NCBI RefSeq assembly: GCF_026420845.1
Contig: NZ_JAOWCB010000006.1
Location: 124,001 to 188,000 of the forward strand
Length of the DNA stretch: 64,000 nucleotides
Origin: Streptomyces sp. PR69
GTDB lineage: Bacteria; Actinomycetota; Actinomycetes; Streptomycetales; Streptomycetaceae
Reading direction: 5' to 3'
Shown here: positions 1 to 64,000 of the stretch, piece by piece
Position numbering within the stretch: position 1 is the first letter of the stretch
Layout of the letters: each line of letters begins with the position of its first letter
Position numbers and translations under genes: made by a program
The notes under the pieces: model-generated
Databases searched by the model: none
What the model saw: only the letters and a program-made list of their open reading frames with translations
Told to the model about the DNA's origin: nothing

Positions 1-1314
<1,314 letters not shown>

Positions 1315-1361
1315 CGGCTTCCACGGATCGGGGCACGGGCGGGGTGGATCCGGACGCGCGC

Positions 1362-1397
1362 GAGGGGCCCGCCTCCCTCCTCGGATGCGGGCCCCTC
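1362..1397 (-). terminator. Hairpin terminator downstream of the cold-shock gene
   Basis: An 11-bp perfect inverted repeat (GAGGGGCCCGC at 1362-1372 and its complement at 1387-1397) lies about 50 bp past the cold-shock stop codon and upstream of the groEL2 operators. No long T-run follows, which is usual for Streptomyces terminators. Confidence 0.7.
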
Positions 1398-1448
1398 GTA
1401 CGTCGTACGTCAGTCAGTGCGTGCGTAAGCGGTCGATCGCGCCTGGAT

Positions 1449-1652
1449 TCAGGCGGTCACCTTGACCATGTCCGCCTGCGGCCCCTTCTGGCCCTGCGAG
1501 ATCTCGAATTCGACCCGCTGACCCTCCTCAAGGGTGCGGTACCCATCCATCTGGATCGCGCTGTAGTGGACGAAAACATCCGCACCACCGTCGACCGCGA
1601 TGAAGCCGTACCCCTTCTCCGCGTTGAACCACTTGACGGTGCCCTGAGCCAT
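1449..1652 (-). CDS. Cold-shock protein (CspA family)
   Basis: This 67-residue single cold-shock domain binds single-stranded RNA and DNA and acts as an RNA chaperone. It shows RNP1 (KGYGFIAV, about residues 15-22) and RNP2 (DVFVHYSAI) and the normal family length. The start is the ATG at 1652, which gives the canonical [11 protein letters not shown]-terminus; an in-frame start 30 bases upstream would only add a non-conserved extension. It lies between groEL2 and the thrC-like operon with its own terminator, so it is probably monocistronic. Confidence 0.95.
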
Positions 1653-2005
1653 GCCTAACTCCCCTATTACTGGCCCTTGCACGGGACCGCACTTCGCGAC
1701 CCCGGGTCAGACCTCGTCCCCGACAGGAGGGACGTGCGCCGGAACGCGTCGACCGCGGCTGAATGTATCTGTCCAACTGCCGTCTGCAACAGGTCAAACG
1801 GACGAGAAATCTGAGCACACCCGAACGGAAAACCCATGCGAATTATGTGAATTCCGGGGCAAGTCGGGCCCGACAAAACGCTCCTAGCGGGACAATTCGA
1901 TCGAACACTTTGGCTGTTTCTTGTCGCGCCCGGGCGCAATCTCATATGCGAGCGGCACAAGCGGAGGAGCGGGCTACCCCAACTCTATCGCGCTCAACCA
2001 TGCAG
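1653..2005 (-). other. Upstream region and probable leader of the cold-shock gene
   Basis: About 350 bases without a credible gene. The part near 1790-1930 is clearly AT-richer than its surroundings, which suits a promoter and long 5' leader for the cold-shock gene. Translations across it are not protein-like. I could not assign promoter boxes with confidence. Confidence 0.4.
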
Positions 2006-2040
2006 AATCGCCCCCTCCGCTTTTTGCGGAGGGGGCGATT
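2006..2040 (-). terminator. Strong hairpin terminator after the sulfur-carrier gene
   Basis: A perfect 15-bp inverted repeat (2006-2020 and 2026-2040) with a 5-base T loop begins 11 bases past the stop codon. It ends the thrC-like/cysO-like operon and insulates it from the cold-shock gene. Confidence 0.9.
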
Positions 2041-2050
2041 CCTAAAAGGT

Positions 2051-2329
2051 TCAGCAGCCGCCGGCGACCGCCGGGATGATCGACACACCCGCGCCGTCCG
2101 GCGTCGCCGTCTGAAGACCCTGCTCAAAGCGCACATCGTCGTCGTTGACATAGACATTGACGAAGCGGCGCAGCTGCCCCTGGTCGTCCAGGACGCGGGC
2201 GGCGATCCCCGTGTGGTTCTTCTCCAGGTCCGCGATGACATCGGCCAGGGTCGCGCCTTCGGCCGAGACCTCGGCCTGGCCGCCGGTGTACGTACGGAGG
2301 ATGGTGGGGATGCGGACGTTGACGCTCAT
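2051..2329 (-). CDS. CysO/MoaD-like sulfur-carrier protein ending in GGC
   Basis: This 92-residue ubiquitin-fold protein resembles mycobacterial CysO (SIPTILR-like start, FVNVYVNDDDVRF core, AVAGG near the end). Carriers of this family are adenylated and thiocarboxylated at a C-terminal Gly-Gly and donate sulfur to a PLP enzyme. Here one Cys follows the Gly-Gly, so a JAMM-type (Mec-like) protease would have to expose the diglycine. It lies 38 bp downstream of the threonine-synthase-like gene in the same transcript, under a SAM riboswitch. I infer that it is the sulfur donor for that enzyme in homocysteine formation. The alternative is a general carrier for cysteine or natural-product sulfur. 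Confidence 0.9.
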   Translation of the reverse strand: MSVNVRIPTILRTYTGGQAEVSAEGATLADVIADLEKNHTGIAARVLDDQGQLRRFVNVYVNDDDVRFEQGLQTATPDGAGVSIIPAVAGGC

Positions 2330-2367
2330 GGTGTGCGTGCCTTCCTCGGGGTAAAGGGGAGCGGTCT

Positions 2368-3699
2368 TCAGTCGGTGGCCAGGCCGGCGGCGCGGAACGC
2401 GTCCAGGCTCGGGCGGATCGTCGCGGTCGGGCCGGTCGTCGGGGCCACCGCGTCCAGGGTCTTGAGGCCGTCGCCCGTGTTGACGACGACCGTCGTCAGG
2501 GCCGGGTCGATGACACCCGCCTCGATCAGCTTCTTGGCCACGCCGAGGGTCGTCCCGCCCGCGGTCTCGGTGAAGATCCCCTCCGTACGGGCCAGCAGCT
2601 TGATCGCGTCCACGATCTGCTCATCGGTGACGTCCTCCACCGCGCCGCCTGTGCGGCGGGCGATGTCCAGGACGTACGGGCCGTCGGCCGGGTTGCCGAT
2701 GGCCAGCGACTTGGCGATGGTGTCCGGCTTCTGGGGGCGTACGACGTCATGCCCGGCCTTGAAGGCCGCGGCCACCGGGGAGCAGCCCTCCGCCTGCGCG
2801 CCGAAGATCTTGTACGGCTTGTCCTCGACGAGACCGAGCTTGATCAGCTCCTGCAGCCCCTTGTCGATCTTTGTGAGCTGGGAGCCGGAGGCGATCGGGA
2901 TCACGATCTGGTCGGGCAGCCGCCAGCCGAGCTGTTCGCAGATCTCGTAGGCGAGGGTCTTGGAGCCCTCGGCGTAGTACGGGCGGAGGTTGACGTTGAC
3001 GAAGCCCCAGCCCTCGCCGAGCGGGTCGCCGATCAGCTCCGAGCAGAAGCGGTTGACGTCGTCATAGGTGCCCTCGATGCCGACGAGGTCGCCGCCGTAG
3101 ACCGCGGCCATGACGACCTTGCCCTGCTCCAGGTCGTGCGGGATGAACACGCAGGAGCGGAAGCCGGCGCGCGCGGCGGCGGCGCCGACGGCGCCCGCGA
3201 GATTGCCGGTGGAGGAGCAGGACAGGGTGGTGAAGCCGAAGGCGCGCGCGGCCTCTACGGCGATGGCGACCACGCGGTCCTTGAAGGAGTGGGTCGGGTT
3301 GCCGGAGTCGTCCTTGACATACAGGCCGCCGGTGACGCCCAGCTCGCGGGCGAGGTTGTCGGCCTTGACCAGCTTGGTGAAGCCGGGGTTCAGATTGGGC
3401 TTGCCGGCCACGTCGGCGGGGACGGGCAGCAGCGGGGCATAGCGCCAGATGCTGTCCGGGCCGGACTCGATGCGCCGGCGCAGCTCCTCGGGGCCGCCTT
3501 CCGGCAGGTCGTACGCGACTTCGAGCGGGCCGAAACAGCTGGCGCAGGCGAAGACCGGGCCGAGGGGGGACTTCTCTCCGCACTCCCGGCAGGAGAGCGC
3601 CGCGGCGGGGCCGAGATCCACTGAGCCGTCGGCAGAAGCATCGGCAGGAGTGGTGGCGTCGGGGGCGGTCGTGGTGGTGTCAACCGTCTGCACAGCCAT
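2368..3699 (-). CDS. thrC: Threonine synthase family PLP enzyme (possibly homocysteine synthase)
   Basis: This 443-residue fold-type II PLP enzyme has the schiff-base lysine in NPTHSFKDRV and a phosphate-binding SSTGNLAGAVG loop, all features of threonine synthase. Residues 1-30 are an Ala/Thr/Asp-rich tail, followed by two CxxC pairs (C37/C40 and C52/C55) that look like a zinc ribbon. The sequence family says O-phosphohomoserine to threonine. The context says otherwise: a SAM-I riboswitch precedes it and a CysO-type sulfur carrier follows 38 bp downstream. Streptomyces usually also has thrC in a hom-thrC-thrB operon. I therefore suspect O-phosphohomoserine plus carrier thiocarboxylate to homocysteine. 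I recall a MetM/MetO report of this kind in Streptomyces but cannot verify it here. Confidence 0.93.
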   Translation of the reverse strand: MAVQTVDTTTTAPDATTPADASADGSVDLGPAAALSCRECGEKSPLGPVFACASCFGPLEVAYDLPEGGPEELRRRIESGPDSIWRYAPLLPVPADVAGKPNLNPGFTKLVKADNLARELGVTGGLYVKDDSGNPTHSFKDRVVAIAVEAARAFGFTTLSCSSTGNLAGAVGAAAARAGFRSCVFIPHDLEQGKVVMAAVYGGDLVGIEGTYDDVNRFCSELIGDPLGEGWGFVNVNLRPYYAEGSKTLAYEICEQLGWRLPDQIVIPIASGSQLTKIDKGLQELIKLGLVEDKPYKIFGAQAEGCSPVAAAFKAGHDVVRPQKPDTIAKSLAIGNPADGPYVLDIARRTGGAVEDVTDEQIVDAIKLLARTEGIFTETAGGTTLGVAKKLIEAGVIDPALTTVVVNTGDGLKTLDAVAPTTGPTATIRPSLDAFRAAGLATD

Positions 3700-3717
3700 A
3701 AGGCGAGGCCCTTTCTC

Positions 3718-3843
3718 CTCATCTTCCTCACGGCGCTCGTTCGCCGTAAGACGGAATTGGCACCGTCCCCACCGTGACCTCGCGGTCGGCGGGAGGGTTG
3801 CCGGGGCTTCAACGGGCCGTATCCCTCTGCCCCTCTGGATGAG
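3718..3843 (-). promoter_or_regulatory. SAM-I (S-box) riboswitch upstream of the thrC-like gene
   Basis: Read on the minus strand, the leader contains the S-box core in order: AGAGGG, then GGCCC..TGAAGCCCCGGCAACC, then GGTGCCAATTCC, then a P4 hairpin (ACGGCG / CGCCGT), then GAAGATGAG. P1 pairs CTCATC (complement of 3838-3843) with GATGAG (complement of 3718-3723). The 3' strand of P1 runs directly into GAGAAAGGG, about 9 bases before the start codon, and no terminator hairpin is visible. Control is therefore probably at translation initiation, repressing when S-adenosylmethionine is abundant. Confidence 0.9.
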
Positions 3844-4026
3844 CGGTATGTGATTGTCGGCGCGGTGACCCCCGACATGCGGCGGTCATGCGCGTTGTTC
3901 AAGACTGTAACCGAAGGCCCGGACAGTTGAGATAGCCGTCCGAACCGCGAGATGGATCACACAAGCGGGATTCGAGAATCGAAGTATCGAGAGCCAAGGC
4001 ATCGAAAGCCGAAGGAGACGCGTCAC

Positions 4027-4977
4027 GTGCTCGAAGAGGTGGAGCGCTGGCTGGCCCAGCGGTCCTGGTCTGCCGCCGACCGCCCGCTTGACCTGCTGCT
4101 CGCCGCGAAGCGGGCGGCCAGGCCCGCGCCGGCGGTGAGCGTCGTCCTCCCCGCGCTGAACGAGGAGGAGACGGTCGGCGGGATCGTCGCCGTGATCCGC
4201 CGCGAGCTGATGGAGGCCGTGCCGCTCGTCGACGAACTGGTGGTCGTCGACTCGGGCTCGACCGACCGCACCGCCGAGGCGGCCGCGGCGGCGGGCGCGC
4301 GCGTGGTGCACCGGGACGCCATCCTGCCGCACATACCTTCGCTGCCGGGCAAGGGGGAGGTGCTGTGGCGCTCGCTGCTGGCGACCTCCGGCGACATCGT
4401 CTGCTTCGTCGACGCGGACCTCAGGGACTTCTCCGCCGACTTCGTCTCCGGGATCGTCGGGCCGCTGCTGACGGACCCGGACGTGCAGTTCGTCAAGGCG
4501 ATGTACGACCGTCCGCTGGGTGAGACGCGGGGCCAGGGCGGCCGGGTGACCGAGCTGGTGGCCCGTCCGCTGCTGAATCTGCACTGGCCGCAGCTCGCGG
4601 GGTTCGTCCAGCCGCTCGGCGGGGAGTACGCGGCGCGCCGCTCGCTGCTGGAGCGGCTGCCGTTCCCGGTGGGGTACGGGGTGGAGCTGGGGCTGCTCGT
4701 CGACGCACTGCACACGGTGGGCCTGGACGCGCTGGCGCAGGTGGACGTGGGCGAGCGCAAGCACCGGCACCAGGACGGGCAGGCGCTGGGCCGGATGGCC
4801 GCGGCGATCTACCGTACGGCCCAGCTGCGGCTGTCACGCGGCCACTTGGTGCGGCCTTCGCTGACGCAGTTCGAGCGGGGCGAGTCGGGGTTCACGCCGC
4901 GGACGTACGCCGTGGACACGGAGGAGCGGCCGCCGATGCGCGAGATCGGTGAGTACGCGGCGCGCCACGCGGCATAA
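4027..4977 (+). CDS. gpgS: Glucosyl-3-phosphoglycerate synthase (GT81)
   Basis: This 316-residue GT-A glycosyltransferase transfers glucose from a nucleotide sugar to 3-phosphoglycerate, the first step to glucosylglycerate and, in mycobacteria, methylglucose lipopolysaccharide. Visible motifs are SVVLPALNEEETVG, VVVDSGSTDRT, the metal-binding DAD in FVDADLRDF, and PLGGEYAARR. I chose the GTG at 4027 because GAAGGAGA lies 8 bases upstream and the protein then matches the usual family length; an ATG at 3952 would add 25 low-quality residues. It is divergent from the thrC-like operon and upstream of otsA, which suggests a compatible-solute group. Confidence 0.92.
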   Translation: MLEEVERWLAQRSWSAADRPLDLLLAAKRAARPAPAVSVVLPALNEEETVGGIVAVIRRELMEAVPLVDELVVVDSGSTDRTAEAAAAAGARVVHRDAILPHIPSLPGKGEVLWRSLLATSGDIVCFVDADLRDFSADFVSGIVGPLLTDPDVQFVKAMYDRPLGETRGQGGRVTELVARPLLNLHWPQLAGFVQPLGGEYAARRSLLERLPFPVGYGVELGLLVDALHTVGLDALAQVDVGERKHRHQDGQALGRMAAAIYRTAQLRLSRGHLVRPSLTQFERGESGFTPRTYAVDTEERPPMREIGEYAARHAA

Positions 4978-5016
4978 GCGGGGATCAGCAGTTCCTTTTG
5001 TCTACATTTCCCACTT

Positions 5017-5268
5017 ATGGGAGTGCATACGTGGTGGATGTGCCGGAAGCGACTCGCGGCGACGATTGCGCTGGCCCTCGCCGCCCTGGCCGCCCTGACC
5101 GCCCTTGCCTGCATGGGCGCCGGGACGGCGGCCGCGGCGGAACGCGGCCAGCTGGCGGATGCCGGGGGCGCCGCCGAGCGGCTGTGGCTGCTGGGCGGCG
5201 TCGCACTGAGCCTGACCGCGGCCGGGGTGGTGGCGGTCGCGGCAGCGCGCGGCCGGGGACACCGATAG
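5017..5268 (+). CDS. Small membrane or exported protein, unknown
   Basis: An 83-residue reading frame with an N-terminal basic patch (CRKR), a hydrophobic Ala/Leu stretch at about residues 13-40 ending near AAAAERG, and a second hydrophobic stretch at about 57-77 followed by RGRGHR. This looks like a signal peptide or first helix plus one C-terminal membrane helix. I recognise no family. The ribosome site is weak and other in-frame starts exist (GTG 5023, ATG 5038). It lies between gpgS and otsA on the same strand. It could be a chance frame in GC-rich DNA. Confidence 0.45.
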   Translation: MGVHTWWMCRKRLAATIALALAALAALTALACMGAGTAAAAERGQLADAGGAAERLWLLGGVALSLTAAGVVAVAAARGRGHR

Positions 5269-5361
5269 AGGCGGCCGGGAGCGCCGACAGCGGGGGGCGG
5301 GGACGCGCCAGAGGGCCGTACGCACGTTTGAGGGAAAGTGCGAGGGGCTAGATACCGGCAC

Positions 5362-6834
5362 ATGGCAGCCATTGCTACCGAACGCACGTTTGAAGTCCTT
5401 GTCGCGTCCAACCGCGGCCCAGTGTCCTACGCGGTGCGCGAGGACGGCTCGCTGGACGCACGCCGGGGCGGCGGCGGCCTGGTGTCGGGCCTCTCGGCAA
5501 TCGGGCCGGAGATACGGCCCCTGTGGGTGTGCGCGGCGCTCAGCGACGCCGACCGGGAGGCCGTGCGACGCGGGGCGGCGGAGCCGGGAGTCCGGATGCT
5601 GGACATCGACGCCCATGTCCATTACGACGCCTACAACGGCATCGCCAACTCGGTGCTCTGGTTTCTGCACCACATGCTGTACCAGACACCGCTGGAGCCG
5701 GTCTTCGACGCGGAGTTCCGGCGGCAGTGGGGCGCGTACGAGTCCTACAACCGCGCCTTCGCCGAGGCGCTGGCCGCGCAGGCGGCCGAGGGCGCGGCGG
5801 TGCTGGTGCAGGACTACCACCTGGCGCTGACGCCCGGGATGCTGCGGGAGCTGCGGCCCGATCTGCGGATCGGGCACTTCTCGCACACGCCGTGGGCGCC
5901 GCCCGAATACTTCCGGATGCTGCCTGACGACATCGCGGAACAGCTGATCCGCGGAATGCTGGGGGCCGACCGGCTGGGGTTCCTCACCTGGCGGTGGGCG
6001 TCGGCGTTCATGCAGTGCGCGGCCGGCGTGGCGGACGATGTGCAGGCGGTCTTCCCGCCCGGCGGGGAGGGGCGGAGCCTGCTCGAACACGGCACGGACG
6101 CGGGCGGCAGTCCGCGGCGCGAGACGGACGTCTCGGTGTACGGGCTGGGCGCGGACGCCGACTTTCTGCGCCGCCGCGCCCATGAGCCCGATGTGGCCGA
6201 CCGTATGGCCGCCCTGCGGGAACAGGTCGGCCCCGGCCGCAAGACGATCGTCCGCGTCGACCGGACCGAGCTGTCCAAGAACATCGTGCGGGGCCTGCTG
6301 GCGTACCGCACCCTCCTGGAAGAGCGCCCCGAGTGGCGCGAAAACGTCGTGCACATCGCCTTCGCCTACCCCTCCCGGCAGGACCTCGCCGTCTACCGCG
6401 ACTACACGGCGGAGGTCCAGCGGCTGGCCGACGAGATCAACGCGGTGTACGGGACGCCGGGCTGGACGCCGGTCGTCCTCCATGTGAAGGACGACTTCGC
6501 CCGCTCCCTGGCGGCCTACCGCATGGCCGACGTCGCCCTGGTGAACCCCGTCAGGGACGGCATGAACCTCGTCGCCAAGGAGATCCCCGTCGTCTCGGAC
6601 GACGGCTGCGCGCTGGTGCTGTCCCGGGAGGCCGGGGCGTACGAGGAGCTCCACGAGGACGCCCTCCCCGTGAACCCGTACGACGTGACCGCCACGGCGG
6701 ACGCCCTGCACCGCGCCCTGACGATGCCGGCGGGGGAGCGCGCGGAACGCACGAAGCGGTTGGCGGCGGGGGCGACGGCGATGGGGCCGCGGAGGTGGTT
6801 CCTGACGCAACTGGAGGCCCTGCGGCCGGGCTGA
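5362..6834 (+). CDS. otsA: Alpha,alpha-trehalose-phosphate synthase (GT20)
   Basis: This 490-residue retaining GT-B enzyme makes trehalose-6-phosphate from UDP- or GDP-glucose and glucose-6-phosphate. Typical features are VASNRGPVSY at the start, VLVQDYHLAL, IGHFSHTPWAPPEYF, RVDRTELSKNIVRGL and NPVRDGMNLVAKE. The start is the ATG at 5362, giving the normal family N-terminus; GTG 5338 in frame is possible. The phosphatase partner otsB lies convergently on the other side of a repeat array, so the two are not one operon. Confidence 0.95.
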   Translation: MAAIATERTFEVLVASNRGPVSYAVREDGSLDARRGGGGLVSGLSAIGPEIRPLWVCAALSDADREAVRRGAAEPGVRMLDIDAHVHYDAYNGIANSVLWFLHHMLYQTPLEPVFDAEFRRQWGAYESYNRAFAEALAAQAAEGAAVLVQDYHLALTPGMLRELRPDLRIGHFSHTPWAPPEYFRMLPDDIAEQLIRGMLGADRLGFLTWRWASAFMQCAAGVADDVQAVFPPGGEGRSLLEHGTDAGGSPRRETDVSVYGLGADADFLRRRAHEPDVADRMAALREQVGPGRKTIVRVDRTELSKNIVRGLLAYRTLLEERPEWRENVVHIAFAYPSRQDLAVYRDYTAEVQRLADEINAVYGTPGWTPVVLHVKDDFARSLAAYRMADVALVNPVRDGMNLVAKEIPVVSDDGCALVLSREAGAYEELHEDALPVNPYDVTATADALHRALTMPAGERAERTKRLAAGATAMGPRRWFLTQLEALRPG

Positions 6835-6867
6835 CCCCACCTGGGGCTCCGCCCCCGGACCCCCGCG

Positions 6868-7140
6868 CCTCAAACTCCCCCAGACTCCGTCCGGGGGCAC
6901 CCCCAGGCGGGGCTGGGTTTCAGGCCCCCGCGCCTCAAACGCCGACGGGGCTGAGTTTCTGGCACCCGCGCCTCAAACGCCGGCGGGGCTGGAATGCGCG
7001 GCCCCTCCCGCCTCAAACGCCGGCGAGGCTGAGTTTCAGGCACCCGCGCCTCAAACGCCGACGGGGCTGGAATGTGCCGCCCCTCCCGCCTCAAACGCCG
7101 GCGAGGCTAGGTTTCCAGTCCCCGCGCTTCGAACTCCCCC
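6868..7140. repeat. Intergenic repeat array between otsA and otsB
   Basis: Five copies of a 21-bp unit CCTCAAACGCCG(G/A)CG(G/A)GGCT(G/A) start at 6933, 6971, 7011, 7049 and 7089. The spacing alternates 38 and 40 bp, because two linker types alternate, giving a 78-bp higher-order repeat. Degenerate copies flank the array (6868 and about 7125). Shorter pieces of the same type occur near 23500 and at about 40940. The array separates two convergent genes and probably forms stems that end transcription. Confidence 0.85.
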
Positions 7141-7344
7141 AGCTCCGCTGGGGTTCCGGCCTCCGCCAGCTCTGGGGGTGGCCCCGACGGAGTCTGGGGG
7201 AGCATGCGGGCACGGCCTTCAGGCCGTACGGGGGGGGGGACGGGCGGCGCGAAGCTGCCGCGCCGCACTCTGGGGCGCGGGGCGCCAGCCCCGCGGGCCC
7301 TCCCCCGGAGGGGGCTGGGGGCTTGCCTCCGGATACGGGGAACG

Positions 7345-8199
7345 TCACAGCTGTTCCGCCAGCGACGCGAGGAACTCGACCACCGCCCCCGGCCCCGGCA
7401 GAACCAGATCCGCACGGGCCGCAAGCGCGGGAACCTCGGCGCTTGCGCTGCAGACCAGCAGGCCGGGGACGCCGTCCTGGCGAAGGACGTCGACCGCGTC
7501 AAAGGCGGGCAGGTCGCCAAGGTCGTCGCCCGCGTACAGCACCGCCTCCGCACCGCTCTCGCGGACGTGGTCGGAAAGCGCCTTGCCCTTGTCCATGCCG
7601 GGCGGGCGCAGTTCCAGGACCATGCGGCCCGGTTCGAGGGCCAGGCCGTGGCGGGCGGCGAGCAGGGCGAGGGGGTCGCGCAGGGCGTCGAAGGCGCCCT
7701 GCGGGTCATCGGCGCGGCGGGTGTGGACCGCGACGGCGTGTCCCTTCTCCTCGATCCAGATGCCCCGCGGGGCGTCGATCTGGTCGAGGTAGCCGGGGAG
7801 TTCCGACCGCGCGGCGGTGACGCCGGGATGCGGGGCCGGGGCGCGGACCTCGCCGCTGACGGCGTCCCAGCGCTCCGCGCCGTAATGGCCGAGGACGACG
7901 AGGTGGTCCAGGCCCCGCACACCGGCGAAGCCGCCGTAGCGGACGGCTATGTCCGCCGGACGGCCGGTGATCACGGCGACGGAGGCGACTTTGGGGGCGA
8001 GCACGGCGAGGGCGGGTACGGCCCCGGGGTGGGCGCGGGCCTGTTCGGGGTCCGGCACGATCTCGGCGAGGGTGCCGTCGAAGTCGAGGGCGACGGCGGT
8101 CCGCGCGGGCCGGGCGAGGATCGCGGTCAGGCCCTCACGCCCGGCCTGTGTGGACGGCGTCGGCAGCGGACCCGTGTAGGCGTGCGGGAAGCTCTCCAT
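7345..8199 (-). CDS. otsB: Trehalose-6-phosphate phosphatase
   Basis: This 284-residue HAD-superfamily phosphatase removes phosphate from trehalose-6-phosphate. Motif I is ALDFDGTLAEI (about residue 38), motif II lies in VAVITGRPA, and the C-terminal VLYAGDDLGDLPAFDA carries the metal-binding acidic pair. The start is the ATG at 8199 (MESFPHAYTG); the reading frame continues upstream only as low-complexity sequence that belongs to the neighbouring gene in another frame. It is convergent with otsA. Confidence 0.94.
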   Translation of the reverse strand: MESFPHAYTGPLPTPSTQAGREGLTAILARPARTAVALDFDGTLAEIVPDPEQARAHPGAVPALAVLAPKVASVAVITGRPADIAVRYGGFAGVRGLDHLVVLGHYGAERWDAVSGEVRAPAPHPGVTAARSELPGYLDQIDAPRGIWIEEKGHAVAVHTRRADDPQGAFDALRDPLALLAARHGLALEPGRMVLELRPPGMDKGKALSDHVRESGAEAVLYAGDDLGDLPAFDAVDVLRQDGVPGLLVCSASAEVPALAARADLVLPGPGAVVEFLASLAEQL

Positions 8200-8236
8200 A
8201 CTTACCGACCCTAGGGCCTCTCGGCGGCGCGCCGCC

Positions 8237-8797
8237 TCAGCGCTGGCTGCGCCGGGAATCCCTGAGCCTGCGCAGCCGGTTGACCGTGACCGGGTCGCGG
8301 GCCAGCGCCCGCTCGTCGTCCAGGAGTGCGTTGAGGAGCTGGTAGTAGCGGACGGGCGAGAGGCCGAGCTGCTCCCGGATGGCCCGCTCCTTCGCACCGG
8401 GCCCGGGCCAGGAGCGCCGCTCCATGGCGAGCACGGCGCGGTCCCGTTCCGAGAGGCCGCCGGCGCCTGCGGGGGCGGCCCCCGACAGGCCCGCGGCGGC
8501 TTCCGGGGGGCCGTCCACGGCGGCGTCCACGGGACCGTCCGCGGCAGCACCCTCGGGGCCACCCGCGGCGGCTTTCGGGGGGCCGTCCCCGGCTGCACCC
8601 TCGGGGCCACCCGCGACGGCTTCCGGGCGGCCGTCCCCGGGACCGTCCGCAGCAACGCCCACGGCGACGTCCACGGCGACGTCCACGGCGGCGTCCACGG
8701 CGGCGTCCACGGCAGCACCCTCGGGGCCGTCCGCGGCGGCGTCCACGGGACCGCCCGCGGCAGCACCCGCGGCGGCGTCTGCGGCATCGGCGGTCAT
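8237..8797 (-). CDS. DUF3263 protein with repetitive N-terminus
   Basis: The last 65-70 residues (LSERDRAVLAMERRSWPGP through the ALLDDERAL and VNRLRRLRD segments) are the DUF3263 domain, a short helical, HTH-like family common in actinobacteria. The preceding 110 residues are Ala/Asp/Gly/Val/Pro repeats (DAAVDAAVDAAVDVAVDV type) encoded by GC-rich 12-bp and longer tandem repeats. The repeats read openly in several frames, so the N-terminus may vary between strains. The next gene is otsB, whose start is 37 bp downstream. The function is unknown; a small DNA-binding protein is a guess. Confidence 0.8.
   Translation of the reverse strand: MTADAADAAAGAAAGGPVDAAADGPEGAAVDAAVDAAVDVAVDVAVGVAADGPGDGRPEAVAGGPEGAAGDGPPKAAAGGPEGAAADGPVDAAVDGPPEAAAGLSGAAPAGAGGLSERDRAVLAMERRSWPGPGAKERAIREQLGLSPVRYYQLLNALLDDERALARDPVTVNRLRRLRDSRRSQR
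8500..8780. repeat. GC-rich tandem repeats inside the DUF3263 gene
   Basis: Imperfect 12-bp units of the type GCGTCCACGGCG are repeated around 8655-8713, and a longer unit of about 48 bp starting GGGGCCACCCGCG appears twice around 8565-8650. They keep the frame because unit lengths are multiples of three. Slippage would change only the length of the disordered N-terminal tail. Confidence 0.75.
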
Positions 8798-8848
8798 ACG
8801 GGCCAGCCTATCCGCCGCCCGCTGACCGCCCAGCCGCCCGCCGGCCCG

Positions 8849-10123
8849 CTACTCCGCCTGCTCCGCGACCGCCGCCGCCCGGCCTATCTGCCCCAGCACC
8901 GCCGCGGGGCTGCCGCCCGGCTGCACGGCCTTGCCGATGGTCGTCTTGATGTTCTCGCTGACCTTCGCCCATGACGTCTTGCCGACGGGCGGCAGCACGG
9001 AGGACGGCAGCTCCTTCAGGAACGGCTGCAGCTCCTTGTGCGCGGCGTTCTGCTCCATCGCCTCGGACGCGGAGACGGTGACCGGCAGCAGATCGTTGTC
9101 CCCGGCGAACTTCAGCACGTTCTCGTCGCTGAAGACGAAGTCGAGGAACGCGCCGATCTCCTTGCGGTGCCCGTTCTGCTTGAAGCCCATGATCCAGTCG
9201 GCGACGCCCATCGACGACTTCGGCTTGCCCTCCTTGCCGGGCAGCGCCACCATGCCGAACTCCACGCCCGCCTTCTCGGCCGCCTGCATCAGGGAGGGGT
9301 GGCCGTTGAGCATGCCGACCTCGCCGCGGGTGAAGGCGGCGAAGGCGTCCTTGCGGTTGAGTTCGCCGGGGGCGACCGGACCGGTCAGCTTCTCGTCGAC
9401 GAGGTTGTCCTTCAGCCACTGGAAGGTGTTGATGTTCTCCTGGCTGTCGACGGAGTACTTGCCGACCGGGTCGACATAGCCGTCGCCGCCGCTCAGCAGC
9501 CACATCATCGTCTCGGCCTGCGCCTCCTCGGGGCCGAGCGGCAGCGCGAAGGGGTACTTGGCGTCCGTCTTGTCCTTCAGCTTCTCGGCCGCGCTCTTGA
9601 GGTCGGCCCAGGTCTTCAGGCCCGCGCCGTCGACTCCGGCCTCGGCGAGCAGCTTCTTGTTGTAGAAGAGCAGCCGGGTGGAGGCGACGAACGGCAGCCC
9701 GTACTGCACGAGCTTCATCTCGCCCGCGTCGGCGAGCGGGCCGAGGAAGTTGGACTGGACGGGGATGGACAGCAGCTGGTCGGCGCTGTAGAGCTTGCCC
9801 GCGGCGGCGTAGTCCGCGTACGCGCCGATCTGTGCGACGTCCGGGGCCTTGCCCGCCTCGACCATCTCGGCGACCTTGCGGTCGACGTCGCTCCAGGACT
9901 CGATCTGGACGTCGACCTTGATGCCGGGGTGCTCCTTCTCGAACGCGGCGGTCAGATCGGCCCAGTACTTCTTGCTGTTCTCGCCGCCCGCGACGTCGTA
10001 GTCGGCGGCGACCAGCTTCAGCGTGACGTCGCCAGAACCGCCGGAGCTGCCGCAGCCCGCGAGGGCTGCCGTCATGGCCAGTGCGGCGGCCGCCGCGGTC
10101 AATCCCAAGAAGCGCCGCTGCAC
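8849..10123 (-). CDS. ABC sugar-binding lipoprotein (family 1), orphan
   Basis: This 424-residue solute-binding protein has a signal peptide with lipobox LAGC, then a mature start GSSGGSGDVTLKLVAADYDVAGG. The body is MalE-like (LTAAFEKEHPGIKVDV, LLFYNKKLLAEAGV, WADLKSAAEKL). The start is GTG 10123 with GGGGAGAG six bases upstream. No permease genes are nearby, so it must work with permeases encoded elsewhere, and the shared ATPase MsiK is at 33853. It is divergent from the SIS-domain gene over a region holding a DasR-like operator, which suggests an amino-sugar or chitin-derived ligand. The ligand itself cannot be read from sequence. Confidence 0.92.
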   Translation of the reverse strand: MQRRFLGLTAAAAALAMTAALAGCGSSGGSGDVTLKLVAADYDVAGGENSKKYWADLTAAFEKEHPGIKVDVQIESWSDVDRKVAEMVEAGKAPDVAQIGAYADYAAAGKLYSADQLLSIPVQSNFLGPLADAGEMKLVQYGLPFVASTRLLFYNKKLLAEAGVDGAGLKTWADLKSAAEKLKDKTDAKYPFALPLGPEEAQAETMMWLLSGGDGYVDPVGKYSVDSQENINTFQWLKDNLVDEKLTGPVAPGELNRKDAFAAFTRGEVGMLNGHPSLMQAAEKAGVEFGMVALPGKEGKPKSSMGVADWIMGFKQNGHRKEIGAFLDFVFSDENVLKFAGDNDLLPVTVSASEAMEQNAAHKELQPFLKELPSSVLPPVGKTSWAKVSENIKTTIGKAVQPGGSPAAVLGQIGRAAAVAEQAE

Positions 10124-10181
10124 AGCTCTCCCCACCCTCTGTTCGCTCGAAATCAGCTGCGATTTTCTCCCATGCGCGGGT

Positions 10182-10199
10182 AGGAGGTCTACACCACCC
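10182..10199. promoter_or_regulatory. DasR-like operator (dre) candidate between divergent genes
   Basis: AGGTCTACACCA at 10185-10196 matches the DasR core TGGTCTAGACCA at 10 of 12 positions. It lies between the binding-protein gene and the SIS gene. DasR represses amino-sugar uptake and use genes in Streptomyces until glucosamine-6-phosphate rises; binding here is inferred. Confidence 0.6.
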
Positions 10200-10363
10200 C
10201 CCGGTTCAGCGGAAGGGGCCGGGGAGAAGCCGGGAAAAAGGAAGCAGGGAGCAGGCAGCAGGGAGCAGGAAGCCGCGGCCGCCGTTGCCCGCCGGCCGAG
10301 CGGACTGCTATGCACATGCCGTACGCCCCCACCCGTACGCACACCGCGAGGAGTCTGTCGCGC

Positions 10364-11257
10364 ATGTCCCGCACCGCAGCAGAGATAGCCACTCAGCCCG
10401 CCTGCTGGCGCAGGGCGGCCGAGGCCGCCGCCGTCTTCGAAGGGCTTCCGCGGCCGGGTGAGCGGGTCGCCGTCACCGGGTGCGGGACGTCGTGGTTCAT
10501 GGCGCTCGCCTACGCCGCGCTGCGGGAGGCGGCGGGGCACGGCGAGACGGACGCCTTCGCCTCCTCGGAGTTCCCGCGGGGCCGTTCGTACGACCGGGTG
10601 GTTGCGATCACCCGGTCGGGTACGACGACGGAGGTCCTCGATCTGCTCGCCGCCCTCAAGGGCGCGGCGCCCGCCCTGGCCCTGACCGCGGACCCGAAGA
10701 CGCCGGTCATGGACGCGGCGGACGCCGTCGCCGTACTGGACTGGGCGGATGAGGAGTCGGTCGTCCAGACCCGGTTCGCCACCACGGCGCTGGCGTTCCT
10801 GCGGGCCGGTCTCGGCCCCGTGCCGGGGGTGAAGCCGGTGGCCGAGGCGGCGGTGGACGCGGAGCTGGCGCTCACCGAACCGCTTCCCGAGGCGGCCGTC
10901 ACCGCCGAGCAGTGGACGTTCCTGGGGCGCGGCTGGACGTATGGCCTGGCGCTGGAGGCGGGTCTGAAGATGCGTGAGGCGGCGGGCGCGTGGACGGAGG
11001 CGTATCCGGCGATGGAGTACCGCCACGGGCCGGTCTCGATCACCGGGCCGGGGCGGGTGGCCTGGGTGTTCGGTCCCGTCCCCGAGGGGCTGGCGGCCGA
11101 TGTCACCCGTGTCGGCGGCACGCTGGTCGCCCATGGGGCGGCGGACCCGCTCGCCGATCTCATCCGGGCGCAGCGCCTTGCGGTGACCCTCGCGGAGTCC
11201 CGCGGCCTCGACCCCGACCGGCCCCGCAATCTCACCCGGAGCGTGATTCTCTCCTGA
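10364..11257 (+). CDS. SIS-domain sugar isomerase/deaminase-like protein
   Basis: This 297-residue protein has two SIS folds of the GlmS-isomerase/AgaS type. Motifs are VTGCGTSWFMALAYA (about 36-50), ITRSGTTTEVLDLL, and a C-terminal LGRGWTYGLALEAGLKMREA with EYRHGPVS. Such proteins bind or isomerise amino-sugar phosphates. The start is ATG 10364 with GAGGAG 11 bases upstream. It lies upstream of the ROK kinase and nagA and is probably part of the same amino-sugar pathway, perhaps as a glucosamine-6-phosphate deaminase. The exact reaction is uncertain. Confidence 0.88.
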   Translation: MSRTAAEIATQPACWRRAAEAAAVFEGLPRPGERVAVTGCGTSWFMALAYAALREAAGHGETDAFASSEFPRGRSYDRVVAITRSGTTTEVLDLLAALKGAAPALALTADPKTPVMDAADAVAVLDWADEESVVQTRFATTALAFLRAGLGPVPGVKPVAEAAVDAELALTEPLPEAAVTAEQWTFLGRGWTYGLALEAGLKMREAAGAWTEAYPAMEYRHGPVSITGPGRVAWVFGPVPEGLAADVTRVGGTLVAHGAADPLADLIRAQRLAVTLAESRGLDPDRPRNLTRSVILS

Positions 11258-11350
11258 AGCCCCACGAGCCCCCACAGGGCCGCGAGGAGGCCGTCCTGGA
11301 CACCCGCAGGGCGGCCTCCGGTTTGTAAGCGGGCACAACAATCCCTCCCC

Positions 11351-11366
11351 AGTGGACTAGACCTTT
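11351..11366 (+). promoter_or_regulatory. DasR-like operator (dre) upstream of nagK-nagA
   Basis: AGTGGACTAGACCTTT resembles the dre consensus AGTGGTCTAGACCACT, with the central CTAGACC intact and 10 of 12 core positions matching. It lies 28 bp before the GTG start of the ROK kinase, a natural place for a repressor site. The nagKA genes are known DasR targets in S. coelicolor. Confidence 0.75.
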
Positions 11367-11393
11367 CCTCCGCGGGACGTCAGACTGTCCCCC

Positions 11394-12326
11394 GTGAGAC
11401 ACGTCATCGCCCTCGATGTGGGCGGCACCGGGATGAAGGCCGCCCTCGTCGCGGCCGACGGAACGCTGCTGCACGAAGCGCGGCGCGCCACCGGCCGGGA
11501 GCGCGGCCCGGACGCCGTCGTCACCTCGATCCTCGACTTCGCCGCCGGCCTCCGCGCGTACGGGGCCGAGCACCTGGGCCGCCCCGCCGACGCCGCCGGG
11601 GTCGCCGTCCCCGGCATCGTCGACGCCGCGCAGGGCATCGCGGTCTACGCCGCGAACCTCGGCTGGCGCGACGTCCCGCTGCGCGCCCTGCTCTCCGAAC
11701 GCCTCGGCCGGGCGCCCGTCGCCCTCGGGCATGACGTACGCACCGGCGGCCTCGCCGAGGGCCGCATCGGCGCGGGCAGGGGCGCGGACCGCTTTCTGTT
11801 CGTGCCGCTGGGCACCGGGATCGCCGGAGCCATCGGCATCGCCGGGGCCATCGAGGCAGGCGCCCATGGCTGCGCGGGCGAGATCGGGCATATCGTCGTC
11901 CGCCCCGGCGGCCCCGCCTGCGGCTGCGGCCAGCGCGGCTGTCTGGAGACCCTCGCCTCCGCCTCCGCCGTCACCCGCGCCTGGGCCGACGCCACGGGCG
12001 ACCCGGACGCCGACGCCGCCGACTGCGCCAAGGCCGTCGCGTCCGGGGACCCGGACGCCATACGCGTCTGGCAGAACGCCGTCGACGCGCTCGCCGACGG
12101 GCTGGTCACGGCGCTCACCCTGCTGGACCCCCGCACACTGATCATCGGTGGCGGTCTCGCCGAGGCGGGAGAAACCTTGTTCACACCCCTGCGGGCCGCG
12201 GTCGAGCGCCGCGTCACCTTCCAGAAGCTGCCCTCCATCGTCCCGGCAGCCCTCGGGGACACCGCCGGATGCCTGGGCGCGGGGCTGCTCGCCTGGGATC
12301 TACTCGCCACGGAGGTAACAGCCTGA
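11394..12326 (+). CDS. nagK: ROK-family sugar kinase, probably N-acetylglucosamine kinase
   Basis: This 310-residue ROK kinase has the N-terminal ATP motif ALDVGGTGMKAALV, the ROK zinc signature GCAGEIGHIVV through CGCGQRGCLE (Cys residues near 181-188), and a C-terminal LIIGGGLAEAG. It phosphorylates a hexose, and the one-base overlap with nagA (TGATG at 12324-12328) points to N-acetylglucosamine. The GTG start at 11394 has no strong ribosome site. A DasR-like operator precedes it. Confidence 0.9.
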   Translation: MRHVIALDVGGTGMKAALVAADGTLLHEARRATGRERGPDAVVTSILDFAAGLRAYGAEHLGRPADAAGVAVPGIVDAAQGIAVYAANLGWRDVPLRALLSERLGRAPVALGHDVRTGGLAEGRIGAGRGADRFLFVPLGTGIAGAIGIAGAIEAGAHGCAGEIGHIVVRPGGPACGCGQRGCLETLASASAVTRAWADATGDPDADAADCAKAVASGDPDAIRVWQNAVDALADGLVTALTLLDPRTLIIGGGLAEAGETLFTPLRAAVERRVTFQKLPSIVPAALGDTAGCLGAGLLAWDLLATEVTA

Positions 12327-13552
12327 TGGCCGCAAGCGCCACCCGCGCCCACACCAAAGACGGACCGCCCCTCGCGGACCGCGTACGGCACAGCGGCCGC
12401 ACCCGCGACGGCGGTACGACGATCCTCACCGGCGCCCGTGTCGTGCTGCCCACCGGCGTCGTCGACCAGGGGCGGGTCATCGTCGAGCGCGGGCGCATCG
12501 CCGGCGCCGCGCACCCCGACGCCCCGGCGCTGGATCTGTCCGGGCACTGGATCGTCCCCGGCTTCGTCGACATCCACAACCACGGCGGCGGCGGGGCCTC
12601 CTTCACCTCCGGCTCCGCCGAGGACGTGCTGCGGGGCGTGGCGACCCACCGCGAGCACGGCACCACCACGCTGATGGCCTCCACCGTCACCGGCGATCTG
12701 GGGTTCCTCGCCCACCGCGCCGGGTTCCTCTCGGAACTCGTCGAGCAGGGCGACCTCGCGGGCATCCACTTCGAGGGCCCGTTCATCTCGCCCTGCCGCA
12801 AGGGCGCGCACAGCGAGGCGCTGCTGCGCGACCCGGACCCGGCCGAGGTGCGCAAACTGCTCGACGCCTCCCGCGGGGCCGCCAGGATGGTCACCCTCGC
12901 CACCGAGCTGCCCGGCGGCATCGACTCCGTACGCCTGCTCGCCGAACACGGCGTGATCGCCGCCGTCGGCCACACCGACGCGACATACGAGCAGACCGTC
13001 GAGGCGATCGAGGCGGGCGCGACCGTCGCCACGCATCTGTTCAACGCCATGCCGCCGCTCGGCCACCGCGCCCCCGGCCCGATCGCCGCACTGCTGGAGG
13101 ACGAGCGGGTCACCGTCGAGCTGATCAACGACGGCACTCATCTGCATCCGGCCGCGCTGGAGCTGGCGTTCCACCGCGCGGGCGCGCAGCGCGTCGCGTT
13201 CGTCACGGACGCCATGGACGCGGCGGGCTTCGGCGACGGCCGCTATCAGCTCGGCCCGCTGGAGGTGGAGGTCAAGGAGGGTGTGGCACGGCTGGTGGAG
13301 GGCGGCTCCATCGCGGGCTCCACGCTCACTCTGGACACCGCGTTCCGACGGGCCGTCACCGTCGACCGGCTGCCGGTGGAGGATGTCGTTCAGGCCATTT
13401 CCGCCAACCCGGCGCGGCTGCTCGGGATGTACGACACCGTAGGGTCCCTGGAGCCCGGCAAGGACGCCGACCTGGTGGTTCTGGATGACTCATTCACCCT
13501 CAAGGGTGTGATGCGCAAGGGCGAATGGGTGGTTGAGCCCCAAGTAGGGTGA
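12326..13552 (+). CDS. nagA: N-acetylglucosamine-6-phosphate deacetylase
   Basis: This 408-residue amidohydrolase releases acetate from GlcNAc-6-phosphate to give glucosamine-6-phosphate, the DasR effector. Motifs are the metal pair VDIHNHGGGG, GIHFEGPFISPCRKGAH, VGHTDATYEQ, THLFNAMPPLGHR and FVTDAMDAAG. The first 30 residues are an unconserved hydrophilic extension. The start overlaps the kinase stop by one base, so translation is coupled and GGAGG lies just inside the kinase end. A hairpin terminator follows 20 bp after the stop. Confidence 0.95.
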   Translation: MAASATRAHTKDGPPLADRVRHSGRTRDGGTTILTGARVVLPTGVVDQGRVIVERGRIAGAAHPDAPALDLSGHWIVPGFVDIHNHGGGGASFTSGSAEDVLRGVATHREHGTTTLMASTVTGDLGFLAHRAGFLSELVEQGDLAGIHFEGPFISPCRKGAHSEALLRDPDPAEVRKLLDASRGAARMVTLATELPGGIDSVRLLAEHGVIAAVGHTDATYEQTVEAIEAGATVATHLFNAMPPLGHRAPGPIAALLEDERVTVELINDGTHLHPAALELAFHRAGAQRVAFVTDAMDAAGFGDGRYQLGPLEVEVKEGVARLVEGGSIAGSTLTLDTAFRRAVTVDRLPVEDVVQAISANPARLLGMYDTVGSLEPGKDADLVVLDDSFTLKGVMRKGEWVVEPQVG

Positions 13553-13571
13553 TTTCTGAGCAACTTATGGC

Positions 13572-13607
13572 AAGGCGGTTGGTCCAGGGGTCTGGGCCAA
13601 CCGCCTT
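13572..13607 (+). terminator. Terminator after nagA
   Basis: Perfect 11-bp arms (AAGGCGGTTGG at 13572-13582 and its complement at 13597-13607) with a 14-base loop lie 20 bp after the nagA stop codon. Confidence 0.85.
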
Positions 13608-13640
13608 CCGTTTGGCATGATCAGGTCCCGCACGAAACAG

Positions 13641-13693
13641 CACGACAGCACGGCAGCGACACAGCGCTACAGCGCTACAGCACGACAGCACGG
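13641..13693. repeat. Short direct repeats upstream of the PfkB kinase
   Basis: A 13-bp sequence CACGACAGCACGG occurs at 13641-13653 and again at 13681-13693, with two copies of GCTACAGC between them. It lies just upstream of the kinase start, where a regulator could bind; no known operator is recognised. Confidence 0.55.
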
Positions 13694-13715
13694 ACGTCCG
13701 CGGGGGTGAAGAGAA

Positions 13716-14648
13716 GTGATCCTGACGGTCACGCTCAACACCGCCCTCGACCTCACCTACCACGTCCCGGCGCTGACCCCGCACGCCGGCCACCGGGTGA
13801 CCGAGGTGCGCGAACGCCCCGGCGGCAAGGGGCTCAACGTCGCACGCGTACTCGCCGCGCTGGGCCGGGAGACCGTCGTCACCGGCTTCGCGGGCGGCCC
13901 CACCGGCGCGCTGGTGCGCGAGCTGCTCGCCTCCGCGCACCAGACGACGGCCGCGCCCCATGACGCGCTGGTCCCCATCGCCGGGAGCTCCCGCCGCACG
14001 GTCGCCGTCGTCGACGGCACGACCGGGGACACCACTCAGCTCAACGAGCCGGGCCCGGCCGTCACCCCGCAGGAGTGGACGGCCTTCCTCGACGCCTACG
14101 GGGCGCTGCTGCGCGACGCCGAGGCCGTGGCGCTGTGCGGCAGCCTGCCGCCCGGCATCCATGTCGGGGCCTATGCGGAACTGGTGCGCCGCGCCCGCTC
14201 CGCGGGCGTCCCCGCACTGCTGGACACCAGCGGCGAACCGCTGCGCCGCGGCATCGCCGCCCGCCCCGATCTGATCAAGCCCAACGCCGAGGAGCTGGCC
14301 CAGCTCACCGGCGCCCGCGAACCGCTGCGCGCCACCCGCGACGCCCGCCGCCGCGGCGCACACGCCGTGGTCACCTCGCTCGGCCCGAAGGGCCTGCTCG
14401 CGCTCACGCCGGACGGGGTGTGGCAGGCGACGCCCCCGGAGCCGATGCGGGGCAACCCGGCAGGCGCGGGCGACTCCGCGGTCGCGGGCCTGCTCTCCGG
14501 GCTCGTCGACGGCCTCGACTGGCCCGGCCGGCTCATCCGCGCCGCCGCCCTGTCGGCGGCCACCGTCCTCTCCCCCACGGCAGGCGACTTCGACCGCGAG
14601 GTCTATGAGTCCCTGCTGTCCCGCATCACCGTCACGGAGTCCCCTTAG
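13716..14648 (+). CDS. PfkB-family hexose-phosphate kinase (1-phosphofructokinase/tagatose-6-P kinase type)
   Basis: This 310-residue ribokinase-fold kinase starts ILTVTLNTALDLTY, the 1-phosphofructokinase/LacC N-terminal pattern, and has RPGGKGLNVARVLAALG and NPAGAGDSAVAGLLSGL (catalytic Asp in GAGDS, anion hole). It phosphorylates a sugar phosphate to a bisphosphate. A class II ketose-bisphosphate aldolase follows 70 bp downstream, which fits a tagatose- or fructose-bisphosphate route. The GTG start at 13716 follows GAAGAGAA. Confidence 0.88.
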   Translation: MILTVTLNTALDLTYHVPALTPHAGHRVTEVRERPGGKGLNVARVLAALGRETVVTGFAGGPTGALVRELLASAHQTTAAPHDALVPIAGSSRRTVAVVDGTTGDTTQLNEPGPAVTPQEWTAFLDAYGALLRDAEAVALCGSLPPGIHVGAYAELVRRARSAGVPALLDTSGEPLRRGIAARPDLIKPNAEELAQLTGAREPLRATRDARRRGAHAVVTSLGPKGLLALTPDGVWQATPPEPMRGNPAGAGDSAVAGLLSGLVDGLDWPGRLIRAAALSAATVLSPTAGDFDREVYESLLSRITVTESP

Positions 14649-14718
14649 GTCCCCTTAAGTCCCCCACCCCCTCGTAAGAGCCATAGGCCGTAAGAGGCGA
14701 CAGAAGGCAGGGAGCGGC

Positions 14719-15567
14719 ATGACACTCGTCACCACCGGTGAGCTGGTCTCGGCGGCCTCGGCCGAGGGCCGGGGCATCGCCGCGTTCAACGTCATCACCC
14801 TGGAGCACGCCGAGGCGATCGCCGCCGGGGCCGAGCAGGCGGCCGCCCCCGCCATCCTGCAGGTGTCGGAGAACGCGGTGCGGTTCCACGGCGGACGGCT
14901 CGGCCCGATCGCCGCCGCCGCGGCGGCCGTGGCCCGTGCCTCCTCCGCGCCGCTCGCCCTCCATCTCGACCATGTCGTCTCGCCCGGACTGCTGCGCGCC
15001 GCCCATGACGAGGGCTTCAGCTCGGTCATGTTCGACGCCTCGAAGCTGAGTTACGACGAGAACGTCAAGGCCACCGCGGAAGCCGTCCGCTGGGGACACC
15101 AGCGCGGCATCTGGGTCGAGGCGGAGCTGGGGGAGGTCGGCGGCAAGGACGGCGAGGCGCCGCTCGGCGCACACGCCCCCGGGGCGCGTACGGACCCGGC
15201 GGAGGCCGCCGCCTACGTCGCGGACACCGGCGTGGACGCGCTCGCCGTCGCCGTCGGCTCCACCCACGCCATGACGGAGCGTACGGCCGCACTGGACCAT
15301 GAGCTGATCCGCAGACTGCGTGAGGCCGTGCCGGTGCCGCTGGTGCTGCACGGGTCGAGCGGCGTGCCGGACGGCGAGCTGCGGGCCGCGCTCTCCGCGG
15401 GCATGGTCAAGATCAATGTCGGTACGGCGCTGAACACGGCCTTCACGGGTGCGGTGCGCGCCTTCCAGGAGGCGCACCCCGGCGTGGTCGACCCCCGGAA
15501 ATACCTCGTCCCGGCCCGCGAGGCGATGGCCGGGACGGTGGCGGGCTTCCTGGGGCTGCTCAGCTGA
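14719..15567 (+). CDS. Class II ketose-bisphosphate aldolase (GatY/KbaY/Fba type)
   Basis: This 282-residue zinc aldolase cleaves a ketose-1,6-bisphosphate to dihydroxyacetone phosphate and glyceraldehyde-3-phosphate. It shows AFNVITLEHAEAI, the zinc-binding LHLDHV (about 77-82), VEAELGEVGGKDG, and the phosphate-binding LHGSSGVPD and KINVGTALN. The start is ATG 14719 behind GGCAGGGAGC. With the PfkB kinase upstream, it most simply completes tagatose/galactosamine or fructose-bisphosphate catabolism. The substrate stereochemistry cannot be told by eye. Confidence 0.92.
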   Translation: MTLVTTGELVSAASAEGRGIAAFNVITLEHAEAIAAGAEQAAAPAILQVSENAVRFHGGRLGPIAAAAAAVARASSAPLALHLDHVVSPGLLRAAHDEGFSSVMFDASKLSYDENVKATAEAVRWGHQRGIWVEAELGEVGGKDGEAPLGAHAPGARTDPAEAAAYVADTGVDALAVAVGSTHAMTERTAALDHELIRRLREAVPVPLVLHGSSGVPDGELRAALSAGMVKINVGTALNTAFTGAVRAFQEAHPGVVDPRKYLVPAREAMAGTVAGFLGLLS

Positions 15568-15586
15568 GCAGCCGCAGCGCAGCTGG

Positions 15587-16585
15587 TCAGCTGACCTGGC
15601 CGGACTTCAGCCACACCTGATCGAGATACGCCTCGCACTGATCGCCCTGCTCGCAGGAGATCTTGAGGTCGTTCTTGCCCTTGTCGAGGTTGACGTAGGC
15701 GTACGTGCGGGTCCAGCCCTTCTCCCAGTCGCCCTCCTCGGCCTTGGCGAAGTTCGACATATTGATCGAACGGGGGTCGCCGCCGTTGATCGTCAGCGAG
15801 GTCTTGGCGTCCTTGCCGGGGACGGCATAGGTGATGAAGAGCGTGTACTGACCGGCCTCCGGCACCTCCACCGACCAGCTCGCGGAGCCGCCGGCGCCGT
15901 TGAACACCACATACGCGCCGTCCGCGCCCTTCGCGCCCGCGACATCCGTGGCGAGGGCCGCGGGCGGCCCCAGGGTCAGGGTCGCCGCGTCCTGCTTGGG
16001 CAGCTCGGTCGGGGACGCGGACGGGGATGCCTCGCCGTCCGTGCTGGGCCCGACGGACCCGGCGGACGGCTTCTTGCCCGCGGGGTTCTGGGAGCCGCCG
16101 TCGGCCTTGTCGCCTTCCTCGCCGCCCCTGGTCATCAGCGCCGCGGCAATGCCGATGACGACCACGGCGACGACGGCTATCGCGCCGATCAGCAGCCCCT
16201 TGGTGTTCGGGCCGCGGCCGCCGCCGCGACCGCCGCCCTGTCCCGGCGCGCTGGCCGGAGGCGGGTGCTGCATACCCGCCCCGCCGCCGTAGGTCTCCGG
16301 GGCGGCGTAGTGGGCGGCCGGCTGCTGGCCGTACGGGGCCTGCTGGCCGTATGCCTGCGCCTGCTGCTGGGGCGGCTGCGGCGGACCGTACGCACGGCGC
16401 TCACCGACCGTGCGCACCTGGTTGTACGAGGTTCTGGGGACCCCCGGCTGCTGCGCGGCGGGACCGGGGTAGCCGTATCCGCCCTGACGGGGCGGGGTGG
16501 CGCCCGATGCCTGCCCGTCCGCGTACAGGTAGCCGAACGGGTCGTCGTCCTCGGGCGTGCTCGCGCCGTTCTTCGCGGCCGTCAT
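15587..16585 (-). CDS. Single-pass membrane protein with extracellular CBM35-like domain
   Basis: This 332-residue protein has a cytoplasmic Gly/Pro/Gln/Tyr-rich region (1-130, PYGQQPAAHYAAP type), one membrane helix (about 131-151, LLIGAIAVVAVVVIGIAAAL), a Ser/Pro-rich linker, and a C-terminal beta-sandwich of the CBM35 type (SWSVEVPEAGQYTLFITYAV, NLDKGKNDLKISCE). The two Cys near the end (SCEQGDQCE) may form a disulphide. It probably binds glycans at the cell surface. It is convergent with the aldolase. The ribosome site AAGGAG is good. Confidence 0.85.
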   Translation of the reverse strand: MTAAKNGASTPEDDDPFGYLYADGQASGATPPRQGGYGYPGPAAQQPGVPRTSYNQVRTVGERRAYGPPQPPQQQAQAYGQQAPYGQQPAAHYAAPETYGGGAGMQHPPPASAPGQGGGRGGGRGPNTKGLLIGAIAVVAVVVIGIAAALMTRGGEEGDKADGGSQNPAGKKPSAGSVGPSTDGEASPSASPTELPKQDAATLTLGPPAALATDVAGAKGADGAYVVFNGAGGSASWSVEVPEAGQYTLFITYAVPGKDAKTSLTINGGDPRSINMSNFAKAEEGDWEKGWTRTYAYVNLDKGKNDLKISCEQGDQCEAYLDQVWLKSGQVS

Positions 16586-16699
16586 CCCTAGTCACTCCTT
16601 ACCCTGTCGTCGGCACAACGCCGACGCGGGCGAGCCTACCCGGTTCGGAGTAACGCAAGGGGCCACGTTTGACGCAGCACGGGCTCTGTCCCCGCGGGC

Positions 16700-18421
16700 T
16701 CAGCCCGCCCTGCGGTGGACCTTGGCACGCGACCGCTTCTCCACATACATCCGCTGGTCCGCCGAGGTCAGAATCTCGTCCACGGTCATGCCGCACTCCG
16801 CCCAGCCGATGCCGAAGCTCGCGCCGACGCGGACACCGCGGCCGCCCACCCGGATGGGCAGGATGATCGCGTTCCGGAGGCGTACGGCCAGGTCGGCGGC
16901 GTCGGCCGCGCCCAGGCCGTCGGCGAGGACGACAAACTCGTCGCCGCCGAGCCGGGCGACCGTGTCGCCTTCCCGTACGCCGGTGGTGAGCCGCCGGGCG
17001 ACCTCGACCAGAACGGCGTCGCCGGTCTGGTGCCCGAAGCGGTCGTTGATCGACTTGAAGCCGTCGAGATCGCAGAAGAGGACCGCGAGCCCCTTGGCAC
17101 CGTCGTCCGCCTCCACATCGGGGGCGATGGCGTGGACATGATGGTCATACGGGCCGGAGGGGGCGACCGCGAAGCCGTCGCTGCGGAAGTGCCGGGGGCC
17201 GCCGTGGTCGCCTTCATAACCCTCGTACCCCTCGTAGTACGGCATGTCGGAGCCGTCGCGCGCCTCGTACGCCTGGCCGTAGGCGTCCTGGCAGGCGTCC
17301 GAGTAGCCGGACTCCCCCGGCTTGGCGCGCCCGGTGGGCGGCCGCTCGCACAGCCGGGCGCTGAGGCGGGCGCGCAGCTCGGCGCTGTTGGGCAGCCCGG
17401 TGAGGGAGTCATGCGAGGCGCGGTGGGCGAGCTGCAGCTCGTGGCGCTTGCGCTCCTCGATGTCCTCGACGTGGGTGAGCAGAAAGCGGGGGCCGTCGGC
17501 GGTGTCGGCGACGACGGAGTTGCGCAGCGAGACCCAGACATAGCTGCCGTCGCGGCGGCAGAGACGTATCTCCGCGCGGCCGCCCTCGGCGGACGTGCGC
17601 AGCAGGGTGCCGACGTCCTCGGGGTGGACCAGATCGGCGAAGGAGTAGCGGCGCATCGCGGAGGCGGGGCGGCCGAGGAGCCGGCACAGCGCGTCATTGG
17701 TGCGAAGCAGCCGGCCGTGCTGGTCGCCGCCCATCTCGGCGATCGCCATACCGCTGGGCGCGTACTCGAACGCCTGTCGGAAGGACTCCTCGCTGGCGCG
17801 CAGCGCCTGCTGCTCGCGCTCCAGCCGGACCAGGGCGCGCTGCATATTTGCTCGCAGGCGGGCGTTGCTGATCGCAATCGCGGACTGGGAGGCGTACATC
17901 TGGAGCGCCTCCTGGCCCCAGGGGCCGGGGCGGCGGCCGTTGCGGGGCCGGTCCACGGAGATCACGCCGAGGAGCTCACGGGTGCCGCCGGAGGTGTACA
18001 TCGGGGCGTAGAGCCGGTCCTGCGGGTGCCACTCGTCGTCGAAGCGGGGCTCGGGGCCGTCGGTGTGCCACTGGGGGACGTCGTCGTCCATCAGGACCCA
18101 GCCCTCCGTGTGCGGTATGAACCGCAGATCGCCCCACGCCTCCCCCATGGACAGCCGCCGCTCCCAGGAGGGGCGGGAGCCCACGCGGCCGGTGATCAGG
18201 GCCTCCGCGGCGGCGCTGCCGGCGAAGGCGGCGACGACGAGATCGCCGTCCGGGCGTACGAGGTTGACGCAGGCGAGTTCGTAACCGAGTCCGGCGACGA
18301 TTCCGTCGGCGACGGCCTGCAGTGTGTCGGCCAGGCTCCGGGCCGTGTTGAGATCCGTGACGACCTGGTGCAGCTGCCGCAGGGTCGCAAGACGGACATA
18401 GGGCTCCGACTCGGTCTCCAT
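16700..18421 (-). CDS. cdgB: Diguanylate cyclase CdgB (GAF-PAS-GGDEF)
   Basis: This 573-residue cytoplasmic protein makes cyclic di-GMP, the signal that keeps Streptomyces in vegetative growth through BldD. The N-terminal GAF domain (about 10-190) is followed by a PAS/PAC region (about 210-325) and a GGDEF domain. The active-site GGDEF is intact near residue 492 and an RxxD product-inhibition site (REGD) lies five residues before it. A Tyr/Gly/Asp-rich insert of about 70 residues interrupts the start of the GGDEF domain. I chose ATG 18421 because GGGGAGAG lies seven bases upstream; ATG 18466 lacks a site. BldD- and Crp-like sites precede it. Confidence 0.92.
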   Translation of the reverse strand: METESEPYVRLATLRQLHQVVTDLNTARSLADTLQAVADGIVAGLGYELACVNLVRPDGDLVVAAFAGSAAAEALITGRVGSRPSWERRLSMGEAWGDLRFIPHTEGWVLMDDDVPQWHTDGPEPRFDDEWHPQDRLYAPMYTSGGTRELLGVISVDRPRNGRRPGPWGQEALQMYASQSAIAISNARLRANMQRALVRLEREQQALRASEESFRQAFEYAPSGMAIAEMGGDQHGRLLRTNDALCRLLGRPASAMRRYSFADLVHPEDVGTLLRTSAEGGRAEIRLCRRDGSYVWVSLRNSVVADTADGPRFLLTHVEDIEERKRHELQLAHRASHDSLTGLPNSAELRARLSARLCERPPTGRAKPGESGYSDACQDAYGQAYEARDGSDMPYYEGYEGYEGDHGGPRHFRSDGFAVAPSGPYDHHVHAIAPDVEADDGAKGLAVLFCDLDGFKSINDRFGHQTGDAVLVEVARRLTTGVREGDTVARLGGDEFVVLADGLGAADAADLAVRLRNAIILPIRVGGRGVRVGASFGIGWAECGMTVDEILTSADQRMYVEKRSRAKVHRRAG

Positions 18422-18520
18422 CGTTCGCTCTCCCCGAGACCTCGACAGCAACTCCAGGGTTCTCATCGGCGTTCTTGTTGCGGTAACCCGGCCACTGAAT
18501 CACAGCGCGCTGCTCACTCG

Positions 18521-18533
18521 GTACACAGGGTCA
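18521..18533 (-). promoter_or_regulatory. BldD-box-like site upstream of cdgB
   Basis: On the minus strand TGACCCTGTGTAC fits the BldD consensus TNACNC(A/T)GNGTNA at all fixed positions except the last. It lies 100 bp upstream of the cdgB start. BldD with c-di-GMP is known to repress cdgB in S. coelicolor, closing a feedback loop. Confidence 0.65.
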
Positions 18534-18548
18534 ACAAATAGTGCCCTC

Positions 18549-18564
18549 TGTGAGTCAAGTCACA
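18549..18564. promoter_or_regulatory. Perfect Crp-type palindrome upstream of cdgB
   Basis: TGTGA, six bases, TCACA: a perfect CRP half-site pair, also fitting the Streptomyces Crp pattern GTG-N6-GNCAC. It lies about 130 bp upstream of cdgB and about 150 bp upstream of the divergent flavin reductase gene, so it could serve either. Confidence 0.6.
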
Positions 18565-18712
18565 CAAGATGACTGAGGTGTGCCCATTGGGCCCTTGCGC
18601 CGCCGCAACCTTCCGGAACGCAAATGAACCGCCAATCCGGGGCGATGGTCCTAGGACCCTCCTGGTCCCCTGGGCCGATGCGGGGGTGCGGGGGCCGGGT
18701 TAGCGTTCCGGT

Positions 18713-19279
18713 GTGCCGCAGACGACCTCAACCACCGCCGAATCCGCCGCCGTCCTCCATGCTGAGGGGGTGAGCGATGAGGAGTTCCGCGCGGCCATGT
18801 CACGGCTCGCCGCGGGCGTGGTGCTGGTGACGGCCCAGGAGCCTCCGCTGAGCGAGGACGGCCCGCGCGGGGAGGACGTGGGCATGACCGCGACCGCCTT
18901 TATGTCGGTCTCCCTGGACCCGCCGCTGGTCCTGGTCAGCCTGCGCAACGGCTCCCGCATGGACGACCTGCTGGCCGAACAGCCGCTGTGGGCGGCCTCC
19001 CTCCTCGCCGAGGGCCAGCGCCATATCGCGGGCCGCTTCGCGATGAAGGGCCGCGTCAGCGACCGGCTCCTCTTCCAGGACCTCGCGTTCACGCGGGGCG
19101 CGCTCACGGACGCGCCCCTCATCGGCGGCGCGCTCGCCGCGCTCGAATGCCGCACGGAACGGCGCGTGGTCGCCGGCGACCACACCCTGGTGATCGCCCG
19201 TGTCCTGTCCACCACCCTCCCATCAGCGGGCGACGCCCCCCTGACGTACTTCCGCGGCCGCTACCGTCACCTGTCCTGA
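18713..19279 (+). CDS. Flavin reductase-like FMN-binding protein
   Basis: This 188-residue protein has the flavin reductase split-barrel fold: FRAAMSRLAAGVVLVTAQ, GMTATAFMSVSLDPPLVLVSL, FAMKGRVSDRLLFQD and a final LTYFRGRYRHL. Relatives reduce FMN for a partner monooxygenase or act as oxidoreductases; no partner is adjacent. The GTG at 18713 has no ribosome site but a -10-like TAGCGT sits six bases before it, which suits leaderless translation. An in-frame GTG at 18770 is an alternative. Confidence 0.88.
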   Translation: MPQTTSTTAESAAVLHAEGVSDEEFRAAMSRLAAGVVLVTAQEPPLSEDGPRGEDVGMTATAFMSVSLDPPLVLVSLRNGSRMDDLLAEQPLWAASLLAEGQRHIAGRFAMKGRVSDRLLFQDLAFTRGALTDAPLIGGALAALECRTERRVVAGDHTLVIARVLSTTLPSAGDAPLTYFRGRYRHLS

Positions 19280-19310
19280 ACGGTCTCCCCACCCGCCCGC
19301 CGGGGGGCGT

Positions 19311-19329
19311 GGGGGTACGCCGTACCCCC
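19311..19329. terminator. Bidirectional hairpin between convergent genes
   Basis: GGGGGTAC at 19311-19318 and GTACCCCC at 19322-19329 with a three-base loop sit between the flavin reductase and ArfB-like stops. Confidence 0.6.
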
Positions 19330-19335
19330 GCAGAG

Positions 19336-19770
19336 CTACCAGTCCCGGCCGCTGCGGCCCCGCTTCGTCTCCGCCCGCCGCTTCTTCTCCCGCAGCCGCC
19401 GCTCGTTGATCCCCCGCGGAATCTTCGTCGCCCGCCGCGCCTTCGGCGGCGGCCCCGTCACCTCCGCCAGCAGCGCGGCCATCCGCACCGCCGCCGCCTC
19501 GCGGTTGCGCCACTGTGAGCGGTGCTCCGAGGCGCGCACCACGACCACCCCGTCGCCGACGAGCCGTCGCCGCCCGGCCAGCCGGGTCAGGGCCCGCTGT
19601 TTCCACACCTCCGGCAGCGCCTCGGTCTTCGCGAGGTCGAAGCGCAGCTCCACCTGGGAGTCACTGGTGTTGACATGCTGGCCGCCCGGCCCCGACGACC
19701 GCGAGAAACGCCAGATCAGCTCGGCCTCCGGAAGGGCGACCGAGCCTCGGATGAGGTAGGGACCAGACAT
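19336..19770 (-). CDS. arfB: Peptidyl-tRNA hydrolase ArfB-like rescue factor
   Basis: This 144-residue protein is a stand-alone release-factor catalytic domain. It has the GGQ tripeptide at 29-31 in SSGPGGQHVNTSDSQVEL, and a basic C-terminal tail (KARRATKIP, REKKRRAETKRGRSGRDW) that would enter the empty mRNA channel. It frees ribosomes stalled without a stop codon. The start is ATG 19770, giving the usual MSGPYLIRG beginning. Further upstream reading is not family-like. Confidence 0.93.
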   Translation of the reverse strand: MSGPYLIRGSVALPEAELIWRFSRSSGPGGQHVNTSDSQVELRFDLAKTEALPEVWKQRALTRLAGRRRLVGDGVVVVRASEHRSQWRNREAAAVRMAALLAEVTGPPPKARRATKIPRGINERRLREKKRRAETKRGRSGRDW

Positions 19771-19991
19771 GGGTCCATGGTCGCGCCCACCCGCCGCACG
19801 CGTCATCTTCTTTACGCACACGCGTTCTTTACGCACGCGCTGCGCACACGCCGCGCACGCGTACACTCCGCATGGAACCCGGCGGCCCCTGCCCTCGTTA
19901 TGACGGGTGACGGTAGGTTCGACGGCGCCTCGACGGTGCTTCGAAACAGCGCCGAAGCAGCCCGCACACCACTCACGAAGGGGACTTCCCA

Positions 19992-20567
19992 ATGGCAGTA
20001 AGCCTGTCCAAGGGCGGAAACGTCTCGCTCACCAAGGAGGCGCCCGGCCTCACCGCCGTGACCGTCGGCCTTGGCTGGGACGTCCGCACCACCACCGGCA
20101 CCGACTTCGACCTCGACGCTTCCGCGATCGGCGTCAACGCGGGCGGCACGGTGGCCTCCGACGCCCACTTCGTCTTCTTCAACAACAAGTCCACGCCGGA
20201 CCAGAGCATCGTCCACACCGGCGACAACCGCACCGGCGAGGGCGGCGGCGACGACGAGCAGATCAACGTCAACCTCGCCGCGCTGCCGGCCGACGTCGAC
20301 AAGATCGTCTTCCCGGTCTCCATCTACGACGCGGTCAACCGCTCGCAGAACTTCGGCCAGGTGCGCAACGCCTACATCCGCATCGTCAACCAGGCCGGCG
20401 GCGCCGAGATCGCCCGCTACGACCTGAGCGAGGACGCCGCCACCGAGACCGCCATGGTCTTCGGCGAGCTGTACCGCAACGGCGCCGAGTGGAAGTTCCG
20501 CGCGGTCGGCCAGGGTTACGCCTCCGGCCTGGAGGGCATCGCCCGCGACTTCGGCGTCAACATCTGA
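19992..20567 (+). CDS. TerD-family protein
   Basis: This 191-residue single TerD domain starts [20 protein letters not shown] and shows the paired calcium-binding pattern [13 protein letters not shown] and [13 protein letters not shown]. TerD proteins bind calcium and belong to stress/tellurite operons; Streptomyces has many paralogs. GAAGGGGA precedes the start by eight bases. It stands alone, with a terminator following and an M1 peptidase gene convergent. Confidence 0.95.
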
Positions 20568-20581
20568 TCTGACGCACCGGC

Positions 20582-20611
20582 CGCCCGGGTCCCCGCGAGG
20601 GGGCCCGGGCG
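20582..20611. terminator. Hairpin between terD-like and peptidase genes
   Basis: CGCCCGGG at 20582-20589 pairs with CCCGGGCG at 20604-20611. It lies between two convergent stop codons and can serve both. Confidence 0.75.
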
Positions 20612-20613
20612 CC

Positions 20614-22011
20614 TCACGGCAGCTCGGACGGCTTCTCGTCCCCGTACAGCCAGACGTCCCACACCTGGCTCAGATCCTCGCCCGACTCCTCCTCCACGTA
20701 GTGGGTGAAGTCCTGGGTGGACGCGTTGCCGTGGCGGTACGTCTCCGCCCAGCCCCGCACGATCCCGTCGAAGACCTCCGCGCCGACGGCTTCGCGGGCC
20801 TGATACAGGACCATCGCCCCGCGCCCGTACACCGGATACCCGGAGACGTCCTCGGCGGACGGCGGCTCGGCGGGCGGAAAGGCCCAGTTGGCGTCATTGT
20901 CGAAGGCGGCCTGGAAGCTCTCCTCCAGGGGCACGCCCTCCTGCTCGTCCTGCCACAGCCACTCGGCGTAGGTGGCGAAGCCCTCGTTGAGCCACATGTC
21001 CTGCCAGGACTTCGGCGAGACGGAGTTCCCGAACCACTGGTGGGCCAGCTCGTGCACCACCGTGTGGACGTCGAACTGATCCTGCGGGAAGACCGGCCGG
21101 GTCTGGGTCTCCAGCGCGTAGCCGACGTCGTCGGAGGCCACGACGATCGCCCCGGAGGAGAGGAAGGGGTACGGCCCGAAGGTGTCCGTCCCCCACTGGG
21201 TCAGCTCCGGAATGCGCGCCAGCAGCTCCTTGGTCTCCGGGTCGTCCGCCAGGGCCTCGTCCACGGCCGTGTGCACCGGCAGCGCGCCCGCCGTGCGCGC
21301 GTCGCGGGTCTCGTACCGGCCGATGGCCAGAGTGGCGAGATAGCTCGCCATCGGCTCGGTCGCCTGCCAGAAGAAGGTGGTGCGGCCGCCGCGCGCCGAC
21401 CGGTTGAAGTGATCGCCGTTGGAGACGGCCGTCAGCCCCTCCGGCACGGTGACCTCGATGTCGTACGTCGCCTTGTCCGACGGATGGTGGTTTCCGGGGA
21501 ACCACGCCATCGAACCGCTCGGCTCCCCCACGGCCAGCGCCCCGCCCGCGGACGTCCGCAGCCAGCCCTCTTCGGAGCCGTCCGGATCGGTGATCGTGCG
21601 CGGCACGCCCGAGTAGCGCACGACGGCATGGAACTGAGCGCCCTTGTCGATGTCGTCGCGGGGCCGCAGCGTCAGCTCATCGCCCGCACGGTTGACGCGG
21701 GCGCGGTCGCCGTCGACGCGCGCGCTCTCGACCGTCATCCCGTGGAAGTCCAGATTGAAGGCGCTCAGATCCTGGGTGGCGCGTGCGGTGATCTCCGCGG
21801 CACCGCTCAGCCGGCCGGAGCCGGGATCGTAGTCGAGGGCCAGCTTGTAGTGCTGGACGTCATATCCGCCGTTGCCGAGCCTGGGGAAGTACGGGTCGCG
21901 CACTCCGGCGGCCCCGGGCGTCCCCCGAACCCCCAGACTCCCCGTACAGCTCACGGTCAGGAGCAGCAGGGCCAGGGCGGGGGCGTACCGGGCGGCGCGG
22001 CGCAGTCTCAC
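20614..22011 (-). CDS. Secreted M1-family metallopeptidase lipoprotein
   Basis: This 465-residue zinc aminopeptidase has a signal peptide with a Cys (LLLTVSCTG) that looks like a lipobox. The zinc site HELAHQWFGN is at about 320 and the third ligand is in NEGFATYAEW. The usual GxMEN substrate motif is replaced by GYALETQT with the Glu kept, as in short actinobacterial M1 members, and the long C-terminal domain of full-size M1 enzymes is absent. The GTG start at 22011 is behind a weak AGGA. Confidence 0.92.
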   Translation of the reverse strand: MRLRRAARYAPALALLLLTVSCTGSLGVRGTPGAAGVRDPYFPRLGNGGYDVQHYKLALDYDPGSGRLSGAAEITARATQDLSAFNLDFHGMTVESARVDGDRARVNRAGDELTLRPRDDIDKGAQFHAVVRYSGVPRTITDPDGSEEGWLRTSAGGALAVGEPSGSMAWFPGNHHPSDKATYDIEVTVPEGLTAVSNGDHFNRSARGGRTTFFWQATEPMASYLATLAIGRYETRDARTAGALPVHTAVDEALADDPETKELLARIPELTQWGTDTFGPYPFLSSGAIVVASDDVGYALETQTRPVFPQDQFDVHTVVHELAHQWFGNSVSPKSWQDMWLNEGFATYAEWLWQDEQEGVPLEESFQAAFDNDANWAFPPAEPPSAEDVSGYPVYGRGAMVLYQAREAVGAEVFDGIVRGWAETYRHGNASTQDFTHYVEEESGEDLSQVWDVWLYGDEKPSELP

Positions 22012-22187
22012 CAGCTGATCCTATGCATGCTCCGGCGCAACGGCGCAGGTCCGGCCCGGTACGGGGATCAGAACCCGCCACCGCCGGCCTGCCCCTCCCG
22101 TGGCGCCGGGACAGCGGCGACAGGCAGAGGCGCGGCCGGGCATCCGGGCCCGGCCCTTCCCTCACTCCGGCATGACACCATCGACCC

Positions 22188-22685
22188 GTGCTCGACATCG
22201 GCTACTCCCTCTCCCGCCGCTTCCCCGACCCCCCGCAGACCGACTACCGCCGCGCGGACGTCCACGCCCTGCGTCATGACCTCTTCTGCGGCGACGTCTA
22301 CCTCGCGGACACCAAGGCGGACCGCGAGGTGTCCACAGCCTGGGGATGGGTGCCGGTGCTCGACTTCGCCTGGGCGCTGTGCGACATCGTCGAGCAGCTC
22401 GACCGCGACCCGCTCGGCAGCCGCGCCTCCCGGCCCCAGTACGCCGAGCTGGACTTCACCGAGACGGCCGACCGGATGCTCTTCGAGCGCCGCTTCGGCT
22501 GGGTGGACGTGGAAGCGGAGTGGCTGCCGGGCGGCGAGCCGCCCCTGACCTTCGGCCATGCCGAACTGCGCCGCGAGGCCCGCGACTTCCTCCACGATCT
22601 GATCGCGGACCTGTGCGACATGCACGAGGGCCTCGCCGACAACCCGGCGATCTGGGATCTGCAGGCCCGCTTCCCGCGCGTGTAG
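22188..22685 (+). CDS. Conserved hypothetical protein
   Basis: A 165-residue soluble protein (MLDIGYSLSRRFPDPPQTDYRR start) rich in acidic and Trp residues, for example WGWVPVLDFAW and RRFGWVDVEAEW. The composition and frame are fully coding-like and no shadow gene competes. I recognise no function; it looks like a Streptomyces-conserved protein without a catalytic signature. The GTG 22188 start lacks a ribosome site. Confidence 0.75.
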   Translation: MLDIGYSLSRRFPDPPQTDYRRADVHALRHDLFCGDVYLADTKADREVSTAWGWVPVLDFAWALCDIVEQLDRDPLGSRASRPQYAELDFTETADRMLFERRFGWVDVEAEWLPGGEPPLTFGHAELRREARDFLHDLIADLCDMHEGLADNPAIWDLQARFPRV

Positions 22686-22707
22686 CCACGCCTGGCCGGC
22701 GTGGGCG

Positions 22708-22770
22708 CGTACGGCCGCGCGCCTGGCCCGCGCAGGCCCGACGTACGGCCGCGCGCCTGGCCCGCGCAGG
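22708..22770. repeat. 29-bp direct repeat, two copies
   Basis: The same 29 bases occur at 22708-22736 and 22742-22770 (34-bp period), just past the hypothetical gene's stop and before the pentapeptide gene's end. Confidence 0.85.
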
Positions 22771-22776
22771 GCCTGG

Positions 22777-23454
22777 CTACGGACCCTCCACCCGCACCCC
22801 GATCTGCGCCGCGAACGCACCCGCCAGCTCCACCAGCTGGGCGGGGCTGATCACCGCGCCCGCCAGCCGGTCGACGCCCCTGGCGATGTGCAGCTCCACG
22901 GCCGCCCGCAGATCCACGTCCGTCATCCGCGCGCCGCTGAAGTCGGCCTGCCGCAGCGCGCAGTCGCGGAACTCGACCCGCTCCAGCACCGCGCCGGCAA
23001 AGTCCGGCTCCACCAGCACACATCCCTCGAAGACGACGTCTCTCAGACGCGCCTTCCGCAGATTCGGGTAGTCGATCTTCCCGCCGCTGAACAGCACCCG
23101 CTCCAGCACCACGCCATGCAGCTGCGCACCGCCCAGCCGCGCCTGGCGTATCTCCACATCGCGCAGCGACGCACCGCCGAGGTCCGCGCCCACGCCCCGG
23201 ACGCCGTCGAGCACCGAGTCGATAAAGCGGGCGTTCGTCAGCTCCGCCTCGTCCAGCGCGCAGTCCCGCAGCGCACAGTCGAGGAAGCGGGCGCCGGGAG
23301 CCGCCTGCCCGCTCAGGTCGAGGCCCCGGAACTCCAGCCCGTCATAGTCGCCGTCCGCCTCAAGTCGCGCCCCGTCGTCAAACGGCTCCAGCGGCGGAAG
23401 CCGCACCTCCGGCATCCGTGCCGCCGCCACCCTGCGTTCTGCGCTGCCAGCCAT
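22777..23454 (-). CDS. Pentapeptide-repeat protein
   Basis: This 225-residue protein consists mostly of A(D/N)LxX-type pentapeptides (for example DYPNLRKARLRDVVFEG, FSGARMTDVDLRAA), predicted to form a right-handed beta-helix. Some such proteins mimic DNA and protect gyrase; most have no known role. The start is ATG 23454 (MAGSAERRV). It carries several Cys within the repeats. Confidence 0.88.
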   Translation of the reverse strand: MAGSAERRVAAARMPEVRLPPLEPFDDGARLEADGDYDGLEFRGLDLSGQAAPGARFLDCALRDCALDEAELTNARFIDSVLDGVRGVGADLGGASLRDVEIRQARLGGAQLHGVVLERVLFSGGKIDYPNLRKARLRDVVFEGCVLVEPDFAGAVLERVEFRDCALRQADFSGARMTDVDLRAAVELHIARGVDRLAGAVISPAQLVELAGAFAAQIGVRVEGP

Positions 23455-23499
23455 GTCCCCATGGTGACGCCCGGCACTGACACCAGGCACTCGTACGGC

Positions 23500-23612
23500 C
23501 TGAAGGCCGTGTCCTCAATCTCCCCCAGGCGCGGGGGTCCAGGGGCGGAGCCCCCGCGAACGGGGTCTGAGGCGGAGCCCCAGGTTCGGGAAGCGGGGGT
23601 CCCCCACGCCCC
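23500..23612. repeat. Intergenic GC-rich repeat remnants
   Basis: This 110-bp stretch contains CTCCCCCAGGCGCGGGGGTCC-like stems and GGCGGAGCCCC motifs related to the array at 6868-7140. It separates the pentapeptide gene from the upstream acetyltransferase gene on the same strand. Confidence 0.5.
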
Positions 23613-23616
23613 AGCC

Positions 23617-24087
23617 CTACGCCCCCAGCCCCTTGAGCGCCTCATCGGTCAGCCGGTACACCGTCCACCCGTCCTGCGGACGCGCCCCCATCGCCTCGTA
23701 GAAGGCGATCGACGGGGCGTTCCAGTTCAGCACGGACCACTCCAGACGCTCATACCCGCGCTCGACGCAGATGCGCGCCAGCTCGGTCAGCAGGGCCTTG
23801 CCGTGTCCGCCGCCGCGCGCCTCCGGACGTACGTAGAGGTCTTCCAGATAGATCCCGTGGACACCGCGCCAGGTGGAGAAGTTCAAAAACCACAGCGCGA
23901 AGCCCACGGTCCGCCCGGAGTCGTCCTCGGCGATATGCGCGAAGGCGGCGGGCCGCTCGCCGAAGAGGGCCTCGCGCAGCTGCTCCTGAGTGGCGCGGAC
24001 CTCGTGCAGGGCACGCTCATACTCGGCAAGCTCGCAGACCATACGGTGGATCTCAGGGACATCGGCAGGCACGGCGGTACGAATCAT
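23617..24087 (-). CDS. GNAT-family N-acetyltransferase
   Basis: This 156-residue acetyltransferase matches the diamine/spermidine acetyltransferase-like subgroup: IRTAVPADVPEIHRMVCELAEYERA at the start, then IYLEDLYVRPEARGGGHGKALL (acetyl-CoA loop) and WSVLNWNAPSIAFYEAMGA. The start is ATG 24087. The substrate is unknown. It overlaps the tail of a decayed phosphotransferase gene by 35 bases. Confidence 0.92.
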   Translation of the reverse strand: MIRTAVPADVPEIHRMVCELAEYERALHEVRATQEQLREALFGERPAAFAHIAEDDSGRTVGFALWFLNFSTWRGVHGIYLEDLYVRPEARGGGHGKALLTELARICVERGYERLEWSVLNWNAPSIAFYEAMGARPQDGWTVYRLTDEALKGLGA

Positions 24088-24760
24088 GGAGGCAGCCTGC
24101 ACGGCCGGAGGCCTGCCGCGCCAGCAGATTCCGCGCGATGGACAGCTGGACCTCGTCCAGCTCGTCCTCGCCGTCTTCCACATCCCACAGGCAGTTCTCC
24201 AGCACCCGCGCCAGCGTCCACGCCCGGACGCGCTCCCGGTCCAGCCCCGTGACGTCCGTCAGCAGATCGAACCGCCAGCAGGTCGCCTCCGGGTCGAAGC
24301 GGTTGCGCAGCGCGGGCATCAACCAGCACCCGCCGCTCATCCTCGTACGCGAGCCGCCGCACGGCGTCCGGCGCCTGCTCCAGCATCCGCTGGGCGAGGT
24401 CCCCGAGGCGTCGCAGCCCGTCCGGCGGCGCGGGGTGGGCGGTGAGCCGCGCCAGCAGCCCGGCGGTGATCCGTACGGCTTCGCGGTCATCGGCCAGCGC
24501 CGCCGGCGACCGGCCGGGGTCCAGCCGCTCCAGCAGCATCGAGCCGCTCGCGGGGTCGTGCTCCAGCAGCCGTACGGCGCCGTCGCCGTCCCAGGCCCGC
24601 AGTGCGAGGGGTTCCCCCGCCGTCTCCTCGTCCACCGGCTGGAGTTTGAGCACGGCGCTCATGCCGTCCGCCGCCCGTACGACCGGCAGGACGACTGCGC
24701 ACGCCCCGCGCATCTCCCGGCCCGTGATGCGCAGCCGCCACTTCCGGCACAGGGCTCCGC
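24053..24760 (-). pseudogene. Aminoglycoside 6-O-phosphotransferase family, internally deleted and frameshifted
   Basis: The 5' part (about 24760-24340) reads LCRKWRLRITGREM through AVLKLQPVDEETAGEPL, LLEHDPASGSMLLERLDPG and RRLGDLAQRMLEQAPDAV, the N-lobe of the streptomycin 6-kinase family. The 3' part (about 24320-24053), in a different frame, reads ALRNRFDPEATCWRFDLL, VLENCLWDVEDGEDELDE, the family C-terminus. The segment between, which should hold the catalytic HxDxxxxN and DPKP motifs, is missing, and the extreme N-terminus is not recognisable. It cannot encode an active kinase. A sequencing error would not explain the missing middle. Confidence 0.8.
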
Positions 24761-24856
24761 AAGGCCCGCGGTCTCGATCACTCCGGATTCCTACGAACGG
24801 AGTACTCTCCCGCCACACGGATTTACTCCCGTCCATATCCCCGGGGCAGAGGCGAC

Positions 24857-26263
24857 ATGAGCAGCACAAACGGTGGCACCGTCAACGGCGGCATATCGTT
24901 CTGGTACGCGCAGGAGGGCATCCCCGCCCCGCGGGAGCCGCTGCCCGGCGACGCCGCCGCGGACGTCTGCATCGTCGGCGGCGGATACACCGGCCTGTGG
25001 ACGGCGTACTACCTCAAGAAGGCCGTGCCCTTCCTCAACATCACCGTCCTCGAAGCGGGGTTCTGCGGATACGGGGCCTCCGGCCGCAACGGCGGCTGGC
25101 TCTACAACGGCATCGCGGGCCGCGACCGCTACGCCCGGCTGCACGGCCACGACGCCGCCGTCCGCCTCCAGCAGGCCATGAACGACACCGTGACCGAGGT
25201 GACCGACGTCTGCGCGGCCGAGGGCATCGACGCCGACATCTGCCGGGGCGGTGTGCTGGAGGTCGCGTACACCCCCGCCCAGCTGGCACGCCTCAAGGAC
25301 TTCCACTCCGTCGAGATCGCCTTCGGCGAGAAGGACCGCCAGCTGCTCGGCGCACGCGAGACGGCAGAACGCATCCGCGTCACCGGCGCGGTCGCCTCCA
25401 GCTGGACCCCGCACGGGGCCCGGCTGCACCCGGTGAAACTCGTCAAGGGCCTCGCGGCGGCCGTCGAAGCCCTCGGCGTCACCATCCACGAGTCGACCCC
25501 CGTCACCGAGATCCGCCCCAAACACGCCGTCACCCCGTACGGCACCGTCCGCGCCCCCTATGTGCTGCGCTGCACCGAGGGCTTCACCGCGAACCTCAAG
25601 GGCCAGAAGCGGACCTGGCTCCCCATGAACTCCTCGATGATCGTCACCGAACCGCTCCCCCGGTCCGTCTGGGACTCCATCGGCTGGGACGGCCGCGAGA
25701 CCCTCGGCGACATGGCCCACGCCTATATGTACGCCCAGCGCACCGCCGACGACCGCATCGCCCTCGGCGGCCGGGGCGTCCCGTACCGCTTCGGCTCACG
25801 CACCGACAACGACGGCCGCACCCAGCCGGCCACGATCGACGCCCTGCGCGACATCCTGGTCCGCTTCTTCCCCACCACGGCGGGCGTCCGCATCGATCAC
25901 GCCTGGTCGGGCGTCCTCGGCGTCCCCCGCGACTGGTGCGCCACCGCCACCCTGGACCGCTCCACCGGCCTCGGCTGGGCCGGCGGCTACGTCGGCTCCG
26001 GCGTCGCCACCGCCAACCTCGCGGCCCGCACCCTGCGCGACCTGATCCAACAGGACTCCGGCCAGTCCGGCCCCACGGACCTCACGGCCCTCCCCTGGGT
26101 CAACCACAAGGTCCGCAAATGGGAACCGGAGCCACTGCGCTGGCTGGGCGTCCACACCCTCTACGCGGCCTACCGCAACGCGGACCACCGCGAGTCCACG
26201 ACCCACACCCCGACGACCCACCCCCTGGCCCGGGCGGCCAACCGGCTGTCGGGCCGCCACTGA
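24857..26263 (+). CDS. FAD-dependent amine/amino-acid oxidoreductase (DAO family)
   Basis: This 468-residue flavoenzyme has the Rossmann motif DVCIVGGGYTGLWTAYYL (about 36-53), FCGYGASGRNGGW as in gamma-glutamylputrescine oxidase and related deaminating oxidases, and a C-terminal FAD stretch GLGWAGGYVGSGVATANLAARTL. It oxidises a C-N bond of an unidentified amine or amino acid. The start is ATG 24857 with GGCAGAGG upstream. No polyamine genes are adjacent. Confidence 0.9.
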   Translation: MSSTNGGTVNGGISFWYAQEGIPAPREPLPGDAAADVCIVGGGYTGLWTAYYLKKAVPFLNITVLEAGFCGYGASGRNGGWLYNGIAGRDRYARLHGHDAAVRLQQAMNDTVTEVTDVCAAEGIDADICRGGVLEVAYTPAQLARLKDFHSVEIAFGEKDRQLLGARETAERIRVTGAVASSWTPHGARLHPVKLVKGLAAAVEALGVTIHESTPVTEIRPKHAVTPYGTVRAPYVLRCTEGFTANLKGQKRTWLPMNSSMIVTEPLPRSVWDSIGWDGRETLGDMAHAYMYAQRTADDRIALGGRGVPYRFGSRTDNDGRTQPATIDALRDILVRFFPTTAGVRIDHAWSGVLGVPRDWCATATLDRSTGLGWAGGYVGSGVATANLAARTLRDLIQQDSGQSGPTDLTALPWVNHKVRKWEPEPLRWLGVHTLYAAYRNADHRESTTHTPTTHPLARAANRLSGRH

Positions 26264-26319
26264 GCGGTGACCGGCGGCGTCACCAGGCGAGGACCCACTC
26301 CGCGCAGTCCGCAGCCATG

Positions 26320-26500
26320 TCAGCTCCGGCGTCCCGGCGTGCCGCCCAGGGCGAGGAGGGCCGCCGCGGCGGAGGTGAGGGCGAGGGCGGCGAACAGGCC
26401 CGGGCAGCCGCCGAGCGGGCCGGCCAGGGCGGCGCCGGCGAAGGGGGCCAGGGCCGTGGGCCGCGCGGGACGCAGCTCGCGGACCGCGGGGGCCGCGGGG
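26320..26500 (-). pseudogene. C-terminal remnant of an MFS transporter
   Basis: Read on the minus strand from about 26500 to the stop at 26320, the frame gives ELRPARPTALAPFAGAALAG, then GLFAALALTSAAAALLALGG, ending TPGRRS, like the last two helices of an MFS exporter. No start or earlier helices remain, and the flavoprotein stop codon is immediately upstream. Streptomyces arsenic-type loci commonly carry an exporter after the flavoprotein, so this is probably its decayed tail. Confidence 0.55.
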
Positions 26501-26504
26501 GGGG

Positions 26505-27899
26505 TCAGCAGCCGCCCGAGGGGGCCGGGGCGCCGACGCCGATCTGGACGGTGGCGGGGGCGCTGCCCGCGGCCGCCCCCGGGGCGGAGCAGCAGCCTCC
26601 GCCGCCCGCGGTCTCATCGGCCTCGGGTGCGTCGAACAGCCCGGCCCCACCGCACACCCCGGTCTCGGGCAGGGTGAGTTCGACGCGGTCGGCCGCCTCC
26701 ACGTCGCCTGCGATGGCGGCGGCCACGGAGCGGACCTGCTCGTAGCCGGTCATGGCCAGGAAGGTCGGGGCACGGCCGTAGGACTTCATGCCGACGAGGT
26801 AGACACCCGGTTCGGGATGGGCGAGCTCGCGGTGGCCGTGCGGGTAGACCGTGCCGCAGGAGTGCTGGTTGGGGTCGATGAGCGGGGCGAGGGCGACGGG
26901 TGCCTGGAGGCGCTCGTCGAGCCCGAGGCGCAGCTCGGACAGGAACGACAGGTCGGGGCGGAAGCCGGTCAGCACGATCACCTCGTCCACCGGGTCGAGG
27001 CGCCGGCCGTCCTCGCCGACGAGGACCAGACGGCGGCCGTCGCCGTCCCGCTCGACCGCATCGGTGCGGAAGCCGGTGACCGCGTCCGCGTACCCCTCGT
27101 CGACGGCGGCCTTGGCGGCCAGCCCAAGGGCGCCGCGCGCCGGAAGCTGATCGGCTTCGCCGCCCCCGAAGGTGGAGCCGGAGATGCCGCGCCGCAGAAT
27201 CCACACCGCTCGGGTGTCTCCGGCGTCCCCATCCGCCTTGGCCAGGGCGGCGAGGGAGGCCAGGGCGGTGAACGCGGAGGCCCCGGAGCCGATCACGGCG
27301 GTGCGCTTGCCCGCGTACCGGGCGCGTACGGCCGGATCCTTCAGATCGGGGACGCGGTAGGCGATACGGTCGGCGGCCGCCTTCTCGCCGAGCGCGGGCA
27401 GCCCGCTGCCCCCGGCGGGACCGGGTGTGGTCCAGGTGCCGGAGGCGTCGATCACGGCGCGGGCGAAGAGGCGCTCCTCGCGGCCGTCGGCGTGGGCGAC
27501 ATGGACGACGAAGGGCTGGGTCTCACGGTCGGCGTCCACGACGCGGTCGCGCCCGGCGCGGGAGACGCCGGTGACGACCGAGCCATAGCGGACCTTGTCC
27601 CCGAGGAGGTCGGCCAGCGGCTGGAGGTACCGCTCGGCCCAGTCGCCGCCGGACGGGTACGCCGCGGCGTCGGGCCTGACCCAGCCGGTGGGGGCAAGGA
27701 GCTTCTCGGCCACGGGGTCGGTGACCTCACCCCAGGCGGAGAACAGGCGTACGTGTGACCACTCGCGCACCGCCGCTCCGGCGGCCGGTCCCGCCTCCAG
27801 GACCAGGGGTTCGATGCCGCGGTCGATGAGATGGGCGGCGGCGGCCAGGCCGACGGGGCCTGCGCCGATGACCACGACGGGCGGATTCTGCTGCTCCAT
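26505..27899 (-). CDS. NAD(P)-binding flavoprotein monooxygenase (ArsO-like)
   Basis: This 464-residue protein has an FAD motif VVVIGAGPVGLAAAAHL (6-22), a second dinucleotide motif TAVIGSGASAFTALASL, and VIVLTGFRPDLSFL, like flavin-containing monooxygenases. The C-terminus is Cys-rich (ETGVCGGAGLFDAP, GGGGCCSAPG), which could bind arsenite. The start ATG 27899 follows GAGGAG. It is divergent from an ArsR gene across shared operator-like repeats. I infer a metalloid-related oxidoreductase; the exact reaction is unknown. Confidence 0.88.
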   Translation of the reverse strand: MEQQNPPVVVIGAGPVGLAAAAHLIDRGIEPLVLEAGPAAGAAVREWSHVRLFSAWGEVTDPVAEKLLAPTGWVRPDAAAYPSGGDWAERYLQPLADLLGDKVRYGSVVTGVSRAGRDRVVDADRETQPFVVHVAHADGREERLFARAVIDASGTWTTPGPAGGSGLPALGEKAAADRIAYRVPDLKDPAVRARYAGKRTAVIGSGASAFTALASLAALAKADGDAGDTRAVWILRRGISGSTFGGGEADQLPARGALGLAAKAAVDEGYADAVTGFRTDAVERDGDGRRLVLVGEDGRRLDPVDEVIVLTGFRPDLSFLSELRLGLDERLQAPVALAPLIDPNQHSCGTVYPHGHRELAHPEPGVYLVGMKSYGRAPTFLAMTGYEQVRSVAAAIAGDVEAADRVELTLPETGVCGGAGLFDAPEADETAGGGGCCSAPGAAAGSAPATVQIGVGAPAPSGGC

Positions 27900-27929
27900 G
27901 CGGGCTGCTCCTCGATTCACGGACCACTG

Positions 27930-28035
27930 ATTCGACATCTATCTATGCCGTGCACCCACCATGACATCTGATTCGACAGACGTCAAGATAGACATTTATC
28001 GAATCGATGTGTGTCAACATAGATGCATGTCGAAT
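27930..28035. promoter_or_regulatory. ArsR operator cluster between divergent genes
   Basis: An 18-bp motif ATTCGACATCTATCTATG at 27930-27947 recurs inverted at 28018-28035 with 16 of 18 matches, and a weaker copy lies between them (around 27985-28002). AT content is far above the surroundings. The sites cover the start regions of both the flavoprotein and arsR genes, which fits repression of both. Confidence 0.7.
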
Positions 28036-28392
28036 GCCAAGGCGCTGCCCCTGATCACCCCGGAGGCCCCCGAGACCGCAGCACCCTGCTGTCCGCCGCT
28101 GACAGAACGCCCCATGAGCGCCGAGGAGGCCGAGACGGCCGCGCGGATGTTCAAGGCGCTGGGCGACCCGGTGCGGCTGCGGCTGTTCTCCGCCGTGGCA
28201 TCGCACGAGGGCGGCGAGGCATGCGTATGCGACATCTCCGACGTCGGCGTCTCCCAGCCGACCGTCTCCCACCATCTGAAGAAGCTCAGGGAGGCCGGCC
28301 TGCTGACCTCCGAGCGGCGCGGCACCTGGGTCTACTACCGGGTGGAGCCGGCGGTGCTGGCCGCCATGGGGCAGTTGCTCGGGACGCGCTGA
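28027..28392 (+). CDS. arsR: ArsR-family metalloregulator
   Basis: This 121-residue winged-helix repressor has the ArsR core MFKALGDPVRLRLFSAVASH and the arsenite-sensing Cys pair in EACVCDISDVGVSQPTVSHHL (alpha-3). An extra CC pair (ETAAPCCPPL) lies in the N-terminal arm. I chose ATG 28027 because it begins the usual short arm; an in-frame ATG at 27961 lies inside the operators. It probably releases DNA on binding As(III) or a similar ion. Confidence 0.93.
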   Translation: MSNAKALPLITPEAPETAAPCCPPLTERPMSAEEAETAARMFKALGDPVRLRLFSAVASHEGGEACVCDISDVGVSQPTVSHHLKKLREAGLLTSERRGTWVYYRVEPAVLAAMGQLLGTR

Positions 28393-28395
28393 GCG

Positions 28396-28452
28396 GACGC
28401 CGTGGCGCAACGAACGCCGTGACGCAACGGACGCCGTGACGCAACGGACGCC
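28396..28452. repeat. 17-bp tandem repeat, 3.4 copies
   Basis: GACGCCGTGACGCAACG-type units begin at 28396, 28413, 28430 and 28447 with one or two mismatches, filling the gap between the arsR stop and the convergent mepB stop. Confidence 0.9.
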
Positions 28453-28976
28453 TACAGGCGGTAAAGGTCGTGGGCGCGCGTCAGGTCCGCAGCCCCGTCC
28501 TGACCGAGGCTGAAGAAGTAGTCCACCTGCCATGCCTGGGTGCTGCGGGCCTGCCTGCTGGCCGTGGCCACCCACGGCGGATAGACGCGGAATCCACGCT
28601 TCCCGCCGGTGCCGTCGCGGGAGACGATGTTGCGCTGGCACAACACCTCGCGCGGGAACACGAACTGCCCGAAGCCGCCGTCGTCGCGGCTGCTGATGAC
28701 GAAGAGGTCCACCCCGTCGACGGCGTCGAAGGGCCGGATCGGCCCCTCCTCAGACCGCTGCCACACGGTGACGAACTGGCCCGCCTTCGTCGGGGTGGTC
28801 TTGGCCACGCGGAACCGGACCGAGCGGCCGTCGAGCGTGAACGCGCAGGCCGCGTACTCGGCGCTTTCCGGTTCCGGCACCGGCAGCGAGCAAGCGAAAC
28901 CGCTCGGGTCATACACCAAGGCCTTCGCCGCCAGCAGGTCACCGTGAAGCCCCGTCCACGGCGGATTCGTCACCAT
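28452..28976 (-). CDS. MepB-family protein
   Basis: This 174-residue protein matches the MepB family: RFRVAKTTPTKAGQFVTVW, GPIRPFDAVDGVDLFVIS, FGQFVFPREVLCQRNIVS, GKRGFRVYPPW and a final WQVDYFFSLG. MepB accompanies a MATE exporter in Staphylococcus but has no proven activity. The start ATG 28976 follows AGGATGACGGG; longer in-frame starts exist upstream. It stands alone here. Confidence 0.88.
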   Translation of the reverse strand: MVTNPPWTGLHGDLLAAKALVYDPSGFACSLPVPEPESAEYAACAFTLDGRSVRFRVAKTTPTKAGQFVTVWQRSEEGPIRPFDAVDGVDLFVISSRDDGGFGQFVFPREVLCQRNIVSRDGTGGKRGFRVYPPWVATASRQARSTQAWQVDYFFSLGQDGAADLTRAHDLYRL

Positions 28977-29310
28977 CCCGTCATCCTGCCATCGCGCGCC
29001 CATGCGCACTGCTTCGGCCTGCGAGCAGGGACCCGTCATGTGTGCGGCCGGCTGCCACTTGGCGGCACGGAGCCGGTCATGCCGAGCCGGCCATGCGGCA
29101 GCCCGTCAGGAAGCCGGGAAAGACGCCGACGTCGGCGCCCAGCCCTCCGGCAGTGTTCGCCCGGACAGGCCTTGGCCCCCGCGCCCTCTCTTCACAGCTG
29201 CACGACGGCTATCCGTCAGGAAACGTTCGCACGCCGGTCGCCAACCTACGCCCCGCATAGGCAAGCATCTATGCCCTGACGGCCGACGAGCGTTCAAAGG
29301 GGACCCAGAG

Positions 29311-30465
29311 GTGCAGCACCGGCAGCGCAAGGACCAGCGTTCCTTCCTTCCCGTCGGCGCGGCGGCGGCCGCCGCCGTCGTGGCCGTGACGGGCGGAGTG
29401 CTGATCTCCACGCTGGGGGAGGGCGACTCCGAGCGCGGGGCGGCCCGGGGCGACAAGCCCACGCAATCGCCGACCGCCCGGATCGACTGCGCACGGCAGG
29501 GCAAAGTGCCCGGTTCCGGATCCACCGCGCAGCAGAACGCGATGAAGCGGTGGATCGAGGAGTACGAACGGGCCTGCCCCGGCGTGCGCGTCGCGTACAA
29601 CCCGATCGGCTCGGGCGCCGGAGTCGCCCAGTTCCTGCAGGGCACCACGGCGTTCGGCGGCACCGACGGGGCGCTCGACCCCGATGACGTCGAGTTCTCG
29701 CAGGGCGCCTGCCCCGGAGGCCACGCCATCGACCTGCCCATGGTGGGCGGGCCGATCGCCATCGGCTACCACCTCCCGGACGTGCACGATCTCGTGCTGG
29801 ACGCGCCGACCCTCGCCCGGATCTTCGACTCCCGCATCACGCGGTGGAACGACCCCGCCATCCGTCGGCTCAACCCCGACGCGGCCCTGCCCGACCTGGT
29901 CATCCGGCCGGTGCACCGCTCCGACAGCTCCGGCACCACACAGAATCTCAACGCCTACCTCGCCGACGCGGCGCCGGACCAGTGGCCCTACCCGGCGGAC
30001 AAGAGCTGGCACGGCAGGGGCGGGGACTCCGCCGACGGGTCGGTCGGCGTCGCCTCGGAGGTGATGTCCACCGGCGGCGCCATCGGCTACTTCGAGCTGT
30101 CCTTCGCCTCCAAGCGCCATATCGACACCGTGCGGATCGACACGGGGGCCCCGGAACCCGTCGCGGCGTCCCCTCAGACCGCGTCGGCGGGCATCGCATC
30201 GGCCGAAGTCGTCGGCAGGGACCACGATCTGACCCTGAAATTCGACTACGGCACCTCTGCGCCGGGCGCCTACCCGATCGTCCTCGTCACCTACGAGATC
30301 GTGTGCGACAAGGGCAACGACAGAGAACTGCTCCCCGCCCTCAAGTCCTTCCTGGCCTACACCGCGAGCGAGGAGGGCCAGAAGCTCCTCCCCGGCATCC
30401 ACTACGCACCGCTCCCGGAAAACGTCGCCGCCCAGGTCCGCCAGGTGATCGGGACGCTCTCCTGA
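29311..30465 (+). CDS. pstS: PstS-like phosphate-binding protein, orphan
   Basis: This 384-residue periplasmic-binding protein has an N-terminal membrane anchor (about 8-30, FLPVGAAAAAAVVAVTGGVL) without a lipobox Cys. PstS motifs follow: GSGSTAQQNAMKRWIEEY, GSGAGVAQFLQGTTAFGGTD, DSRITRWNDPAI, RSDSSGTTQNLNAYL and IGYFELSFA. GTG 29311 has AAAGGGGA upstream. No pstC/A/B genes are adjacent, and I see no clear PHO box in front. It may be an accessory phosphate receptor. Confidence 0.9.
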   Translation: MQHRQRKDQRSFLPVGAAAAAAVVAVTGGVLISTLGEGDSERGAARGDKPTQSPTARIDCARQGKVPGSGSTAQQNAMKRWIEEYERACPGVRVAYNPIGSGAGVAQFLQGTTAFGGTDGALDPDDVEFSQGACPGGHAIDLPMVGGPIAIGYHLPDVHDLVLDAPTLARIFDSRITRWNDPAIRRLNPDAALPDLVIRPVHRSDSSGTTQNLNAYLADAAPDQWPYPADKSWHGRGGDSADGSVGVASEVMSTGGAIGYFELSFASKRHIDTVRIDTGAPEPVAASPQTASAGIASAEVVGRDHDLTLKFDYGTSAPGAYPIVLVTYEIVCDKGNDRELLPALKSFLAYTASEEGQKLLPGIHYAPLPENVAAQVRQVIGTLS

Positions 30466-30771
30466 CCTCGGACCTCGGACCTCTGGCCTCGGGTCCTGTG
30501 CCGAACGGGTACGTTCACTCATCACGCGCACCACTTTGGATCACGCGCGGAAGTGCACGATTCGCCCATGCCGGAGCCGGTCCGGGGATTCGCGATCCCG
30601 GCAGCGACTCACCGGACGCTCCCTGAGCTGCCGACTGTGAATTGCTGGTCTCTACCTCGGCTTCATCTATCCGCGCCGTCCGACTGCTGACGCGCGCGCC
30701 CCCCGCTTCCGGCTACGGCCGCGGGCAGGGGGCCTTTCGTCATGCCCGCGCCGCCGCCTACGCTTCCACGC
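30466..30771 (+). other. Intergenic region before cutA
   Basis: About 300 bases with no gene. It begins with CCTCGGACCTCGGACCTC-type short repeats. A GC-rich inverted segment lies around 30702-30735. A -10-like TACGCT at 30759-30764 stands seven bases before the cutA ATG. Confidence 0.4.
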
Positions 30772-31098
30772 ATGGCTGACTTCCTGCAGGTATCCACAGC
30801 AACCCCCACCCGCGATCAGGCCATCGAACTCGCCCGCTCTGCGGTTGGCGAGCGCCTCGCTGCCGGCACGCAGATCATCGGCCCCGTCACCTCCGCGTTC
30901 TGGCACGACGGTGAGTTCGGCACCGGCGAGGAATGGCAGCTGCTGCTGAAGACCACCCGGGCTCGCTACCCGGAGCTGGAGGCCCACCTGCTGAAGAACC
31001 ACCCGTGGCAGAACCCGGAGGTGGCCGCTGTAGCGATCGAGGCCGGTTCGAAGGGGTGTCTCGACTGGATTGCCGCGAGCACCGCCCCTGCGGAGTAG
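30772..31098 (+). CDS. cutA: Divalent-cation tolerance protein CutA
   Basis: This 108-residue protein has the CutA1 trimer fold pattern: FLQVSTATPTRDQAIELARS, GEEWQLLLKTTRARYPELEAHL, HPWQNPEVAAVAIEAGSKG and LDWIAAST. CutA proteins bind metals and other ligands, but their role is unclear. The ATG 30772 has no ribosome site and may be leaderless. It ends one base before the convergent regulator gene's stop. Confidence 0.9.
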   Translation: MADFLQVSTATPTRDQAIELARSAVGERLAAGTQIIGPVTSAFWHDGEFGTGEEWQLLLKTTRARYPELEAHLLKNHPWQNPEVAAVAIEAGSKGCLDWIAASTAPAE

Positions 31099-31099
31099 C

Positions 31100-32401
31100 T
31101 CAGCCGCGGGCCACGTCCAAGACCTCCGCAACCACGCGCAGCGCCTGGTACTCGCCGAGTCGCCGGAGAACTGGTGCGAGCCGCTCGCGTGGCCGCACCG
31201 ACGCCACCCCAGACGACAGGTCGAGCGCGCGACGCGCAACCGTGGCCGCCTGCTCAACTTCCCCGGCGGCCAGGTAGGAGTCGGCGAGCCACGACAGATA
31301 CAACGCCTTGTCCCGCGCGTGTGAATCGTCGTACCGGGCCAGCGCCGCCTCCAGGACGGGCACGGCTCGCAGCGGACGACGTAGCTCTGTCCAGCATCGA
31401 CCAGCCATGATCTGCAACTCGGTCTCGTCGACCCACGCCGTCCAATCCGGTTGCGGGGCACCGTCGACCTCGGCGGCGGCATCGTGGGCAGCTTCCAGGG
31501 CGCGTTCCGTCTCGTCTGCATGGCCCGCTACCGCGTGCGCCCACGCGAGCCGCTCACACAGCAGCGCACGCACTCCCGGCGGTGCATCCGGGCCGGCAGT
31601 GACGCACGAGCGGGCGGCAGTCTGCACGGCGTCTTGCCGCGCCTGCCGGTCGCCCTGCAGCCCCTGATACGCCAGGAACGCCAGCGCATTCCCAGCGAGC
31701 GCAGCGTCCCCCGCGTCGGTTGCGGACTTGCGGCTCGCTTCGTACAAACCTCGCGCCTCGGCATGCCGACCGCTGTCGAACGCCGCCCAACCGGCCTGCT
31801 GCGCTTGCTCAGCGAGCACGGACAGCAGTGCGCGGCCCGTCTCCTCCGTGTACGAGCGGTGGCGCAGCATCACCCTGGTGTTCTGGTACTCGCCGAGGTA
31901 GGTGCGGTAGGTGTCGCCGCCGCCGAGGACGTTGTCGAGGCGTCGTAGTCGGGCTGTGCGCTGCCGTAGCTTGTCGGGGAGGTCGCTGCCGATGCGGCCG
32001 CCGGCCGATGGTCTGGAGAGTTCGGGGAGGCCCACGGCGAGGCTCGCGGCGGCGGAGGTCTTGAGGAACTCCCGGCGCTGTGGCCCTTCACCGTCCGCCG
32101 CGCCCTCAGGTGTCTCCCACGGGCGCGGGGCGAGCCCCACCATGTGGCCGGGGATGCGGAACGCGTCGGCGATACGGACGATCTTCTCGAACGTCGTCAC
32201 CTTGCCGTGGCCCTTGGCCAGCGTGCCCACGCGCTCAGGCTTGATGCCGCACTCCGCTGCGATCAGCGAATAGCTGATGCCCGCCTCGGCGCGGGCGAGG
32301 TGGAACACCGTGCCGAAATCGTGTGCGGCGAGCGCGGCTCTCACCTCGGGACGCTCAAGAAGCTCACGGGGGAGCGCGGTTAACGGTTCGCGACCGGTCA
32401 T
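31100..32401 (-). CDS. XRE-family regulator with TPR-like helical domain
   Basis: This 433-residue protein has an N-terminal HTH (ARAEAGISYSLIAAECGIKPERVGTLAKG, about 33-60), a twin-Arg-like segment (QRREFLKTSAAASLAVGLPEL), and a long C-terminal array of helical repeats (AGWAAFDSGRHAEARGLYEA, LAGNALAFLAYQGLQGDRQA). It belongs to a Streptomyces family found in accessory DNA beside small DUF proteins. The ATG 32401 follows TGAGGCACC; ATG 32413 is possible. It is divergent from a two-gene operon, which it may regulate. Confidence 0.85.
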   Translation of the reverse strand: MTGREPLTALPRELLERPEVRAALAAHDFGTVFHLARAEAGISYSLIAAECGIKPERVGTLAKGHGKVTTFEKIVRIADAFRIPGHMVGLAPRPWETPEGAADGEGPQRREFLKTSAAASLAVGLPELSRPSAGGRIGSDLPDKLRQRTARLRRLDNVLGGGDTYRTYLGEYQNTRVMLRHRSYTEETGRALLSVLAEQAQQAGWAAFDSGRHAEARGLYEASRKSATDAGDAALAGNALAFLAYQGLQGDRQARQDAVQTAARSCVTAGPDAPPGVRALLCERLAWAHAVAGHADETERALEAAHDAAAEVDGAPQPDWTAWVDETELQIMAGRCWTELRRPLRAVPVLEAALARYDDSHARDKALYLSWLADSYLAAGEVEQAATVARRALDLSSGVASVRPRERLAPVLRRLGEYQALRVVAEVLDVARG

Positions 32402-32571
32402 GAGGTGCCTCATGGGGCTTGGTGTTGGAGTGGTCTGGCGATGAGAGTACCCATGATGGGTACCCCTCGGCGGGAAGTCAGAAGCCATAGGCGCTCGCCA
32501 GGCTGAGCCTTCAGACCCCGGCGAGGTGGTCGCCTCCCGGGGCGCGGCCAACGCTGCTGAGGAGCGCCGAC

Positions 32572-33117
32572 ATGACCACTTGTACCACCCGTCCGTGCGG
32601 CACAACCGCCCCAGCTAAACCTGCTCTTGGGAACCTGCCCGGCTGCGGCGTGTGCGCCGCGCTCGCCGAGCAGAGCGCGGAAGCCGTCGCCCGCGGGGAC
32701 CACGCGAAGGCCACCCGCTGCAACGCCGAGATCCGCAACCACCCCCCACACCCCGGAGACCGACGCATGAGCCCGGCAGCCGCACAGCTCGACATCCAGG
32801 CGATGCGGGCAGACGCCCAGCTGCTGCTCACCCCCGATGCGGACGCGACGCCGGAAGACGGACTGAGCGAACTGACGCTGCGGATGCGCGGCCACATCAT
32901 GCGGCTCACCCCCGCCGTGGAGGACGCGATGGCCGCCCACCCGCACAACGACGACGTATGGGCGAACGCACTGGGCAGCGTTACGCGGGCGGGGTTCCGG
33001 CTTCTCGAGGAGCCACCGAACGGCAGCCTCACCCAGGCCATCGCCTACGCACAGCGCCTCGCCCGCGCCGTAATCGCCCTCACAGACGCCCTGACCGCAC
33101 TGAAGGCAGCACGATGA
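32572..33117 (+). CDS. DUF6415-like hypothetical protein
   Basis: This 181-residue protein has a Cys-containing N-terminal segment (CTTRPCGTTAP, LPGCGVCAALAEQS) and a helical C-terminal part (LSELTLRMRGHIMRLTPAVEDA through AYAQRLARAVIALTDALTAL). It resembles the small family found next to XRE/TPR regulators in Streptomyces; I know no function. A second, short gene overlaps its stop by four bases. An in-frame ATG at 32767 is a possible shorter start. Confidence 0.75.
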   Translation: MTTCTTRPCGTTAPAKPALGNLPGCGVCAALAEQSAEAVARGDHAKATRCNAEIRNHPPHPGDRRMSPAAAQLDIQAMRADAQLLLTPDADATPEDGLSELTLRMRGHIMRLTPAVEDAMAAHPHNDDVWANALGSVTRAGFRLLEEPPNGSLTQAIAYAQRLARAVIALTDALTALKAAR

Positions 33118-33293
33118 ACGACAGGGTCCGCTTCTGCGACCGGTGCAGCAAACCCATCACCGGCGAGTACGAGCGCGTGCCGCAGTTCTCCGCCTCCGGC
33201 GCCCGCCCGGACTCCTGCCAGCACAAGCCCGGCGACCCAGCATGCAAGCCATGGCCCAGTGCAGCCAGCACCGCACGCCGACTCACCCCCTGA
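33114..33293 (+). CDS. Small zinc-ribbon-like protein
   Basis: This 59-residue protein is translationally coupled (ATGA overlap) to the upstream gene. It has a CDRCSKPITGEYERVPQFS segment and two later Cys (SCQHKPGDPACKPW), so four or more Cys could bind one zinc. Unknown function. Confidence 0.7.
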   Translation: MNDRVRFCDRCSKPITGEYERVPQFSASGARPDSCQHKPGDPACKPWPSAASTARRLTP

Positions 33294-33387
33294 GCTCCTG
33301 CCCCGCAGCCGCGGCCACGGCGAGCGGCCGCGGGCAGGCACCACAGCCCCGGCTGGCCCGCACCCCCGGTCCGGGCCAGCTGGGGCT

Positions 33388-33495
33388 TCAGCCCACAAGG
33401 TCGGACAGCGACACGTCGAGGGCATCCGCGATGAGGATCAGGGTGCGAGCAGCGCAGAGGCGGGACCCCGTGCTCAGGGTGCAGTCAGAGCGTCT
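33388..33495 (-). pseudogene. C-terminal remnant of an XRE regulator
   Basis: The minus-strand frame ending at 33388 reads ARTLILIADALDVSLSDLVG, the typical last helix of a phage-type XRE repressor. The preceding HTH helices are not recognisable and no start exists. It lies directly downstream of the tRNA-Thr 3' end, a usual landing site for integrating elements. Confidence 0.55.
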
Positions 33496-33535
33496 GTGCG
33501 ATGCAGGCAGGAAGGCAGGACGCCCGGAACGGCAG

Positions 33536-33570
33536 AAGACCCAGGCAGCCACCCGGCTGACCTGGGTCTT
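33536..33570 (-). terminator. Terminator downstream of tRNA-Thr
   Basis: Perfect 10-bp arms (AAGACCCAGG at 33536-33545, complement at 33561-33570) about 30 bp past the tRNA 3' end on the minus strand. Confidence 0.8.
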
Positions 33571-33598
33571 CGTCGACCAGTTGCCTGGTCAGGCGCAG

Positions 33599-33672
33599 AG
33601 CCCCCTGTCGGGTTCGAACCGACGACCCCCGCTTTACAAGAGCGGTGCTCTGGCCAGCTGAGCTAAGGAGGC
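33599..33672 (-). tRNA. tRNA-Thr (anticodon TGT)
   Basis: A 74-base cloverleaf reads from GCCTCCT to AGGGGGC plus a T discriminator on the minus strand. The D arm is AGCTCAGCTGGCCAGAGCA, the anticodon loop CTTGTAA gives UGU (33636-33638), and the T arm contains GGTTCGAACC. CCA is not encoded. UGU reads ACA/ACG threonine codons, which are rare-type codons in this GC-rich genome. Confidence 0.97.
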
Positions 33673-33780
33673 AGCCGTATGAGTGTAACCAACGCCCGGA
33701 CCTGCCCGGTCGGGAATTCCGATGCTGGGAGGTGCTGACAGAACGGACCCGGCCAGGTAGCGTCACCCGGAGTTCACTCC

Positions 33781-33796
33781 GGTGGACTAGACCCAT
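33781..33796 (+). promoter_or_regulatory. DasR-like operator (dre) upstream of msiK
   Basis: GGTGGACTAGACCCAT carries the same TGGACTAGACC core as the site before nagK-nagA (10 of 12 core matches to TGGTCTAGACCA). It lies 57 bp before the msiK start. Confidence 0.7.
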
Positions 33797-33852
33797 CCGT
33801 TTCCTTTACTCGGATCGTCCGGCACGTTCCTGCCGGTGAAGGGACCATCACC

Positions 33853-34989
<1,137 letters not shown>

Positions 34990-35006
34990 CGTCCGCTGGG
35001 CGAAAC

Positions 35007-35036
35007 GGCCCCGCACTTCGGTGCGGGGCTGTTTTG
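35007..35036 (+). terminator. Intrinsic terminator after msiK
   Basis: CCCCGCAC, TTCG tetraloop, GTGCGGGG (35009-35028), followed by CTGTTTT: a classic stem with a T-run. Confidence 0.93.
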
Positions 35037-35174
35037 TGCATGTCGATAAATACCTCTACAGGTCGGGCATTTCACCCCCGGACGTCAACACGCCGGACGA
35101 ATTTCGCCGCCAAACCTTCCCTCAACCGTGTGACTAAATGTCGCCAAATCACTACCGGCCGCTACGCTCGCTCC

Positions 35175-35597
35175 GTGACCCACACAGCCCGCCGTATCGG
35201 CCGTACCCTCGCCCTTGTACTGCCCGTCGTCCTGGTGCTCTCCGGAACCCTCGCGGTCACCAGCGTGCCGTGGGCCGGGACCAGTTCGCAGACCCAGATG
35301 CTCGCCTCGTCGGCGGACGTCTCCGTGCGCGCCAAGCCGCGCGCGGCGCAAGACGTCCTGCGCGAGAAGCTGCTCACCGAGCTGCAGGGCCGGAAGAAGG
35401 ACCCAGGCGCGGTCCTCACCAGCCTGCAGCAGGCCGTCGAGCAGCGTCCGTCGCTTGCGAAGCACTGCATGGACATCGCCCGCGCCATCGGGCGCGCAGC
35501 CGTCAAGCTGTACGGGCCCGTCGGGGCCCAGTCCCACGCCCGCCCCGTCTGTGACACCTCATACGCCTCTGGGGTCGCCGAGCAGGCCCAGAGCTGA
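35175..35597 (+). CDS. Secreted hypothetical protein
   Basis: This 140-residue protein has a Sec-type signal peptide (RRIGR then about 20 hydrophobic residues, ALVLPVVLVLSGTLAV) and a mature domain with helical segments (VLREKLLTELQGRKKDPGAV, LTSLQQAVEQRPSLAKHC) and two Cys that may pair. I recognise no family. GTG 35175 has no ribosome site, but TACGCT six bases before it suits leaderless expression. Confidence 0.8.
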   Translation: MTHTARRIGRTLALVLPVVLVLSGTLAVTSVPWAGTSSQTQMLASSADVSVRAKPRAAQDVLREKLLTELQGRKKDPGAVLTSLQQAVEQRPSLAKHCMDIARAIGRAAVKLYGPVGAQSHARPVCDTSYASGVAEQAQS

Positions 35598-35737
35598 GCC
35601 ACCCCGCGCCAAGCCGCGCCAAGCCGTCGTACAACCTGCCGTCATACAGCCCGCTGCCAAAACAGCACGCCGTCAATCAGCCCTGACGCCCGGACCGGCG
35701 GAACGCCCGCCGGTCACCGCCGCATATCGTTCACGGC

Positions 35738-36457
35738 ATGCAGACGCCTACGCATCCGACGCAGGCCGTGGTTCTGGCGGGCGGCCAGGGCTCTCGGCTG
35801 CGGCCGTACACCGACGACCGCCCCAAGCCGATGGTCGAGATCCCGGGAACCGGGACCCCGATCATCGGCCATCAGCTTGCCTGGCTGGCCGCCGAGGGCG
35901 TGACCGACGCCGTCGTCTCATGCGGGCATCTCGCCGAGGTTCTCCAGGACTGGCTGGCGAGCGCCGATCTCCCGCTGCGCGTCACCACCGTCGTCGAGCC
36001 TGAGCCCCTCGGCCGCGGCGGCGGGCTCAAGTACGCCGCCGCCCGCCTCCCGGAGCCGGACCAGCCCTGGTACGCCACCAACGGCGACATCTGGACCCGC
36101 TTCTCGCTCCGCGACATGGCCGCCTTCCACGCCGAACGCGATGCCACCGCCACGCTCGCCCTCGCCCGGCCCCGCATCCCCTGGGGCGCCGTCGAGACCG
36201 ACGCCTTCGGGCACATCACGGACTTCATCGAGGCGCCGCCGTCGCCGTATCTCATCAACGCGGGCGTGTACGTCTTCTCCGCGGCCTTCACCAAGCTGCT
36301 GCCGGACCGCGGCGACCATGAGCGCACCACCTTCCCCCGGCTCGCCCGTGAGCGCAGCCTCGCGGGCTTTCCGCTGCCCCAGGGGGCCTACTGGCGGGCC
36401 ATCGACACCGCCAAGGACCTCACCGAGGCCGCCAAGGAGCTCGCCGAAGGGCGCTGA
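35738..36457 (+). CDS. Sugar-phosphate nucleotidyltransferase
   Basis: This 239-residue NTP-transferase has VVLAGGQGSRLRPYTDDRPKPMVEI (nucleotide-binding G-rich loop and KP motif), TPIIGHQLAWLAAEGV and an acidic GDIWTRFSLRDM at the active site. It is short, lacking the C-terminal beta-helix of RmlA or GlmU, like stand-alone mannose- or glucose-1-phosphate nucleotidyltransferases. The sugar is unknown. Convergent with the DoxX gene. Confidence 0.9.
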   Translation: MQTPTHPTQAVVLAGGQGSRLRPYTDDRPKPMVEIPGTGTPIIGHQLAWLAAEGVTDAVVSCGHLAEVLQDWLASADLPLRVTTVVEPEPLGRGGGLKYAAARLPEPDQPWYATNGDIWTRFSLRDMAAFHAERDATATLALARPRIPWGAVETDAFGHITDFIEAPPSPYLINAGVYVFSAAFTKLLPDRGDHERTTFPRLARERSLAGFPLPQGAYWRAIDTAKDLTEAAKELAEGR

Positions 36458-36514
36458 GGCGCATCAACGCGTCAGTCCTCCACGACGACGGGATGTGTGA
36501 GCGGACATAAGAGC

Positions 36515-36548
36515 GGGGTGGGCGCCCCGGAAACCGGGTGCCCACCCC
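36515..36548. terminator. Hairpin between convergent genes
   Basis: GGGGTGGGC...CCCGG pairs with CCGGG...GCCCACCCC across an AAA loop (36515-36548), located just past the doxX-like stop and after the nucleotidyltransferase. Confidence 0.8.
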
Positions 36549-36567
36549 ACTCGTACGCGTACGAGGC

Positions 36568-38205
36568 TCAGCCGCCGCCGAGGAGGCCGCCGAGCAGGCC
36601 GCCCCCGCCCGAACCGCCGTCCGAGCCTCCGTCGCTTCCGCCGTCGCTCCCGCCGCTGCCGGTGCCCCCGCTGCCGGTGCCGGTGCTGCCGCTCGACGTC
36701 GGTCCCGCGCTGGTGGTCGGCGGCTGCTGGGCGGGCTCCGACTGTCCCGGCGGCTGCTGGCCCGTGCTGCCCTGCGTCTCGCTGGGCGTCCCGGCCCCGG
36801 TGCTCACCCTGCCTGTCTCCCGGACCGTGCCCGCGCCGCTGGTGGCCGCCGGGGTGGACGCCTCCGGCGTCGGGCTGCCGGAGCTGCTCGCGGACGGCGA
36901 CGGCGACTCCTGCCGGCCGCCGCTCCTGCCCTCGGAGCTGGCCGACCCGCTGGGCTCCTGCGGCAGCGGGGAGCCAGGCAGATGGTTGGTCGGGTCCTGG
37001 TGCGGCCCCGGCACCGTCACCATGTCCGAGGAGCGCACCGCCGCGCCGAGAATCGAGCCGATCAGCAGTGTCAGGCCGATCACGACCGCGGTGATCACGG
37101 CCCCGCGGCGCAGCACGCGACGGCGCAGCTGCCACAGCTCGGCCCGCGGGCCGAGCGTGCGCCAGGCCTCGCCCGCGAGCCTGCCGTCGAGCGAGTAGAC
37201 CGGCGCACCGGCGATGATCAGCGGCGACCAGGCGGCGAGGTAGATGATGTCCGGAGCGTCGTAGACCGGAACGTTCTTCCAGCTCACGGTGAGGATCAGC
37301 GCGGCGGACAGCAGTGCGCCGAAGACCGCCGCCACCCGCTGCCAGAGCCCCAGCACCGTGAGCACGCCGACGATCACCTGGAGGAAGGCGATGGTCAGGC
37401 CCGCGCCCACCGGGTGCGCCAGCGCGAAGTCGCGCAGCGGCTCCGCGGCCTGCCAGGGGTGCAGCGAATTGAGCCACTTGACCATGGAGCCGCGTTCGCC
37501 GCCGTCGAAGTAGACGGGGTCGCAGAGCTTGCCCATGCCCGCGTAGATGGAGATGAAGCCGAGGAACACGCGCAGCGGCAGCAGCACCACGCCCAGGTTC
37601 ATCCGCCGACCGGGGTAGTAGGCGTGCCGCTGGGCGCGGGCGTCGTTCTCGGCGCCGTCGGCGTCCGCGGAGGCGGCGGAGGCGTCAGAGTCGGCGAGGC
37701 CGCCGGCGGCAGCGCCGGCGGCGTCCGCGGAGTATCGCTCCTGCTCGCGCGTGTCGTACCCGTCGTAGGCGCCGACCGCCTGCCGCATCGGCGGCAGCAG
37801 CGGCTGGTCGCCCGGCACGGCCGGGGTCGGCGCGGTGTCCTGAAGCAGGTCGATGCGCGGGATGACCTGTGTGGCCCCCGTGTCGTACGGATCGGCCCCG
37901 GCGGCCCCACCGCCGCCTCCGGCGCGTACGGCCTGCAGCAGCCCGGTCGCGCCGGTGTCTCCCGGCGCCGACCTGCCGCTCCATACGACGGGAGCCCGCC
38001 GCCGCACCGCCGTGCCCGTGCCGCCGACGGCGGGGATGCGTGCGGTGTCCGCCAGCGCACGTGCGGGGCGCGGGCTCTGCGCGAGCTGCACCCGGAAGCT
38101 GGCGTGGTTCACGATGACCTGCGCGGGGTCGGCGTCGACCTTGAGCATGCTCAGCGCAGGCTGATCATCGAACCCGGGCCGGGGCGTTCTGGTGTCCACA
38201 CTCAT
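36568..38205 (-). CDS. DoxX-family membrane protein with long Ser/Gly tails
   Basis: This 545-residue protein has a disordered 200-residue N-terminus, then a DoxX core with about four membrane helices (LGVVLLPLRVFLGFISIYAG, AGLTIAFLQVIVGVLTVLGL, FGALLSAALILTVSW, and another near IIYLAAWSPLIIAGA), then a further helix (VITAVVIGLTLLIGSILG). The last 130 residues are Ser/Thr/Gly/Pro repeats ending GGGLLGGLLGGG. DoxX proteins act in membrane redox or quinone-linked functions; the role here is not known. Confidence 0.87.
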   Translation of the reverse strand: MSVDTRTPRPGFDDQPALSMLKVDADPAQVIVNHASFRVQLAQSPRPARALADTARIPAVGGTGTAVRRRAPVVWSGRSAPGDTGATGLLQAVRAGGGGGAAGADPYDTGATQVIPRIDLLQDTAPTPAVPGDQPLLPPMRQAVGAYDGYDTREQERYSADAAGAAAGGLADSDASAASADADGAENDARAQRHAYYPGRRMNLGVVLLPLRVFLGFISIYAGMGKLCDPVYFDGGERGSMVKWLNSLHPWQAAEPLRDFALAHPVGAGLTIAFLQVIVGVLTVLGLWQRVAAVFGALLSAALILTVSWKNVPVYDAPDIIYLAAWSPLIIAGAPVYSLDGRLAGEAWRTLGPRAELWQLRRRVLRRGAVITAVVIGLTLLIGSILGAAVRSSDMVTVPGPHQDPTNHLPGSPLPQEPSGSASSEGRSGGRQESPSPSASSSGSPTPEASTPAATSGAGTVRETGRVSTGAGTPSETQGSTGQQPPGQSEPAQQPPTTSAGPTSSGSTGTGSGGTGSGGSDGGSDGGSDGGSGGGGLLGGLLGGG

Positions 38206-38405
38206 CTAACCGAGTGACTTGTGTTTAGGACACTGCCGTGACGGGGCGGATCTGTCGGAGGTCCGTCAAGCGCCCCATATTGGCCGAACTGCTGCGGATT
38301 GGCCGGATCGCACCGCTGACACGCCGGTACGCCGTACGCCGTACGCCCCTACGCCAACACGCCGATGCCCGTTGCGTCGCCGCCGATACGCCGATGCCCG
38401 AGCCG

Positions 38406-39359
38406 TCAGGCCATCCGGCGGCGAGCCGCCTCGTACAGCACCACCCCGGCCGCGACCCCCGCGTTCAGGGACTCCGCGCCACCCGGCATCGGGATGCGGA
38501 CGCGGAAGTCGCAGGTCTCGCCGACCAGCCGGGACAGGCCCTTGCCCTCGCTGCCGACGACGATCACGACCGGGCCGCCCAGCGCATCCAGCTCCCCGAT
38601 CTCGCTCTCGCCGTCCGCCGCCAGGCCGACGACCGTCAGCCCCGCCTTCTTGTACGACTCCAGGGCCCGGGTGAGGTTGGTGGCGCGGGCGACCGGCGTA
38701 CGGGCGGCGGTGCCCGCCGAGGTCTTCCAGGCGCCGGCGGTCATGCCCGCCGCCCGGCGCTCGGGCACGACCACGCCATGGCCGCCGAAGGCGGAGACGG
38801 AGCGGACGACCGCGCCCAGGTTCCGCGGGTCGGTGACCCCGTCGAGCGCCACGATCAGCGGGTCGTCGCCGTCGTCGTAGGCGGCCGCGGCCAGGTCCTC
38901 GGGGTGCGCGTACTCATACGGCGGGACCTGGAGGACCAGGCCCTGGTGGTTGAGCCCGTTCGTCATCCGGTCCAGCTCGGGCCGCGGGGCCTCCATGATG
39001 TGGACGTCGCCGCGCCCGGTGGCGAGCTGCAGCGCCTCGCGCACCCGCTCGTCGTTGTCGATGAACTGCTGGACGTACAGCATGGAGGCGGGCACGCCGT
39101 CGCGCAGCGCCTCGAAGACGGGGTTGCGGCCGACGACCATCTCGGCTGTGCCCTTGCCGCCGCGCCGGGCGACGGGCCTGCGGGCGGACTGCTTCGCCTT
39201 GGCGTTGGCGATGCGGTTCTTGACGTGCCCCTTGCGCATGGACGCGGGCGGCGTCGGCCCCTTGCCCTCAAGGCTGCGGCGTCGCTTGCCACCGCTGCCG
39301 ACCTGCGCGCCCTTCTTGTTGGACGTGCGGCGGTTCCTGCGCTGGCTGTTCCCGGCCAT
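38406..39359 (-). CDS. rlmB: 23S rRNA 2'-O-methyltransferase RlmB (TrmH/SpoU)
   Basis: This 317-residue SPOUT methyltransferase modifies a guanosine of 23S rRNA. A very basic N-terminal 65 residues ([22 protein letters not shown]) precede the substrate-binding domain ([17 protein letters not shown]), and the knotted catalytic domain has [34 protein letters not shown] and [18 protein letters not shown]. cysS lies upstream on the same strand, 135 bp away across a terminator, a conserved actinobacterial pairing. Confidence 0.95.
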
Positions 39360-39442
39360 GACCTACCTGATTCCTTGTTTCTTGTTCCTTGAAGCTCGTG
39401 AAGACGTCAGAGAGTCGTATGAATCGTGAAGACGTCAGTGAA

Positions 39443-39474
39443 AGTGTGCCGCCCAAAGCCCCAGGCGGCACACT
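39443..39474 (-). terminator. Terminator after cysS
   Basis: AGTGTGCCGCC (39443-39453) pairs perfectly with GGCGGCACACT (39464-39474), 20 bp past the cysS stop. Confidence 0.85.
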
Positions 39475-39493
39475 CTCGCAGGTCAGCGCCGCC

Positions 39494-40903
<1,410 letters not shown>

Positions 40904-40985
40904 GCATCAAGGGTAGTGGGCCCGGACGAGTGCCCTGCGCGCCGGATCCCAAACGGCGGCCGCACGCCGGATCGCAAACGGCGGC

Positions 40986-41390
40986 TCAGAGACTGCCGAC
41001 GATCTTTCGCGGGGTGATGCGGACGACGACGCGCTGGGCGTCGTTGACGGAGTCCGGGTTGAACTCCCCGTACTTCTTCCCCGTGTACTTGAGCGACAGC
41101 TCGTCGATCAGCTCCGGCCCGCCCTCGGTGGTGAGCGTGGCCGTGCCGCGGATCTCGGCGTACGTATAGGGGGAGTCGAAGGGCTGGAGCAGCACCGTCA
41201 CCCGCGGGTCGCGGCGCAGGTTCTTCTCCTTGCGGCGGCCGACGGTGGTGGAGAACAACACGTCGTCGCCGTCCCGCTTCACCCACACCGGGGACACCTG
41301 AGGGCTGCCGTCGGGCTGGATGGTGGCGATGTTGACGAAGACGGGGGTGTCGAGCAGCGCCTTGACCTGGTCGGAGAGCTGGGCAGACAT
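40986..41390 (-). CDS. PPOX-class F420-dependent oxidoreductase
   Basis: This 134-residue split-barrel protein resembles actinobacterial F420- or FMN-binding pyridoxamine-oxidase-like enzymes: PVFVNIATIQPDGSPQVSPVW, VLFSTTVGRRKEKNLRRDPR and YAEIRGTATLTTEGG. The substrate is unknown. It stands between ispF and cysS on the same strand without tight coupling. Confidence 0.9.
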   Translation of the reverse strand: MSAQLSDQVKALLDTPVFVNIATIQPDGSPQVSPVWVKRDGDDVLFSTTVGRRKEKNLRRDPRVTVLLQPFDSPYTYAEIRGTATLTTEGGPELIDELSLKYTGKKYGEFNPDSVNDAQRVVVRITPRKIVGSL

Positions 41391-41581
41391 GGCGGCCTTT
41401 CGTACGACGGCTGGTGGTCCGATCCTCGCCCAACGCTCCCCTTCAGGGAGTTATTTCACCGGTGTCGTGGAGTGTCGCTTTTGAGCCAGCCGCCAGCCGC
41501 CGGCCGCCCGCCGCCCGCGATGACCGGGCCGCCGCGCGGGCGCGGCCGCCCGTGCGCTACGCAGGCGCGGCCGTCTTTGCG

Positions 41582-42121
41582 TTACGCGGGCGCGGCGGTC
41601 CGTACGAGCAGGGCCGTCGCGATCGCCGCCAGGCCCTCGCCGCGCCCGGTGAGGCCGAGGCCGTCCGTCGTGGTCCCGGAGACGGACACGGGCGCGCCCG
41701 CCGCCGCCGAGAGGGCCTTCTGCGCCTCGTCGCGCCGCTTGCCGATCTTCGGGCGTACGCCGATCACCTGGATGGCGACATTGCCGATCTCGAAGCCCTC
41801 CGCGCGTACGATCCTGGCCGCCTCCGCCAGGAGGGTGACGCCGGACGCGCCGGACCACTCGGGCCGCCCGGTGCCGAAGTGCGCGCCGAGGTCGCCGACG
41901 CCGGCGGCGGAGAACAGCGCGTCGCAGGCGGCGTGGGCGGCGACGTCGCCGTCGGAGTGCCCGGCGAGGCCGTAGCCGTCGGAGTCCTCCCACAGCAGGC
42001 CCGCGCACCACAGCTCGCGCCCCTGCTCGAAGGCGTGCACATCGGTGCCGACGCCGATGCGGGGGACGGCCGCCGGAGCGGGCAGGGGGGCGCCGGAAGC
42101 CAGCGGGGCGTCAGAAGCCAT
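41582..42121 (-). CDS. ispF: 2-C-methyl-D-erythritol 2,4-cyclodiphosphate synthase
   Basis: This 179-residue enzyme forms the cyclic diphosphate in the MEP isoprenoid pathway. [13 protein letters not shown] carries the zinc Asp and His, [19 protein letters not shown] the other zinc His, and the C-terminal [19 protein letters not shown] binds CDP. The first 20 residues are Ala/Pro-rich and unconserved. It overlaps ispD by 11 bp, so the two are cotranslated. Confidence 0.96.
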
Positions 42122-42866
42122 CGGTGGCCCTCCTGCGTGCGAGCACCGCTTCGGCGAGTACGAGGTCCAGGGGCCGGGTCACCTTGAACGCCTCCTCGTG
42201 GCCGGGCACGACCACGACCGGCGCGCCGAGCCGTTCGACCATGCCGGCGTCGTCGGTGGCGCCTTCGCCGCTGACCGCGACGGTCTCGTGCGCGCGTACG
42301 AGAGTGGCTCGATCGAACCCCTGCGGGGTCTGCACGGCGCGCAGCCGGGAGCGCTCGGGGGTGGCCAGAACCGGCTCCGGCTCACCCTTGGGGCCGGGCT
42401 CGACCTCCTTGACGGTGTCGGCCAGGGGCAGCGCGGGGACCACGGCCGGGGCCCCGTCCCGTACCGCCTCGACGACCGCGTCGACGGTGTCGACGGGCAC
42501 CAGCGGGCGGGCGGCGTCATGGACGAGGACGACGGCGATGTCCTCGGGGAGGGCGTCGAGGCCCGCCCGCACCGACTCCTGGCGGGTGTCGCCGCCCGGC
42601 ACGACCAGATAGTCCGTGCGCTCGGGGAGGGCGTGGGCGTCGAGGAGGTTCTTCACCTCGCCCGCGCCCTCGGGCGGAGCGACCACGACGACGAGCGAGA
42701 CGGCCCGGGAGGCCGCCATGGCACGTACCGCGTGGATCAGCATCGGGGTGCCGTTGAGGGCGCGCAGGGCCTTCGGCGCGCCGGGGCCGAGGCGTACGCC
42801 GCGGCCCGCCGCCGGGATGACCGCGGCGGTGCGCCGAGGGCGCGATTCGTCAGACTCGTCAGGCAT
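42111..42866 (-). CDS. ispD: 2-C-methyl-D-erythritol 4-phosphate cytidylyltransferase
   Basis: This 251-residue enzyme couples MEP to CTP. Motifs are [62 protein letters not shown] and [19 protein letters not shown] chose ATG 42866 (GGAG nine bases upstream). It precedes ispF, the usual order, and carD lies farther upstream. Confidence 0.95.
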
Positions 42867-43276
42867 CGGTTGCACTCCGGCAGGTTTGTTTCCTTGGCCG
42901 ATATGGGTATGGCCCTGGGGACGCCCCCGGTGGAGAGGCCGGGGGAGCGCCGGGCGCTGACGCCGTGACCGGACCCTTCCGTGACCACTGGTCTGCGCCG
43001 CCAGCCGCCCGGGCCCGGCACACCAGCATGTCGCCGATGCATCCGCTCCATCCGAGGCCGAACATGCCGCAGCGCCCGGCGACGGGGACTGCTGCCACAC
43101 AGTGTCAGGCACGGCAGGCGTATCGAGAGCCGGGCCGGCATGGTGGTCAGGCAGAGCGTCAGCGGGCACCGCGGCAGTTGCGTTCACACGTCCGGTGCAA
43201 CATCCATCTGGTGCATCAGTCCATCGGGCGCATCGGGTGCATCAGCGGCATCGTCAGGATGCTGTCGTCGGCATGC
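42867..43276. other. Intergenic region between carD and ispD
   Basis: About 410 bases with no supported gene. It is lower in GC than its neighbours and contains CATC/GCATC-rich short repeats at about 43200-43290, partly running into the carD 3' end. Frames across it give unlikely proteins. Confidence 0.4.
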
Positions 43277-43759
43277 TCAGGATGCGAGGACCTCGTCGAG
43301 CAGGGCCTCGGCCTTGTCTTCGTTGGTGTTCTCCGCGAGGGCGAGCTCGCTGACGAGAATCTGTCGCGCCTTGGCGAGCATCCGCTTCTCACCTGCGGAA
43401 AGCCCGCGCTCGCGCTCACGACGCCACAGATCGCGCACCACTTCGGCGACCTTGATGACATCGCCCGAGGCGAGCTTCTCGAGATTTGCCTTGTAGCGCC
43501 GGGACCAGTTCGTGGGCTCTTCCGCGTACGGCGCGCGCAGCACCTCGAAGACCCGGTCCAGTCCGTCCTGACCGACCACATCGCGTACCCCGACGAACTC
43601 CGCATTGTCCGCTGGCACGCGAACCGTCAGGTCGCCCTGGGCGACCTTGAGCACCAAGTAGGTCTTGTCCACGCCTTTGATCTGACGAGTTTCGATGGCC
43701 TCGATCAGCGCGGCCCCGTGATGGGGATAGACCACGGTGTCGCCAACCTTGAACGTCAT
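43277..43759 (-). CDS. carD: CarD/CdnL-family RNA polymerase-binding regulator
   Basis: This 160-residue essential-type actinobacterial factor binds the RNA polymerase beta subunit and stabilises open complexes at rRNA and housekeeping promoters. The N-terminal RID is [20 protein letters not shown]; the helical C-terminal domain ([40 protein letters not shown]) contacts DNA near the -10 with a conserved Trp. It has a long (over 700 bp) upstream region. Confidence 0.96.
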
Positions 43760-44493
43760 GTGACAGGTACCCCTTCCGTGGCTATCCAGAGTAACACGAG
43801 AACGGCTTCTTCTGAATGGCGTTTTCGCAGGTCAGGGCATATCTCGGGGCTTGACAACAGCGATAGGAACGTGCTGCGGAGGGCTTCCGGAGGGGGGTAT
43901 TCGCAGGTGGGAGCGGCTGCGCGAGCGTATGGAAACGCACCCGTTACAGCGGCCGCGACACCCTCCAGAGAGGCCGAAAGTCCCGATTTGCCGGGTTCTT
44001 CGCGGTGAACTTCCCGTACTCCGTTCGGCCCTCGGTCACCCGTCCGGACTCCCTCCCGCCCGGCGCCGGAATTGATCAACGACTTGACCGGCGGCGTCGG
44101 CGGAGAGTTTGCCGACAGATATTCGGCAAGGAATGTGTGACGGTCCGGAGAATTGATCACTTCGGGATCGCCGCGGTTATGTGAACGAAGTGCGGGCAGC
44201 TTGATCGACGGCCGCGCTCCGGAGCGGTGCGGTGCGCGGTGCGGCGCGGTGCCGTGCGCGGTGCGGTGCGGTGCCGTGCGCGGTGCGGTGCGGTGCGGTG
44301 CGAACCCGGCGCGCCCCCGGAGCCGAGCCGGGCGGCGTGAACCGGAACTGTCGCTCGCCGACGTAGGGGCGGGTCGGGTGCTGAGCGGGGAGGCAGGCTC
44401 GGTAACCTAAGCGCGGGCTGACGCACCCTTAGTTGTTTTCAGCCGATTTGCCCGAACCGTAGCCACTCCGTACGCCAAGGAGATGCCGCCGCC
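43760..44493. other. Long regulatory gap between divergent carD and lipoprotein genes
   Basis: A 734-bp divergent intergenic region. The half near carD is AT-richer. The sequence GAATTGATCA occurs at about 44068 and again at about 44151. A tandem GC-rich array follows (separate entry). A minus-strand frame over 43756-44160 has an un-protein-like composition and no ribosome site, so I do not call it. AAGGAGAT before 44494 is the lipoprotein's ribosome site. Confidence 0.5.
44224..44311. repeat. GCGGT/GCGGTGCCGTGC tandem array
   Basis: About 90 bases made almost wholly of 5-bp GCGGT (GTGCG) units, with a larger block beginning GCGGTGCCGTGCGCGG present twice about 20 bp apart. It can form alternative hairpins and is likely to vary in copy number. 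Confidence 0.85.
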
Positions 44494-45204
44494 GTGAGCA
44501 GCAGCCTTCGACGCGGCGCCCTCGCCGCCACTGCCCTCGTGTTCTCGATCGCCTCGCTTGCCGCATGCGGTGCGGGCAACGACGCGCAGACCCTCGGCAT
44601 CAAGCCCGACAACGCCGCGACCGCGGTGAACAATCTGAAGATCCAGAACGGGCTGGTGATCACCCAGCCGACCGAGGGCGCGGAGGGTCCGGCCGTCGTC
44701 TCGGCGACGATCTTCAATGACGGCCGGGAGGGCGAGACGCTTGAGTCGATCACGCTGCCGGGGCCGGGCGTCGAGGCGAAGCTGAGCCCGGCGGACGGCT
44801 CGGGTCCGATTGCCGTCCCGGCGGGCGGCTCCGTTGTGCTCGGCGGCGAGGGCAACGCCTCCGCGGTCATCGCAGAGGGGCTGAAGACCACCCAGGACGG
44901 CGATGTGCTGGATGTCGTCTTCCGCTTCAGCGAGACCGGCGATGTGACGCTGCGGGCGTTCGTCGTCCCGGCCGAGAACTACTACAAGGACTTCGGCCCC
45001 AGCTCGCTGCCGACGGCCCCGGAACGGTCCCCGGAGGAGTCGCCCGCAGAGCAGACGCCCGAGGAGTCGCCGGCCGGCGGCCCAACCGCGACGCCGACGG
45101 GCACGCCCACCGGCACTCCCGCGGGCGCGGCGGGCGGCGAGTCCGACGGCGCCGGGACGACGCCGTCGGACGCCTCCTCGGCGTCCCATGACGCGGGCCA
45201 CTGA
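44494..45204 (+). CDS. Exported lipoprotein, PCu(A)C/DUF461-like
   Basis: This 236-residue protein has a signal peptide with lipobox LAAC (SIASLAACGAG), then a beta-rich domain (NNLKIQNGLVITQPTEG, VVSATIFNDGREGETLESI, LPAGGS-like loops) reminiscent of the periplasmic copper chaperone fold, though clear Met/His copper ligands are not obvious. The tail (from about 165) is Pro/Glu/Ser/Thr/Gly repeats ending SSASHDAGH. The GTG start has AAGGAGAT nine bases upstream. It lies next to phoP, convergent. Confidence 0.88.
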   Translation: MSSSLRRGALAATALVFSIASLAACGAGNDAQTLGIKPDNAATAVNNLKIQNGLVITQPTEGAEGPAVVSATIFNDGREGETLESITLPGPGVEAKLSPADGSGPIAVPAGGSVVLGGEGNASAVIAEGLKTTQDGDVLDVVFRFSETGDVTLRAFVVPAENYYKDFGPSSLPTAPERSPEESPAEQTPEESPAGGPTATPTGTPTGTPAGAAGGESDGAGTTPSDASSASHDAGH

Positions 45205-45224
45205 GTCCGGCAGTCGTACGAAGG

Positions 45225-45264
45225 CGAGGGGCCGCCCGCCGGTGATCCGGCAGGCGGCCCCTCG
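45225..45264. terminator. Hairpin between lipoprotein and phoP genes
   Basis: CGAGGGGCCGCC (45225-45236) pairs perfectly with GGCGGCCCCTCG (45253-45264), 20 bp after the lipoprotein stop and between convergent genes. Confidence 0.85.
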
Positions 45265-45352
45265 CGTGCGCGTATACGGCTCCGCGTATGCGACCAGCCC
45301 CGCGTGTGCGACCAGCCTCGCGTGTGCGGCTTTCGCGTATCCGGCGGGCGGT

Positions 45353-46033
45353 CTACGGCTCGAACTTGTAGCCCAGGCCGCGCACCGTCACCAGATAGCG
45401 CGGCGCGCCCGGGTCCGGTTCGATCTTTGCGCGCAGCCGCTTGACGTGCACGTCGAGCGTCTTGGTGTCGCCGACATAGTCCGCGCCCCAGACGCGGTCG
45501 ATCAGCTGCATCCGGGTCAGCACCCGGCCCGCGTTGCGCAGCAGCATCTCCAGCAGATCGAACTCCTTCAGCGGGAGGTCGACCTTCCCGCCCGCGACCG
45601 TGACGACATGGCGGTCCACATCCATGCGGACGGGACCGGCCTCCAGGGCCGCCGGGGCGACCTCCTCCGGCTCGCCGCGACGGCGCAGCACCGCCCGGAT
45701 GCGGGCGACCAGCTCCCGCGAGGAGAAGGGCTTGGTGACATAGTCGTCGGCTCCTATCTCCAGCCCGACGACCTTGTCGATCTCGCTGTCCTTGGCGGTC
45801 ACCATGATCACGGGGACGTTCGAGCGGCCGCGGAGCTGGCGGCACACCTCCGTGCCAGGCAGCCCGGGCAGCATCAGGTCGAGGAGGACGAGGTCGGCGC
45901 CGTTGCGTTCGAACTCATCGAGCCCCTCGGGGCCCGTGGTCGCCACCGCGACCTCGAAGCCCTCCTTGCGGAGCATGTAGGAAAGGGCGTCGCTGAAGGA
46001 TTCCTCATCCTCGACGACGAGCACTCGGGTCAC
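45353..46033 (-). CDS. phoP: Phosphate-response regulator PhoP
   Basis: This 226-residue OmpR-type regulator has a receiver with acidic EDE (8-10), phosphoacceptor Asp52 in LLDLMLPG and Lys in DDYVTKPFSS, and a winged-helix domain (KEFDLLEMLLRNAGRVLTR, DVHVKRLRAKIE, VRGLGYKFEP). It binds PHO boxes at phosphate genes and cross-talks with nitrogen and antibiotic control. It overlaps phoR by four bases (GTGA). Confidence 0.96.
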   Translation of the reverse strand: MTRVLVVEDEESFSDALSYMLRKEGFEVAVATTGPEGLDEFERNGADLVLLDLMLPGLPGTEVCRQLRGRSNVPVIMVTAKDSEIDKVVGLEIGADDYVTKPFSSRELVARIRAVLRRRGEPEEVAPAALEAGPVRMDVDRHVVTVAGGKVDLPLKEFDLLEMLLRNAGRVLTRMQLIDRVWGADYVGDTKTLDVHVKRLRAKIEPDPGAPRYLVTVRGLGYKFEP

Positions 46034-47352
46034 GGAAGGACCTCCGGGGCAGGAATCTCAGTGTTCGGATCGGTGGTAGTGGTGGTGGCGGCGGTGCTGG
46101 TGATGCCGGCGGTCATGGCGGCGCCGGCAGGCCGGTGATCGTCGCCGGCGCGGGAGTGCCCGCGCCCGCCCGACCCGCCGGCGGGACGGTCCCGTACGGC
46201 CCCCGCTTCGGGAAGCCGCAGGGTGAAGGTGGAGCCCTGTCCCTCGGAGCTCCACACCGTGACCTCCCCGCCGTGCGAGGCGACCACGTGCTTGACGATG
46301 GCCAGTCCCAGACCGGTGCCTCCGGTGGCGCGGGAGCGGGCCGGATCGACGCGGTAGAAGCGCTCGAAGATCCGCTCCCGGTCCTTCTCGGAGATGCCGA
46401 TGCCCTGGTCGGTGACCGCGATCTCGATGAGATCGCCCCCGGGCGCCGCGACGCGGCGTGCGGCGATGCCGACGCGGGTGCGGGCCGGGGAGTAGTTGAC
46501 GGCGTTCTCGACGAGGTTGCCCAGAGCGGCGGCGAGCTGCCCGCGGTTGCCCCATATATGCAGGTCGGCGGCGCCGCCGGCGGCCATGGTGATCTGCTTG
46601 GTGGAGGCGGCGTGGCGGGAGCGGTCGATCGCCTCGGCGACCAGCTCGTCCACCCGTACGGGCTCCGCGTCCTGCAGCGGGTCGTCGTTCTGCACCCGGG
46701 AGAGGTCGATGAGCTCCTGTACGAGGTTGGTGAGGCGGGTCGCCTCGACCTGCATCCGCCCGGCGAAGCGGGTGACCGCCTCGGGGTCGTCCGAGGCGTC
46801 CATGACGGCCTCGGAGAGCAGCGAGAGCGCGCCGACAGGGGTCTTCAGCTCATGGCTGACGTTCGCCACGAAGTCGCGTCGCACCGCTTCTATGCGGCGG
46901 GCCTCGGTGAGGTCCTCGACCAGCAGCAGGACGAGGCGCGAGCCGAGAGGGGCGACGCGGGCGGAGACGGCGAGCGCCTCGCCGCGGCCGGTGCCGCGCC
47001 GGGGCAGATCCAGCTCCACCTGCCGTATCTCGCCGTCCCGCCGGGTGTCGCGGGCCATGTGCAGCATGGGCTCCACCGCGAGCTTCCCGCCGCGGACCAG
47101 CCCGAGCGCGTATGCCGCGGAGCTCGCCTTGACGACGGAGTCGCTCTCGTCGAGGACGACCGCGGAGGAGCGGAGGACGGACAGCACCGTGTCGACGCCG
47201 GGCGGCAGCGGGGCGTGCGCATCGCTGCGCAGGGAGGAGCGGGTGGGCCGCGCCTGGTCCCGCTCGCTCCAGCGGAACGCCAGCATGGCGATGACGCCGG
47301 TGCACAGCCCGGCGATCGCTGCCGCTGCGGCGACCGCCGCGTTCACGTCCAT
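46030..47352 (-). CDS. phoR: Phosphate sensor histidine kinase PhoR
   Basis: This 440-residue kinase has one N-terminal membrane helix (about 3-25), a PAS-like sensor region ([18 protein letters not shown]), the H box [12 protein letters not shown] with the phospho-His near 166, N box [12 protein letters not shown] and G boxes DQGIGIS and [13 protein letters not shown]. The last 50 residues are a Gly/Thr-rich tail ([11 protein letters not shown]). It heads the phoR-phoP operon, divergent from phoU across a PHO box. Confidence 0.96.
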
Positions 47353-47425
47353 GCATCCAGGTTATGCGGGGCCGCGGACATGCTCCCAGCCAAACGAGTG
47401 GCGGCTCGAACAGTCGTCGCTCAGA

Positions 47426-47458
47426 GTTCACCGAGGGGACGGGGGTGGTTCACTTGGG
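47426..47458. promoter_or_regulatory. PHO box in the phoR/phoU divergent promoter
   Basis: Three contiguous 11-bp units: GTTCACCGAGG (47426-47436), a degenerate GGACGGGGGTG (47437-47447), and GTTCACTTGGG (47448-47458). The 11-bp phase and GTTCACC heptamers are the Streptomyces PhoP direct-repeat signature. It implies autoregulation of phoRP and PhoP control of phoU. Confidence 0.9.
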
Positions 47459-47646
47459 GTGCCGAAGCAGGACGCGTTTCGGACAGAACGTGGAATCGTG
47501 GAGGGGGCGACCCCCTTCCGACCTTGGCCCGACCCCCGTCCGACCCCTGCCGTTTCGGTCGATCTGGTCGCATCGAGAGGTCATATAAGTCGTACAAGAG
47601 GGCTGCAGGCCGTAATGGGGCAGGCCGCATCTTCAGAGAGGACACC

Positions 47647-48324
47647 ATGCGCGACGCGTACCACGAGGAACTGGACTCGATCGGCGAGGGCCTGGTCGAG
47701 ATGGCCCGGCTGGTCGGGTCGGCGATCGGGCGCGCCACGACGGCCATGCTCGACGCCGACCTCAAGCTCGCCGAGAACGTGATCGCCGGGGACCAGAAGG
47801 TCGACGACCTCCAGCACGACCTGGAGGCCCGGGCCATAGCCCTGCTGGCGCGGCAGCAGCCGGTGGCGACGGATCTGCGGATCGTGGTGACGTCGCTGCG
47901 GATGAGCGCGGACCTGGAGCGCTCGGGCGACCTGGCCCAGCATGTGGCCAAGCTGGCCCGGCTGCGCTTCCCGGAGAAGGTCGTCCCGAACGACCTGCAC
48001 GCCACGCTGCTGCAGATGGGACAGCTGGCGCAGCGCCTGATGGCGAAGGCGGCGGAGGTCATCATCACCAAGGACGTCGATCTCGCCCTTCAGCTGGAGC
48101 AGGACGACGACGAGATGGACCTGCTGCACCGCACGCTGTTCCAGCATCTGATGGACGACCGCTGGAAGCACGGCATCGAGACGGCCGTCGATGTGACGCT
48201 GCTCGGCCGCTACTACGAGCGCTTCGCGGACCACGCAGTGGCCGTCGCCAAGCGCGTCGTCTACCTGGTCACGGGCGAGCACGCGGACGAGATCCAGCAG
48301 CCGGTACAGGTCGAGGGCGCGTAG
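47647..48324 (+). CDS. phoU: Phosphate-transport regulator PhoU
   Basis: This 225-residue protein has the two PhoU three-helix bundles: MRDAYHEELDSIGEGLVEMA, VDDLQHDLEARAIALLARQQ, RIVVTSLRMSADLERSGDLA in the first and LLGRYYERFADHAVAVAKRV in the second, with the E/D-xxR metal patches. It links the Pst transporter to PhoR and limits phosphate signalling. The start ATG 47647 follows GAGGACACC. It is divergent from phoR-phoP. Confidence 0.96.
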   Translation: MRDAYHEELDSIGEGLVEMARLVGSAIGRATTAMLDADLKLAENVIAGDQKVDDLQHDLEARAIALLARQQPVATDLRIVVTSLRMSADLERSGDLAQHVAKLARLRFPEKVVPNDLHATLLQMGQLAQRLMAKAAEVIITKDVDLALQLEQDDDEMDLLHRTLFQHLMDDRWKHGIETAVDVTLLGRYYERFADHAVAVAKRVVYLVTGEHADEIQQPVQVEGA

Positions 48325-48439
48325 CCCCCGCGGTCTCCGCGGTCCCGGATACGGCGGTGCGCTGTTGATGCACCCGCCGGAGTGGGCATGCAATGGGGGC
48401 TTAAGGCGGCACGTCCGGTTCGCCGACGAGGAGGCATCC

Positions 48440-48598
48440 ATGGCCGAGTCCCCCATAACCGACCCCCTGCCCGACACCCCCGACACCCCCCGCGACGTGG
48501 CATTCCTGCCCGTCCTCGGCGCCTGCGGCTGCGGCTCTGGCTGCGGCTGCGGCTGCCAGTCGGGCGGCCCGTGCCAGTGCGGCGGCGCCTGCGGCTAG
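48440..48598 (+). CDS. Tiny Cys-rich peptide, metallothionein-like
   Basis: This 52-residue product has a plain acidic/Pro N-terminal half (MAESPITDPLPDTPDTPRDV) and a C-terminal 24 residues with eight Cys separated by Gly, Gln and Ser (CGCGSGCGCGCQSGG then PCQCGGACG). The ribosome site GAGGAGG lies eight bases before the ATG, and the terminator at 48631 follows closely. CxC spacing suggests soft-metal binding. It lies directly downstream of phoU. No family is recognised. Confidence 0.75.
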   Translation: MAESPITDPLPDTPDTPRDVAFLPVLGACGCGSGCGCGCQSGGPCQCGGACG

Positions 48599-48630
48599 CT
48601 GCCGCCGCGGACGCCACGACAGCCGTTGAA

Positions 48631-48672
48631 CGCAGCAGGGCCCCGTCCGATGACGGACGGGGCCCTGCTGCG
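48631..48672. terminator. Very strong hairpin terminator
   Basis: Perfect 19-bp arms (48631-48649 and 48654-48672) with an ATGA loop, 32 bp after the Cys-rich gene. It can act in both directions. Confidence 0.93.
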
Positions 48673-48719
48673 TTGCGACGATTTCCCCGGCAGCCGTGCG
48701 CCGGGCGATCGCGTAATAC

Positions 48720-48767
48720 CTACTTCTTCTTGCCCTGGGTCTTGCGAAGGATCTTGGCGACCTGCAT
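48720..48767 (-). other. Displaced gene 3' end or 15-codon frame inside the distal repeat
   Basis: On the minus strand a short frame reads MQVAKILRKTQGKKK and stops at 48720. Its last six residues and the bases that encode them nearly match the C-terminus of gpmA (KNQGKKK). Upstream in the same frame a stop lies about 40 bases away. It is either a minimal peptide gene or, more likely, the piece left by recombination into the gpmA 3' end. Confidence 0.45.
48721..48744. repeat. Distal copy of a 24-bp direct repeat (att-like)
   Basis: These 24 bases match 50021-50044 at 23 of 24 positions, same orientation, exactly 1300 bp apart, and flank a truncated recombinase. The core reads TACTTCTTCTTGCCCTGG. 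Confidence 0.75.
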
Positions 48768-48902
48768 CCATGCAGCTCCAAGTGCTGCCCACGGGCACCC
48801 GACCGGTCATCGTTGGTCGTTGTTGGCCGCCTTCGATCGCCCTCGGACGGCCCAGAGACGGCCCGGCGTCGACAGGCACAAACGCGCTGGAATCATGACC
48901 CC

Positions 48903-49169
48903 ATGGAGCCCGTGGACACGCAGGACAGCCTTCGATACTTGTTGAACGAATGGGACCCCATCGGTGTTGCCGACGCTGTGCAGGACGAGTACGACTGCAT
49001 GATTGCCCCACTCCTCAGTCGCCTGTACGACGGGGCGGGGAGAGCCGAGATCAGCGAGTTCCTGTGGTCCGAGCTGAAAGATCACTTCGGCCTAGATCCG
49101 ACATACCAGGAGGTTGACAGCGTGGCGAGCCGACTCGTCGCCTGGTGGGCGGACACAGCCGGAAGCTGA
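48903..49169 (+). CDS. Hypothetical protein (DUF1871-like)
   Basis: This 88-residue soluble protein reads YLLNEWDPIGVADAVQDEYD, then LLSRLYDGAGRAEISEFLWS and ELKDHFGLDPTYQEVDSVAS. It is Trp- and acid-rich and resembles small bacterial proteins of the DUF1871 type, which have no known activity. The start at 48903 (MEPVDTQDSL) is the first that gives conserved sequence. It lies inside the repeat-bounded segment next to gpmA. Confidence 0.7.
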   Translation: MEPVDTQDSLRYLLNEWDPIGVADAVQDEYDCMIAPLLSRLYDGAGRAEISEFLWSELKDHFGLDPTYQEVDSVASRLVAWWADTAGS

Positions 49170-49654
49170 ACCACGCGGGCGGCGGAACGGCTTTGGGCGG
49201 GAGCTGCCATGGGGCGAGGGATCGGGGGGCCCGTAAGCTTCCGGCGACTCGGGCAGTCTGTGGACCTGCCCGCAATAGCCCGAGATGGGCCCCGATCTTC
49301 GAGGCTCGCCCCATGGTGGCTGCCTAAAGCCGCGAAGCCGACCGCCCCAGCCCCCGCCGGGCCGTTCTGGCCTCGGCCAAGATGGCTCGCTCAGCCGCGC
49401 GACCGGCGGAGCCGGGGACGGAGCGGGGCGGAGACAGGAGCGTCGTCTCCGGCGGGGAGCCGGGGAGCCCGCGGCGAGCGGAGCGAGCCGCCTTGATGAG
49501 GTAGAGAAAATTGGTCCGCGCTGCGTGTGTGGATGGGCTGATGCCGGGCTGTCGGCGAGCTGGCCTGCTGGGTTACGGTGCCGTTCATGCCCTCTGCGCT
49601 GGGCCGTACCTCGCCGCCGCCGTCGAGCGGACGTATGCCCGCATGGGCGGTCAG
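49170..49654. other. Non-coding remainder of the integrated segment
   Basis: About 485 bases without a supported gene. Frames here are Arg/Pro/Ala-rich and change frame without conserved motifs. An AT-richer patch at about 49495-49525 breaks the GC-rich sequence. It is probably degraded element DNA. Confidence 0.45.
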
Positions 49655-49939
49655 CCGACGTAGGGCTCCATCTCGCCTGACAAGCCGCGGTCGATCCGCA
49701 TCCGCATGGACGGGTGGATGTTCAGCTCGTCCAGCCTGCTCGGTGAGCCCGCGCTGCGCCACTTCTACGCCTCGGTGCTCCTGGACGCCGGGGAGAACGT
49801 CAAGGCGCTCGCCGAGTACCTCGGGCACTCAGACCCCGGCCTCACCCTGCGCGTGTATGCGCACCTGATGCCCTCCAGCCAGGAGCGCACCCGCAAGGCG
49901 GTCGCCGCGGTCTTCGGTACGGGCCCGACAGACACCTGA
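49655..49939 (+). pseudogene. C-terminal fragment of a phage-type tyrosine recombinase
   Basis: The frame reads ALRHFYASVLLDAGENVKAL, then AEYLGHSDPGLTLRVYAHLM and a tail PSSQERTRKAVAAVFG. This is the last third of an integrase, with the second catalytic Arg (LRHFYAS), LGH, and the nucleophile Tyr in RVYAHLM. The N-terminal arm and core domains are missing; a stop codon lies just before 49655 in frame. It ends 81 bp from the gpmA stop, convergent, as is normal for int beside its att site. Confidence 0.88.
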
Positions 49940-50019
49940 CGGCCCAGCGACGGCCCCAGAGCGCGACCGAGCCCCCTGCCCGCGGCGGACCCGCAGGCAG
50001 GGGGCATGATCAGTGCGTA

Positions 50020-50781
50020 TTACTTCTTCTTGCCCTGGTTCTTGACGGCCTCGATGGCCGCGGCCGCCGCCTCGGGGTCGAGGTAGGCGCCGCCGGGGGT
50101 GACCGGGTTGAAGTCGGGGTCGAGGTCGTAGACCAGCGGGATGCCCGTGGGGATGTTCAGGCCCGCGATGTCGGCGTCGGAGATGCCGTCCAGGTGCTTG
50201 ACCAGGGCGCGCAGGCTGTTGCCGTGGGCGGCGACCAGGACCGTGCGGCCGGTGAGGAGGTCGGGGACGATGCCGTCGTACCAGTACGGCAGCATGCGCG
50301 TCACGACGTCCTTGAGGCACTCCGTGCGCGGGCGCAGCTCGCTCGGGATGGTGGCGTAGCGGGGGTCGTGGGCCTGGGAGAACTCGCTGTCGTCGGCGAG
50401 CGGCGGCGGCGGGGTGTCGTATGAGCGGCGCCAGAGCATGAACTGCTCCTCGCCGAACTCGGCCAGGGTCTGCGCCTTGTCCTTGCCCTGCAGCGCGCCG
50501 TAGTGGCGCTCGTTCAGCCGCCAGGTGCGGTGGACGGGGATCCAGTGGCGGTCGGCGGCCTCCAGGGCGAGCTGCGCGGTGCGGATGGCGCGCTTCTGGA
50601 GGGAGGTGTGCAGTACGTCGGGGAGCAGGCCGGCGTCCTTGAGCAGCTCACCGCCGCGGACTGCCTCCTTCTCGCCCTTCTCGGTGAGGTTGACGTCCAC
50701 CCAGCCGGTGAACAGGTTCTTCGCGTTCCATTCGCTCTCGCCGTGGCGGAGGAGGATCAGCTTGTACGGTGCGTCGGCCAT
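50020..50781 (-). CDS. gpmA: 2,3-bisphosphoglycerate-dependent phosphoglycerate mutase
   Basis: This 253-residue glycolytic enzyme interconverts 3- and 2-phosphoglycerate. The phospho-His is in [10 protein letters not shown] (His13), [20 protein letters not shown] is the substrate loop, and [17 protein letters not shown] carries the second His. The C-terminus is Lys-rich (NQGKKK). The ATG 50781 has no ribosome site; TAGTCT seven bases upstream suits leaderless expression. Its 3' end forms one copy of a 24-bp direct repeat. Confidence 0.96.
50021..50044. repeat. Proximal copy of the 24-bp direct repeat in the gpmA 3' end (att-like)
   Basis: It covers the last codons and stop region of gpmA and differs from 48721-48744 at one position. 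A gene 3' end that stays intact after insertion is the usual attB design of integrative elements. Confidence 0.75.
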
Positions 50782-50937
50782 GCGTACGAGACTAATCGAC
50801 GCGCCGACGCTTGACGGCCCCCGTCAATTCGGTGGCGACGCCCCCCGCACGGCCCGTAACTTCCAGGTGTCCGCGGGGCCGCTTACGTGCACACCCCGCG
50901 TCCGCCATTTCGCATGCCAAGCGCCGGGGGAGTCCGC

Positions 50938-52254
50938 TTGTCCATCCCGTTCGTCGTCCCGCTCATACGCTCGGCTCGCAGCACGGTGTCCGGGCTTCCC
51001 GGCGGCTTCTGGTGGCTGTGGCTGTCGACCCTGGTGAACCGTACGGGCGCGTTCGTCCTGACCTTCCTGTCCCTCTTCCTCACCCAGGAGCTGGGGTTCT
51101 CCGGCTGGTACGCGGGGCTGGTCATCGCCCTGCACGGACTCGGCGGCATCGCCGGGGCGCCGCTGGGCGGAGTGCTCAGCGACCGGTGGGGGCGGCGGCC
51201 CACGATGGTGGCGGGTCAGCTCGGCGGGGCGGTCGGCGCGCTGGCCCTGGCGGTGGTGACCAGCCCCTGGGCAATCGCGGCGGTAGTGCTGCTGATGGGC
51301 GTCGCCATGCAGGCGGTACGGCCCGCGATCAGCGCGACCATCGCGGACCAGGTTCCGGAGCCGGACCGGCGACGCGCGTACGCGCTGAACTACTGGGCGC
51401 TGAACCTGGGCTTCGCCATCGCGGCGACGGGCGGCGGCGCGGCGCTGGTCCTCGGTTACCGGACGCTTTTCGTGGTGGAGGCGTGCGCGGTGGTGCTGTG
51501 CGCGCTGATCGTGTTCCTGAAGCTGCCGGAGACGCGGCCGGAGGCGGGTCAGGGCGAGGACGGCGAGCCGGACCCGGAGGCCGAGGCCCAGCAGAAGCTG
51601 TCGACCCTGGACATCCTCCGGGACGGCCCGTTCCGCACGCTCGTGCTGCTGAGCCTGCTGGTGTGCACGCTGTTCATCACGCCGTGGGTGGGCCTGCCGC
51701 TGACGATGACGGGCGCGGGCCTGCCCCCGGATTCGTACGGCCCGGTCATCGCCGTCAACGGCGTAGTGATCGTCGCCCTCCAGCTGCTGGTCAACAAGGT
51801 GACCGAGCGGCGGAAGCCGGTGACGCTGCTGGTGGTGTCGTCGCTGCTGTTCGCGGTGGGGCTGGGCGCGACGGCGCTGGCGGGGACGCCGGTGATGTTC
51901 GCGGCGACGGTGGTGGTGTGGACGCTGGGCGAGATGGTGTTCGTCCCGGTCAACGCGGCGGCGACCGCCCGGCTGGCCCCGGTCCACGCCCGGGGCCGCT
52001 ACCAGGGCGTGATGGGCATGGCCTGGTCGGTGGGCGGCTTCGTCGCCCCCATCTCGGCCGGCTGGATCGTCGAGGGCCCCGGCCCGGCGGTCCTGTGGCT
52101 CTCCTGCGCGGCCATCGGCGCGGCAGCGGCGGCGGGCTACGGCCTGCTGCTGCGCCGCGCGCTGTCGGAGGACGCGCCACGGGAGGCGGAGCCGGTGGCC
52201 CCGAAGTCCCCGCGGCCGTCGGCCGGTGAGACCCGCGAGAAGCAGCCCTCTTAG
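50938..52254 (+). CDS. MFS transporter (exporter type)
   Basis: This 438-residue protein has 12 predicted membrane helices (for example GGFWWLWLSTLVNRTGAFVL, AIAAVVLLMGVAMQAVRPAI) and the MFS loop motif GVLSDRWGRRP between helices 2 and 3. A second half begins at TLDILRDGPFRTLVLLSLLV. The substrate is unknown; a drug or metabolite exporter is likely. I prefer TTG 50938 because GGGGGAG lies six bases upstream; ATG 50914 and GTG 50887 are in frame. It is divergent from gpmA. Confidence 0.88.
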   Translation: MSIPFVVPLIRSARSTVSGLPGGFWWLWLSTLVNRTGAFVLTFLSLFLTQELGFSGWYAGLVIALHGLGGIAGAPLGGVLSDRWGRRPTMVAGQLGGAVGALALAVVTSPWAIAAVVLLMGVAMQAVRPAISATIADQVPEPDRRRAYALNYWALNLGFAIAATGGGAALVLGYRTLFVVEACAVVLCALIVFLKLPETRPEAGQGEDGEPDPEAEAQQKLSTLDILRDGPFRTLVLLSLLVCTLFITPWVGLPLTMTGAGLPPDSYGPVIAVNGVVIVALQLLVNKVTERRKPVTLLVVSSLLFAVGLGATALAGTPVMFAATVVVWTLGEMVFVPVNAAATARLAPVHARGRYQGVMGMAWSVGGFVAPISAGWIVEGPGPAVLWLSCAAIGAAAAAGYGLLLRRALSEDAPREAEPVAPKSPRPSAGETREKQPS

Positions 52255-52408
52255 CAAGGACGGGGCATCGGCCTCGTACGGACCGGACCGGGGCGTGCGG
52301 ACACGGGGGGGGGGCCGTACGCCCCGGTCACTCCCCTGCATCCGGCCGCTCTGCCAGAGCGCGCAGGCGGCCTGCGGCCCTGTGCTTGGGCGGGCGGGTG
52401 AGGGCAGC

Positions 52409-52636
52409 CTACGCGGGCACGGGATCGACCGTGATCGCCGAAGACGTGGTGTGCACATGGGCGTTCGTCACCACTTCGGAGGTGCAGAGCTCGGCCCGGT
52501 CGAGGAGCTGCGAGCACCCGCCGACGTGGAGGAGATCGACCACCCAGTGGCGTGCGAGACCGACCGTGCTCGGCAGGTTCGGGCCGGAGAACCGGTAGTT
52601 CGCGCCCGGCTGGGGCGGTGGTGCGGGAGGTGACAT
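52409..52636 (-). pseudogene. Truncated RsbW-type ATP-binding protein
   Basis: The frame reads NYRFSGPNLPSTVGLARHWV, LLHVGGCSQLLDRAELCTSE and VVTNAHVHTTSSAITV, then stops. This is the N-terminal half of the small anti-sigma-like HATPase proteins common in Streptomyces, with the N box (SEVVTNAHVHT) present. The G boxes that complete the ATP site are missing and no continuation is visible downstream. These ATPases typically sit beside XRE/DUF397 gene pairs, as here (divergent, 98 bp apart). Confidence 0.7.
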
Positions 52637-52638
52637 GT

Positions 52639-52658
52639 ATGCCCCGTGGCAAGATTGG
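52639..52658 (+). promoter_or_regulatory. Shared operator-like motif, copy 1 (before the XRE gene)
   Basis: ATGCCCCGTGGCA, three bases, TTG matches the copy at 53866-53884 at every position except one purine and the spacer. It lies 77 bp before the regulator start and abuts the divergent ATPase-like gene. I infer a binding site of the XRE regulator overlapping a -35. Confidence 0.65.
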
Positions 52659-52734
52659 CGCTCAGCGTTAACCACATTGGGTGGACCGTGGCACGGTTAC
52701 GCGCGACACTGTGCGCAGACAGGGGAAGGGACTC

Positions 52735-53589
52735 ATGCCGCCGAGGGACAACCCGACAGCCCGCCAGGCCCGGCTTGGCGCCGAGCTCCGCAAGCTGCGC
52801 GAACGCGCGGGGAAGACCGCCCGAGAGGCGGCAGGGATGGTCTCGACCGACCAAGCCAAGATCAGCCACATCGAGGCCGGCCGGATCGGGGTCAGCGAGG
52901 AACGCATCCGCAAGCTCGCCGTCTACTACGCCTGCGACGACGAGGCCCTCGTCGAGGCCCTGTGCGGCATCGCGCGCGAGCACAGAGGACAGCACTGGTG
53001 GGACAGCTACCGGGGTGTCCTCGCCCCAGGGTTCCTCGACATCGCCGAACTTGAGCACCACGCCATCCGGCTTCGATGCCTGCAACCGGTCACGTTCCCC
53101 GGCGTCCTCCAGACCGAGGACTACGCGCACGCCCTGTTCGCCAGTGTCATCCCGCAGCTCCCCGACGACGAAGTGCGGGCCCGTGTCGAGCACCGCATGA
53201 AGCGGCAGGCGATCCTGGAGCGCGAGACCGCTCCCCCTTTCGAGGCGATCGTGCACGAGGCAGCCCTGCGCATGCGCGTAGGCGGGCGAAAGGTCGCACG
53301 CAGCCAACTCGAACACCTCCTGTCCGTATCCGAGCGCCCCGGCCTGACCCTCCGGGTGATCCCGTTCACGAACGAGGACTTCATCGAGGTGACGCAGACC
53401 GTGATGTACGCGAACGGTGTCGTACCGCAACTAGACACCGTGCAGATCGACACCCCGTTCGGCGGTCGCTTCCTCGACGCAGCCGGGGAACTCGACCGCT
53501 ATCGCACGCTCTTCGACTTCGCCGAGCAGGCAGCGCTGGATCCCGAAGAGTCGCGAAGCTTCATTCATCACGTCGCAAGGGAACTGTGA
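52735..53589 (+). CDS. XRE regulator with DUF5753 (Scr1 type)
   Basis: This 284-residue protein has an N-terminal HTH (ARLGAELRKLRERAGKTARE then AAGMVSTDQAKISHIEAGRI, about 10-50) and a DUF5753 ligand-like domain (FPGVLQTEDYAHALF, RVEHRMKRQAILER, LTLRVIPFTNEDFIE). Many such pairs with DUF397 proteins occur in Streptomyces and act as antitoxin-like or developmental regulators. ATG 52735 follows AGGGGAAGGG. It overlaps or nearly abuts a DUF397 gene. Confidence 0.93.
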   Translation: MPPRDNPTARQARLGAELRKLRERAGKTAREAAGMVSTDQAKISHIEAGRIGVSEERIRKLAVYYACDDEALVEALCGIAREHRGQHWWDSYRGVLAPGFLDIAELEHHAIRLRCLQPVTFPGVLQTEDYAHALFASVIPQLPDDEVRARVEHRMKRQAILERETAPPFEAIVHEAALRMRVGGRKVARSQLEHLLSVSERPGLTLRVIPFTNEDFIEVTQTVMYANGVVPQLDTVQIDTPFGGRFLDAAGELDRYRTLFDFAEQAALDPEESRSFIHHVAREL

Positions 53590-53597
53590 GAGTCAGA

Positions 53598-53795
53598 ATG
53601 AGTGAAATCAATTGGCAGAAGTCGAGCTACTCCGGCGGCGGCGGTGAGCAGTGCCTCGAAACAGCCAAGGTCGCCGGTGGAATCCTCCTGCGCGAGAGTG
53701 ACGACCCCGGTGTCATCGTGAAGACCACGCCAGAGAACCTCGCCGCCTTCATCCTCGGCGTGAAGAACGGCGAATTCGACCACCTCATCGGCTAG
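53598..53795 (+). CDS. DUF397 protein
   Basis: This 65-residue protein has the family pattern INWQKSSYSGGGGEQCLETA followed by GILLRESDDPGVIV and AAFILGVKNGEF. DUF397 proteins pair with DUF5753 regulators and bind or modulate them. The GTG at 53586 overlapping the regulator's stop codon is an alternative start adding four residues. A terminator follows. Confidence 0.92.
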   Translation: MSEINWQKSSYSGGGGEQCLETAKVAGGILLRESDDPGVIVKTTPENLAAFILGVKNGEFDHLIG

Positions 53796-53812
53796 AGCCG
53801 ACAAGGCACAAC

Positions 53813-53844
53813 AGTGCCCCTCGTCCAACCGGGCGGGGGGCACT
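53813..53844 (+). terminator. Terminator after the XRE/DUF397 pair
   Basis: AGTGCCCC (53813-53820) pairs with GGGGCACT (53837-53844), 18 bp after the DUF397 stop. Confidence 0.8.
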
Positions 53845-53865
53845 CGCATATGCCGATCCGCATAC

Positions 53866-53911
53866 ATGCCCCGTAGCACACTTGTCACCTCGCCTGACGT
53901 AGCGCTACCGT
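53866..53911 (+). promoter_or_regulatory. Shared motif copy 2 and promoter of the five-gene operon
   Basis: ATGCCCCGTAGCA, three bases, TTG (53866-53884) repeats the motif found before the XRE gene. It overlaps a -35-like TTGTCA (53882-53887), followed 18 bases later by a -10-like TACCGT (53906-53911). The first small ORF starts 173 bp downstream. Confidence 0.65.
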
Positions 53912-54083
53912 CGCTGTGCGTCGCGGGCGAGGGCCGATCCTTGGCGGGATCGCGCCCACATCCGCGCAAGTCCTCCCATGCACAAGTCCCGTTGGAAAGG
54001 ACTCCCCGAGAGCCGCCCCTGACCACGCGTGCCTCTAGCGCGCCCCACGGGGCGACCATGCCACTGGGACAGGAGGGTCAGCC

Positions 54084-54257
54084 GTGCGCGCCATCCGGGT
54101 ACAGGTTCGCACCGCGCACGCGGCAGGAATGACACCCTGCGAGACGGAGCGCGCGGCCGAGTGTGCGGTTACGCCCGTGCACCATCTCGAACTTGGCGTG
54201 CGCACCTCCCATCACTACACCCAACACGTCTCTTTTCGACCGGAATTGAGCCCATGA
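54084..54257 (+). CDS. Small protein leading the glycosylase/radical-SAM operon
   Basis: This 57-residue frame (MRAIRVQVRTAHAAGMTPCE, then TERAAECAVTPVHHLELGVR) starts at GTG 54084 behind a near-perfect ribosome site AGGAGGG and ends with its stop overlapping the next gene's ATG (ATGA, 54254-54257). This coupling is the same as in the rest of the operon, which argues that it is translated. It contains two Cys and several His. No family is recognised; it could also be a leader that couples translation. Confidence 0.7.
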   Translation: MRAIRVQVRTAHAAGMTPCETERAAECAVTPVHHLELGVRTSHHYTQHVSFRPELSP

Positions 54258-55093
54258 GCGCGAAGATCATTACGGAACACCCCGCATGGCGCACGACCCC
54301 CAAGGGGGAGCAGGCCCGCCTCGTCGAGCACGAGGGCGCCGCGTGGCTCGCCATCTGGAACCACCGGAGCGAGCATCTCGCACTACAAGCCATCACGGGT
54401 GACCCTGCCGCCGAGCAGCCGCCCGTCGCCTACACGTCACCGATCGACCTGCCCACCACTCCCGAGCAAGCCGTGCCGCTGCTCGACGAGTTGGTGCGCT
54501 TGGGCACCGTGGCACGTCTCACCAACCCCTCGTTGTGGGACGCGATCGTTACGGCGATCCTCCGCCAGGTCGTGAGTGCGAAGCAGGCTCGACGACGCCA
54601 CCAGTCGTTCTACGCCGCGTACGGGCGCAACTTCACTACGGCGACCGGCGAGTTCGCGCTCGTGCCGACTCCTGAGACGGTGCTCGCCCTCCCTGACGAC
54701 GGATTCGCCGCCGTCGGAACGAAGTTCAACCGCACCGCGCTGCTTGCTGCTGCCGAGGCGTACCTCGACCGCGGCGAGCAGTGGGTCACCCTCGACCCCG
54801 AAAGCCTGATCAAAGAACTTGTCGAGGTGCCCCGCATCGGTCCGTGGACCGCCGCCGCAGCCGCGGCTGACTTCACAGGCGACTTTTCGATCTACCCGCA
54901 CGGCGACCTCGCTGTGCGCACATGGGCCCGGAAGGCGGCCCCCATCCTCGAACTCCCCAGTTCCGACTTCGAGTTCGAGGCCATGTGGCGCCGATGGGCG
55001 CCCGATCGCACCCAACTGCACGCCCTGACCCTTTTCACTCTCACGTGGGGGAGCAATGACCTTAACGACCACGGAGGACGGCACCGCCTCTGA
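54254..55093 (+). CDS. HhH-GPD DNA glycosylase-like protein
   Basis: This 279-residue protein resembles AlkA-type base-excision glycosylases: AIVTAILRQVVSAKQARRRH, then LPDDGFAAVGTKFNRTALLA, the helix-hairpin-helix ELVEVPRIGPWTAAAAAADF, and the catalytic-type Asp in YPHGDLAVRTWARKA. It lacks the C-terminal iron-sulfur cluster of Nth/MutY. It may remove a modified base, or, given its neighbours, act on one made locally. It overlaps the radical SAM gene by 38 bases. Confidence 0.85.
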   Translation: MSAKIITEHPAWRTTPKGEQARLVEHEGAAWLAIWNHRSEHLALQAITGDPAAEQPPVAYTSPIDLPTTPEQAVPLLDELVRLGTVARLTNPSLWDAIVTAILRQVVSAKQARRRHQSFYAAYGRNFTTATGEFALVPTPETVLALPDDGFAAVGTKFNRTALLAAAEAYLDRGEQWVTLDPESLIKELVEVPRIGPWTAAAAAADFTGDFSIYPHGDLAVRTWARKAAPILELPSSDFEFEAMWRRWAPDRTQLHALTLFTLTWGSNDLNDHGGRHRL

Positions 55094-56546
55094 CCTGATC
55101 GCCGGTGCCGACCCGCTCCGCGTCCTCGACGCCCTGTTCGTGAACGCGCCACTCCGTGACTACGCCCTGCGGCCCCGGACGAACGACTACACCCTGCCGG
55201 TCCTCGGGATGGCGTACATCGCGACGTACGCGCAGCAGGCCGGTTTCCACGTGGGCGTGCTGGACGCCGAGGCGCACGGGCTCGGCATCGACGAGACCAC
55301 CCACCTGATCAACACCGTCCGGCCTCGATGGGTGGGGATGAACCTGCTCGCCCCCACGTACGAGATGTCGGCCCGGATCGCCGCCGACCTCGACCCCGAG
55401 ATCGCACTCATGGTCGGGGGCCACCACGCCCGCGCGATGCCCGACCGCATCCTCGGCGACCCGCGCATGGGCAACCTACGCGCCCTGGTGATCGGCGAGG
55501 GCGAGACGCGCGTCGCCGCACTGCTCGCCGACGAGCGCCGCCGCGCCGAGCTGCCCGGGGTGATGTGGCGCGACCGGCTGCTCGGCACCCACGCCGCCGG
55601 AATCGCGCGCGACAAGGCCGACTGGCTCAGCCCGGACATAGACGCCCTGCCGCTCGTGAACCGCGAGTTCCTGCCGCAAGACCCGTACGGCGCCGACGAC
55701 GGCCGGACCGAGGCGAACATCGTCGGCTCGCGCGGGTGCCCGTACGACTGCGGGTTCTGTGGCGCCGCCGTCTCGGCGAACCCCGACGTCAAGATCCGGC
55801 CCCGCTCGCCCGAGGGCATCGTCGACGAGCTCGACCACCTGCACGAGACCCACGGGACGACCGCGTACCGATTCGTCGACGACCTCTTTCTCGGCGCAAA
55901 ACGGGTGATCGTCCCGCAGATGGAGGCGTTCTCCCGGCACAAGATCGGCGACCGGTACGTGTGGGACGCCACCGGGAGGATCAACGTGTTCGACCGCCTC
56001 GACGACGCCATGCTCGACACGCTCAAGGCGAACGGGCTGCGCGAGGTCGCCCTCGGTATCGAGTCGGGTAGCGATCGCGTGCTTGCCGGGATGGACAAGC
56101 GGATCACGGCCGAGATGACCGCGCAGGTCGCTGCTCGCCTGCTCGCGCGCGGCATCGGCGTGAAGGGCTATTTCATCCTCGGCTACCCCGGGGAGAAGCA
56201 GGAAGACCTCGACGCGACCGTGCGCCACATCCACAACCTGTGGGCCATCGCGGACCGGCATGCCTCCGGCCGGTTCCGGGCGAGCGTGTTCGAGTTCCGG
56301 CCCTACCCCGGCACGCCGATCTGGAAGACGCTCACCGACGCCGGGTACGAGCCCGACACCCTGCTCGCGTACTCCGACGTCGACCTGACCGCGGACGGCG
56401 CCGACGAGTCCATGCGGCAGCGCGACGAGTTCAATTTCTCGGTCGGCGTCCAGTTCGGCACTGTCCCTCTCCCCAAGCTGCGCGCGACGCTCGCTGAGCT
56501 CACCCGCGAACAGCACGACCGCAACCGTCCGGGAGTCGCCGCGTGA
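55056..56546 (+). CDS. Cobalamin-binding-domain radical SAM enzyme
   Basis: This 496-residue enzyme has an N-terminal B12-binding-like domain (about 20-165, with LPVLGMAYIATYAQQAGFHV, GMNLLAPTYEMS, IALMVGGHHARAM) and the radical SAM CxxxCxxC motif in GCPYDCGFCGA near residue 235. The Elp3-like barrel follows (YRFVDDLFLGAKR, EVALGIESGSDRVLAGMDKR, GYFILGYPGEKQEDLDATV). Members methylate or rearrange unactivated carbons; OxsB, which acts on a nucleotide, is one precedent. The substrate is unknown. It is coupled on both sides within the operon. Confidence 0.92.
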   Translation: MTLTTTEDGTASDLIAGADPLRVLDALFVNAPLRDYALRPRTNDYTLPVLGMAYIATYAQQAGFHVGVLDAEAHGLGIDETTHLINTVRPRWVGMNLLAPTYEMSARIAADLDPEIALMVGGHHARAMPDRILGDPRMGNLRALVIGEGETRVAALLADERRRAELPGVMWRDRLLGTHAAGIARDKADWLSPDIDALPLVNREFLPQDPYGADDGRTEANIVGSRGCPYDCGFCGAAVSANPDVKIRPRSPEGIVDELDHLHETHGTTAYRFVDDLFLGAKRVIVPQMEAFSRHKIGDRYVWDATGRINVFDRLDDAMLDTLKANGLREVALGIESGSDRVLAGMDKRITAEMTAQVAARLLARGIGVKGYFILGYPGEKQEDLDATVRHIHNLWAIADRHASGRFRASVFEFRPYPGTPIWKTLTDAGYEPDTLLAYSDVDLTADGADESMRQRDEFNFSVGVQFGTVPLPKLRATLAELTREQHDRNRPGVAA

Positions 56547-57199
56547 ACTCACACCCCGGCGTGTTCGTCACGATCGACGGCCCGGGCGCGGTCGGCAAGT
56601 CCACCACGGTCGCCGAGCTCGGACGTCTGCTCGCCAGCCGCGGAAGCGGCGTCCACACGACGGCCGAGCCCTCGTCCAGCGAACTCGGCGAGTTCACCCG
56701 GTCCAAGGCGGACCACATCCGCGGACGCGCACTCGCCTGTCTCGTCGCGGCGAACCGGTATGAACACATCGAAGTCGAGCTCGACCCGGTACTCAAGGCC
56801 GGCTATACCGTCGTCTGCGACCGCTACCTCGCGTCGAGTCTCGTTCTCCAACAGCTCGACGGCGTGCCCGAGCCCTTCGTGCTCGCCCTGAACCGGCACG
56901 TCCTGCTGCCCGACCTGGCCGTGATCCTCACCGCACAACCGGAGACCATCGCGGCCCGCCTCGCCGAACGTGGAAAGCGCCACCGCTTCCACGACGCCCC
57001 GACCGGACCGGCCCGAGAGGTCGAGCTCTACCGCGATGCTGCACAGACCTTGATGATTCTCGGCGTCGAGGTGCTCGTGCTCGACTCGACCGACGCCACC
57101 CCTACGGATGTAGCGAAGCGAATCGCCGACGCCCTGTCCCCTCCCGGGGGTAGCGTCGTCAACCACAGCAAGCACGACGATCCCACGGTGAACTCATGA
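56543..57199 (+). CDS. Thymidylate-kinase-like P-loop kinase
   Basis: This 218-residue protein has Walker A TIDGPGAVGKSTTVAEL (near 11-26), the dTMP-kinase DRY motif CDRYLASSLVLQQLDG, VILTAQPETIAARLAERGKR and a LID-like HRFHDAPTGPAREVE. The P-loop differs from housekeeping Tmk (usually GxxGxGKT), so it is a paralog, perhaps for a modified nucleotide. GTG start overlaps the radical SAM stop by four bases; its own stop overlaps the NUDIX gene. Confidence 0.87.
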   Translation: MNSHPGVFVTIDGPGAVGKSTTVAELGRLLASRGSGVHTTAEPSSSELGEFTRSKADHIRGRALACLVAANRYEHIEVELDPVLKAGYTVVCDRYLASSLVLQQLDGVPEPFVLALNRHVLLPDLAVILTAQPETIAARLAERGKRHRFHDAPTGPAREVELYRDAAQTLMILGVEVLVLDSTDATPTDVAKRIADALSPPGGSVVNHSKHDDPTVNS

Positions 57200-57639
57200 A
57201 CGCAGCACCCGCGGCCCCCGTGATCGACACGCATGTGATCCTGCGCGACGGCGACAAGATCCTGCTGTCACAGCGCGGGGGCCCCTACGGCTACGGCCGG
57301 TGGCACGCCCCCTCGGGCAAGCTCGACGCCGGCGAGCCGCTCACCATCGGCGCCGCACGCGAGCTGCGGGAAGAGACCGGCGTCGAGGTCGACCCCGAGC
57401 GCCTGCGGCTTGTGCACGTCGTGCACCACAAGCAGAGTCCCGAGGTTGCGCGAATCGGCCTGTTCTTCCTGGCCACGACGTGGCAGGGCGAGCCGGTCAA
57501 CCGCGAGCCCGAGAAGTGTCTCGACCTGCGGTGGTGGTCCGTGCACGAGCTGCCCGAGGACATCATCGAGTACCCCGCCGCCGGACTGCTCGGCTACCTC
57601 GACGGCGGCGAGCCGCTCACCGAACACGGTTGGTCGTAA
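57196..57639 (+). CDS. NUDIX hydrolase
   Basis: This 147-residue MutT-like hydrolase has a complete NUDIX box, GKLDAGEPLTIGAARELREE followed by TGV, and the WHAPSGKLDAGE substrate region. NUDIX enzymes cleave nucleoside diphosphate-X compounds. It is the last gene of the operon (ATGA overlap with the kinase gene), followed by a strong terminator. It may remove a toxic or modified nucleotide made by the pathway. Confidence 0.93.
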   Translation: MNAAPAAPVIDTHVILRDGDKILLSQRGGPYGYGRWHAPSGKLDAGEPLTIGAARELREETGVEVDPERLRLVHVVHHKQSPEVARIGLFFLATTWQGEPVNREPEKCLDLRWWSVHELPEDIIEYPAAGLLGYLDGGEPLTEHGWS

Positions 57640-57660
57640 GGCACGGCCAACAGGCAGCCG

Positions 57661-57698
57661 CCGCCCCCGCCACGGGCTGCTCCTCGTGGCGGGGGCGG
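57661..57698 (+). terminator. Terminator of the five-gene operon
   Basis: Perfect 14-bp arms (CCGCCCCCGCCACG at 57661-57674, complement at 57685-57698) with a 10-base loop, 22 bp after the NUDIX stop. Confidence 0.9.
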
Positions 57699-57757
57699 TC
57701 GGCGCTTCGACCTCGTACAGACCTGCCCGGGGCCGTCAGTCGGCGCCCGGCCCGGGC

Positions 57758-58315
57758 CTACTTCGACGGCTGGGTCAGATGGGCGAAGGCCTCAAGGTTG
57801 CGCGTGGATTCCCCGCGCGAGACCCGCCACTCGTACTCCCGCTTGATCGCACTGGCGAAGCCCAGCTCCAGCAGGGTGTTGAACGATCCGTCGGCCGCCT
57901 CCAGCACCGTGCCCAGCAGCCGGTCCAGCTCCTCGGGGGACACCACCGACAGCGGCAGTCTGCCGACGAGATAGATGTCGCCGAGCCGGTCAATCGCGTA
58001 ACTCAGCCCGTACAGCTTGAGGTTGCGCTCCAGCAGCCAGCGGTGCACCGCCGCGTCGTTCTCGTCGGGATGGCGGATGACGAAGGCATTGACGGAGAGC
58101 GAGTGGTTGCCGATGAGGAGGGAGCAGGTGGTGGACAGCTTGCGGGTGCCGGGGAGTTTGACGACGTACGAGCCCGGTTCCGGACGCTCCCATTCCAGGT
58201 CGGCGTCGTCGAGGGTCTGCTCGACGATCCGCGCGATGTCGTCGTTCCGTGCGCGTGAGTTCTGTGCGTTCGGGTTCCGTGCGTTCGGGTTCCGTGCGTC
58301 TGGTGCCTCAGCCAT
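57758..58315 (-). CDS. YbjN-domain protein
   Basis: This 185-residue protein has an N-terminal ARNPNARNPNA repeat encoded by a 15-bp tandem repeat, then a YbjN-type alpha/beta domain (IARIVEQTLDDADLEW, LLIGNHSLSVNAFVIRHPDE, RWLLERNLKLYGLSYAIDRL, VVSPEELDRLLGTVLEAAD). YbjN folds resemble secretion chaperones and affect regulation in enterobacteria. It lies 37 bp downstream of mshA on the same strand, a conserved actinobacterial pairing. Confidence 0.9.
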   Translation of the reverse strand: MAEAPDARNPNARNPNAQNSRARNDDIARIVEQTLDDADLEWERPEPGSYVVKLPGTRKLSTTCSLLIGNHSLSVNAFVIRHPDENDAAVHRWLLERNLKLYGLSYAIDRLGDIYLVGRLPLSVVSPEELDRLLGTVLEAADGSFNTLLELGFASAIKREYEWRVSRGESTRNLEAFAHLTQPSK

Positions 58316-58352
58316 GGGCTGAGCGTACGTCAGCGGCGCCCTCCCGGCGGGG

Positions 58353-59801
58353 TCAGACGTGGCGCAGCCGGTGGCGGCGGTGATGGTGGTGCCCGCCGCG
58401 CTGCCCGTGCCGCTGGGCGTGGTCGTACATCGCGGCCGTATAGACGTCCGCCGTCCTCGCCGCGGCCGTGTCCCAGCCGAAGGAGCGGGCGTGGCGGGCG
58501 GCCGCCTCGCCCATCCGGGCCAAGCGGTCCGGATCGGCCAGCAGGCCGGACAGCGCGTCCGCGTAGTCGGCCGGGTCGTGGCCGGGCACCAGCACGCCGG
58601 TCAGCCCGTCGCGGACGGCCACCGGCAGCCCGCCGACCTCGGCCGCCACCACCGGGGTGCCGCAGGCTTGCGCCTCGATCGCGACCAGGCCGAACGACTC
58701 GCTGTAGGAGGGCATCACCAGGACGGACGCGGCCCGGAACCAGTCGGCAAGCCGGTCCTGCCCCACCGGCGGCTGGAAGTGGACGAGGTCCGCGATGCCG
58801 AGCCGGGCGGCCAGCTTCTGCAGGCCCTCCGGCTTGGCGAGACCGCTGCCGCTCGGCCCGCCGACGACCGGCACGAAGAGACGGGAGCGCAGCGAGGGGT
58901 CGCGCTCCAGCAGCAGCGCGACCGCGTGCAGCAGGATGTCCGGGGCCTTCAGCGGCTGTATGCGGCCGGCGAAGAGCGGGATGAACGCGTCCTGCGGCAG
59001 GCCGAGGCGCACCCGTGCGGCCGCGCGCCCGTCGCGCCCAGCGCTCTCACTGAGCCCATCGCTCCCAGTGAGCCCACCGCTCCCGCTGAGCCCGTCGCGC
59101 CCGGCGGCCGGACGGAAGCGTTCCAGATTGACGCCGGGGTGGACGACGGCGACCTTGGCGGGATCGGCGTCATAGTGGCGCACCAGCTCGTCGGCCTCCT
59201 CCGCGGTGTTCGCGATCAGCCGGTCGGCCGCGCGCACGATCTGCGTCTCGCCGATCACCCGGGCCGCCGGCTCGGGGGTGTCGCCCTCGGCCAGCGAGGC
59301 GTTCTTGACCTTGGCCATGGTGTGCATGGCGTGCACAAGCGGCACGCCCCAGCGTTCGGCGGCCAGCCAGCCGACATGGCCGGAGAGCCAGTAGTGCGAG
59401 TGGACCAGGTCGTAGTGGCCGGGACGGTGGCCCGCCCACGCCTGCATCACGCCGTGGGTGAAGGCGCACAGCTGCGCGGGCAGCTCCTCCTTGGCCAGCC
59501 CCTCGTACGGGCCCGCGTCCACATGGCGTACGAGCACGCCCGGCGCGAGTTCCACGGCCGGCGGCAGCCCGCCCGCGGACGCGCGCGTGAATATCTCGAC
59601 CTCGACGCCGGCGGCGGCCAGCCGCTTGGCGAGCTCGACGATATAGACGTTCATGCCGCCCGCGTCGCCCGTGCCCGGCTGGTGCAGGGGCGAGGTGTGG
59701 ACGCTGAGCATGGCCACGCGGCGGGGCCGGCGGTGACCGGCGCCGAAGCGGAGGCGCGGGGCCGGGAGGCTGCCGCTGAGGCGGGACACGTACTGGCTCA
59801 C
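58353..59801 (-). CDS. mshA: D-inositol-3-phosphate glycosyltransferase MshA
   Basis: This 482-residue GT4 enzyme joins UDP-GlcNAc and inositol-3-phosphate, the first step of mycothiol synthesis. Motifs are [49 protein letters not shown] and the nucleotide-binding [21 protein letters not shown] 25-residue Ser/Gly repeat insert ([14 protein letters not shown]) sits near residue 250. The C-terminus is a His-rich tail ([14 protein letters not shown]). GTG 59801 is chosen because GAGGAGGA precedes it. Confidence 0.94.
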
Positions 59802-60005
59802 GTCGTCGGTCCTCCTCGCTTGTGGCACACGCCGCCGGGCGCGGAGCGGCGCGGCCGGGCACGGGGCGTCGGCTGGCTGCCCCGCACAGCCGCACAACAG
59901 CTGCGGCCGCCCCTTCCATTTCCCCCTCACCTCCACTTTGCCAAATCATTGCCCAATGGGCGGCACGGCCTCGGGACGCCTCTTCGGGCCCGTACCCTCG
60001 ATGCC

Positions 60006-60791
60006 ATGACGCGCCGCCCCGTAGGCACCGCGACCCGCGGGACGACCAACCCCAACCGGCTCCGCCGCATGGACCGCTGGATCGCCGCTGTGCACGGCCC
60101 GGCGCTGCGCCGCGCCGAGACCCCGCCCGTGGCCGTCGACCTCGGCTATGGGGCGGCCCCCTGGACCGCCGTGGAGCTGCTGACGCGGCTGCGCACCGCC
60201 GACCCCCGCTGCCGGGTCGTCGGCATCGAGATCGACCCGGAGCGGGTCGCGGCGGCGCGTCCGTACGAGCGTGAGGGGCTGGACTTCCGGCACGGCGGCT
60301 TCGAGGTGCCGGCCGGCGGCCCGGTCGCCCTGATCCGGGCGGCGAATGTGCTGCGCCAGTACGACGAGAGCGCGGTCGCGGACGTGTGGCGGCTGCTGTG
60401 CGGGCGGCTGGCCCCCGGCGGGCTGCTGGTGGAGGGGACCTGCGACGAGATCGGCCGGCGGCATGTGTGGGTGGCGCTCGGGCCTGGGGGGCCGCGGACC
60501 GTGACGTTCGCCACGCGGCTCGGCTCGCTGGAGCGCCCCTCGGACCTCGCGGAACGGCTGCCGAAGGCCCTGATCCACCGCAATGTGCCGGGGGAGCCGG
60601 TCCATGCGTTCCTGCGGGACTTCGACCGGGCGTGGGCGGCGGCCGCCCCGTACGCCTCACTGGGGGCGCGGCAGCGCTGGATCAGCGCCGTACGGGAGTT
60701 GGCGGCCGACTGGCCGGTGCGCGACGACCGGCGGCGGTGGCGGCAGGGGGAAGTGACGGTCGCCTGGGAGGCGCTCGCGCCGGGGCTGTGA
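60006..60791 (+). CDS. Class I SAM-dependent methyltransferase-like protein
   Basis: This 261-residue protein has a Rossmann fold with VAVDLGYGAAPWTAVELLTRL (motif I, about 43-62), VVGIEIDPERVAAARPY, and RLAPGGLLVEGTCDEIGRRH. It lacks a recognised substrate domain. ATG 60006 has no ribosome site, but TACCCT seven bases before it suits leaderless expression. It is divergent from mshA. Confidence 0.85.
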   Translation: MTRRPVGTATRGTTNPNRLRRMDRWIAAVHGPALRRAETPPVAVDLGYGAAPWTAVELLTRLRTADPRCRVVGIEIDPERVAAARPYEREGLDFRHGGFEVPAGGPVALIRAANVLRQYDESAVADVWRLLCGRLAPGGLLVEGTCDEIGRRHVWVALGPGGPRTVTFATRLGSLERPSDLAERLPKALIHRNVPGEPVHAFLRDFDRAWAAAAPYASLGARQRWISAVRELAADWPVRDDRRRWRQGEVTVAWEALAPGL

Positions 60792-60990
60792 GCCGCGGGG
60801 GAACGCACCTCGGGGAACGCGGAGGCGGCGTCGCCCGTCTCAAGGGGCGGGGTGGCCGGGCGGTCGGAAGTCGTCCGTCGCCGGGTCTGTCGCTTTCCCG
60901 CACGTCATGGCACTATCGCGTGGGCTCGATACGTTACTGACGGTAAATCAGACAACGGAAAATCAGACAGAGGGTCCTGGAGGGGGAGCC

Positions 60991-62118
60991 GTGAACCGAC
61001 GCCGCTGTGCCGCTGCCGCGATCCATGTGGTGTGCGCGCTGGCCACGGTGACCGCGCTGAGTGTGCTGGCGTCGCCGGGCACGGCGTTCGCCGCGCCGGC
61101 GCCTCCCCCAACGGCCCCCGCGACCCCAGCAGATCCCGTGGCTCCAACGCCCCCCGCGGCTCAGGCCGGCGAGCCGGAGAACAAGAAGACGCTGGACGAA
61201 GTACGCCGGGAAATCGACGCCCTCTACCGCCAGGCCGCCTCCGCGACCGACGCGTACAACCTCGCCGAGGAGCGGGCGGAGAAGCAGTCGGCCGAGATCG
61301 TCCGGCTGGCCCGCGAGATCGTCAGGGGCGAGGCCCGGATCAAGGAGCTCAAGGACCGCGCGGGCGCGGCCGCCCGTGCCCAGTACCGGGGCGGCGGGCT
61401 GCCCCCTGAGGCGCAGTTGGCGCTCACCGACGACCCCCGGCTGTTCCTGGACGGAGTCGGCAGACTCCAGGAGAGCCAGAAGGCCACCAAGGACCTTCTC
61501 TCCGAACTGAACCGCGTCCAGGCCGATCTGACCGCGTACGCGAAGTCCGCCAGCGACCACTGGACGGAGCTCGAAGCCCACCGCGTCAGGCAGGAGAAGG
61601 CCAAGAAGGCCATCAACGCCAAGATCGAGGCGGCGAAGAAGCTGGAGGACGAGCTGGAGAAGGAGGAGCGGGAGCGGCTCCTCCAGCTCGAACGCCGGGC
61701 GCAGTACGAGGCGCAGGCCAAGTGGCTCGACTCCGGCGCGCTGAAGGAGATCAACCGCAGCGCGAGCGACCAGGGCAAGAAGGCGCTGGAGTTCGCGACG
61801 GGGCAGATAGGCAAGCCGTACGTGTGGGGCGCCGAGGGCCCGGACTCATACGACTGCTCGGGGCTGACGTCGCAGGCGTGGGCGGCGGCCGGGCGCACCA
61901 TCCCGCGCACCTCGCAGGAGCAGTGGCGGCTGCTGCCCAGGATCGATGTCAAGGACATGCGCCCCGGCGACTTGATCATCTACCACGCGGACGCCAGCCA
62001 TGTGGGAATGTACGTGGGCGACGGCGCGATCGTGCACGCCCCGCGTCCGGGCCGCGATGTCACCCTCGCGGGCGCGGGCTCAATGAAGATCCTCGGAGTC
62101 GTACGCCCCGACAAATGA
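60991..62118 (+). CDS. Secreted NlpC/P60 cell-wall hydrolase
   Basis: This 375-residue protein has a signal peptide (cleavage near AFAAP), a Pro-rich linker, a long coiled coil (about 70-250), and a C-terminal NlpC/P60 domain. The catalytic Cys is in YDCSGLTSQAW near 289, with His in ADASHVGMYVGDG near 336 and VHAPRPGRD. It cleaves peptidoglycan stem peptides, as RipA does. GTG 60991 follows AGGGGGAG. I saw no c-di-AMP riboswitch in its leader. Confidence 0.94.
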   Translation: MNRRRCAAAAIHVVCALATVTALSVLASPGTAFAAPAPPPTAPATPADPVAPTPPAAQAGEPENKKTLDEVRREIDALYRQAASATDAYNLAEERAEKQSAEIVRLAREIVRGEARIKELKDRAGAAARAQYRGGGLPPEAQLALTDDPRLFLDGVGRLQESQKATKDLLSELNRVQADLTAYAKSASDHWTELEAHRVRQEKAKKAINAKIEAAKKLEDELEKEERERLLQLERRAQYEAQAKWLDSGALKEINRSASDQGKKALEFATGQIGKPYVWGAEGPDSYDCSGLTSQAWAAAGRTIPRTSQEQWRLLPRIDVKDMRPGDLIIYHADASHVGMYVGDGAIVHAPRPGRDVTLAGAGSMKILGVVRPDK

Positions 62119-62590
62119 TCTGTTGATGACCCGTTGAGGTGTGAGGCACTCAACTGGCCCAGTCAGCCGCAGAGGTGACGTGCGCCACTGACTCCGCGTG
62201 ACGTTCGTCATGACGGAGGCCGGTGCTGGGGCGGCAAGTGCTGCCCGATGCTGCGCATATGCCATCGGCGCATAGCGCAAAGCCATTCCGCGCGGGCTCC
62301 GGGACCGCTATGGTCCTCGTCCGGTGGGGCGCGATTCGCCGCCCTGCCGCCCTCGGGGGGAGGGAAGGATTCCAAGGCCGATGCCCGCACCCGCACCCGT
62401 ACCCGTACCGCGACAGAGGAAGGTCCCCCTCGCGGAAGCCGCCCCCGGCGGCGCCGCCGGCACGCCCTCCCTCGACGACGTCACGGTCCGTGACGGCACA
62501 GTCCGTGACGGCACGGTCGGCGAGGGTACGGCCGACGGCGGCGCTGCCTGTGACGGCCCCGTCGGGGGAGCCGGAGCCGGGGAGCTCACC
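62119..62590 (+). other. Upstream region of the receiver/SpoIIE gene
   Basis: About 470 bases. An in-frame ATG at 62381 could extend the next protein by 70 low-complexity residues (VRDGTVRDGT repeats, Pro/Ala-rich), but the strong ribosome site lies just before 62591. The part before 62330 is non-coding; TGACGTGCG and CGTGACGTTCGTCATGAC near 62175-62215 form short inverted repeats. Confidence 0.45.
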
Positions 62591-63796
62591 ATGAGCGGCA
62601 GCGCTCTCACCCTGCTGGTGATCGAGGACGACCCGGCGGGCGCCTTCACCGTGCCGGAGCTGCTCGACGAGTCGGGCTCGGGCACCCGGGTCCGGATCCG
62701 CACCGCCCGCAATCTCACCGAGGCGGAGCGGCTGCTCACCGACGACATCCACTGTGTGCTGGTCGACCTCGCGCTGCCGTCGGGGCGAGCGGGCGCTCCG
62801 GACGCGGAGCCGGACGACCTCGCTCCGCTCCGGCACGTCCTGCGGCTCGCGCCCCGGCACGCGGTGCTGGCGCTGGCCGCGACCGGCGACGCCGAGCTGG
62901 CCGCCCGGGCCGTACGGGCCGGGGCCCAGGACCATCTCTTCCGCGAGGAGCTCGACGGCCGGCTGCTGAGCCGCGCCATCCGGTACGCCGTGGAGCGCAA
63001 ACGGGCCGACGCGACCCAGGTGAAGCTGACCGAGTCACGGCTGCGGGCGCAGGAGAACGCACGCCTGGAGCGCGGGCTGCTGCCCACTCCCCTGCTCCAG
63101 GGCTCCGAGCTGCACTTCGCGTCCCGGTACCGGCCGGGACGGTCGCGGGCGCTGCTGGGCGGCGACTTCTACGACACCGTCCGCACCCCGGACGGCACGG
63201 TGCACGCCATGATCGGCGACGTCTGCGGGCACGGCCCGGACGAGGCGGCGCTCGGCGTGGAGCTGCGGATCGCCTGGCGGGCGCTGACGCTGGCGGGCCT
63301 GTGCGGGGACGAGCTGCTGTCCACGCTCCAGGAGGTGCTGGAACACGAGCGGGAGAGCGAGGAGATCTTCGCGACGCTCTGCACCGTCGACATCGCGCCC
63401 GACGGACGGCAGGCCGGCCTGTGCCTGGCGGGCCACCCGTCACCGCTGATCGCCCGGCCGGGGAGGGCGGCCCGGCTGCTCCCGTACGAGGACGGCGGAC
63501 CGGCGCTCGGCCTGCTGCCGCGCGCCCGCTGGCCGCGCCGCGCGGTGGAGCTGGGCGACGCCTGGAGCCTGATGATGTACACGGACGGGCTGATAGAGGG
63601 CCGCTCGGCGGGTCCGGGCACGCCGCGGCTCGGCCAGGACGGCATGGCGGCGATGGTGAACCGGCTGCTGGCCGCGGGGCTCAGGGGCGAGGCGCTGCTG
63701 GAGTCCGCGGTGACGCAGGTGGGCGAGCTGAACGGCGGGGAGCTGACGGACGATGTGGCGGTGCTGCTGCTGAGCCGTCGGCCCGGTCCCGCGTAA
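62591..63796 (+). CDS. Receiver-domain SpoIIE-type serine phosphatase
   Basis: This 401-residue regulator has a receiver domain (LLVIEDDPAGAFTVPELLDE, phosphoacceptor in VLVDLALPSG, but an Arg/Glu segment where the conserved Lys is expected, DHLFREELDG) and a PP2C/SpoIIE domain. The latter has the metal site LLGGDFYDTV, DVCGHGPDEAALG, MMYTDGLIEGR and TDDVAVLLL. It would dephosphorylate an anti-anti-sigma factor. GGGGAG six bases before ATG 62591 favours this start; ATG 62381 is an alternative. Confidence 0.9.
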   Translation: MSGSALTLLVIEDDPAGAFTVPELLDESGSGTRVRIRTARNLTEAERLLTDDIHCVLVDLALPSGRAGAPDAEPDDLAPLRHVLRLAPRHAVLALAATGDAELAARAVRAGAQDHLFREELDGRLLSRAIRYAVERKRADATQVKLTESRLRAQENARLERGLLPTPLLQGSELHFASRYRPGRSRALLGGDFYDTVRTPDGTVHAMIGDVCGHGPDEAALGVELRIAWRALTLAGLCGDELLSTLQEVLEHERESEEIFATLCTVDIAPDGRQAGLCLAGHPSPLIARPGRAARLLPYEDGGPALGLLPRARWPRRAVELGDAWSLMMYTDGLIEGRSAGPGTPRLGQDGMAAMVNRLLAAGLRGEALLESAVTQVGELNGGELTDDVAVLLLSRRPGPA

Positions 63797-63878
63797 GGCC
63801 CCTGGGGCCGGGTTCACCGGCCGCTGCGGCTACACGGGCGCCGGGACTGTCGGGTGCGGGAGCTATCGGGTGCCGGAG

Positions 63879-64000
63879 CTATCGGCCGCCGTTGTAGGGC
63901 CCGTACGGCCCGTCGCTGCTGGAGCCGCGGCGGCCGCGGCCCCCGCCGGAGACCTGCTGGAGGGCGGGACGCACGTCCACGAAGAAGACGATGCTGGCGA
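63879..64000 (-). CDS. DUF2516-family membrane protein, C-terminal end only
   Basis: The last 39 codons read ASIVFFVDVRPALQQVSGGG then RGRRGSSSDGPYGPYNGGR and stop. The hydrophobic end followed by a Gly/Arg/Ser tail matches the C-terminus of small DUF2516 membrane proteins. The rest lies beyond the right edge. Confidence 0.75.
   Translation of the reverse strand, partial: ASIVFFVDVRPALQQVSGGGRGRRGSSSDGPYGPYNGGR

What the first reader, a model, noticed from the sequence alone, without database searches (positions are those of the whole stretch)
52409..57698. Accessory cassette: XRE/DUF397 regulator pair plus an overlapping small ORF, glycosylase, B12 radical SAM, dTMP-kinase-like and NUDIX operon
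Five genes overlap by 4-38 bases with one promoter and one terminator, so they act together. The enzyme set (carbon-modifying radical SAM, nucleotide kinase paralog, NUDIX hydrolase, base glycosylase) suggests making, activating and removing a modified nucleotide or base. I know no described pathway or defence system with this set. It sits in an otherwise conserved core region (MFS to ybjN-mshA), which suggests acquisition.
Basis: partly seen in the sequence, partly recalled or inferred. Interest (0 to 1): 0.82.

Follow-up and report, generated by a model that had tools for sequence, protein, structure and literature searches.

The report
Phage-borne radical-SAM nucleotide-analogue operon
A small group of genes carried by viruses and plasmids of soil bacteria appears to make an altered DNA building block and to bring along the enzymes that clean it up, which looks like a new type of chemical weapon in bacterial conflicts, possibly against viruses.

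Summary
The four-gene operon is real: HhH DNA glycosylase, B12 radical SAM, TMPK-like kinase, NUDIX (54254-57639). It is mobile cargo: the same operon, with the same regulators in its closest copies, lies between lysis genes and integrase in IMG/VR prophages, beside the integrase of Streptomyces phage SF3, and on plasmids; the site is empty in 6 of 14 relatives' loci checked. The kinases form one clade apart from housekeeping TMPKs, with an active-site Tyr replaced in 75 of 75. Following this clade showed gene sets with the same slots but unrelated enzymes: B12 radical SAM + HhH glycosylase; divergent B12 radical SAM + AlkZ-like glycosylase; SPASM-class radical SAM + ExoIII-like nuclease; another radical SAM + DnaQ-like exonuclease. 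NUDIX and MazG-like genes alternate (41 and 7 of 50 type I rows, never both). Best reading: the radical SAM enzyme makes a modified deoxynucleotide, the kinase activates it, and the repair enzyme and pyrophosphohydrolase protect the carrier: viperin-like logic aimed at DNA. Product, toxicity and anti-phage role are inferred, not shown. PADLOC's candidate pair PDC-M51A/B weakly resembles the radical SAM and kinase. My searches found no paper describing the set.

The parts
52409..52675 (-). truncated remnant of an ATP-binding (anti-sigma-like) protein that is whole beside the cassette in prophage contig L077
   Evidence: tblastn 63% over 60 residues, E 2e-22; weak RsbA match 15.5 bits
52735..53589 (+). 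XRE-family regulator with DUF5753; travels with the closest cassette copies
   Evidence: PF19054 174.8 bits, HTH_31 58.9 bits; 51-84% identical genes upstream of the cassette in L031, L032, L033, L047, L060, L061, L077, L078
53598..53795 (+). DUF397 small protein
   Evidence: PF04149 53.1 bits
54084..54257 (+). remnant of a small ORF that is whole (140 aa) in L077 and L031; its last 4 bases overlap the glycosylase gene
   Evidence: tblastn 67% over 33 residues at 54069-54167, E 1e-8
54254..55093 (+). HhH-GPD DNA glycosylase, AlkA/OGG1 fold, catalytic Asp218, Trp rather than Lys at the lyase position (predicted monofunctional; the Lys rule is recalled)
   Evidence: PRK10308 32.6 bits, below cut-off; G196, W198, T199, A200 and D218 each in 41 of 41; model pLDDT 93.5; OGG1 Z 20.3, rmsd 3.3 over 258
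55056..56546 (+). cobalamin-binding radical SAM enzyme
   Evidence: B12-binding 53.4 bits, Radical_SAM 61.3 bits; the three Cys of CxxxCxxC invariant in the 30 rows of A4; fold AprD4 Z 26.6, MgmA 25.2, OxsB 24.8, TsrM 23.7
56543..57199 (+). divergent thymidylate-kinase-family kinase with Leu102 in place of Tyr
   Evidence: PF02223 90.3 bits; position 102 L/M/V in 75 of 75 family rows against Tyr in 28 of 28 canonical rows; canonical rows set apart with support 100/99
57196..57639 (+). NUDIX hydrolase, MutT/MTH1-like; a MazG-like gene takes this slot in some copies
   Evidence: PF00293 71.0 bits; Nudix hydrolase 1 and MTH1 among the closest solved relatives; MazG-like gene in the same slot
57657..57703 (+). 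strong hairpin after the operon, candidate terminator
   Evidence: -51.1 kcal/mol, z -4.9

Best explanation
This is a mobile operon, here a chromosomal remnant of prophage-type cargo, that makes a modified deoxynucleotide. Proposed steps: the B12 radical SAM enzyme alters a (deoxy)nucleotide (inferred); the dedicated TMPK-clade kinase, whose pocket differs from that of housekeeping TMPK, phosphorylates the product (inferred from the pocket and from its constant presence); the triphosphate enters DNA and harms replication, most likely that of an incoming phage or rival element (inferred); the DNA glycosylase excises the modified base from the carrier's DNA, and the NUDIX or MazG-like enzyme hydrolyses excess triphosphate (inferred from enzyme class and from replacement by enzymes of like function). 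It would work like viperin plus its kinase, but on DNA and with a built-in antidote. Shown: gene identities, overlaps, mobility, kinase clade, residue signature, slot replacement. Not shown: product, toxicity, phage protection.
For: (1) Slot logic: type I B12 rSAM + HhH glycosylase; type II divergent B12 rSAM + AlkZ-like glycosylase (PF06224, 100.5 bits) + MazG (34.7 bits) in L083; type III SPASM-class rSAM + ExoIII-like nuclease + MazG-like; type IV rSAM + DnaQ-like exonuclease, most with an aldo/keto reductase; one viral contig with a UDG-like gene. (2) In 392 genomes of the genus, 36 TMPK-clade matches in 35 genomes: 17 type I, 11 type III, 7 type IV, 1 unassigned. (3) Control: 0 of 27 canonical tmk loci carry a partner. 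(4) NUDIX in 41, MazG-like in 7, neither in 2, both in 0 of 50 type I rows. (5) Kinase: Tyr to Leu/Met/Val at 102 in 75 of 75; canonical rows set apart with 100/99. (6) Cargo position: lysis | cassette | xis-integrase in L077 and L078; SF3 gp35-38 beside integrase gp39; no cassette there in OnionKnight, whose integrase is 74% identical; plasmid pSP01, typed conjugative. (7) PADLOC candidate pair PDC-M51: M51A matches 21 of 30 rSAM members at E up to 0.1, best 1.4e-10; M51B matches the kinases at up to 46.2 bits. (8) OxsB, a fold relative (Z 24.8), acts on dAMP, dADP and dATP (PMC13331322, passages).
Against: No experiment. P0001 itself matches no PADLOC model. Canonical TMPKs were not scanned against PDC-M51B, so that match may be generic. 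The rSAM fold is as close to enzymes that do not act on nucleotides (AprD4, MgmA, TsrM). Of 150 neighbour proteins scanned (161 were picked), few match PADLOC models at 1e-10 (mad2 3, mad3 2, LmuB 1, AriA 1, PDC-S07 1); no baseline was measured. The window's copy and others are chromosomal. MazG-like calls in types I and III are below Pfam's MazG cut-off where scanned (L051 17.2, L076 15.7, L144 17.6 of 22 bits), though RefSeq names two such genes MazG-like. Type II has one full locus (L083), the UDG-type one (L148); G310 has type II rSAM-AlkZ-NUDIX with no TMPK match. In L132 the ExoIII-like gene lies on the opposite strand. No NUDIX or MazG match was found in type IV.
Confidence: 0.5

Rival explanations
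1. Phage/plasmid DNA hypermodification: the operon makes a modified base for the element's own DNA to escape host restriction, with the glycosylase-fold protein acting as a base-modifying transferase, as in thymidine hypermodification islands (recalled).
For: Kinase, radical SAM and a glycosylase-fold protein together on a phage, prophage contigs and plasmids.
Against: The glycosylase keeps the HhH residues and the catalytic Asp in 41 of 41, and its slot is refilled by AlkZ-like, ExoIII-like and DnaQ-like enzymes that remove or trim DNA. The cassette is accessory at the cargo site (SF3 against OnionKnight) and occurs on chromosomes and plasmids. No hydroxymethylase is among the operon's Pfam matches.
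Confidence: 0.17
2. Nucleoside antibiotic: the operon makes a secreted nucleoside analogue (oxetanocin-like) with a resistance glycosylase, used against competing bacteria.
For: OxsB among the closest folds; AlkZ of PDB 5uuj, known for self-resistance to a DNA-damaging antibiotic (recalled), is the only solved relative found for the type II glycosylase; an aldehyde-reduction step is reported for oxetanocin A (PMC13331322, passages), and type IV often carries an aldo/keto reductase.
Against: No transporter or phosphatase among the four genes; position as prophage cargo; no recurrent biosynthetic family among the 25 families shown in the neighbour tally (114 families matched in all).
Confidence: 0.15
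3. DNA-repair and pool-sanitising operon: all four enzymes deal with a damaged thymine-type nucleotide, and nothing toxic is made.
For: Glycosylase, NUDIX and MazG are house-cleaning classes.
Against: A dedicated kinase would load rather than clear a damaged nucleotide (inference). In five loci (L039, L061, L062, L207, L211) the rSAM is broken while the repair gene and the kinase remain; by the criterion used, no locus has a broken repair gene with an intact rSAM. The count is small, L207 and L211 also have a broken or unmatched reductase, G082 shows frame breaks in glycosylase, rSAM and kinase, and assembly errors are possible.
Confidence: 0.13
4. Unrelated genes brought together by chance on mobile elements.
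For: Streptomyces mobile elements are rich in NUDIX and regulator genes (recalled).
Against: Conserved order, mostly with a 4-base rSAM-TMPK overlap, across type I rSAMs 58-94% identical to P0001; 0 of 27 canonical loci with partners.
Confidence: 0.01

Closest known systems
Viperin (RSAD2 / prokaryotic pVip) with its nucleotide kinase
   Same: Radical SAM enzyme with a nucleotide kinase (pVip-kinase association as in the PADLOC model names); logic of an antiviral nucleotide analogue (recalled); the type III rSAM matches pVip 62.9 bits, and PDB viperins after SkfB and cytosylglucuronate decarboxylase
   Different: Types I and II use a cobalamin-binding rSAM; DNA-repair and pyrophosphohydrolase genes are part of the operon; type III scores 52.7 of 180 bits on the viperin family model
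PADLOC candidate PDC-M51 (A: radical SAM, B: kinase)
   Same: M51A matches 21 of 30 rSAM rows, M51B matches the kinases
   Different: Weak matches (up to 38.6 and 46.2 bits); read from the model names as a pair without glycosylase or hydrolase; 5 of the 6 genomes matching M51A at 1e-20 were scanned around the match and showed no TMPK-clade neighbour
OxsB/OxsA oxetanocin and AlsB albucidin pathways
   Same: Cobalamin rSAM acting on deoxynucleotides (passages); fold Z 24.8
   Different: No OxsA-like HD hydrolase among the four genes; a dedicated kinase and a DNA glycosylase instead
Thymidine hypermodification islands of phages (recalled)
   Same: Kinase, rSAM and glycosylase-fold protein together on phages
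   Different: Glycosylase catalytic residues kept; slot refilled by repair nucleases; accessory cargo

Membership tests
HhH-GPD DNA glycosylases | helix-hairpin-helix motif and catalytic Asp | tested here: met
   G196, W198, T199, A200 and D218 in 41 of 41 rows
HhH-GPD DNA glycosylases | AlkA/OGG1 fold | tested here: met
   OGG1 Z 20.3, rmsd 3.3 over 258 residues; Foldseek top AfAlkA 2jhn
HhH-GPD DNA glycosylases | match to a curated family model above cut-off | tested here: not met
   0 Pfam families; PRK10308 32.6 of 229 bits; so the family is assigned by motif and fold
Thymidylate kinase family | P-loop, DRY motif, LID Arg and family model | tested here: met
   PF02223 90.3 bits of 27; K19 73 of 75, R94 75 of 75, R148 74 of 75
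Housekeeping dTMP kinase | active-site Tyr at the position of residue 102 | tested here: not met
   L/M/V in 75 of 75 against Tyr in 28 of 28; canonical rows apart with 100/99
Cobalamin-dependent radical SAM enzymes | CxxxCxxC and B12-binding domain | tested here: met
   cobalamin binding itself is not testable here
Viperin | viperin family model above cut-off (type III rSAM) | tested here: not met
   52.7 of 180 bits
Viperin | viperin family model above cut-off (type I rSAM, P0001) | tested here: inconclusive
   not among the 25 of 28 families shown; no pVip match for P0001 in PADLOC
Viperin | makes a ddhCTP-type nucleotide | not testable with these tools
   needs biochemistry
PDC-M51 candidate system | M51A and M51B side by side | tested here: inconclusive
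   both match weakly in L083 (38.6 and 38.0 bits); P0001 has no M51A match; no score cut-offs are given
OxsB pathway | OxsA-like HD phosphohydrolase partner | tested here: not met
   no such domain in the operon proteins
OxsB pathway | acts on dAMP, dADP or dATP | not testable with these tools
   needs biochemistry
Thymidine hypermodification islands | hydroxymethyl-thymine pathway partners | tested here: inconclusive
   no such Pfam or PHROGs match among the operon proteins; I did not check that those models are in the libraries
Known PADLOC defence systems | parts of a validated system | tested here: not met
   only weak matches: PDC-M51B, VakA, PDC-S07 and helix-turn-helix models

The most novel reading that the evidence does not exclude
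A family of mobile conflict systems in which a radical SAM enzyme (of several distinct subfamilies) makes a DNA-directed nucleotide analogue, one dedicated clade of TMPK-like kinases activates it, and a matched DNA-repair enzyme (HhH or AlkZ-like glycosylase, ExoIII-like nuclease, DnaQ-like exonuclease, UDG-like) with a NUDIX or MazG-like hydrolase serves as antidote. The repair class would tell the lesion class: base change where a glycosylase is present, sugar or 3'-end block where a nuclease is present. That would be a DNA counterpart of viperin with built-in immunity.
Probability: 0.4. Interest if true: 0.95.

Novelty: new variant of a known kind. Interest (0 to 1): 0.83.

Why it matters
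If right, bacteria and their mobile elements use a set of unknown DNA-directed nucleotide analogues, each readable from the repair enzyme that travels with it. These would be new antiviral or antibacterial leads, new substrates for DNA glycosylases, and a handle for finding more such systems by following one kinase clade. It would also give a PADLOC candidate pair (PDC-M51) a clear biochemical prediction.

Tried and rejected
Rejected: a five-gene operon (only four overlap); a sigma-70 promoter (none found); an Rfam RNA such as a cobalamin riboswitch (0 matches at gathering threshold in 50500-58400); a housekeeping dTMP kinase (the genome has its own tmk); chance clustering. PDC-M51A searched in 149 phylum genomes gave 6 matching genomes at 74-114 bits; the five loci of these that I scanned (L186-L189, L217) showed no TMPK-clade neighbour, so that lead did not extend the family. 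Relatives of the UDG-type contig L148 were not found in viral contigs beyond itself; in phages its kinase's best hit was SF3. A direct-repeat check of the flanks gave only a 10-base match.

Literature: ten searches. Searches returned nothing; the others list titles and abstract starts, and only the first part of the papers found. None of the listed ones describes the set. The library lacks most subscription journals and bioRxiv-only work. Seen: PMC11514479, PMC12988326 and PMC13331322 in passages; PMC9415739 in the listing only.

Against my reading and kept: weak PADLOC scores, no baseline for defence neighbours, a chromosomal window copy, G310 without a TMPK match, MazG-like scores below Pfam's cut-off. 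In the intactness scan a gene counted as intact if one tblastn match covered 72% or more without a stop, which can miss frame breaks near an end. L089 was flagged there for its kinase only, but one search shows frame breaks in its glycosylase and rSAM too (same place, L004). L207's reductase passed although one search shows it in two frames. Four glycosylase rows flagged 'stop' (L041, L043, L086, L194) I read as natural shorter ends, because the first three end at 267 aa (L194 was not in that call). Dropped before counts: duplicate places (list in the script); identical TMPKs and those outside 170-300 aa (134 loci to 75 rows); 11 of 161 neighbour proteins. The 2 of 50 type I rows with neither hydrolase are L006, near a contig end, and L148, which I describe apart as UDG-type.
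Full report
OBSERVATION. The window lies in a Streptomyces-type genome (G000:C62; the closest named relatives are Streptomyces). Between an MFS gene and ybjN-mshA there are an XRE/DUF5753 gene and a DUF397 gene, then four open genes that overlap by 38, 4 and 4 bases: HhH glycosylase, B12 radical SAM, TMPK-like kinase, NUDIX. A hairpin of -51.1 kcal/mol follows. The small ORF before the glycosylase and the minus-strand ORF at 52409-52675 are remnants of genes that are whole in relatives. The cassette has 68.0% GC, the window 71.3%.

MOBILE CARGO. In two IMG/VR contigs (L077, L078) the order is tail - amidase - holin | ATP-binding gene - XRE - DUF397 - small ORF - glycosylase - rSAM - TMPK - NUDIX | excisionase-like - XRE - integrase (phage gene labels by my reading of the translations). 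Streptomyces phage SF3 carries the four genes as gp35-38 beside integrase gp39; it is the one phage with a match among 50,697 records, held as 2 records. Phage OnionKnight, with a 74% identical integrase and related genes on both sides (gp25, gp26, gp40 and gp42 at 25-48%), has no cassette there. Of 72,556 plasmid records, 13 have the rSAM at 60-90% identity, one of them over only 36% of its length; pSP01 is typed conjugative. In plasmid ITFR-21 a gene annotated MazG-like stands in place of NUDIX. At the window's site, 6 of 14 relatives' loci show MFS next to ybjN without the cassette; the other 8 had no MFS match within about 1.5 kb. In S. melanogenes the cassette lies in the same neighbourhood, on the other side of an MFS gene.

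CONSERVATION. Of 42 loci from genome contigs, 33 are close (57-93% identity) and 9 are distant radical SAM proteins. In the 33, the glycosylase is present in 31 (L059 is a contig edge, L063 degraded), a TMPK in 33 (broken in L063), NUDIX in 26, a MazG-like gene in 6, neither in 1, both in 0. In the non-redundant TMPK set, type I has 41 NUDIX, 7 MazG-like, 2 neither, 0 both. The MazG-like genes of L051, L076 and L144 score 15.7-17.6 bits against Pfam's cut-off of 22, that of L083 34.7.

THE KINASE CLADE. A profile of these TMPKs (A1) separates them from housekeeping TMPK. In 392 genomes of the genus it gives 36 matches of 174-341 bits in 35 genomes, while canonical matches listed for that genus lie at 94-97 bits. 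Of 75 distinct family TMPKs, 75 have Leu, Met or Val at position 102, where 28 of 28 canonical ones have Tyr. At position 68 the family has V/I in 68 and Y in 7, and the type IV sequences printed have Y there; the canonical set has Y/F in 26 and I in 2. From memory, the lost Tyr corresponds to the one near the sugar 2' position in M. tuberculosis TMPK; that is recalled, not tested. The tree puts the 28 canonical rows on one side of a branch with support 100/99; the partner types need 6 changes on it against a minimum of 5 and a shuffled mean of 46.5. Rows on long branches (L148, L103, L150, L011) are unsure, and L150 and L100 sit together, so some partner swapping is possible.

THE SLOTS. Type I: HhH glycosylase - B12 rSAM - TMPK - NUDIX or MazG-like. 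Type II (L083, genome G127): TMPK - divergent B12 rSAM - AlkZ-like glycosylase (PF06224, 100.5 bits) - MazG; G310 has rSAM - AlkZ-like (137.5 bits) - NUDIX with no TMPK match. Type III: SPASM-class rSAM (by below-cut-off NCBIfam matches) - TMPK - ExoIII-like nuclease (Exo_endo_phos 51.4 bits; closest solved: exodeoxyribonuclease III) - MazG-like, in 11 genus loci; also in 3 IMG/VR contigs (L150 without a MazG match) and in 2 other genomes without a MazG match (L131, cut by the contig end, and L132, whose nuclease gene is on the other strand). Type IV: rSAM with GCPLDCAYC (Pfam 19.8-21.4 bits, cut-off 29.5; weak PA0069-family match) - DnaQ-like exonuclease (74.9-76.8 bits) - aldo/keto reductase, with a match in 5 of 7 - TMPK, in 7 genus loci, the rSAM whole in 4. 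One low-GC viral contig (L148) has TMPK - B12-type rSAM - UDG-like gene (E 2.4e-7). None of 27 canonical tmk loci has any of these partners within about 1.5 kb; UDG was not among the queries. In the genus survey the 36 matches divide into 17 type I, 11 type III, 7 type IV and 1 with only TMPK and NUDIX (G074).

STRUCTURE. The rSAM model (pLDDT 84.7) is closest to AprD4 (Z 26.6, 3.7 A over 409), then MgmA (25.2) and OxsB (24.8), which are tied, and TsrM (23.7); Foldseek puts TsrM first. This fixes the class, not the substrate. The glycosylase model (pLDDT 93.5) matches OGG1 (Z 20.3, 3.3 A over 258) and AlkA-type enzymes.

MECHANISM. The constants are a radical SAM enzyme, one kinase clade and a DNA-repair or editing enzyme; in types I-III a pyrophosphohydrolase usually joins them. 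When the radical SAM class changes, the repair class changes too. The simplest account is a nucleotide analogue made by the rSAM, activated by the kinase, incorporated into DNA, and removed from the carrier's own DNA by the matched repair enzyme, with NUDIX or MazG-like enzymes draining the pool. Precedents: OxsB acts on dAMP, dADP and dATP on the way to an oxetane analogue (PMC13331322, passages); viperin makes an RNA chain terminator (recalled), and a viral proofreading exonuclease can remove its product (PMC9415739, title and abstract start in a listing). In five loci (L039, L061, L062, L207, L211) the rSAM is broken while the repair gene and the kinase remain (in L062 by an IS110-like ORF), and no scanned locus shows the reverse by the criterion used. 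In L207 and L211 the reductase is also broken or unmatched, and G082 has frame breaks in three genes. This is suggestive only.

ROLE. Prophage cargo without a transporter gene points to an intracellular role. PADLOC's candidate PDC-M51 (M51A matches 21 of 30 rSAM members; M51B matches the kinases) points to defence. 'PDC' stands for phage defence candidate, and most lack experimental validation (PMC11514479 and PMC12988326, passages). Against: P0001 itself has no PADLOC match, and few neighbours are known defence genes. I hold anti-phage or inter-element defence as most likely, ahead of self-DNA modification and of a secreted nucleoside.

NOVELTY. Ten literature searches listed no description of the set (see Tried and rejected for their limits). 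It is a variant of the known kind 'radical-SAM-made nucleotide analogue with a kinase'; the swapping repair antidotes and the DNA target would be new.

Noticed in passing
L148:1872-4464: Low-GC viral metagenome contig with a TMPK-clade kinase, B12-type rSAM and a UDG-like gene (E 2.4e-7 to PDB 4zbx); a possible fifth architecture, seen once.
   Followed up: partly
L062:7911-8990: An IS110-like transposase ORF (label by eye) splits the radical SAM gene of a Nocardiopsis copy while glycosylase, kinase and NUDIX stay whole.
   Followed up: partly
L084:162-770; L062:10980-11507; L150:9472-10017: A CYTH/triphosphate-tunnel-type gene lies on the opposite strand beside three cassettes; two of the three lack NUDIX and MazG matches, so it may be another triphosphatase for that slot.
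   Followed up: partly
L137:6095-11542: G310 has type II rSAM - AlkZ-like - NUDIX without a TMPK match, with a HAD-like gene, two more NUDIX-like genes and an ASCH-like gene around it (the neighbours' labels are by eye).
   Followed up: no
L203:1819-2118; L206:6868-7230: Two type IV loci carry a resolvase-N-terminal-like small gene near the kinase (30.0 and 26.3 bits), which may mark the mobile element.
   Followed up: no
L047:5881-13717: In S. melanogenes the cassette sits in the same MFS-ybjN-mshA neighbourhood but on the other side of MFS, suggesting an insertion hotspot.
   Followed up: partly
window 33598-33672: A tRNA-Thr gene on the minus strand is the only tRNA found in the window; it is about 19 kb from the cassette.
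   Followed up: no
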